A stretch of DNA of 33,514 bases. Origin: Planctomycetota bacterium. GTDB taxonomy: Bacteria > Planctomycetota > JAJSAM01 > JAJVHW01. The translations under genes were made by a program, and so were the position numbers. Where the stretch lies: the NCBI GenBank assembly GCA_024277065.1, contig JAJRVY010000032.1, forward strand, positions 1-33,514. The letters run 5' to 3'. This document shows positions 1-33,514 of this stretch, one piece after another; position 1 is the stretch's first letter, and the number at the start of each line of letters is the position of its first letter. Under the pieces are notes generated by a model. The model was given only the letters and a program-made list of their open reading frames with translations. It searched no databases and was not told the DNA's origin.

Positions 1-51
1 CGGCGCCGGCGCCGGGAGTGGGGTCGGGAGCGGCGGGTGGCGCGTCTTCCG

Positions 52-1566
52 TCACCTGTCGGCAGCCTCTCCCCCGCGTTCGGCGAAGACGCTTGCGAGC
101 TCGGGGTGGAAGTGGCGCCCGGCGAGCTCACGGATCTTCTCGCACGCATCGGCAGCCGGCAGCGCCGGGCGCCACGACCGCGGTGACGTCAGCGCCGCGT
201 ACGCGTCGGTGACGCGGACGAGTGCGGCGAGGTACGGGATCTCGTTGCCGCGCCGTGCGTCGGGGTATCCCGAGCCGTCCCAGTTCTCGTGATGGTGGCG
301 CACGACCGGCTTGACGTGGCGCAGGCGGCCGACGGGACGCAGGAGCGTGTCCGCGACGTTGACGTGCCGACGCAGGATGCGCCACTCCGCGGCGTTCGGG
401 CGGCCGGGTTTCATGAGCACGTCGTCGGGGATCTCGACGCGGCCGAGATCGAGCACGCGCGCGGCGCAGTCCAAGAGCTCGAGGTCGCGTTCGGCGAGAC
501 CCACGGCGCGCCCCAGGTCGAGCGACAGGCGCCGCACGCGCTCGCTGTGGTGCGCGAACCACGGCGTGCGCCCCTCGGTGGCCGTGACGATGTCGGTGAG
601 CGAGTCGAGATACGCTTCCTCGGCGCGCTCCGCGGTGCGCAGGGCGCGGAACACGTCGCCGAGGGCCGAGGCGGCGACGCCGAGACGCCGCAGGTCTCCC
701 GTGCCGGGATCGGCGCTGCCCTCCGGTAAGGCGAGCACCAGCACGCCGGAGTCGATGGACGCCGGCGCGCGGGGCGCGAGGGGCGCGGCGGCGAGCGGGC
801 CGGCGTCCAGCCACGGCAGGAGCGGGCCGGCCAGGTCCGCGTCGAGCAGCGACGGCGAGCCGGATTCCGTCACGAACAGCAGCGCGGGACAGTCGATCTC
901 GGTGTCTGCCGACACCTGGGCCGGAGCGGTCACGCCATGGAGCTCGTACCCGCCGTCGCGGCCCTGCGGCACGACGAGGAGCGCGTGCGATGCGCCGAAC
1001 GCACCACGCAGGAGCTCGGCGCTGCGCGGCACGAGGTCTCGCGAGTGCAGATCCTCGGAGAGCAACCCGTGGAGGCGCTCGGTGAGGCTCATCTCGGAGA
1101 GGCGGCGGGCCAGCATCGGCGACTCGGCGTCGTCCGGGCGCCCGATGCCCGAACGCCGCGCTGCACCACTCGCGGCGGGCACGGCTGCGGCCGGCTCGCG
1201 CGCCGCCTCGAGGAGGCGCGCGGCCACGGCGCGGATCTCGGTCACGCTGAACGGCTTCGTGACGAAGTCGTCCACGCCCGAGCGCAGCGCGCCGACGACG
1301 TTGTCGATCGAGGCGTAGCCGGTGATGACGATCGTGCCCATGTGCGGTGCGTGGGCGCGGGCGCGGGCGATGAGCTCGAGTCCGCTCATCTCCGGCATCA
1401 TCAGGTCCGTGACGAGGAGATCCGGAGCGCGCCGCTGCACGGCGGCGAGGGCCGCCAGCGGTGCGTGGAAGGCCTGCACGTCGTAGCCCTCGCGGGCCAG
1501 GATGCGCTGGAGGAGCGAGCAGATCTGCTCCTCGTCATCGACCACGAAGACGGTGGGCTGGCTCAA
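52..1566 (-). CDS. Response regulator with HD-GYP-type output domain (probable GAF-like linker); TTG start
   Basis: N-terminal receiver 'VFVVDDEEQ...DLLVTDLMMPEMSG...VTKPF'; C-terminal 'HHSERV...HHENWDGSGYP...VTDAYAALTS'. SD-like AAGGAG just upstream of TTG at 1566. Confidence 0.9.
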   Translation of the reverse strand: MSQPTVFVVDDEEQICSLLQRILAREGYDVQAFHAPLAALAAVQRRAPDLLVTDLMMPEMSGLELIARARAHAPHMGTIVITGYASIDNVVGALRSGVDDFVTKPFSVTEIRAVAARLLEAAREPAAAVPAASGAARRSGIGRPDDAESPMLARRLSEMSLTERLHGLLSEDLHSRDLVPRSAELLRGAFGASHALLVVPQGRDGGYELHGVTAPAQVSADTEIDCPALLFVTESGSPSLLDADLAGPLLPWLDAGPLAAAPLAPRAPASIDSGVLVLALPEGSADPGTGDLRRLGVAASALGDVFRALRTAERAEEAYLDSLTDIVTATEGRTPWFAHHSERVRRLSLDLGRAVGLAERDLELLDCAARVLDLGRVEIPDDVLMKPGRPNAAEWRILRRHVNVADTLLRPVGRLRHVKPVVRHHHENWDGSGYPDARRGNEIPYLAALVRVTDAYAALTSPRSWRPALPAADACEKIRELAGRHFHPELASVFAERGGEAADR

Positions 1567-1609
1567 CGCTGCTCCTTCGACGACTCGTTCGCGCGTCCGG
1601 TTGCGATTC

Positions 1610-1699
1610 GATCACGGGCATCCCAGTACGGGGCACTGCGGTACCCGGCACTGCGGTACCCGGCATCACAGTACCCGACGACACGGTTCCAGACGACGC
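1610..1699. repeat. Degenerate 15-bp tandem repeat, about 5-6 units
   Basis: Units AGTACGGGGCACTGC, GGTACCCGGCACTGC, GGTACCCGGCATCAC, AGTACCCGACGACAC, GGTTCCAGACGACGC (1625-1699), weaker unit before. Confidence 0.75.
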
Positions 1700-1711
1700 C
1701 CGGCTGCGGCG

Positions 1712-2827
1712 TCACGCCGCGCCGCCCGCGGCCGGCAGGCGGACGATCACGATGATGCCATTGTCGTCGCCGGGGCGGACATCCGTCACGCCACCCTGGT
1801 TGCGGATCATGCCGGCGAACGCGGCCATCTCCAGCCACGTACCGGCCTGCACGGTGTCGGTGTCGGGATCGGGCAGGAAGAAGCGTGCGAGCTCGTCGTG
1901 GCCGAGCCGGGGACCCGCATCGTGGACGGCGATCTCGACCCACGCCCCGTCGCGCTCGGCCGTGACACGGACGCGGCCGCCCCGCGGCGTCTCGCGCACC
2001 GCGCGGTCGCGCACGATCTGCAACGCGGTGCGCAGGAGGTCGGGCGCGCCGCGCACGGTCATCGTGGATCCCTGCTCGGTCGTCTCGAGCTCGAAGCGCG
2101 GGGCGCCGCGGCGGCGCGAGGGCGCGAAGACGTCGGCGATGAGGGCCAGCACGTCCACGTCCACGGGCTCGACGCGGGCGCGCGCGCCGAACCGCGTGAG
2201 ATCCTCGACGACGTTGGCGATGCGCGTGAGGAGGCGACGCATCGCGGGGATGTCGATCTCGTCGCCGGCCTCCGTCGTAGCGAGCATGAGCTCGAGGATC
2301 TGCAGCGGATTGCGGATCGAGTGCGCGACGCCGACCGCGATCTGCTCCACCGGGTTGGCGCCGTCCGTGGTGCGCATCGCCGGAACGGGCGCTGTCTCCG
2401 CCCCTGCCGGCGGCGGCGCCGCGGGGCTGCCGCCGCGGCGCAGATGCTCGAAGCGCGCGAGAGCGCGCCCGGCGTGCGCCGCCAGCTCCGCGGGGTAGAA
2501 CGGCTCGGGCAGCGTGGCGTCGGCACCGAGCTCGAGTGCGCGGGCAGCCCGTTCGCGCAGGTTCGGCGGGAACACGACCAGGACCGTGGCGTCCGGCGCC
2601 GTCTCGCGCAGCAGGGCGACGATCTCGAGATCGCGGTCCTCGAGAGCGGTCGCGCCCAGCACGACGAGCGCCACGTCACCGTCCTGCGGCGCCAGCGCGC
2701 GGTACGCGGATTCGACGGGTCGCGCGTCCAGCCCCGCAGCGGTCACGACCTCGGCGACGTGACGCAGCATCCGCGGATCGTCGTGCAGGACGAGGGCGAG
2801 CGGCGCGGCGGACTGCGTCTCGTTCAA
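1712..2827 (-). CDS. Receiver-like plus histidine-kinase/HATPase-like hybrid protein, apparently degenerate; TTG start inferred
   Basis: 'LALVLHDDPRMLRHV...' receiver-like fold, 'AVGVAHSIRNPLQILELML' H-box, 'VHDAGPRLG' G1-like region; GGGGAGGGAGAGC SD-like stretch before TTG at 2827. Confidence 0.75.
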   Translation of the reverse strand: MNETQSAAPLALVLHDDPRMLRHVAEVVTAAGLDARPVESAYRALAPQDGDVALVVLGATALEDRDLEIVALLRETAPDATVLVVFPPNLRERAARALELGADATLPEPFYPAELAAHAGRALARFEHLRRGGSPAAPPPAGAETAPVPAMRTTDGANPVEQIAVGVAHSIRNPLQILELMLATTEAGDEIDIPAMRRLLTRIANVVEDLTRFGARARVEPVDVDVLALIADVFAPSRRRGAPRFELETTEQGSTMTVRGAPDLLRTALQIVRDRAVRETPRGGRVRVTAERDGAWVEIAVHDAGPRLGHDELARFFLPDPDTDTVQAGTWLEMAAFAGMIRNQGGVTDVRPGDDNGIIVIVRLPAAGGAA

Positions 2828-3067
2828 GCTCTCCCTCCCCGGGACCATGGCCGTGCGCAGGTGCGCGTGCGTGGCGCACCGCGAACGGCCCAAGGTGCCC
2901 TATCGTGCGCGTGCAACGTACGTGCCGCCACCGACGCCCGTCGCCGAGGCTCCGCGTGGCGCGGGCGCGGTCTCGCACGTCGATCTGGATGGACATCGCC
3001 CGGCGGCCATGGAGGCCCGGCGACGCAGGGCACGCGGCGGCGCGCCATCCGGGATATGCTGCCCGGC

Positions 3068-4429
3068 GTGAGAGACCTACGTGCTCTGCTCGCGCCCGTG
3101 TGTCCGGTCGCCGCCTCCGCAGAGGCGCTCCTGGCCGTCGCCGGCGACAAGAGCGGGCTCACCGGGCGTCCGTCGCTCGTGGCCCGGCCGCGGACCACCG
3201 CCGAGGTGGCGGCCGTCATCGCTGCGGCCAACGAGTACGGCTTCGTGATCGTGCCCCGCGGCGCGGGCACGGGACGCTGCGGCGGGGCCGTCGCCGAGCG
3301 CGGCGGCGTCGTGCTCGATCTCATGGGGCTCGACGCGATTCTCGAGATCGATCGTCGTGAGGCCATCGTGCGCGCGCAGCACGGCGTACTCCTCGGCGCT
3401 CTGCAGTCGGAGGTCGAAGCGGTCGGGCTGTGGTTTCCGCCGGACCCGGCGAGCGCGGCGGACTGCGCGGTCGGAGGCGCCGTCGCGACCTCGGCCGGAG
3501 GACTGCGCGGTGCGAAGTACGGCACGATGAAACACTACGTGCTGGGCCTCGAGGTGGTGCTGCCGACCGGCGCCGTCGTGCGCACCGGCGCCCGCACGCG
3601 CAAGTGCGTCACGGGCTACGACCTGACGTCGCTCATGGTGGGCAGCGAGGGCACGCTCGGCGTCGTCACCGAGGCCACGTTGCGTCTCCTGCCGCGGCCC
3701 GACTGCGCCGGCACGCTCGCTGCGTGGTTCGACGACGAGGACGCTCTCGCCCGCGGCGTCGCGGCGGCCCTGGACGTCCCCTGTGTGCCGGGCGCGTTGG
3801 AGTTCGTGGACCGCCGCGCGCTCGCGGCGGTGGCGGCGCACCGCGAGGACTTCGAACCGCGTGGCGCGGCGGGGCTCGTGCTGGTCGAGTGCGACGGCGC
3901 GGCGGCCGCCGTCGCGCACGAGCTCGCGACGTTCCGGGCGGCGCTCGAGGGCGCCGGCGCAGCGCACGTGGAGAGGGCGACGAGCGCCGCCGATCGGGAT
4001 CGGCTGTGGGCGGCGCGGCGGGGCATCAGTCCCGCCGTCAGCGCACGCTGGCCGCACCGGCTCTCGGAGGACGTCTGCGTGCCGCGCACGCAGTTCGTGC
4101 GGATGATCGGCGACCTGCACGGCATCGCCGCGGGGCACGGGCTGACGGCGCTGGGCTTCGGTCACGCCGGCGACGGCAACGTGCATGCCTCGATCCTCAT
4201 GGAGCGCGGCGATGCGGAGGAGCGCGCGCGCGCCGAGGCGGCCGTCGGCGACGTCTTCCGGCGCGCTCTCGAACTCGGCGGCACGCTCAGCGCGGAGCAC
4301 GGCATCGCCATCACCAAGCGCGCCTACCTGCCGCTCGAACTGGCGGCCGCGAACCGCGCGGCGCAGCTTGCGATCAAGCATGCCCTCGATCCCCGGGGCG
4401 TGCTCAACCCGGGCAAGATCTTCCCCTGA
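3068..4429 (+). CDS. glcD: FAD-binding oxidase, glycolate oxidase GlcD / D-lactate dehydrogenase family
   Basis: 'PRGAGTGRCGG', 'GGLRGAKYGTMKHYVLGLEVVLPTG', 'VGSEGTLGVVTEATLRLLP', 'GFGHAGDGNVHASI', 'LSAEHGI...KHALDPRGVLNPGKIFP'. GTG start chosen; an ATG at 3056 is also in frame. Confidence 0.88.
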   Translation: MRDLRALLAPVCPVAASAEALLAVAGDKSGLTGRPSLVARPRTTAEVAAVIAAANEYGFVIVPRGAGTGRCGGAVAERGGVVLDLMGLDAILEIDRREAIVRAQHGVLLGALQSEVEAVGLWFPPDPASAADCAVGGAVATSAGGLRGAKYGTMKHYVLGLEVVLPTGAVVRTGARTRKCVTGYDLTSLMVGSEGTLGVVTEATLRLLPRPDCAGTLAAWFDDEDALARGVAAALDVPCVPGALEFVDRRALAAVAAHREDFEPRGAAGLVLVECDGAAAAVAHELATFRAALEGAGAAHVERATSAADRDRLWAARRGISPAVSARWPHRLSEDVCVPRTQFVRMIGDLHGIAAGHGLTALGFGHAGDGNVHASILMERGDAEERARAEAAVGDVFRRALELGGTLSAEHGIAITKRAYLPLELAAANRAAQLAIKHALDPRGVLNPGKIFP

Positions 4430-4445
4430 TCCCCCGATCCCCAGA

Positions 4446-5552
4446 TCAGCGCACGATCGCGGCCAGCCCGAGAGCGAGCGTCTCGAGCGCGCGCTGCAGG
4501 CGGGCCGGGGGGAGGCCGAAGCTGACGCGCAGGGCGTCGTCGGAGCCGAAGTGGGCGCCGGCGACGACCTGCACGTCGAGGTCCGTGCGCAGGCGGCGGG
4601 TGACGGCGAACGAGTCCCGCAGGCCCGCGACGTGCATGAGAGCGGTGATCCCGCCTGCCGGCGGCACCCAGTCCACTCCCGGCGTGGCCGCCATCCAGGC
4701 GTCCATGACGCGGCGCCCGCGGCGGGCGACCTCGCGGCCCCGTGCCAGCAGCGCGTCGGCCTGCGCGAGGGCGCGCAGCGCGACGTCGGCGACGGGCATG
4801 GGATCGACGCCGTGCGTGATCTCGACGATGCGATCGGCGCGCTCGATGACGTGCGGCGGTGCGGCGATCCAGCCCAGGCGGCCGCCGCCGACGCCGTAGC
4901 ACTTCGTCATCGACGACGTGCAGACGATGCGCTCGCCGGGTGCGTAGTCGCTGCCCACGGCGCCCGGCAGGTAGTCGCGGTAGACCTCGTCGAGCACGAT
5001 CCAGGCGTCGTGCTCGTGGGCGAGCTGACGCAGGGCGTCCAGCGCGTCCGGTGCGAGGCGCGCCCCGGACGGATTGTGGAGGTTCGTCAGGCACACGATG
5101 CGCGCGCCGGCGCGCAACGCCGCGGCGACACGCCCCGGATCGAGGGCGTAGTGCTCATCGCGTGTGCGCGCGAACGCCGTGACCTGCGCTCCGGCGAGGC
5201 GTGCGGCGCACTCGAATACTCCGTACGCCGGACGCTCGACGGCCACGACCGCAGCGCCGTCGCAGCGCTCGCGAAGCAGCGTGACCAGGGCGCTGACGGC
5301 GAGGAAGACGCCGCCGCTCGCCCCCAGGCTGGGCAGCAGGTGGTCCGCGGGCAGGCCCCAGCGCGCGGCGACGAGTTCTGCCCAGCGTGCGCGCACCTCG
5401 CCGGCCCGTGCCTGGCGCGTCTCCGGGGGAGGATCGCCGGGGGCGGTGAGAACTGCCTCGGGCACGCCGGACATGCAGAGCTCGTGCTCGGCGCTGCGCA
5501 TCTCGAACCGTGCGAAGCGAAGGTAGTCGAAGGCGTGGAAGGGCGTGGTCAT
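4446..5552 (-). CDS. PLP-dependent aminotransferase class I/II
   Basis: 'NLHNPSGARL', 'VLDEVYRDYLPG', 'TSSMTKCYGVGGGRLGWI', 'RVSFGLPP'. Internal Met (MTTPFHAFDYLRFARFEMR) chosen over the 396-aa ORF start. Confidence 0.88.
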   Translation of the reverse strand: MTTPFHAFDYLRFARFEMRSAEHELCMSGVPEAVLTAPGDPPPETRQARAGEVRARWAELVAARWGLPADHLLPSLGASGGVFLAVSALVTLLRERCDGAAVVAVERPAYGVFECAARLAGAQVTAFARTRDEHYALDPGRVAAALRAGARIVCLTNLHNPSGARLAPDALDALRQLAHEHDAWIVLDEVYRDYLPGAVGSDYAPGERIVCTSSMTKCYGVGGGRLGWIAAPPHVIERADRIVEITHGVDPMPVADVALRALAQADALLARGREVARRGRRVMDAWMAATPGVDWVPPAGGITALMHVAGLRDSFAVTRRLRTDLDVQVVAGAHFGSDDALRVSFGLPPARLQRALETLALGLAAIVR

Positions 5553-5564
5553 GTGGCGATTGTG

Positions 5565-5578
5565 ACCGCATGTGCGGT
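5565..5578. promoter_or_regulatory. Dyad ACCGCA-TG-TGCGGT in the divergent aminotransferase / SH3-protein promoter region
   Basis: Perfect 6-bp inverted repeat directly abutting the proposed aminotransferase -10 element (5559-5564). Confidence 0.35.
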
Positions 5579-5638
5579 GCCCGCGAGGCGCATTCCGGGC
5601 GGCCCATGGCCGGGGGTGCCCGTTGCTATCATCCACGC

Positions 5639-6925
5639 ATGTCGCCGGGTTATCGCGCCATCGCCGGGCTCGGGCTCGCGCTCGCTGGACTCGTGCTCAT
5701 CGCACTGGGTGGCTTCGGCGTGCCCCGTGCGGCGGCAGCCGATGACGAGGGTGCGGCGGCAGCCGATGACGACGTTGCGCTGTCTGACGGCGCCGGTGAT
5801 GCTGTCGCCGGTGATGCCGCTGCCGGTGACGCTGCCGACGGGGTGGTGCGGGTGCTCGAGTTGACGGGCGACGACGTCTACCTGCGCTCGGGGCCGTCCA
5901 TCGACCACCACGACGTGGGGCGGCTGTCGCGCGGCGACCTCGTGCTGGAAGAGGCGCGCGACGGGGACTTCGTGCGCGTGCGCGTGCCCGGCGGCGTCGC
6001 GCTGTACGTGTTCGCGGCGCTCCTCGACTGGGATGGGGGGGCCCTGCGTTGCAAGGTGGCGGCCGACGACGTGCTCATGCGGGCGACGCCGACCACGGGG
6101 CACTACCCGCTCTACGACCAGAAGTTGCAGCGGGGCACGGAACTGGTCGTGATCGGCACGGAGGACACGTCCAGGGGCCGCTGGCTGCGCGTCGTCTCGC
6201 CGCCCGACGTGCATGTCTGGATCCATGCGCGTTACGTGCGCGTCGCCGACCCGCCGCCCGCGCCCGGCGTGCTCGCCGCGCGGGCACGCGCACGACTCGA
6301 TGTCCTCTCGGGTGGCCGGACGCGCGAGGAGCGCGAGCGGCTCGCCGCGGCGCGTCGCGCGGCGCTGGGCGAACGTCTCCGTGAGTTGACGGAGAAGGTC
6401 GATGGCGGCGCGGCGGACACTGGAACTCTCTCTGGGACACTCGCCGCCGCGCGGCGGCTGGCGCTGGACGCCGGCGACGCCGCCGAGCCCGCCCTGCGTG
6501 CCCGTGCCCTCGCGCTCGTCGAACGCATCACCGGGCTTCTCGAGGAGGCGCAGAAGGCCGCAGCGACGCGCGCTGCGGAGGCTGCAGCGAACACTGGGGC
6601 GCAGGCCGAGCGCGAGCGCGCAGCGGCGCAGCGCAGGCAGCAGGAACTCGAGGAACTGCGTCGCCACCGCGAGGCGCAGGCCGAGGCGGAGCGGCGACGG
6701 CGGGCCGCGTCCCGCGGCGCCCCGGCCGCCGCCGGCATCGTGCGTGTGCGCGCCGGGAAGGCGGTGCTGGAGAAGGACGGGGCCGTCGTCCTGGAACTGC
6801 GCTCGCGCAAGTTCCGGCTCGCCGACTACGTCGGGAAGCGCGTGCGCCTCTGGGGGCACAGGCAGGAGCGCGAGGACGCCCGCGACCGCCTCGAGGTCAC
6901 GTCGCTCGAGGTCCTCTCGAGGTAG
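5639..6925 (+). CDS. Secreted/membrane protein with two bacterial SH3-like repeats and coiled-coil region
   Basis: N-terminal hydrophobic segment 'MSPGYRAIAGLGLALAGLVLIALGGFG', then 'DDVYLRSGPSIDHHDVGRLSRGDLV' and 'DDVLMRATPTTGHYPLYDQKLQRGTELVVIG...WIHARYVRV'; Glu/Arg/Ala-rich coiled coil follows. Confidence 0.78.
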   Translation: MSPGYRAIAGLGLALAGLVLIALGGFGVPRAAAADDEGAAAADDDVALSDGAGDAVAGDAAAGDAADGVVRVLELTGDDVYLRSGPSIDHHDVGRLSRGDLVLEEARDGDFVRVRVPGGVALYVFAALLDWDGGALRCKVAADDVLMRATPTTGHYPLYDQKLQRGTELVVIGTEDTSRGRWLRVVSPPDVHVWIHARYVRVADPPPAPGVLAARARARLDVLSGGRTREERERLAAARRAALGERLRELTEKVDGGAADTGTLSGTLAAARRLALDAGDAAEPALRARALALVERITGLLEEAQKAAATRAAEAAANTGAQAERERAAAQRRQQELEELRRHREAQAEAERRRRAASRGAPAAAGIVRVRAGKAVLEKDGAVVLELRSRKFRLADYVGKRVRLWGHRQEREDARDRLEVTSLEVLSR

Positions 6926-6935
6926 CGCACCTGAG

Positions 6936-7171
6936 ACGGTGTTGACAAGAGGAACGCGGCGCCGGTCACGCGACTTGCGCGGATCTGAGCCTGGGATCGT
7001 CGCAGCGTCCAGCGGCGCAAGTAGCGCGCCGCAGTTCCGCTCGTCCGTGGAGCCCGCCGGACGGCGTTGCGCTCACTCGATGACTCGGACAGGGGAGTCA
7101 CGTTCACGACCGCGCCTTGCAGGCAGGCTCCACGAACAAGCCGACGCTCCCTTTCCTTTTGTCAACACCTT
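6936..7171. mobile_element. MITE-like 236-bp non-coding element with terminal inverted repeats, flanked by 5-bp direct repeats CTGAG
   Basis: Left end ACGGTGTTGACAAGAGGAACG (6936-6956) versus reverse complement of right end AAGGTGTTGACAAAAGGAAAG (7171-7151): 18/21 identical. CTGAG at 6931-6935 and 7172-7176. No convincing ORF inside; flanking genes converge on it. Confidence 0.55.
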
Positions 7172-7211
7172 CTGAGTGACGCTCGCGCGGCGACGCCCAT
7201 GAAGCCGTGCT

Positions 7212-8225
7212 CTACTCGCCTGCGACGCTCTCCTTGTTGAGCTGTCCGAGCGCCCGCATGATCTTCTGCAGCCGCCGCTCGACCTCGCGGGCGTCCGGGT
7301 CCATCTCGAGGGCCTCGTTGTAGGTGTCCCGGGCCTGCTTGAGGAGCAGCCGCGCCTCGTGGCGATGGCGGCCGCGCTCCGTGCCGTCCGGGCCCGCGAG
7401 GCGGAAGTGCTCGAGGCCGCTGACCTCGGCCTCCGCGGCGGCGCGCAGCTTCTCGCGCATCTGCGGCGTGAACGCACCGAACGGCACGCGCACCCGGGGC
7501 GCCCTGCCGACGCCGCCGATGCCGCTGGGTTCGTCGTCGGCCGGGGGCTGCCGCAGCGTGCCGTCGCCGAGCGACGTCGGCGTGCTCGGCGCCGGCAGCC
7601 CGGCGCCGAGTCCGCGGGCGATCATCGCCGCCCGCAGGGAGCGCTCCTTCGGGCCCGCGAGGGGGAGCGCAGCGCGCAGTCTCATCTCGACCGGACCGCC
7701 GCCGACGGCGAGGTCGAGCGCCGACGTGACGGCATCGCGCAGGTCGCTCTCGAGTCCCGCAGCGGCGGCGAACAGCGCGACGTCGAGCCACGCGCTCTCG
7801 GTGCCGGCACTCCGCGCGCGGGTCTCGAGCTCGATCAAGCGATCGCGCGCCGTGCGGCCTGCGTGGTCTGCTGCAGGCGGGGCGGTCGTCAGCGCCCAGG
7901 CGAGCACGGCGCGCCGGCCGCCCGACTCCGCGCGCTCGCGCTGCACGTCGGTCTGGGCGGCCACGCCGGCGGTTCCGTAGGCCGTCCACGCCGCGTCGAA
8001 GTCGCCTCGGTCGTAGGACTCGTCGCCGTTGCGGATCTGCTTCTCGGCCGCCGCCGCGCGATCGACGGCGCGTCCGGGACTCGTGGTCGTGGCCGTCTCG
8101 TGGGCCGCGATGCGCTCGAGCCCGAGCATGCGAAGCACGCCGTCGGCGCCGTCCGGGTGGACGTAGACGGCTGCCCCGAGCGCGAGGGCCACGGTGACCA
8201 CGACGAGAAGGCCGGTCTGCTTCAA
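7212..8225 (-). CDS. Hypothetical membrane-anchored protein with TPR-like segments
   Basis: '(L)KQTGLLVVVTVALALGAAVYV' hydrophobic N-terminus; 'NGDESYDRGDFDAAWTAYGTA' and 'ARDTYNEALEMDPDAREVERRLQKI'. TTG start at 8225 preceded by GGAGTGAG. Confidence 0.7.
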   Translation of the reverse strand: MKQTGLLVVVTVALALGAAVYVHPDGADGVLRMLGLERIAAHETATTTSPGRAVDRAAAAEKQIRNGDESYDRGDFDAAWTAYGTAGVAAQTDVQRERAESGGRRAVLAWALTTAPPAADHAGRTARDRLIELETRARSAGTESAWLDVALFAAAAGLESDLRDAVTSALDLAVGGGPVEMRLRAALPLAGPKERSLRAAMIARGLGAGLPAPSTPTSLGDGTLRQPPADDEPSGIGGVGRAPRVRVPFGAFTPQMREKLRAAAEAEVSGLEHFRLAGPDGTERGRHRHEARLLLKQARDTYNEALEMDPDAREVERRLQKIMRALGQLNKESVAGE

Positions 8226-8265
8226 CGTGAACTCACTCCGGTGAGGTACAGCGACGATGCGAGCC

Positions 8266-8281
8266 GGGGCGGCGCCGCCCC
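8266..8281. promoter_or_regulatory. Perfect 16-bp palindrome GGGGCGGCGCCGCCCC; possible operator or RNA hairpin
   Basis: Exact self-complementarity in the tgt / 7212-8225 intergenic region. Function not shown; high GC makes such palindromes more likely by chance. Confidence 0.3.
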
Positions 8282-8421
8282 ACACGTAGGCGTCGGATGC
8301 TCGCTCCGTTCACGTTAGCGGAGCCGATGCACGAGAGTCGCGCAATCCGTGGCACCGAGCATCGTCGGAACCCGTGCATGCCGAGCGTCGATCCGGCTGT
8401 GGTGGGGGCGGCGACGCGCGC

Positions 8422-9537
8422 TCAGGGGGCGTCGTCCGCGAGTTCGGCGAGAACAGCGGCGCGGTGCGCCGCGAAGCGCCCTTCGCGGATCGCCCGGCGG
8501 GCGCTGCGCGCCAGATCGAGCATGAACGTCACGTTGTGGATCGCGAGCAGCGTCCAGACGAGCGGCTCGTCGATCTGCGACAGGTGGCGCAGGTAGCCGC
8601 GCGAGTGCGTGCGGCACGTCACGCAGCCGCATCGCTCGTCGAGTGGACGCGGGTCGCGCGCGTGCTCGAGGTTGCGCATGCGCAGCGTCCCGCGGCGTGT
8701 GTGCGCGTACTTGTGGCGCGCGTTGCGGGTCGGCAGCACGCAGTCCATCATGTCCACGCCGGTGGCCACCGCCGCCAGGAAGTCCTGCGGCGTGCCGACA
8801 CCCATGACGTAGCGCGGCCGCTCCGCGGGGAGCACCTCGTTCGTCGCCGCGAGCACCTGCCACGTGGTCTCCGAGGGCTCACCGACGCTGAAGCCTCCCG
8901 AGGCGTAGCCCGGCGCATCGAGTTCGACGAGCGCCTGCGCGCACTCGACACGCAGGTCCTCGTGGACACCGCCCTGCACGATGGGGAAGAGGGCCTGATC
9001 GTCGCGAGTCTGCGCGGCGACGGCGCGCCGCGCCCAGGCCACCGTCGTCGCGACGGCCTCTGCCACGGCGCCGCGCGTGGCGGGGTACTCGATGCAGTGG
9101 TCGAGGGGCATGATGATGTCGGCGCCGAGGGCCTCCTGCACGGCGACCGAACTCTCGGGAGTCAGACGCAGCCTGTCGCCGTCGATCTCGGACCGGAACG
9201 TGACGCCGTCCGCGTCCATCTCGCGCCGCGCGGCGAGCGACCAGACCTGGAAGCCGCCCGAGTCCGTCAGCAGGGGACCGTCCCAGCCCATGAACCGGTG
9301 CAGCCCGCCCAGGTCCCGGACGACGTCCGCGCCGGGGCGTTGCATGAGGTGGTAGGCGTTCGCGAGCACGATGCCCGCCCCGGCGTCGCAGAGGTCGCGC
9401 ACCGTCATGACCTTCATGGCGGCGCGCGTGCCGACCGGCATGAACAGCGGCGTCTCGCAGGCCCCGTGGAGGGTCTCGATCGTGCCCGCGCGCGCCGCGC
9501 CGTCGGTGGCGTCAAGACGGAACGAGAGGCCGTTCAT
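8422..9537 (-). CDS. tgt: Queuine/preQ1 tRNA-ribosyltransferase
   Basis: 'FMPVGTRAAMK', 'ANAYHLMQRPG', 'LLTDSGGFQVWSL', 'DCVLPTRNAR', zinc ligands 'CGCVTC...H'. Confidence 0.96.
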   Translation of the reverse strand: MNGLSFRLDATDGAARAGTIETLHGACETPLFMPVGTRAAMKVMTVRDLCDAGAGIVLANAYHLMQRPGADVVRDLGGLHRFMGWDGPLLTDSGGFQVWSLAARREMDADGVTFRSEIDGDRLRLTPESSVAVQEALGADIIMPLDHCIEYPATRGAVAEAVATTVAWARRAVAAQTRDDQALFPIVQGGVHEDLRVECAQALVELDAPGYASGGFSVGEPSETTWQVLAATNEVLPAERPRYVMGVGTPQDFLAAVATGVDMMDCVLPTRNARHKYAHTRRGTLRMRNLEHARDPRPLDERCGCVTCRTHSRGYLRHLSQIDEPLVWTLLAIHNVTFMLDLARSARRAIREGRFAAHRAAVLAELADDAP

Positions 9538-9579
9538 GACGGGTTGCCCCGGACGGGTGGTGCCGCGCGCATCACCGCG

Positions 9580-10797
9580 TCACCAGAGGTGGACGACCTG
9601 CACGCCGGGGTAGTAGGTGCGCAGGATGTCCTCGGCGAGCAGCGCCTGTTCGGCCAGCGTCTTGGCACCGATCTGGCACAGCCCGACGCCATGTCCCCAG
9701 CCGCGCCCGGCCACCCGCAGGGTGGCGGCGGCGCCGCGTCCGGCGACGGTCGCGGACGTGAGCAGGCAGGAGCGCAGCGCGGAGGGGCCGACGGCGATGC
9801 GGAACGGCGCCGCGGGCACCGTCCGGTCACGACCGCCGGCCGTGACACGGAACGCCGTCGCGCGTCCTGCCGTGTCGCGCTCCGCGATCGCGAACGCCTC
9901 GAGGGTGCCCGTGAGGCCCGCGGCGCGAACGATGTCGGCGCCCGCGAGGGACGCCGTCCAGCGGTAGTACCTGCTGGATGTGCACCACGTGCAGGTGACG
10001 CCCGAGAGCGCCACGCGCGGGGACACGCCGAAGACGGTGGAGGCCGCCGCGGTGTGGCCGCCGCACGTGCTGTGATACCAGGCGCGCAGCGGCTCGGCGC
10101 CGTCGAACAGCACGATCACGCGCGTGCTCTGCGCAGCGTCCGCGGCGACGGCGCGGTGCTCTCTCTTGGCGGGTGTGCCGTGGTACTCCTGGTCCACGCC
10201 GCCCGAGTCGGCGACCACGATCGGCGCCCCGATCGTCGCGGCGGGAACCGCGGAGAGGGCGTAGGTGCGGGCGAGGATGGCCTGCGTGCGCTGCGCTTCG
10301 CGTGGGAACGTGGCCGGGATCTCGCCGGGAACGACGCCGGCGACGTACGTCTCGAGGTCCATCACGACGTAGGGCCGGCGGCGGCCGTCCACGCTCTGCG
10401 CAATGCGCAACTCGCCGGGGTAGGCGCGGCTGCCGATGCGCAGGTCTCCGGGGGTCGCCGGACGCAGGACCGCGCCGGCCGCCGGCAACGAGCGTCCCGC
10501 CAGCGTCGGCGCGGCGCCCGACAGCGTCAGTTCGCCGTCCAGACCGCGTCCCGCCGCGAGCGAACGTCCGTCGAGACCCCGCAGTTGCCAGGCGCCGCCG
10601 ACGCGCACGGTGGCATGCCCCTCGCGGTCCACGGCGGTCAGCCGCACGCGCACCTCGGGGGGCGCCGCGCCGCGCTGCGCGCCCGGGACGGTCTGCGCAG
10701 GATCGCCCGTCGTGCGCACCGGACCACCGCCCGCGGAGCAGGCTCCGGCGGTCAGAGCGGCGACGAGAAGCGCGCGCAGCATGCTGCGGCGGCGCAT
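9580..10797 (-). CDS. SpoIID/LytB domain protein (putative peptidoglycan lytic transglycosylase-like), lipoprotein-like N-terminus
   Basis: 'DLETYVAGVVPGEIPATFPREAQRTQAILARTYAL', 'YHSTCGGHTA', 'CTWC', 'GRGWGHGVGLCQIGAKTLA'; N-terminus 'MRRRSMLRALLVAALTAGAC'. ATG overlaps the ruvB stop (TGATG). Confidence 0.9.
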   Translation of the reverse strand: MRRRSMLRALLVAALTAGACSAGGGPVRTTGDPAQTVPGAQRGAAPPEVRVRLTAVDREGHATVRVGGAWQLRGLDGRSLAAGRGLDGELTLSGAAPTLAGRSLPAAGAVLRPATPGDLRIGSRAYPGELRIAQSVDGRRRPYVVMDLETYVAGVVPGEIPATFPREAQRTQAILARTYALSAVPAATIGAPIVVADSGGVDQEYHGTPAKREHRAVAADAAQSTRVIVLFDGAEPLRAWYHSTCGGHTAAASTVFGVSPRVALSGVTCTWCTSSRYYRWTASLAGADIVRAAGLTGTLEAFAIAERDTAGRATAFRVTAGGRDRTVPAAPFRIAVGPSALRSCLLTSATVAGRGAAATLRVAGRGWGHGVGLCQIGAKTLAEQALLAEDILRTYYPGVQVVHLW

Positions 10798-11861
10798 CAG
10801 AAGAGCTGCCCCGCGCCGGGAGCCGGCGGCTCGGCGGCAACCGCCCAGCGCTCCCCGCGCTCGGTGAGACAGCGGCCGCGTGGCGTGCGCAGTATCCAGC
10901 CCTCTGTCATCAGGAACGGCTCGTAGACGTCCTCGACGGTCTCCTGCTCCTCGCCGAGGGCGACGGCCAGCCCCTTGACGCCGACGGGGCGCCCGGCGCG
11001 GTGCAGCGCCAGCAGCAGTAGCCGGTCGGTGTCGCCGAGGCCGTTGGCGTCGATGCCGAGGCGTTCGAGGGCCGTGGTCGCGACCTCGCGCGTGATGCGT
11101 CCGTCGGCGCGCACCTGCGCGAAGTCGCGCGCCCGCTTGACGAGTCGGTTGGCGACGCGCGGCGTGCCCCGCGCGCGGCGGGCGATCTCCTCGGACGCGT
11201 CGCGCTCGACCTCGACCTGCAGACGGACGGCGGAGCGCCGCACGATCTCGGCCAGGTCCTCGGTGCCGTAGATCTGGAGCTTCTCCAGGTGACCGAAGCG
11301 GCTGCGGAAGGCTGCGCCGAGCTGGCCTTCGCGCGTGGTGGCGCCGACGAGCGTGAACTGCGGCAGCGGCACCTTCACGCTGCGCGCGCTCGGGCCGGCG
11401 TCGATCACGATGTCGATCTCGAAGTCCTCCATCGCGGCATAGAGGTACTCCTCGACGACCCGTGAAAGGCGGTGGATCTCGTCGATGAAGAGCACGTCGC
11501 CGCGCTGCAGATTGGTCAGGATTCCGGCGAGGTCCGCGGGGCGGGCCAGCGCCGGCGCGCTGGTGGCACGGCACTCGGCGGCCATCTCCCGCGCGATGAT
11601 GTAGGCGAGTGACGTCTTGCCGAGACCCGGCAGCCCCGAGAACAGGACGTGGTCGAGGGGCTCGCCGCGGCCCTGGGCGGCCTGGATGAACACGCTCAGG
11701 TTGTCCACGAGGGCACGCTGTCCGACGAACTCGTCGAAGTTGCGCGGTCGCAGCGCGAGGTCGAGGCCGACGTCGGCTTCATCGCCGTCGGCGCGCAGGA
11801 AGGCTTCGGAGGTCACGGTGATGGCCGCGTCCGCAGGGGGGGCGGGTAGCGTACACGTCAC
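10797..11861 (-). CDS. ruvB: Holliday junction branch migration ATPase RuvB
   Basis: 'LRPRNFDEFVGQ', Walker A 'GLPGLGKTSLA', Walker B 'VLFIDEIHRL', 'YTLVGATTREG'-like 'FTLVGATTREGQL', C-terminal 'EPFLMTEGWILRTPRGR'. Exact GTG start uncertain. Confidence 0.95.
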   Translation of the reverse strand: MTCTLPAPPADAAITVTSEAFLRADGDEADVGLDLALRPRNFDEFVGQRALVDNLSVFIQAAQGRGEPLDHVLFSGLPGLGKTSLAYIIAREMAAECRATSAPALARPADLAGILTNLQRGDVLFIDEIHRLSRVVEEYLYAAMEDFEIDIVIDAGPSARSVKVPLPQFTLVGATTREGQLGAAFRSRFGHLEKLQIYGTEDLAEIVRRSAVRLQVEVERDASEEIARRARGTPRVANRLVKRARDFAQVRADGRITREVATTALERLGIDANGLGDTDRLLLLALHRAGRPVGVKGLAVALGEEQETVEDVYEPFLMTEGWILRTPRGRCLTERGERWAVAAEPPAPGAGQLF

Positions 11862-11981
11862 GGCCGACGACCCGAAGAACCGGGCGTCGATGGCCGTCTG
11901 CTCCGATGATGATGCGTTTGCATCCGTGCGCGGGGCCGCCCAGCGCCGCGCGCGCCCCTCGTCCGCCTCCGGAGACCGCTC

Positions 11982-13721
11982 ATGACCGCCGAACCACCCC
12001 CCCCCGATGCCGCCGCGGGTTTCGCCGCACTCGGGCTGCGGCCGGAACTGATCCGCGCCGTCACCGAGCTGGGCTACGAGGAACCGACTTCGATCCAGCG
12101 TGAGGCGATCCCGATCCTGCTATCGGGCCGTGACCTCCTCGGGCTGGCGGCGACCGGCACGGGCAAGACCGCGGCGTTCGCGCTGCCGCTGCTCCAGGGA
12201 TTGCGTGACGCGCCCAGCTCGCCGCTGCCCGCCGCGCTCGTCCTCGTTCCGACCAGGGAGTTGGCGATCCAGGTCGCCGAGGCCGTCCATCGCTATGGCC
12301 GCGACCTCGGCGTGAGCGTGCTGCCGATCTACGGCGGCTCCTCGATGGGCCAGCAACTTCGTGCACTGCGCCGCGGCGTCGATGTCGTCGTGGCGACTCC
12401 CGGGCGCGCCCTGGACCATCTCGGCCGCGGCACGCTGCGGCTCGACGAGGTACGTCTGGCGGTTCTCGACGAGGCCGACGAGATGCTCGACATGGGGTTT
12501 GCGGAGGACCTCGACGCACTGCTCTCCGCCACGCCGCCGCAGCGCCAGATGGCGCTCTTCTCGGCGACCTTCCCGCGTCGCCTGCGCGACATCGCCGACC
12601 GCGCGCTGCGCGACCCCGTGCGGATCGAGGTGGGACGGGAGCAGGCCGCGCCGGGAGAGATGCCGCGCATCCGCCAGCTCGTGTTCGTCGTCAGGCGCCA
12701 CGACAAGCGGGCGGCGCTCTGCCGCGTGCTCGACATGGAGGCCCCGCAGACCGCGCTCGTGTTCTGCCGGACGCGCCTCGATGTCGAGGATCTCACCGAG
12801 GCGCTCGGCAGCCGTGGCTACGCTGCGGAGGCGCTGCACGGGGGGCTCACACAGTCCCACCGCGACCGCGCCATGCAACGTCTGCGCGCAGGAACTGCCG
12901 ACGTCATCGTGGCCACCGACGTGGCCGCGCGCGGCATCGACATCCAGCACCTGACGCACGTGGTCAACTACGACGCGCCGGCGGCGCCCGAGCAGTACAC
13001 GCACCGCATCGGGCGCACGGGACGGGCCGGCCGCGAGGGCACGGCCATCACCTTCCTCGAGCCCCGGGAGCGCCGCCTCGCGCACCGCATCGAACAGCTC
13101 ACGGGGCAGCCCATCGAGTCGGCGCAGGTGCCGTCGGCGGCTGCTCTGCGGGCGCGCCGTCTCGATGTGCTCCGCGAACAGGTGCGGGGCGCCGCGAGTG
13201 CCGAGGGACTCGAGCCGTTCCGCGCCATATGTGACTCCCTGAGCGAGGATCTGCCTCCACTCGACATCGCCGCCGCGGCGCTCAAGGCGCTCCACGCCGC
13301 GTCGTGGAACGACGATCTCGAAGAGATCCCCAGCTACGCGCTGACGCCTCCTCCGCGGGCTGCGCGCCGCGACGAGTCCCGCGCACCGCATGGCAGGGCC
13401 TCTCGCGGGGCGCGCGAGGGCGGTGGCACGGATGCCGGAGCCGGGCGCGGCGGGGACCGCGCCGACGCGCGCGACGGCGAGTGGACGCGGCTCTTCATCG
13501 GGCTGGGGCGGCGCGCGCGACTGCGCGCCGGCGACCTGCTCGGCGCGATCCTCAACGAGACCAACCTGTCGCGGGACGTCGTGGGACGGATCGAGATCGC
13601 CTTCAACGTCTCGTTCGTCGAGGTTCGTGCCGACGTCGCCGAGCAGGTGATCGCCGCGTTGCGCTCGACGAATCTGCGGGGGCACCGGGTGAACGTGCGC
13701 CTGGATCGCGGTCAGCGCTGA
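11982..13721 (+). CDS. DEAD-box RNA helicase with DbpA/CsdA-type C-terminal RNA-binding domain
   Basis: Q motif 'GYEEPTSIQREAIP', 'AATGTGKT', 'VLDEADEMLDMGF', 'SAT', 'HRIGRTGRAGREG'; C-terminus 'TRLFIGLGRRARLRAGDLLGAILNETNLSRDVVGRIEIAFNVSFVEV'. Confidence 0.95.
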   Translation: MTAEPPPPDAAAGFAALGLRPELIRAVTELGYEEPTSIQREAIPILLSGRDLLGLAATGTGKTAAFALPLLQGLRDAPSSPLPAALVLVPTRELAIQVAEAVHRYGRDLGVSVLPIYGGSSMGQQLRALRRGVDVVVATPGRALDHLGRGTLRLDEVRLAVLDEADEMLDMGFAEDLDALLSATPPQRQMALFSATFPRRLRDIADRALRDPVRIEVGREQAAPGEMPRIRQLVFVVRRHDKRAALCRVLDMEAPQTALVFCRTRLDVEDLTEALGSRGYAAEALHGGLTQSHRDRAMQRLRAGTADVIVATDVAARGIDIQHLTHVVNYDAPAAPEQYTHRIGRTGRAGREGTAITFLEPRERRLAHRIEQLTGQPIESAQVPSAAALRARRLDVLREQVRGAASAEGLEPFRAICDSLSEDLPPLDIAAAALKALHAASWNDDLEEIPSYALTPPPRAARRDESRAPHGRASRGAREGGGTDAGAGRGGDRADARDGEWTRLFIGLGRRARLRAGDLLGAILNETNLSRDVVGRIEIAFNVSFVEVRADVAEQVIAALRSTNLRGHRVNVRLDRGQR

Positions 13722-13897
13722 TCGGGCCGGCCCTGCCCCGGCCCATCGTCGTGCATCCGACGTGAACGCCTCTCGCAGCCGGACGGATGCCTGCGGCGAG
13801 GCGGCGTCGCTGCGATGGGCGCTGCCGAGGTCGTGGCCGGCGGCGCACGAGAACCGGCCGCGCGCTGGGCGCAGCGCGTTGACCGGGACGCAGCCGG

Positions 13898-16033
13898 CTA
13901 CTTGCCGCCGGCGGCCATCCAGGCGTCGAACGCCTTCTGCAGGGCGTCGATGTGCGGGCCGAACACCTCGGGGAAGGCCTCATCGACCGAGAGCCCGTCG
14001 CGGATGGCTGCGAAGTACGCGCCGAGCAGGGGCTCGAACTCGTCGTCGTGCGTCGTGCGCAGCAACCGGACGAGGTCGTCGCTCACGGCGTAGTTCACGG
14101 AGGCGTTCGCGAGGAAGGTGGCGCGGTCCATGCGTAGGAGGTCGCGCAGCGGCGTGAGCCGGCTGCGGTACGCGCGCCACCCGTCTTCGTCGGCGCGCCG
14201 CTGCTCGCCGCGCGTCGCCCCGAAGTTCTCGGCCCAGCCCTCGTTGAACCAGAGCGGCGCATCCTCGACGAAGTTGTGCAGGTACTGGTGGAAGCCCTCG
14301 TGTCGCACCGTGTGGTCCAGGTCGGTGCGGTCGATGGGCACCCAGATGATCAGTTCGCGCAGGATCGGCAGGTAGACACCGGACGTCCACGACAGGTCCA
14401 TCGCGAGGTCGCCGGCGTAGTCCAGGTAGCCGTCGCGTCCGGCGAAGACGTAGACACGCGACTTCGGGGCGCCGGCGGGCGCGGCCCCGAAGTCCTTCGC
14501 GTAACGCTTGCGCGACAGCTCGAGGAGCGTCGCGATGTCGTAGCAGAGCTTCTTGCCGTGGTCGCTCATCACGACGTAGTGCTCGGTCTCGTACCGGAAG
14601 CGCTCGGTCCACTGCGGTCCGCGGCGCGCGCGGTGCACCCAGCTCCGCATCTCCTGCAGCACGGCGCCGTCGATGCCGTCGGCCGTCGCCTCGGCGAGTG
14701 TTCGGAACGCTGCGTCCACGTCCCCGTCGTAGAGGTATACGAGCGCGCGCCCGGCGTAGATGTGCGGGTACTGTGCCGCGCCCTCATCGGCGGCGGCGAA
14801 GTCCGCCAGGGCGCGCTCGCGGTCGTGCAGGCCGTGGTACGCCATGCCGCGGAACACGAGCGCCGGGCGGAACTCGGGTTCGAGCTCGAGCAGGCGCGAC
14901 ATGGCCCGCTCGGCCGAGCGGAAGCGGGAAGCCGTGAGGTCGGCGAGTCCGCGGAGCCAGAGCCCCGTGCGTTGCGGCAGGCGCTTCAGAGCGGCCACGG
15001 CGAGCAGGAACTCGGCGGGCTCCTCGTCGAGGAAGAAGTTGAGCGCACGGTTCAGTTCGCGGCGGCGCCCCAGCGGCACGTCGGAGGGCCACTGCGTCAG
15101 TGGCTCGTGCTGGAACTCCGCCGGGCCCCGCGCCAGCCAGGCGGGCAGCTCCTCGTCACGATCCCAGTTCTCCTCGGTCCACTTCGCGTAACTGCCGGCG
15201 AGCAGGTCGCCGGTGCGGCTGCGGAGCCAGTGCCGATCGACGCGGCCCTTCATCTCGATGTCGCGGGCATCGCCGAGAATGCCGATGTAGCCCGACTTGT
15301 ACTTGCCGTCGCGCATCTTCAGCAGCGACTTGCCGTCGCGCTTGACCGTGATCTGTCCGCTCTGGCGCGCGACCGTGATCGTGGTGACGAACGAATTCGT
15401 GCGCTTGGGCGTCTTCTGCACGAGGATCTTCTGCGCATTCGCGCCGTCCATCCGGATCAGCTTCGCGGGGGCGGTCTCGTAGCCCTCGATCGCCGAACCC
15501 GACGTGACGAGGTAGCCCCCGTCCTGCTCGACGTCGTAGCAGACGAGCGCGCCGAAGATGCGTTGCTGGTTGCCGCTGAACGTGAGCGTGTACGAGCCCG
15601 CAAAGCGCACGTCGTAGATGTGGAAGTCATCGACCGAGTCCCAGTACTCGCCGCTGGGACCGGCGAACTCGAGCGTGACCTTCCGGGAACGGCGGTCGAA
15701 GCGCTTCACGCCTGCGCCGAAGATGGCCTCGGCGTCCGGCAGGCCGTGCTCCTGACGGAACCCGCAGAGCCGCAGCGTCTCCTCGATCTCGTCGACGTAC
15801 CCGAACGCCGAGCGGTTGCCCTCGTGCTCCTTCAGGAGGTCGCGCATGGCCTTCTCGGCCGCGGCCCACTTCTCGTCCAGGAGCAGGGCGCGGCAGCGTT
15901 CGAGCCCGTCCTCGAGGGACGCGCCGGCCGCGTCGTCTCCGGCTGCGACCGTGCGCGGCGCGAGACCGGTCGCGCCCGCCGCCAAGACTCCGAGCAGGAC
16001 GACCGCCTGTGCGAGTCGTACGTCCATTCCCAT
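13898..16033 (-). CDS. Secreted multidomain protein: LamG/DUF1080-like region, TPR-like region and C-terminal gluzincin-like (HExxH) peptidase-like domain
   Basis: Signal-peptide-like N-terminus 'MGMDVRLAQAVVLLGVLAAGATGLA'; TPR 'RALVFRGMAYHGLHDRERALADFAAADEGA'; 'HTVRHEGFHQYLHNFVEDAPLWFNEGWAENFG' with HEGFH...NEG. The 971-aa ORF upstream extension is not supported. Confidence 0.82.
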   Translation of the reverse strand: MGMDVRLAQAVVLLGVLAAGATGLAPRTVAAGDDAAGASLEDGLERCRALLLDEKWAAAEKAMRDLLKEHEGNRSAFGYVDEIEETLRLCGFRQEHGLPDAEAIFGAGVKRFDRRSRKVTLEFAGPSGEYWDSVDDFHIYDVRFAGSYTLTFSGNQQRIFGALVCYDVEQDGGYLVTSGSAIEGYETAPAKLIRMDGANAQKILVQKTPKRTNSFVTTITVARQSGQITVKRDGKSLLKMRDGKYKSGYIGILGDARDIEMKGRVDRHWLRSRTGDLLAGSYAKWTEENWDRDEELPAWLARGPAEFQHEPLTQWPSDVPLGRRRELNRALNFFLDEEPAEFLLAVAALKRLPQRTGLWLRGLADLTASRFRSAERAMSRLLELEPEFRPALVFRGMAYHGLHDRERALADFAAADEGAAQYPHIYAGRALVYLYDGDVDAAFRTLAEATADGIDGAVLQEMRSWVHRARRGPQWTERFRYETEHYVVMSDHGKKLCYDIATLLELSRKRYAKDFGAAPAGAPKSRVYVFAGRDGYLDYAGDLAMDLSWTSGVYLPILRELIIWVPIDRTDLDHTVRHEGFHQYLHNFVEDAPLWFNEGWAENFGATRGEQRRADEDGWRAYRSRLTPLRDLLRMDRATFLANASVNYAVSDDLVRLLRTTHDDEFEPLLGAYFAAIRDGLSVDEAFPEVFGPHIDALQKAFDAWMAAGGK

Positions 16034-16123
16034 GGCGCGCAGTGTAGCAGAACTCCGGTGCGCGGCGCCCGCGCCCCTCCCCAGAAGCGGCACCGGGGCG
16101 CGGGCTCGTGCATACTCCCGGGC

Positions 16124-16885
16124 ATGCAGCCGATGCAGGAGCCGGCCCGCATTCGCGGGATGTTCGCCGCGATCGCCGGTACCTACGACACGCTCAACCA
16201 CGTTCTCTCGCTCAACCAGGACAGGGGCTGGCGGAGATTCGCCGTCGAGATGGCGGGCGTGCGCGCCGGCGACACCGTGCTCGACGTCTGCTGCGGTACG
16301 GGCGATCTCGCGCTCGAGCTGTCGCGCAAGGTCGGGCCGGGCGGCCGCGCCGTCGGTACCGACTTCTGCGAGGCGATGGTCCGCCTGGGGCAGGGCAAGG
16401 CGGACGAGGCGCGCGATCCCGTGCGGCTGGGCGTCGCCGACACACTGCGGCTGCCGTTCGCGTCCGCGCGCTTCCGGGCGGTGACCGTGGGCTTCGGCAT
16501 CCGCAACGTGGCCGACCTGCGCGCCGGCATCCGCGAGATGGCGCGCGTCACCGCGCCGCGTGGCAAGGTCGCCATCCTCGAGTTCACGCAGCCGGCCAAC
16601 CCGCTCTTCCGCTTCGTCTACTACGTGTACTTCCTGATCCTGCTGCCGATCCTCGGCAACCTCGTGGCGGGCGGCAGGCGCAACGCCTACGGCTACCTGC
16701 CGCGCTCGGTGCTGGCCTTCCCGGACCGCGACGAGCTGGCGCGCATCATCACCGACTGCGGGCTGCTGGACGTGCGTGTGCACAGCCGCACGTTCGGCAT
16801 CGTGACCGTCCACGTCGGCACGCGCCCGGGGCAGTGGCCGCCGTCGTCAGCGGCGGCGGCGTCCGCGTCGCGGGGGGCGTCGTGA
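16124..16885 (+). CDS. menG: UbiE/MenG-family quinone methyltransferase
   Basis: 'MFAAIAGTYDTLNHVLSLNQDRGWRRFAVEM', 'VLDVCCGTGDLALEL', 'GFGIRNVADLRAGIREMARV', 'GKVAILEFTQPANPLFRFVYYVYF'. Confidence 0.94.
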   Translation: MQPMQEPARIRGMFAAIAGTYDTLNHVLSLNQDRGWRRFAVEMAGVRAGDTVLDVCCGTGDLALELSRKVGPGGRAVGTDFCEAMVRLGQGKADEARDPVRLGVADTLRLPFASARFRAVTVGFGIRNVADLRAGIREMARVTAPRGKVAILEFTQPANPLFRFVYYVYFLILLPILGNLVAGGRRNAYGYLPRSVLAFPDRDELARIITDCGLLDVRVHSRTFGIVTVHVGTRPGQWPPSSAAAASASRGAS

Positions 16886-17496
16886 ACCACGTCGTCGTCG
16901 CGCTGTCCGGAGCGAGCGGCATCCGCTACGGCATACGGCTGCTGCGCGTCCTGCACGGGCTGGGCGTGCGCGTGACCGTGGCCGTGAGCAGCGGCGCCGC
17001 GCGCGTCGCCGCCATCGAGGAGGGGCTGGCACTGGACCCCGAGGCGCCCGATGCCGCCACGCTGCTCGGGCTCGCGCCGCACGCGGAGGTGCCGGACACC
17101 GTGCGCACGGTCGCGCTCTCCGACATCGCCGCCGGCATCTGCTCGGGTACGCACGCCGCCGACGGGATGATCGTCGTGCCCTGTTCGATGGGCATGCTCG
17201 GGCGCATCGCCGCCGGCATCTCCGCCACGGTGATCGAGCGCGCGGCCGACGTGATGCTCAAGGAGGGCCGGCCGCTCGTGCTCGTGCCGCGCGAGACGCC
17301 GCTGTCGCGCATCCACCTCGAGAACATGCTGCGGGTGCATGACGCGGGAGCCGCCATCGTGCCCGCCGCGCCGGGCTTCTACCACCAGCCGCGCACCATC
17401 GACGATCTCGTGGACCAGGTGGTCGTCAAGGCCCTCGACCGATTGGGCGTGCCGAGCGACCTGATCCGGCGCTGGAAGGTGCCGCGGGACTCGTGA
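16882..17496 (+). CDS. ubiX: UbiX-family flavin prenyltransferase
   Basis: 'VVVALSGASGIRYGIRLLRVL', 'VVPCSMGMLGRIAAGISATVIERAADVMLKEGRPLVLVPRETPLSRIHLENML'. GTG start overlaps menG stop (GTGA). Confidence 0.94.
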   Translation: MNHVVVALSGASGIRYGIRLLRVLHGLGVRVTVAVSSGAARVAAIEEGLALDPEAPDAATLLGLAPHAEVPDTVRTVALSDIAAGICSGTHAADGMIVVPCSMGMLGRIAAGISATVIERAADVMLKEGRPLVLVPRETPLSRIHLENMLRVHDAGAAIVPAAPGFYHQPRTIDDLVDQVVVKALDRLGVPSDLIRRWKVPRDS

Positions 17497-18392
17497 GCGG
17501 CGCCGCGGTGCGGACTCCGTGGCGAGGACTCACGGCGATCCTCGGTGACATCCGTTTCGAGCAGACGCTCTTCTCACTGCCGTTCCTCGTGCTGTCGGCG
17601 CTGGTCGCGGCCGGGGGACTGCCGGACGCCCGCACGGCGCTCCTGATCCTGGTCGCGCTGGTGGGGGCGCGCTCCTCCGCCATGGCCTTCAACCGCTTCG
17701 CGGACGCCGCCTTCGATGCGCGCAACCCGCGCACCGCTGGGCGTGCCGTGCCGGCGGGGCGCGTCAGCCGCGCCGCGATGGGGGCCTTCGCCGTGGTGGC
17801 GACGCTCGTCTTCCTGGCCGCCGCCGCGGCGCTGGGCCCACTCTGCCTCGCGCTCTCGCCGGTGGCGCTGCTCTTCCTCGTCGGCTACTCCTGGACGAAG
17901 CGTTTCACCACGCTCTGCCATCTCGTGCTCGGGACCACGCTCGGGATCGCGCCCCTCGGCGCGTGGGCCGCCGTCCGCGGGACGTTCCTGGGAGACGGCA
18001 CGATGCCCGCGGCCACGCCGTGGCTACTGGCTCTCGCCGTGGCGCTGTGGGTCGGCGGGTTCGACGTCATCTACGCCTGTCCGGACAGCACGAAGGACCA
18101 CGCCGAGGGCCTGCACTCCATCCCGCGGGCGCTCGGGGAGCGGCGTGCGTTCCAGGTGAGCGCGGCCCTGCACGCCGGGGCCGTCGCGGCCTTCGCGGCC
18201 TTCGGGCACGCCGCCGGCCTGGGCGCGCCGTACTTCGGCGGTCTGGCGTGTGGCGCGCTGCTGCTCGTCGCGCAGCACCGGCTCGTGCGCCCCGGCCGCT
18301 ACGAGCGCATGGCGACGGCCTTCTTCCGTCTGAACGCGCTGTTCAGCGTCGTGCTGCTGGTGACCGGGGCGGCAGGGATCCTCACGCGCTGA
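17493..18392 (+). CDS. UbiA-family prenyltransferase (MqnP/4-hydroxybenzoate polyprenyltransferase-like)
   Basis: 'IRFEQTLFSLPFLVLSA', 'AFNRFADAAFDARNPRTAGRAVPAG', 'YSWTKRFT', 'GFDVIYACPDSTKDHAEGLHSIP'. GTG start overlaps ubiX stop. Confidence 0.92.
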   Translation: MSGAAVRTPWRGLTAILGDIRFEQTLFSLPFLVLSALVAAGGLPDARTALLILVALVGARSSAMAFNRFADAAFDARNPRTAGRAVPAGRVSRAAMGAFAVVATLVFLAAAAALGPLCLALSPVALLFLVGYSWTKRFTTLCHLVLGTTLGIAPLGAWAAVRGTFLGDGTMPAATPWLLALAVALWVGGFDVIYACPDSTKDHAEGLHSIPRALGERRAFQVSAALHAGAVAAFAAFGHAAGLGAPYFGGLACGALLLVAQHRLVRPGRYERMATAFFRLNALFSVVLLVTGAAGILTR

Positions 18393-18585
18393 GCCGCGCG
18401 CGCCCGTCCGCTGCCGTCGCCGCAACGGCTGACGTGTGGCGGCAGCGCGACGCTGCGCGAGTCGTCCCCGATCGTCCCGGGCGCGGGGTATCCTCGGCCC
18501 GACGGTGCGGCGGCCCACGCCGGCGTGAGCGGGGATCGCCCACGCCGGGTCGCTCCCGAGGTGCAGCTCTCACGGAGGTTCCTGG

Positions 18586-19170
18586 ATGTCGCTTGCGAAC
18601 TGGTTGGCCGACGGTGCGGATCCCACGCGGATGAGCCCCGAGGAGGTGCGCCGGCTCCAGAGCACACTCGGCGTGCGCGAGGCGCAGGCGATCGCGCGCC
18701 TCGAGGCGCTCGTCGAGGAGCAGGCGTCGCTCGTCTCGCGCGGCGCGGCGACGCCGTCGCCGGCGCTGCGGCGGGCTCTGGCGCGCCGCCACGGGCGCCT
18801 GAGCGAGGAGGTCCACGACACCGATCAGGAACTGGCCCGCCTCGGCAAGGAGCTCGCCGGACTGCGCGCCATTCGCGAGTTGCTGCGCGAGGGCGTGGCA
18901 CTCGCCGCACCGGGTGACTGCGCGCCGCTGCTGACGCTGCTCGGCGACGCCGCGGCTGCCGAGGAATCGTTCGCGGAGCAGCTCACCGAGGCGTTGCGCG
19001 CGGGCGTTGCTACGCGGCCGGCGGGAGCCGCGCGCCGTGCCGGGCCCGATCTCATGGAGATCTGGGACAAGATGGACCGCGGCGAGATCTCGTCGGCTCG
19101 CGAGGCCCTGCGCGGTGGGGGGCAGAGCGGCGCGCGCGGGGGCCGCAACGCCGGGCCGGAACAGGAATGA
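18586..19170 (+). CDS. Hypothetical protein with coiled-coil-like composition
   Basis: SD GGAGG upstream of ATG at 18586; ATGA overlap with the following holA start. Confidence 0.65.
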   Translation: MSLANWLADGADPTRMSPEEVRRLQSTLGVREAQAIARLEALVEEQASLVSRGAATPSPALRRALARRHGRLSEEVHDTDQELARLGKELAGLRAIRELLREGVALAAPGDCAPLLTLLGDAAAAEESFAEQLTEALRAGVATRPAGAARRAGPDLMEIWDKMDRGEISSAREALRGGGQSGARGGRNAGPEQE

Positions 19171-20267
19171 GCCGCACGGTCGCGCCCGACGCGATCGGTG
19201 CCGCGCTCCGTGCAGCGGCGGACGGCCGCGGGCGGAGGGGGGCAGGCGGCGTGCCGCCGGTCATCGCCGCCGTGGGGCCGGAGACGTTCCTGCGCGAACA
19301 GGTGCTGCGCGACGTGGCGCAGGCGTTGCTCGGCGACGCGAGCAGTCCCGATCTCCTCACGCTGCAGGGCGCCGTGACGTCCACCGACGCCGATCAGGAG
19401 ACGCTCTCGCGGTTCTTCGACGAGACGCGCACCGGCTCGCTCTTCGGCGGTCGCAAGGTCGTGGCGCTGCGCCACGCCGACGGGCTCGTCACGCGCTACA
19501 ATAAGGAGTTCACGAACTGGCTGGAGAACCCCGGCACGGCGGCCGTGGCCGTGATCCTCGCCGACGATCTGCCGCGCCCGGTCGCGACCGGTGTCGAGAA
19601 GCGCGGCATCCTGGTGCGCTGCGGGGGGCGGGGCACGCGTGGCGAGTCTCCGGCGCGCTTCGCCGTGCGCCGCGCCGCCGCGCGCGACAAGCGGCTGGGG
19701 CGGGCCGAGACCGACCTGCTCCTGGATCTCCTGGGGGGCGATCTCGCCGGCCTCGAGAGCGCCATCGAGATCCTCGCGCTGCACGCCGGCGAGCGCGAGG
19801 TGATCGCGCGCAGTGACATCGAGGCGCTGTTCCAGGGCGCGCGCGAGGGCTCCGTGTGGGCGTTCGGCGACAAGCTCGTCGCGGGGGACGTCGCCGGCGC
19901 GCTCGCCGAGGTGCAGCGTTGTTTCGGCGAAGGCATCCCCGAGTCGGCGCGCAGCCGCAAGCTGACGCGCAGCGAGAGTACGATTGCGGTACGGCTCGTG
20001 GCCGCCTTCACGACGGCCGTCTGCCGCGTACTCGAGGCGCGTGCGCAGCTCGATTCAGGGGTGCGGCGCGGCGACGTGAAGCTCGCCGGACGCGTTCCGT
20101 GGAGTGCGCAGAAGATGGCCGTGGGCGTCGCCGCCCGGCGGCGTCCGGGCGCCCTCGACGCCCTGGCGGTGTTCGCCGAGGAGACGGATCGCGGCCTCAA
20201 GTACGGCGGGCCGGCCGGACGCGCCGCGATCGCGCGGCTCGTGGCGGCGGTCGGTCGCATCCCGTGA
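19167..20267 (+). CDS. holA: DNA polymerase III delta subunit (HolA-like)
   Basis: 'AVGPETFLREQVLRDVAQALLG', 'FFDETRTGSLFGGRKVVALRHAD', 'RLGRAETDLLLDLLGGDLAGLESAIEILAL', 'GSVWAFGDKLVAGDVAGALAEV'. Confidence 0.82.
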   Translation: MSRTVAPDAIGAALRAAADGRGRRGAGGVPPVIAAVGPETFLREQVLRDVAQALLGDASSPDLLTLQGAVTSTDADQETLSRFFDETRTGSLFGGRKVVALRHADGLVTRYNKEFTNWLENPGTAAVAVILADDLPRPVATGVEKRGILVRCGGRGTRGESPARFAVRRAAARDKRLGRAETDLLLDLLGGDLAGLESAIEILALHAGEREVIARSDIEALFQGAREGSVWAFGDKLVAGDVAGALAEVQRCFGEGIPESARSRKLTRSESTIAVRLVAAFTTAVCRVLEARAQLDSGVRRGDVKLAGRVPWSAQKMAVGVAARRRPGALDALAVFAEETDRGLKYGGPAGRAAIARLVAAVGRIP

Positions 20268-20277
20268 GACGCGCAGG

Positions 20278-22095
20278 GTGACGGCTCGCATCCGGAAGCT
20301 CCCCGCGCAGGTCGTGGACCGCATCGCGGCCGGCGAGGTCGTCGAGCGGCCCGCGTCGGTCGTGAAGGAACTCGTCGAGAACTCCCTGGATGCCGGGGCG
20401 CAGCGCATCGACCTGGACGTGCGCGAGGGCGGGCGCGACCTGATCTCGATCCGCGACGACGGCATCGGCATGGGAGCGCAGGATCTCGCCCTGGCATTCG
20501 TGTCCCACGCGACGAGCAAGCTCGCCGAGGTCGGAGATCTCGAGCACATCGCCTCGTTCGGCTTCCGCGGCGAGGCCCTCGCGTCGATCGGCGCCGTGGC
20601 CGACTGCCGCATCGTCTCGCGCGAGCGCGGCGCCGCCGCGGGCCACGAGATCGAGAGTCGCGGGGGCACGGTGGGCGAGGTGACCGCGGCCGGCGCACCG
20701 CAAGGCACGCGCATCGAGGTGCGCAACCTGTTCCGCTACGTCCCCGCCCGCCGCAAGTTCCTGCGCACGGCCGGCACCGAGATGTCCCACGTCACGGCGA
20801 CGCTCCAGAAGCTCGCGCTCGCCAACCCGGACGTGGCCTTCTCGCTCCAGCGCGCGGGCCGCGCCGTGTTCCGTGTGTCCGCCGGCGAGGACCGGCGCGC
20901 GCGCATCGCGCGGTTCTTCGGGCGGCAGCTCTTCGCGCAGCTCCTGCCCCTCTGCGCTTCGAGCGGCGCGGCATCGGTCGAGGGGTTCGTGGCGCGACCG
21001 GAGGCGGCGCGCGCCACGGCTGCGCACCTGCACTTCTTCCTGAACGGTCGGCCGATCCGCGATCGGGCCCTGTCCCACGCCGCCCGCCACGCCTACGAGG
21101 GGCTCCTGACGCGCGGGCGCCACCCTGTCGTGTTCCTCTTCCTGGAGATCGACCCGTCGCTCGTCGATGTCAACGTCCACCCGGCCAAGTCCGAGGTGCG
21201 CTTCCAGGACGGCGAGGCCGTGCATCGTCTCGTGCGGGAGGCCGTGCGCGAGGCGCTGCTCGGTGACGAGCTGGCGCCGTCGATCGTCCCGGACGAGGCT
21301 CGCGGCGGCGCGGCCGGCGTGGACGGTGACGCCGCGAGCGACACCTACTCCGCGGGCGTCAAGGACGCGCTGTCGGAGTTCCTGCGCGGTCACGCGGAGC
21401 CGCCTCCGAACGAGTCGTTGTTTCGGCGCGGGGCAGGCGATGCAGGCGGCGCGGCATCCCGGATCGCGGCGGACGACGCCGCCGCGCGGCTGCCCGCCCC
21501 GGCCTCTGGCGCGCCGCCGCCGCGAGCCGTGGGACGCTTCCTGCAGGTGCGCGACACGTTCCTCGTGTTCGAGGTCGAGGACGGACTCGCGATCGTCGAT
21601 CAGCACGCGCTGCACGAGCGCATCCGGCTCGAGGAGATCAAGCGGCGCGTCGCCGAGGGCGGTCTCGAGGTCCAGCCGCTGCTCGTGCCGGCGCTCGTGG
21701 AGATGCCCGCGGCGGAGATCGAGGCGCTGCTCGCCGAGAGCGAGGCTCTGGAGCGTCTGGGAGTCCGTCTGGCGCGTTTCGGGGAGACGACGGTGGCCGT
21801 GCACGCCTTGCCCTCGATGCTCTCACGGCGGGATCCGGAGACGGTCGTGCGCGGGCTCGCCGAGCGCGTGCTGGCCGGCAAGGGGGCCGGATCGCGGCTG
21901 TCGCTCCTCGACGACCTCATGCACTCGATGGCCTGTCGTTCGGCGATCATGGCCGGGGACGTCGTCACCGAGGAGCAGGCGGCGGAACTGATGCGCCGCG
22001 CCGACCTGATCGACAACCCGCAGTCCTGCGCCCACGGACGTCCGACGTCGCTGCGCGTGTCGTTCAAGGAACTCCTGCGTCACTTCAAGCGCTGA
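20278..22095 (+). CDS. mutL: DNA mismatch repair protein MutL
   Basis: 'IRKLPAQVVDRIAAGEVVERPASVVKELVENSLDAGA', 'FGFRGEALASIGAV', 'NVHPAKSEVRF'; C-terminal 'DQHALHERIRLEE' and 'ACRSAIMAGD...CAHGRPT'. GTG start. Confidence 0.96.
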   Translation: MTARIRKLPAQVVDRIAAGEVVERPASVVKELVENSLDAGAQRIDLDVREGGRDLISIRDDGIGMGAQDLALAFVSHATSKLAEVGDLEHIASFGFRGEALASIGAVADCRIVSRERGAAAGHEIESRGGTVGEVTAAGAPQGTRIEVRNLFRYVPARRKFLRTAGTEMSHVTATLQKLALANPDVAFSLQRAGRAVFRVSAGEDRRARIARFFGRQLFAQLLPLCASSGAASVEGFVARPEAARATAAHLHFFLNGRPIRDRALSHAARHAYEGLLTRGRHPVVFLFLEIDPSLVDVNVHPAKSEVRFQDGEAVHRLVREAVREALLGDELAPSIVPDEARGGAAGVDGDAASDTYSAGVKDALSEFLRGHAEPPPNESLFRRGAGDAGGAASRIAADDAAARLPAPASGAPPPRAVGRFLQVRDTFLVFEVEDGLAIVDQHALHERIRLEEIKRRVAEGGLEVQPLLVPALVEMPAAEIEALLAESEALERLGVRLARFGETTVAVHALPSMLSRRDPETVVRGLAERVLAGKGAGSRLSLLDDLMHSMACRSAIMAGDVVTEEQAAELMRRADLIDNPQSCAHGRPTSLRVSFKELLRHFKR

Positions 22096-22156
22096 CGGCG
22101 CGCCGCAGCGATCCGTCGCCGCGGGATCACTGGCGTGGTCGCCGCGCGCTCGTGCG

Positions 22157-23149
22157 TCAGTGGCCGAGCGTGCTGCGCGGCTTGAAGGCGCTCGTCTCAA
22201 CGGCGTTGAAGGTCACGTTGCGCACGAAGAAGTTCATGACCTTGTGCGGCGCGATGCCCGGGTACTCCTCGAGCACGCCCACCTCGCGCGGGAAGCGCAG
22301 ATCGGCGCCCTTCACGTAGAAGATGCTCGCCGGCAGGTCGTCCTGGTAGCGCAACTCGTAGTGCATCGTCGGCGCGCCGTTCGCGACGGGCTCGACGCGC
22401 ACGTGGTGGGGATCCTTGGTCGCCGTGTCGAGCCAGATCGTGAAGGTGAGGCCCGTGGTGCCGGGCGCCGGAGTCCGGTGCAGCGCGAGCCCCTCGTACG
22501 CTGCGTCGTCCACCATCGTCCAGACGCTGCCGTCGTTGCGCAGCTTGTGGAGCACCGCGACGTCCAGCAACGTCTCGGAGAGCCGGCGCTGCAGCAGCAC
22601 CTCTTCGCGATCGGCGTCGTGCGTGCCCTCCGTGAGGATCGTGATCTCCTTGCCGTCGGACAGCCAGAACACGCCGCGGGGCGGGTGCACTGCGCGCCAG
22701 ATCTTCTTGCCGTTGATCTCCCAGAACGTCCGCAGCGACGAGTCCTTGCCGGGATTGCGCATCCAGTCGATGGCCATGGAGTCGAACACCTCGTTGGCGC
22801 TGTTCCACGTTCCCGCTTCGTTCTGCGTCCAGCGCCACACCTTGATGGCGGCGAACTCGATCCGGAACGAGCGCAGCGCGCCGGTCGCGGCGAGGGCCTC
22901 TCCGCCCTGGCGCTCGGCGGCGGCGGCCAGCAGCGCCAGAGCCTCGGGGTCGCTCCGCGCGGCGTCATCGTCGGTGGCCTTCGGGGCCGGAGGGGGAGCT
23001 TGGGGAGCGTCGTCGCCCGCGCCCGGAGGCAGCGGAGTGGGAGCCGGGACCGGAGGCGGCGGAGAGTCCGTGTCCTGCGCGCGGGACAGGTGGCGTCCCC
23101 CGAGGATGACGAGCGCGGCCAGCATGGAGGTCGTGATCAGTCGTCGCAT
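22157..23149 (-). CDS. Hypothetical secreted protein with Pro-rich N-terminal linker
   Basis: Signal-like 'MRRLITTSMLAALVILGGRHLSRAQD', SD GAGGAGAG upstream of ATG at 23149; body resembles secreted DUF proteins but family not named. Confidence 0.75.
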   Translation of the reverse strand: MRRLITTSMLAALVILGGRHLSRAQDTDSPPPPVPAPTPLPPGAGDDAPQAPPPAPKATDDDAARSDPEALALLAAAAERQGGEALAATGALRSFRIEFAAIKVWRWTQNEAGTWNSANEVFDSMAIDWMRNPGKDSSLRTFWEINGKKIWRAVHPPRGVFWLSDGKEITILTEGTHDADREEVLLQRRLSETLLDVAVLHKLRNDGSVWTMVDDAAYEGLALHRTPAPGTTGLTFTIWLDTATKDPHHVRVEPVANGAPTMHYELRYQDDLPASIFYVKGADLRFPREVGVLEEYPGIAPHKVMNFFVRNVTFNAVETSAFKPRSTLGH

Positions 23150-23242
23150 GGCCTCTCCTCGGCTGCGGGGACTTCGTCGCGGATGGCGACTTCCGATTGT
23201 GCGGGCTCCTGTCACGGCATCGTCGCAAACGCGGGGCCGGGA

Positions 23243-24208
23243 TCAGATCGCCGGCGCGCCCAGCGCGGCGGCGACGCGCGCGCCGAGGGCTTGCGGGCTC
23301 TCGTCGGGCGCCACCTCCAGCCACGTGACCCCTGGAAAGCGCTTCCACCACGTAGTCTGGCGGCGGGCCAACCGCCACGTGTGGGCGCGGATCGACTCGC
23401 GCGCCGCGGCCAGCGCGCCGGGGTCGCCCGCGGTGCCGGCGCGAACGAGCGGCACGAGTTCCTTGACGCCGATCGCCTCCGCCGCCGTCGGGCCGAGATC
23501 GCCTGCGGCCACGCGCACGGCGATCTCGGTCACGAGGCCCTCGGCGATCATCCGCGCGACGCGGCGCTCGATACGGTCGCGCAGATCCTCGCGGCTGCGC
23601 CACAGCCCGACGGCGCGATACGGGACGCGGGGCTCGCCGTCCCATTCGCGCTGCACCTCGCTGATGGGGCGGCCGGTCTTCTCATGGACCTCGAGGGCGC
23701 GCAGGAGGCGCTTGACGTCGTTGGCGTGGATGCGCGCGGCGGCGACGGGATCGACGTGGCAGAGGCGCGCGTGCAAGGTGCCCGGCGCGGCCCTCTCCTC
23801 GGATCGCAGCCGGGCGCGCAGCTCGTCGTCGGCCGCAGGCCCTGCGAAGAGCCCGAAGAGCAGCGCCTTGAGGTAGAGCGCCGTGCCGCCGACGACGAGC
23901 GGCACGTGGCCGCGGGAGCGGACGCCGGCGATGGCCGTCTGCGCCATCTCGCTCCAGCGCGCGGCGTGCAGGCGTTCGCTCGGCGCCAGGCAACCGACGA
24001 GATGGTGGGGTACCCGTGCCGCGTGCTCGGCCGGCGGCGCCGCCGCGGCGATCGAGAGCCCGCGGTAGGGCTTGACGGAGTCGGCGACGATCAACTCGGC
24101 GCGGAGCAGCGGTGCGGCGTGGACGGCCGCGGACTCCTTGCCGCCGGCGGTCGGACCGAGCAGCACGAGGAGCGGTGTGGTCGAGGAGCCTTCCATGACC
24201 TCCGGCAC
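23243..24208 (-). CDS. miaA: tRNA dimethylallyltransferase MiaA, with divergent P-loop
   Basis: 'VVLLGPTAGGKE'-type P-loop ('LLGPTAGGKES'), 'ADSVKPYRGLSI', 'VPHHLVG', 'VVGGTALYLKALLFG', 'NDVKRLLRALEVHEKTGRPIS', 'RRQTTWWKR'. Start may be the internal ATG (MEGSS). Confidence 0.88.
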   Translation of the reverse strand: MPEVMEGSSTTPLLVLLGPTAGGKESAAVHAAPLLRAELIVADSVKPYRGLSIAAAAPPAEHAARVPHHLVGCLAPSERLHAARWSEMAQTAIAGVRSRGHVPLVVGGTALYLKALLFGLFAGPAADDELRARLRSEERAAPGTLHARLCHVDPVAAARIHANDVKRLLRALEVHEKTGRPISEVQREWDGEPRVPYRAVGLWRSREDLRDRIERRVARMIAEGLVTEIAVRVAAGDLGPTAAEAIGVKELVPLVRAGTAGDPGALAAARESIRAHTWRLARRQTTWWKRFPGVTWLEVAPDESPQALGARVAAALGAPAI

Positions 24209-24251
24209 CGGTGTACGCGGCGCCCCTCAGGACGACGGAGAGGACGCGAAC

Positions 24252-24292
24252 GACGGAGAGGGCGCGGCCACGATGGCGGCGCCCTCTCCGTC
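24252..24292. terminator. Strong hairpin, 14-bp perfect stem (GACGGAGAGGGCGC / GCGCCCTCTCCGTC); candidate terminator between the small lipoprotein gene and miaA
   Basis: 24252-24265 pairs perfectly with 24279-24292; no clear U-tract on the minus strand, so mode of action uncertain. Confidence 0.5.
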
Positions 24293-24395
24293 TTCTGCTC
24301 CGCGCTGACCGCTCCGGCAGGACCTGCGTTGCAGGACGCGTGACTGCCGGGCGTCGCCGCGGAAGCGGTCTCTACGCGCGGTCAGCCGCGCGCTG

Positions 24396-24587
24396 CTAGC
24401 CGTCGAACGGGTTGTACTTGTCGTAGTCGAAGAAGTACTTGTTCGTCATGTCGCGCCAGCTCTCCATCGAATCACCGTAGTGATTGAGCTGGCGCACGTT
24501 CTCGTCCCAGTCGGTCAGCGAGAGACAGCCGCTCACGGAGACCGCCGCGACGACGAGCGTTCCCAACAGCACAAACCTGCGAACCAT
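24396..24587 (-). CDS. Small (63 aa) putative lipoprotein
   Basis: 'MVRRFVLLGTLVVAAVSVSGC' signal and lipobox-like VSGC; SD GGAGGG before ATG. Confidence 0.7.
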   Translation of the reverse strand: MVRRFVLLGTLVVAAVSVSGCLSLTDWDENVRQLNHYGDSMESWRDMTNKYFFDYDKYNPFDG

Positions 24588-24729
24588 GGTCTTCCCTCCG
24601 TGCTACCCGACTCTCGGGTTCGTGTTCCCGCCCGATGCCCTCGTGCGCGAACTCGACGAGCCCGGACCCGGAAGCCCGAGAACGTAGTAACGACCGGCGG
24701 AAGTTAGGTTTCGGGATCGCGTGGGTCAA

Positions 24730-24759
24730 CGGAAAAACCCTACCCCGTGCGGGTTTCCG
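24730..24759 (-). terminator. Putative intrinsic terminator overlapping/just after the nadD stop codon
   Basis: Minus strand reads CGGAAACCC GCACGGGGTA GGGTTTTTCCG: stem with T-run. Confidence 0.5.
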
Positions 24760-25408
24760 ATCCAGCCGCGCCGGCCCCGCCCGTGCTGTACAGATGACGC
24801 TGCGCGATGTAGTCGGCGACGGCGTGCGGCACCCAGCAGCGGATCGACTTCCCGGCAGCCGCGCGCTGTCGCACGAGGGTCGATGAAATGGCCTCCGTGG
24901 GGGTCGCCAGGACGTGCCCGCGAAGGCCGTCCACGACCTCGCTGCCGAAGGCTGCGCGCAGCCGTTGCCAGGGCGCCTCCGCCGCTCCGCGGCGGGGGGC
25001 GATCACGATTCGCACGAGGCGGACCAGATCCTCCGCCCTGTGCCACTGCGGCAGGATGTCGAGGGCGTCCTGGCCGAGGAGCAGCAGGATCTCCTCGCCG
25101 GCGCCCGGTCCGCTCAGAAGCCACTCGACGGTGTCGATGGTGTACGAGACGCCGCCCCGGCGGACCTCCACGTCGAGGACGTCCAGGAGCGGATGGCCAT
25201 CGACGGCGCGGCGCACCATCTCGAGGCGGTCGGCGGCCGACGCATGGGCGCCGTGGCGCTTGTGGGGCGGGTCCGCCGCCGGCACCAGGCTGACGATGTC
25301 CGCGCCGACGAGCTGCCCCGCCGCCTCGGCGACGAGGACGTGCGCCGTGTGGATCGGATCGAAGGTGCCGCCGTAGAGCAGTCGCCTGTACGGCCGCTCG
25401 TGGATCAC
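24740..25408 (-). CDS. nadD: Nicotinate-nucleotide adenylyltransferase
   Basis: 'RRLLYGGTFDPIHTAHVLVAEAA', 'VPAADPPHKRHG', 'LLLLGQDALDILPQWHRAEDL', 'ISSTLVRQRAAAGKSIRCWVPHAVADYIAQRHLY'. GTG start overlaps the upstream stop. Confidence 0.92.
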   Translation of the reverse strand: MIHERPYRRLLYGGTFDPIHTAHVLVAEAAGQLVGADIVSLVPAADPPHKRHGAHASAADRLEMVRRAVDGHPLLDVLDVEVRRGGVSYTIDTVEWLLSGPGAGEEILLLLGQDALDILPQWHRAEDLVRLVRIVIAPRRGAAEAPWQRLRAAFGSEVVDGLRGHVLATPTEAISSTLVRQRAAAGKSIRCWVPHAVADYIAQRHLYSTGGAGAAGSETRTG

Positions 25409-25911
25409 GGGTGGCGCAGATCCTGGATGCGGTGGCCGAGGTGCGACGGGAAGAGCGGTGCGAGCCCGGCCTCGTAGACGGTCACGAGCGCCTTCCCGGC
25501 GCAACTCGGGGCGAGCTGCCCTTCGTAGGGCCGCGGTGAGCCCCACACGGTCAGGGATAAGAGGATCAGTCCGGCGGTGGCGCCCGCGAGTGCCCCTACG
25601 ACGCCCCCGAGCCAGCCGTCGTGCCGGAACCGCCAGCGCTTGGTCAACGGCTGGAGCAGCACGGCAAGTGCGATGAACGCTGCCGCACAGAGGCCGAACA
25701 CCACCGTGTGCGCCACCCACGGGGCGTCGCTCTGGGGCAGCACGACGATCTTGTGCAGGTACGGTTCCGCGAATGGCCGGAGCACGCCGGTCAGCGCCGC
25801 GGCGGCCAGCACCAGCGTCAGTTCCAGAGCCGCCCACGCAAGTCCGCAGCGCGCGCCGTCGAGAGCCGCGAGCGCGACGAGTGCGAGTACACCGAGATCG
25901 AACCAGGTCAC
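25405..25911 (-). CDS. CvpA-like membrane protein
   Basis: 'VTWFDLGVLALVALAALDGARCGLAWAALELTLVLAAAALTG...' multiple hydrophobic segments, CvpA-like N-terminus; GTGA overlap with nadD. Confidence 0.7.
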   Translation of the reverse strand: MTWFDLGVLALVALAALDGARCGLAWAALELTLVLAAAALTGVLRPFAEPYLHKIVVLPQSDAPWVAHTVVFGLCAAAFIALAVLLQPLTKRWRFRHDGWLGGVVGALAGATAGLILLSLTVWGSPRPYEGQLAPSCAGKALVTVYEAGLAPLFPSHLGHRIQDLRHP

Positions 25912-25980
25912 GCGCGGGAGTCTACGCGGCAGGGCGGCGGGGGCGCCTGCTTCTCCCCGCGTCCGCGACCGTCGCCGGCG

Positions 25981-26032
25981 AGTTGCGGCGGGCAAGCTGC
26001 GGTGGGCGAGTTGCGGTGGGCTGCGGTGGGCT
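25981..26032. repeat. Degenerate 14-bp/10-bp tandem repeat upstream of the CvpA-like gene
   Basis: AGTTGCGGCGGGCA, AGCTGCGGTGGGCG, AGTTGCGGTGGGCT, GCGGTGGGCT in tandem. Confidence 0.75.
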
Positions 26033-26237
26033 GCGGCGCTCATCTCGAGGCTGGAAGGCGGTTGGGGTCCGCGCAGGAATGAGTTCGGGATTCGGTCGGC
26101 TGCCACGACGCGGGGCGGCGTTGCCTCTCCTCCCCGACTCGGCTCCGCAATGAGTCGCGTCGTCGCGGCGCCTTGCCCCGCGCCGCCCTCGCTCGCCCCC
26201 GCTTGGTCAGTTCCGGTGTCGGAAGGCCCGGTGACGA

Positions 26238-26272
26238 AGAAAAGGCCCCGGACGGTCTTCCGTCCGGGGCCT
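26238..26272 (-). terminator. Rho-independent terminator for the HEAT-repeat gene
   Basis: 13-bp perfect stem AGGCCCCGGACGG / CCGTCCGGGGCCT (26243-26255 / 26260-26272), loop TCTT; on the minus strand followed by TTTTCTTC. Confidence 0.9.
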
Positions 26273-26301
26273 CGGGTACGTACGTGAGTCGCTGCGGGTG
26301 T

Positions 26302-28398
26302 CTACAGGATTGTCAGAAGCTCCGTCAGGGACGGGACCAGGCCGATCGCTCGGAAGTTGATGTCGCGGGCGACGCGCGAGAGCGTCGGAACGTCACGACG
26401 GTCGCCGATCTGGCCGAGGGCCACGGTGGCGAGGGCGCGCGTGATGTCCGGGTACTTCTTCTCCGTGTCGGCCGAAATCTCCAGCAGGGGCGCGATGGCC
26501 CGCTCGTCGCCGATCTGGCCGAGGGCCAGGGCGACGGAGCCGAGGATGAACTGGCTCTCCTCACCGGACTCGAGGATCTTGACGAGTTCGCCGATGACGG
26601 TCGCGTCGTTCATGAGCCCGGCGGCGATCGCGGTCTGCACGCGCAGGTCGCGATCCGTGTCGTCGGCCAGGGCCGCGCGGATGGCGTCCCGCGAGTTGGA
26701 GTCGCCGGTCATGCCGAGCGCCACGGCGGTGTAGCCGCGCAGGCGCTTGTCGGCACCGCGGTCCGAGAGCACGCCCACGAGTTCGGGGACGGCCAGCGGG
26801 TCACGCACGAGCCCGGAGGCGATGGCGTAGGCGCCGCGCGCCCGCGGGTCGCCCTTGGCGCCCTCGGCGAACTTCAGCCGCAGCGGCTTGCGGATGTCTT
26901 CCTCGCTGGAGGACATCGTGCGGCCGACGAGCCCCATGGCGAGCGCCGCGAAGGGCTGCGAGATGTTGGCCGGCTTGCCCTTGTCCAGGTGGTACTTCAG
27001 AGCCTTGACCGTGTCGGAGCGGACCTTCTCATCGACGCCGTCGGCGGCTGCCAGGCGCCCCAGTGCGATCATCGCGAAGTTCCGCTCCGATCCGTCTTGG
27101 CCGTTCTTCGCAACGCTCTTGAGAGTGCCGATGATCGCGTCCTGGACCTTGGTCTCGCACTGTGGCGCGATCTGCCCGAGCGCGATGGCGGCCGAGCGCC
27201 TGATGTTCTTCTCGGCCTTCTTCTTGCCCTTGCCCGTCAGCAGCGAGGTGATCTTGTCGATGACCGCGTTGGCGTCTTCGTCGGTGCCCGGGCGCCCGAT
27301 CTTGCCGAGGGCCTGCACCGCGAACGCGAGCTCGTAGTCCTTGAGGGCCTCGGCGCCCTTGCGATCGACCTTGCCGTTGTCCAGCATGAAGAGCAGGTCG
27401 GGCACGGCCTGCTCGTTCTCGAGAAGGCCGATGGCGACGAGTGACGCAGGCTTGATGTCCGGCTTGGACTCCTTGCCCTGCAGGATGTTCATCAGCGCTT
27501 CGTAGGTCTGGTCGAACTTGTCGTTCTCGGCGCCGAGGAGGCCGAGCGAGATCGCCGCGAACGGGCGCACGAACGACGCGTTGCGGTCCTTGTCGGAGAT
27601 GAGCTGGATCAGGAACTCACGGTTCTCGTCCGAGTCGTCCTGCAACAGGCCGAAGGCCAGTGCGGCCGACTCTTCGACCACGCGGTGGTACTTGCCGGAG
27701 CCCGTCTTCTGGTTCAGCGCCATGCGCTTGAGTGTCGGGACGATCGTCTTGTCGCCGATCTTCGCGAGCGCCAGCGCGGCGGCCGACTGGATGTCGAAGT
27801 TCAGGTCCTCCTCGTCGAGCATGGCCTGCAGCGCGGGAACGATGTCGTTCTGGATCGCCGCGTCGGTGGCCGACTTGATCTGGTTGGTCCTGCCCTTCTT
27901 GCGTCCGAAGACGTGCACGGCCGTGCCGGTGCCGGTCTGGGCCTTCTTGATGGCGCTCTTGAGCTGGAGGATGTCGTCCTTGTTGAAGTTCCACCAGAAC
28001 GTCCAGTCCTCGTAGCCCGGGCCCTTCTTGCGTGACGTCGGACGTCCCGCGCCGCCGGTCTTGGCGCCGCCGGTGCCACCGCCGCCGGTGCTGGGGCCGG
28101 TGCCGCCGCCACCCGTCGTCGGGCCGCCGCCGTCGCCGCCGCCGGTGCTGGGACCGCCGATGTCACCGCCGCCCGTGGTCGGGCCGCCGGTCTCGCCACC
28201 GGGGGTCGTGGGGCCGCCGCCCTCGGGCGGGGGCGGCGGGTCCGAGGGCTCGCGGCTGTCGGGCGGCACCTCGCCGGCCGGGCCGCGGTAGGCGCCGCCG
28301 TGAGCGAACGCGTCGCTGCCGAGGCCGGGGGCGGCCAGGAGCAGCGCGGCGCTCGCCATGATGGTCAGGGGCAGGTGCGTGGTCAGGTTCAAGCGCAT
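26302..28398 (-). CDS. Secreted HEAT-repeat protein with Gly/Thr/Pro-rich N-terminal linker
   Basis: Signal peptide 'MRLNLTTHLPLTIMASAALLLAAPGLGSDAFA', linker of GGPTTGGGD-type repeats, then many units such as 'SAAALALAKIGDKTIVPTLKRM', 'SVALALGQIGDERAIAPLLEI', 'ALATVALGQIGDRRDVPTLSRV'. SD AAGGAGG upstream. Confidence 0.93.
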   Translation of the reverse strand: MRLNLTTHLPLTIMASAALLLAAPGLGSDAFAHGGAYRGPAGEVPPDSREPSDPPPPPEGGGPTTPGGETGGPTTGGGDIGGPSTGGGDGGGPTTGGGGTGPSTGGGGTGGAKTGGAGRPTSRKKGPGYEDWTFWWNFNKDDILQLKSAIKKAQTGTGTAVHVFGRKKGRTNQIKSATDAAIQNDIVPALQAMLDEEDLNFDIQSAAALALAKIGDKTIVPTLKRMALNQKTGSGKYHRVVEESAALAFGLLQDDSDENREFLIQLISDKDRNASFVRPFAAISLGLLGAENDKFDQTYEALMNILQGKESKPDIKPASLVAIGLLENEQAVPDLLFMLDNGKVDRKGAEALKDYELAFAVQALGKIGRPGTDEDANAVIDKITSLLTGKGKKKAEKNIRRSAAIALGQIAPQCETKVQDAIIGTLKSVAKNGQDGSERNFAMIALGRLAAADGVDEKVRSDTVKALKYHLDKGKPANISQPFAALAMGLVGRTMSSSEEDIRKPLRLKFAEGAKGDPRARGAYAIASGLVRDPLAVPELVGVLSDRGADKRLRGYTAVALGMTGDSNSRDAIRAALADDTDRDLRVQTAIAAGLMNDATVIGELVKILESGEESQFILGSVALALGQIGDERAIAPLLEISADTEKKYPDITRALATVALGQIGDRRDVPTLSRVARDINFRAIGLVPSLTELLTIL

Positions 28399-28403
28399 CG
28401 GCC

Positions 28404-28447
28404 GGTCCTCCTTCGCGGGGGCTCGCCTCCTTCGTGGGGGCTCGCCT
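28404..28447. repeat. Tandem duplication of a 19-bp unit in the 5' leader of the HEAT-repeat gene
   Basis: CCTCCTTCGCGGGGGCTCG followed by CCTCCTTCGTGGGGGCTCG and a partial CCTCTCG; the duplicated unit carries the SD (AAGGAGG on the minus strand). Confidence 0.65.
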
Positions 28448-28676
28448 CTCGTAACTCAGGTGATTCACGTATCCGTGTGGCAGCGTGGCAGCGTTGCAGC
28501 AGATCTCAAGGATCACCGCCACGTTCGGTGTGCCGCAATCGAGATGCCAGCGCGGCGGCGGCGTGTTCTCGGCGACACGGTTGCACAACTTCAAGGGTAG
28601 CAGGGAGTTGCGACGCACGGGAGGCAACGGCGGGCGAATCGCGCGCGCCCCGCGGTGTTACCGCTTCGCCACGCCG

Positions 28677-30926
28677 TTACGCGCTGCTCCCCTCGCTGAC
28701 CTCGTCGCGCAGGTGGTCGAGGGCGATCTGCACGGCGTCCTTGGCGCAGTGGGCGCAGTATCCTGGAGTCTCCGCCGTGAGGTTCTCCATCGTGCGCGCG
28801 GCGACCGCGCGATCGTCCGCCCCGAGATCGTCGAAGGACGCCGAGCCGTAGAGCAGGACGTGGCGCTGGACCTTCTCGACCAGGCCGCGGCGGTCTTCGA
28901 AGAAGTTGCGCCGCATGGCGCGATGGAGATCCGGGAAGAGTTTGCGGAAGTCGATCGGCTGCTCGTCGGGGTGGTCGAGTGCGTGGGCCCCGATGCGCGA
29001 GACGAGGTCGCTGCGGTAGGTGTCCACGTCGCCCGTGATCGGGAGCAGGCGCTCCACCGACTCCAGCAGACGCGCGTCGGCGGGCTCGCGCCGCCCCGTG
29101 TTGGGGTCGCGTACGAGGCTGCCCTGGATCTTCGCCACGACGTGCTGGAAGTACGTGTCGAAGCGGCGGTCGTACTCGCCCTCCGGCACGAGGGCCATGG
29201 CCTGCTGGACGTCGGCCAGTATCCACACGCCGAGCTCGTGTGTCGCGGCGCGCAGCAGCGCCGCGGCGTCGTGGTACGTGCCCTGGGCCTCGACCTGCAG
29301 GAAGCGATACAGCGAGGGGTCCGAGATCATGTCCCGCAGTTCGGCGAGCAGGGCCGAGGGCGACACGCACGCGGCGTCGTCGCGCACCGCCGCCTGCATC
29401 AGCGCGGCGCGCATCTCGCGCACGCTGGCACCGACGCGTCCCTCGTACCAGGTCGTGTGGCGGTACTCGTCGCGCAGCCGCGGCACCAGGCTGCGCAGCT
29501 CACGGGCGTTCGTGCCGTCGAGCCGGTCGGGCACCCGGCCCTCGGCGTAGAGCAGTGCCTTCTCGAGTGGCGTGAGCTCGTGCACGAGTCCGTGCACGTG
29601 CGGCGGGTAGTGCTCCTGCTGCGGCTGGTGCAGGCGCGTCAGCACCGCGAAGAGCGCGCAGGTCTCGGCGATGTGCGGTCCCACGTGCCGGCTGCGCGCC
29701 ATCTCGGCCGCGATCGAGCGATAGACGGCGACCTCCTTGCCCGTCTCGCGCAGGTAGGGCACGCGCACGAAGGCCATGCGGGCCTGGAACGAGGCGAACT
29801 CCGGGAGTTGCTTGAACGCCTCGAGGTGGCGCTCGTTGGCCGTCGCGAGGAACACCACGTCGAGGTCGAGCAGCAGGTTGCCGACGGTGACGAAGCCCTT
29901 CTCGGTCGTCTGCAACAGGTACTTCGAGAGCTCCAGGTTGCGCTTGAGGAAGTCGCTGAACTCGAGCACGCCGCGGTTGGCGTCGGCTAGGTCGCCGACG
30001 ACCTCGAACAGGGGGAGCGATTGCAGGTGCGCCGGCAGTCCGGCGAGACCGCCGTCGCCCGAGACCATCCGCAACTGTGCGTCGGCGGTGCCCTGTGGCT
30101 GCGTGACGACGGCGCCCGACCGGAAGCGTCGCGAGATGAAGATGCGCTCGACCTGCACGTGGCGCACGACGCGCCGCCAGTCGCCGTGGTAGGCCGACAG
30201 CAGGGCCTCGTAGATCTGCTTGCAGCGCGGACACAGGTTGCTGTCGAGGTAGTGCCGGAAGGACTCGCTGCGCCGCTGCGGGCGGCGTTCCAGCGCCGAC
30301 TCGAGCAGCGCCGGCCGCTCCGAGTCGGGCACGACGAACAACGGGTTGCAGCGCAGTTCGCAGACGATGCGCGCCGCGACGTGCTCGGGTTCGAGGAGGG
30401 CGTAGGAATCCGGCTCGTCGTCGGCGGCGCGGGCGCCGCCGAATCCCAGGCCGGTCCCCTCGGGCGCGGTCCTCGGGAAGATCCAGCGCAGCGCGTACAG
30501 CGCGCCGTCGGGCTGGTGGCTGTAGAGCTCGAGTCCCCACTGCAGCAGCTCGACGAGGCTCGACTTGCCGGAGCCGTTGGGACCGTGCAGGACGATCATG
30601 CGGTCGAGGCGCCCCTCACGGGCCGCCGCCGAGATCGTCTCGACGACGTCGCGCTGGGCCTCTTCCTGGCCGATCAGCGCGGCGACGCCGTCGGCGGGTG
30701 CGCCGTCGAAGAGCCGCCAGCGCGTGACCTCGCCGCCGATGCCCGGTACGGCGTACGAGCCGCCGTGCTCGATGACGTCGCGCATGTACTGCTCGGCGTT
30801 GCGCACGAGCAGGTACGGATCGGCGGAGAATTCGGCGAGGAGGTCGTCGAAGGTCAGCAGGCGGCGGTCACCCGCGAAGCGCTGCGCCACGCTTCGTGCG
30901 ATCCGATCCGAGGGCGAGGTCTCCAT
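28677..30926 (-). CDS. prkA: PrkA-family serine protein kinase / AAA protein
   Basis: 'MIVLHGPNGSGKSSLVELLQWGLELYS', 'CPRCKQIYEALLSAYHGDWRRVVRHVQVERIFISRRFRSGAVVTQPQ', 'LSKYLLQTTEKGFVTVGNLLLDLDVVFLATANERHLEAFK', 'VRVPYLRETGKE'. Confidence 0.88.
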   Translation of the reverse strand: METSPSDRIARSVAQRFAGDRRLLTFDDLLAEFSADPYLLVRNAEQYMRDVIEHGGSYAVPGIGGEVTRWRLFDGAPADGVAALIGQEEAQRDVVETISAAAREGRLDRMIVLHGPNGSGKSSLVELLQWGLELYSHQPDGALYALRWIFPRTAPEGTGLGFGGARAADDEPDSYALLEPEHVAARIVCELRCNPLFVVPDSERPALLESALERRPQRRSESFRHYLDSNLCPRCKQIYEALLSAYHGDWRRVVRHVQVERIFISRRFRSGAVVTQPQGTADAQLRMVSGDGGLAGLPAHLQSLPLFEVVGDLADANRGVLEFSDFLKRNLELSKYLLQTTEKGFVTVGNLLLDLDVVFLATANERHLEAFKQLPEFASFQARMAFVRVPYLRETGKEVAVYRSIAAEMARSRHVGPHIAETCALFAVLTRLHQPQQEHYPPHVHGLVHELTPLEKALLYAEGRVPDRLDGTNARELRSLVPRLRDEYRHTTWYEGRVGASVREMRAALMQAAVRDDAACVSPSALLAELRDMISDPSLYRFLQVEAQGTYHDAAALLRAATHELGVWILADVQQAMALVPEGEYDRRFDTYFQHVVAKIQGSLVRDPNTGRREPADARLLESVERLLPITGDVDTYRSDLVSRIGAHALDHPDEQPIDFRKLFPDLHRAMRRNFFEDRRGLVEKVQRHVLLYGSASFDDLGADDRAVAARTMENLTAETPGYCAHCAKDAVQIALDHLRDEVSEGSSA

Positions 30927-31015
30927 GCGCGCAGTCTACGCGCTGTGCCCTTCGAGACGGCCGTCAAGCCGCGCACGCACGGCGTCCGATGAGGAACCGA
31001 GGAGAGAGAGACCGC

Positions 31016-32182
31016 ATGTCTGACGTCACCGCAGAGCTGCACGAGCACCAGGCGCGATCGCGTTCCGACGCCCCGGCCGACTGGCCCGACGGGCTCGCCG
31101 CGTACTGGATCGAACAGGCGCAGGTGTTGAACGCGTCCTCGGACGACGACGAGCGTCCGGGGCGTGACTCGCTCGGCAACGCGGGCAGTGTCCGCAGTCG
31201 CAGCGAGGTGGGCAGGCTGTCCCTGCACTGGCCGCACGGCCGCGTCGTGCGCCACTTCGAGGAGTCCGGGCTGTCGATGCTCCGTGACACACGTGGCGAG
31301 TGCGAGCTGCACCGCTCCACGCCGCAGCAGCCGGTTGCGGACGTCGATCCCTTCCTGCTGGAGGACAGCGTCCGGGTGCTGGTCCGGGGCCGCGAGTTCC
31401 CGGGGCAGCAGCGGGCCGTGCTGGAGGCCAAGGCCGAGGCGCTCCAGCGCGAGATCGGCGACGCCTCGACATCGGACGAGCGCCGGGCCGACGCCGAGGC
31501 CATGCTGCGCTCCATGGAAGAAGGACTGCGCGCGACGATCGAGATGCGCGCGATCACGCGCCGCTTCCGTCCCGTCGTACACGTCGAACGCCCCTGCGAG
31601 ATCCTCGGGAACGTGGTCCCGATCTCGGCCGGCTGGCGTATGCTCTACCGCGTCACGTCGCTCGACCCCGAGAGCGGTGAACCCCTGCCGCGCGAGAGCG
31701 ACGACGAGGACGAAGGGCTGATGGTGTTCCACGTCGTGGCCGTCGGAGATGCCCAGGTGATGCTGCTCTACACGGGCGGCGTCCATGGCCTGCGCCACGT
31801 CACCGACCTGGACGCCAGTGACCTCCACGACGCGTGGTTCGTCAATCGTGAGCGGACGCGTACCGAGGCCACCGCGCCGTGGGTGAGTCGCGCCGTGTTC
31901 GCCGAACTACTGGAGACCGGCGCGTCGCACCTGGTGGTCCACCGCCGGCGCGATGCCGAGCCCGTCTCGCTCCGCAAGACCGGCGAGGACACCGTGAGGC
32001 TGCGCGTCGGTGAGGACGACGTCGATGTCCCGGTCGTCCACTGCGAGAGTGGCAAGGGCGACGAGCTGACGATCCTCGCCGATGCCGCGAGCCCCCTCGT
32101 GCTGCGCCTGCACGAGTCCGGCGCGGAACTGGTGCGGACGATCGAGGCCGTGCTGCCGCCGATCCCCGTCCGCGACGCGTAG
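31016..32182 (+). CDS. Hypothetical protein, divergently oriented from prkA
   Basis: GGAGAG SD-like before ATG at 31016; coherent full-length ORF, no recognised family. Confidence 0.72.
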   Translation: MSDVTAELHEHQARSRSDAPADWPDGLAAYWIEQAQVLNASSDDDERPGRDSLGNAGSVRSRSEVGRLSLHWPHGRVVRHFEESGLSMLRDTRGECELHRSTPQQPVADVDPFLLEDSVRVLVRGREFPGQQRAVLEAKAEALQREIGDASTSDERRADAEAMLRSMEEGLRATIEMRAITRRFRPVVHVERPCEILGNVVPISAGWRMLYRVTSLDPESGEPLPRESDDEDEGLMVFHVVAVGDAQVMLLYTGGVHGLRHVTDLDASDLHDAWFVNRERTRTEATAPWVSRAVFAELLETGASHLVVHRRRDAEPVSLRKTGEDTVRLRVGEDDVDVPVVHCESGKGDELTILADAASPLVLRLHESGAELVRTIEAVLPPIPVRDA

Positions 32183-32223
32183 ACGCGCACCCGGAGCGTC
32201 CGCGGCGCAGGGGGCGCCGCGTG

Positions 32224-32997
32224 TCAGCGTCCGCTGCCGGGGTTGTTGTTGCCCGGACCGCCGCTGCCGCCGGACGTGTCGGCGTCGAAGCGCTGCACGA
32301 ACGTCACGTAGCGCACGAACTCGAGCGGATCGACGTCGGCGATGGGGTCACCGCGGTCGTTCAGTTCGACGGGGGGCATGATCGACAGCGTGACGCGGCA
32401 GCCCCAGGGCAGCGACTTCTCGGTCTCGGCGTCCCAGTCGAGTTCCCCCTCCGCCTCGTCGGAGTCCGGCGAGCCGGGGTCCTCGGCGAAGAAGTCGATA
32501 CGGAACTGCGTCACCCGGTCGCAGAGCTTGTAGAACTTGCCGCCCTCGAGCGGCTTGTCATCGACGCCGAAGTCCTCGCGACGGTAGAGCGCGAAGAGCC
32601 CGTCCGCCGTCTCGCTGCGGCGCAGGCGATAGCCGACCTCGCAGATCGCCGAACGCACCCACTCGCGATCGACCTCGACCTTGCTCCGTGACGCCACCGC
32701 CGTGACGAAGTCCACCTTCGTGGTGTCGGCGCCGCCCATCGTGTCGCCCTCGGCCTTGAAGGCGTCGAAGTCCTCGTAGGGTTCGAGCAGGGCGTGGCGC
32801 AGGTCCTCGGCGATGAGGTCGAGGACCGGCGGTCCGATGGCGTAGGGCGCGGACGTGCGCTCGATGCGATCCCGGAAGTCGGCCGTCGCCCAGACGAGTC
32901 CGAAGAGCGATCCGAGGAAGATCAGCAGGAGTGTCGCGGCGAGCAGGACCTCCAGCACCGTCAGGCCGTCCGCCCGCCGCTGCACCCGCCTGCGCAT
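32224..32997 (-). CDS. Type II secretion/type IV pilus-like pseudopilin (GspJ/PilW-like)
   Basis: Prepilin N-terminus 'RRADG|LTVLEVLLAATLLLIFLGSLFGLVWA' with Glu at +5. Confidence 0.8.
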   Translation of the reverse strand: MRRRVQRRADGLTVLEVLLAATLLLIFLGSLFGLVWATADFRDRIERTSAPYAIGPPVLDLIAEDLRHALLEPYEDFDAFKAEGDTMGGADTTKVDFVTAVASRSKVEVDREWVRSAICEVGYRLRRSETADGLFALYRREDFGVDDKPLEGGKFYKLCDRVTQFRIDFFAEDPGSPDSDEAEGELDWDAETEKSLPWGCRVTLSIMPPVELNDRGDPIADVDPLEFVRYVTFVQRFDADTSGGSGGPGNNNPGSGR

Positions 32998-33514
32998 CAG
33001 TTGCCGCCCGCGGGCTGACCGCCGCCGGGCGCCGTCGGGCCCTGGGGCACCCGCGGCAGGAACGTGACGATCGTGACCGAGTCGTCACTGCCTCCGGAAT
33101 CGCCGCCGCGCGGCGCGCGCACGGTCAACGTGAGCTCGCGCAGGAACTGCGTCTCGCCCTGCTGCTCCTGATCCTGCGTGTCGCCGGCCGCGCTGTCGTC
33201 TCTCTCGTCCGGTGCGCCGAACAGGTACTCCGCCGCTTCGTCGTTCGTCTCGCCGAAGATGACGACGTCGCGAATGAAGAGGCTCCACTGCCAGCCTTCC
33301 CACTGCTCGCCGTAGTCCCTGCCGAAGGTCTCGTTGTCGAAGATGTCGTCGAATTCGCGTTCGAAGATCGCGATCTCGCCGAGCTTGCGCTCTGCCAGCA
33401 CCCGCAGTTCCCGCGCCCGCACCGAGGCCAGCGCCTTGTCCGTCGAGTCGTCGAGGTTGACCAGCACCGTCGAGGCCATCAAGCCGAAGATGGCAATGGC
33501 CGCGAGCAGCTCGA
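32997..33514 (-). CDS. Second pseudopilin (GspI-like), 5' end truncated by window edge
   Basis: Reading in from the edge: '...ELLAAIAIFGLMASTVLVNLDDSTDKALASVRARELRVLAERKLGEI' prepilin-like helix; overlaps the following gene. Confidence 0.68.
   Translation of the reverse strand, partial: ELLAAIAIFGLMASTVLVNLDDSTDKALASVRARELRVLAERKLGEIAIFEREFDDIFDNETFGRDYGEQWEGWQWSLFIRDVVIFGETNDEAAEYLFGAPDERDDSAAGDTQDQEQQGETQFLRELTLTVRAPRGGDSGGSDDSVTIVTFLPRVPQGPTAPGGGQPAGGN

Follow-up and report, generated by a model that had tools for sequence, protein, structure and literature searches.

Between two convergent genes of the window, by which we mean the whole 33,514-nucleotide stretch of planctomycete DNA analysed here, lies a short segment with inverted ends. 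The question is whether this segment is a mobile element, what may have moved it, and what its interior does. The plus-strand gene, ending at 6925, encodes an SH3-domain protein, and the minus-strand gene, ending at 7212, encodes an unnamed protein (B) and is followed by a tRNA-ribosyltransferase gene (tgt); the convergent arrangement reported in the preliminary description is therefore correct. The same description held that the ends match at 18/21 positions, which we reproduced. The best inverted 21-mer pair in the 310-nt stretch around the element scores 19, and none of 40 stretches of equal length drawn at random from the window exceeded 16. The segment had also been called non-coding, and it is, but the reported extent (6931-7176, 236 bp) had to be revised: the boundaries of the copies place the body at 6935-7172, which is 238 bp. 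By repeat search, the inverted arms can be extended to 31 nt at 81% (6924-6954 and 7153-7183).

The left terminal inverted repeat (TIR), GACGGTGTTGACAAGAGGAACG, occupies 6935-6956 on the plus strand and has an IS5-like end, and the right TIR, GAAGGTGTTGACAAAAGGAAAG, occupies 7151-7172 on the minus strand. Wobble asymmetry and folding energies, given below, suggest that the minus strand of the body is the folded, functional one, and read on this strand the element consists in turn of a TIR, the long hairpin P3-P4, the mini-hairpin P2b, hairpin P2, and the second TIR. The P3-P4-P2b region (7025-7150, minus strand) scores 111 bits with covariance model R1, while the conserved core hairpin P3-P4 (7050-7130, minus strand) scores 52.6 bits with model R2. 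Two conserved internal-loop strands, GCAAGGCG at 7113-7120 and CAACGC at 7064-7069, lie on the minus strand of the core. Hairpin P2 (GTCACGCGACTTGCG ... GCGCAAGTAGCGCG on the plus strand) spans 6966-7028, is assigned to the minus strand, and is missing in E-type elements. A second member of the superfamily, a truncated E-type element, is present in the window at 26065-26200; it retains one TIR, GGGTCCGCGCAGGAATGAGTT, at 26065 and has lost the other, and R2 scores 62.8 bits at 26105-26186 on the minus strand.

A BLAST search with 6924-7183 against the element's own genome, a metagenome-assembled genome (MAG) of 4.4 Mb in 362 contigs, returned about 40 distinct places at 71-100% identity. Many of these copies span the whole element at 84-96%, and others form a group near 71%. 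A TIR pattern found 46 ends in this genome and a reversed-pattern control found none; several copies lie at the ends of contigs, which is usual for repeats in a short-read assembly. Related copies, in subfamilies with other TIRs, occur in four related genera of the same taxonomic family. The exact TIR had no match outside its own genome in a scan of the GTDB collection, from which that genome itself was possibly left out. With ends defined by nine TIR types (GAAGGTGTTGACAAGAGG, GAGGGTGTTCCCATAAAC, GAGGGTGTCGCGAACTGA, GAGCGTGAGCAGGAATCC, GGCGTCGTCCCGAAACAA, GGGTCCGTCAGGCAACAA, GTGGCCGTCCGGGAATAA, GAGGCTGTGAAGGAACCC, and GGGTTCGCGCAAGAATAA), we assembled 102 elements with both ends. Although the TIRs vary among subfamilies, the two ends of one copy match each other. 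Most elements measure 235-274 bp, and the E-type elements, which lack the P2 arm, 165 bp. Hybrid copies also exist (L030 and L047), the former combining the TIRs of one family with the core of another. Three copies consist of little beyond two TIRs (L047, L048, and L075; 49, 52, and 54 bp) and still have duplications, so that the ends alone suffice for movement. Two further repeats were noted in passing: one of 223-237 bp in G003, with ends GATCATTCACGARGGTTCGCG and CTG/CAG or CCG/CGG flanks (L106:2020, L134:1096, L235:83, and L249:998), and a 257-bp inverted-repeat element in G002 (L085:2675-2937) with ends GGGACGGTCCCCAAAAACTCA.

The window copy is abutted on both sides by CTGAG, as had been noted, and the nature of these five bases can be judged from the other copies. 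The three bases adjacent to the ends are identical in 59 of the 102 elements, while an outer C is found in 71/102 and an outer G in 67/102. Where both flanks read TNA (70 copies), the middle bases of the two sides are the same in 56 copies and complementary in 2. Since the outer C and G amount to preferences and the middle base is a direct repeat, CTGAG is neither a 5-bp duplication, as first proposed, nor an extension of the inverted repeat, which had been raised as a caveat. From comparison of the flanks, the duplication is a 3-bp TNA within a C-TNA-G target, so that CTGAG in the window comprises the duplicated TGA (6932-6934 on the left and 7173-7175 on the right) and the target preference around it. 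The duplicates differ between copies (TGA, TCA, TAA, and TTA), and dispersed copies with different flanks were what the suggested BLAST check had looked for.

Relatives also provide junctions without the element. In two of them, G001 and G004, the SH3 gene, B, and tgt follow one another as in the window, and the convergent junction between the SH3 gene and B measures 116 bp without any element in G001 and 178 bp without the window's element in G004. At the junction between B and tgt, an E-type and an A'-type element lie adjacent to each other in G001 only; the window has none there and G004 has a short gap. By these comparisons, the insertions at conserved junctions are lineage-specific. The empty sites are defined at the level of gene junctions; the single, base-exact CTGAG that had been envisaged could not be recovered because of sequence divergence. 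The G004 junction after the SH3 gene (L454) carries a short palindrome of its own, CTAG|CAGGCTGTCGG...CGACAGCCTG|CTAA, whose first flank contains a TAG stop codon; this is possibly an IS1182-like insertion consisting of TIRs only, likewise on a stop codon.

Dispersed copies, duplications, and junctions without the element make the mobility of the element well supported, and the window element is almost certainly a miniature inverted-repeat element (MITE). The other possibility offered at the outset, a decayed IS, was not supported, as the interior is a conserved fold rather than a remnant reading frame and no copy was found to carry its own transposase. The latter observation also agrees with the initial statement that the element holds no transposase and would be non-autonomous. 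Taken as a whole, the data are best explained by a non-autonomous DNA transposon that belongs to a large superfamily for which we found no description, and we place the probability of this reading, together with the mobiliser, the insertion at stop codons, and the selected fold discussed below, at roughly 0.75.

The duplicated TNA has a particular relation to the neighbouring genes. Of 63 flanks whose third-position G+C (coding) signal is strong, 53 have it as the in-frame stop codon of the flanking gene, and in 10 it falls in one of the other two phases. By a crude gene caller, a stop codon was used in 41/67 non-coding insertions, compared with 17% of the TNA sites and 29% of the CTNAG sites that these non-coding flanks offer (binomial p ~1e-15 and ~5e-8, respectively, values that are indicative only because the gene calls are rough). 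The window copy itself lies 6 nt past a stop codon and not on one. This enrichment could stem from selection against gene disruption, from target preference, or from both. Any TNA reads as a stop codon on one of the two strands (TGA/TAA directly, TCA/TTA on the other), and an insertion at a stop codon would thus rebuild the stop; the element could then occupy the 3' end of a gene at no cost to it, which would explain the observed placement. The orientation of the element relative to the gene whose stop codon is occupied is random (18 vs 24), which argues against a strand-specific function in cis in the mRNA. A conserved C-terminus, '...FLRGP', before some insertions proved to be the translated TIR of an E-type element. 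Our literature searches returned no description of MITEs at stop codons or of the hairpin motif.

The transposase that moves the element is likely of the IS5 type. The preliminary description had suggested comparing the ends with those of known IS, and in this comparison a resemblance was seen for subfamily A only: the A-type end (GAAGGTG..ACAAG) agrees at 12/15 positions with the IS5 end in an annotated E. coli copy, but the ends of the other subfamilies differ. The TNA duplication agrees with the 3-4 bp TNA/YTAR duplications of the IS5 family, and it fits the IS1031 group of that family. E. coli IS5, in contrast, has a 4-bp duplication, which reads TTAG in the copy we examined. Also unlike IS5, no IS5-type or other transposase with the element's ends was found in the genomes searched, which are incomplete MAGs, so that this absence is weak evidence. 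The PF01609 matches in the element's own genome comprise only an IS701-like element, which has a TIR of its own, a fragment of the IS1182 family, and a single short piece, and PF13340 gave nothing above cut-off in five genomes. A candidate autonomous element at L234, the only long TIR pair found, was rejected, as it is a C-type copy interrupted by a nested IS256-family element (L234:1220-2871; ORF 1253-2719) whose own TIR, GGGGTACGGTCAAGAG, differs from that of our element and whose duplication is 9 bp, GCGTTGGGC. The IS701-like element at L093 (G000:C57) was likewise set aside as mobiliser because of its own TIR, CCTGGGGTTTCGCCC, and its CTAG flanks; it is complete and adjoins a second DDE transposase ORF. 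As the copies show, an enzyme that recognises ends of about 15-22 bp and duplicates 3 bp (TNA, preferably in C-TNA-G) has inserted the element and its relatives many times, and this enzyme is probably an IS5-type DDE transposase acting in trans.

The interior provides the second part of the answer. Compared with shuffled sequence, the window element has folding z-scores of -5.0 (plus strand) and -6.5 (minus strand), and copies in G004 and G001 reach -9.6 and -10.4. The core is an imperfect hairpin in which the loops GCAAGGCG and CAACGC[A/C]GC are near-invariant and the stems covary freely. In an alignment of the P3-P4-P2b region from eight subfamilies, the blocks GCAAGGCG, ACTC, CAACGC, and GGCGCG are near-invariant and compensatory changes occur at 12 of 21 predicted pairs. 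In a second alignment (A2) of 26 hairpins, double changes occur at 18/21 pairs, 92.8% of the cells are paired (60.2% in shuffles), and 162 cells hold double changes (50 in shuffles), for a score of 0.777 compared with 0.181; 16 of the 26 rows were found with the structure model, which favours pairing, while eight came from DNA similarity or its relatives and two from the loop pattern alone. No Rfam 15 family matches at gathering score. By eye, the GCAAGGCG and CAACGC loops do not provide both the R' and R'' boxes (GTTRRRY/RYYYAAC) of an integron attC site.

The two strands of the hairpin are not equivalent. At fixed 1x1 mismatches, one strand has A.C rather than G.T (127 vs 25), so that the other has G.U/G.T; because the subfamilies are related, the events in such counts are not independent. 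The strand bearing G.U/G.T is the more stable one in nine of nine subfamilies and also in all seven hairpins from elsewhere, found by loop pattern or BLAST, and A2 holds 28 GU and 7 AC on one strand. This wobble asymmetry, together with strand stability, points to the folding of a single strand, which in the window would be the minus strand; RNA and single-stranded DNA (ssDNA) are indistinguishable by this evidence. Recent changes within subfamilies have no wobble bias (41 GT : 44 AC), so that copies drift after insertion whereas the templates that spread are constrained. We consider the core hairpin to be, with good probability, a selected single-strand structure.

The core is not confined to the window's family. 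R1 has matches in 26 of 294 Planctomycetota genomes, and R2 counts in eight genomes are at least 132 (the element's own genome), 29, 46, 44, 77, 81, 150, and 41. The E-values of some distant R1 matches are weak; those inspected have both loops, GCAAGGCG and CAACGC[A/C]GC, in the same or slightly varied form, within elements that have other ends. Carriers of the common loops include elements with TNA flanks and IS5-like ends, elements with CTAG flanks and CAGCCTGT ends similar to those of an IS1182-family element, and others with longer flank repeats. The carrier in G235 reads CTAG|CAGCCTGTTGAAAAAGTC...GACTTTTTCAACAGGCTG|CTAG, and its ends resemble CTAG|CAGCCTGTCGGG, the end of an IS1182-family element in the genome of the window. 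BLAST located the same loops or close variants in long stems on plasmids of the betaproteobacteria Comamonas odontotermitis and Cupriavidus basilensis. The loop pattern applied to viral-library contigs returned 80 loci, most of which are chance matches with an unpaired outer stem, and two of which are real, with the same loops or near variants in long stems. Pattern matches in Pseudomonas (L104) and Rhizobacter (L107), without a fold-back core, look like chance. A plasmid BLAST with a planctomycete hairpin and a phage BLAST with an L443 hairpin gave nothing convincing. G086 (L408, L416, L424, and L431) has at least 150 core hairpins, many near-identical, in elements ending GTACCGC..CCACG, and the longer flank repeat at L416 (CTGAGGC...) suggests a third class of target-site duplication. 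We tentatively propose, at somewhat less than even odds, that the hairpin represents a structured nucleic-acid module, so far unrecognised, which is conserved across phyla and common to otherwise unrelated short transposons (IS5-like, IS1182-like, and others).

Several other explanations of these facts deserve consideration. The hairpin could itself be an independent mobile or recombining module for which the TIR-bearing MITEs are mere carriers, and the occurrence of the same loops under TNA flanks, CTAG flanks, and longer flank repeats would agree with this, as would L030, which joins the TIRs of one family to the core of another. However, we found no boundaries that coincide with the hairpin, whether marked by a duplication or not, descent from a common ancestor with replacement of the TIRs accounts for these observations too, and hybrids can arise by homologous recombination between neighbours; we regard this explanation as rather unlikely. 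It is much less probable still that the element is a host-domesticated structured RNA or a terminator at gene ends whose mobility lies far in the past and no longer matters. A position at gene ends, a strong fold, and covariation would be expected of such an RNA, but insertions at conserved junctions are lineage-specific, orientation to the gene is random, copies drift after insertion without wobble bias, and no T-run terminator signature was seen in the window copy.

Folding of one strand and conserved asymmetric loops would also fit recognition of ssDNA, as in REP/REPIN- or TIRYT-type repeats moved by a RAYT (Y1/HUH) enzyme, where the fold is the recognition structure, and TIR families around RAYT-like genes have been described (PMC3733652). 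Nevertheless, no RAYT match was found in G002 and G003, each with dozens of copies, G000, G001, and G004 have only one or two each, and the inverted repeats around the RAYT genes in those three genomes are unrelated to the element's ends, so that RAYT was rejected as mobiliser. A 3-bp duplication with long TIRs is also not known as a product of Y1 enzymes (IS200/IS605), and the chance that a RAYT moved the element is very small. Smaller again is the chance that the hairpin is functionless, a fold-back by-product of an inverted duplication conserved by descent only. MITEs often are fold-back structures and some distant matches have weak E-values, but the loops stay invariant while both strands of the stem change together, and the same loops recur in hairpins of unrelated contigs that were found by loop pattern or BLAST and not by structure.

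We therefore return to a non-autonomous transposon with a selected interior and compare it with known systems. With the IS5 family and its IS1031 group, and with the Tourist MITEs of the PIF/Harbinger group, it shares a TNA-type duplication of 3 bp, a preference beyond it, and short non-autonomous copies; the eukaryotic PIF/Harbinger relatives duplicate 3 bp (TAA/TTA) with a preference for flanking bases (PMC2836001). For IS5 MITEs, our literature searches found no description of a conserved hairpin interior or of placement at stop codons. Correia/NEMIS, RUP, ERIC, and CIR elements resemble ours in length (100-300 bp), TIRs, duplications, intergenic position, and strong fold, but they have mostly TA-type ends and are A+T-rich, with a two-armed fold in CIR alone (PMC2229807), whereas the interior described here is G+C-rich with a cloverleaf-like fold and invariant loops common to different TIR classes and phyla. 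REP/BIME, REPIN, and TIRYT repeats are also palindromic, present in high copy, and located downstream of genes (PMC3733652); our element is several times longer, has a 3-bp duplication, and occurs in two copy-rich genomes without a RAYT match. Geobacter metallireducens is described as having a 24-member family of predicted short RNAs, intergenic and multicopy, with central palindrome GRCGTAGCGCTGCTACGCC (PMC2700814). Compared by palindrome alone, this family resembles, in its terminal palindrome, P4 of some of our copies (GGCGTAGC..GCTACG in G086), and we treat it as a lead only.

It is possible that the folded strand works as a single-stranded nucleic acid, a step about which we are less certain than about the enzyme. 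If it works as RNA, it may form a structure at the 3' end when the gene end is transcribed, making the insertion tolerable or even beneficial; if it works as ssDNA, it may act during replication or transposition. In either case, the hairpin would be kept by selection on the element and would be exchanged between, or retained through, different types of transposon ends.

Transposons with different ends thus carry one covarying hairpin with invariant loops. If this hairpin has no role as RNA or ssDNA, its covariation needs another explanation; if it does, it would be a functional structure that is widespread yet undescribed, with tens to more than 100 copies per genome. Should the hairpin indeed be a shared module, it could be a cis factor or RNA for persistence at gene ends, or a passenger with its own machinery for recognising single strands. 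For the transposons themselves, a 3-bp duplication that is always a stop codon on one strand would be a built-in way of landing harmlessly at gene ends.
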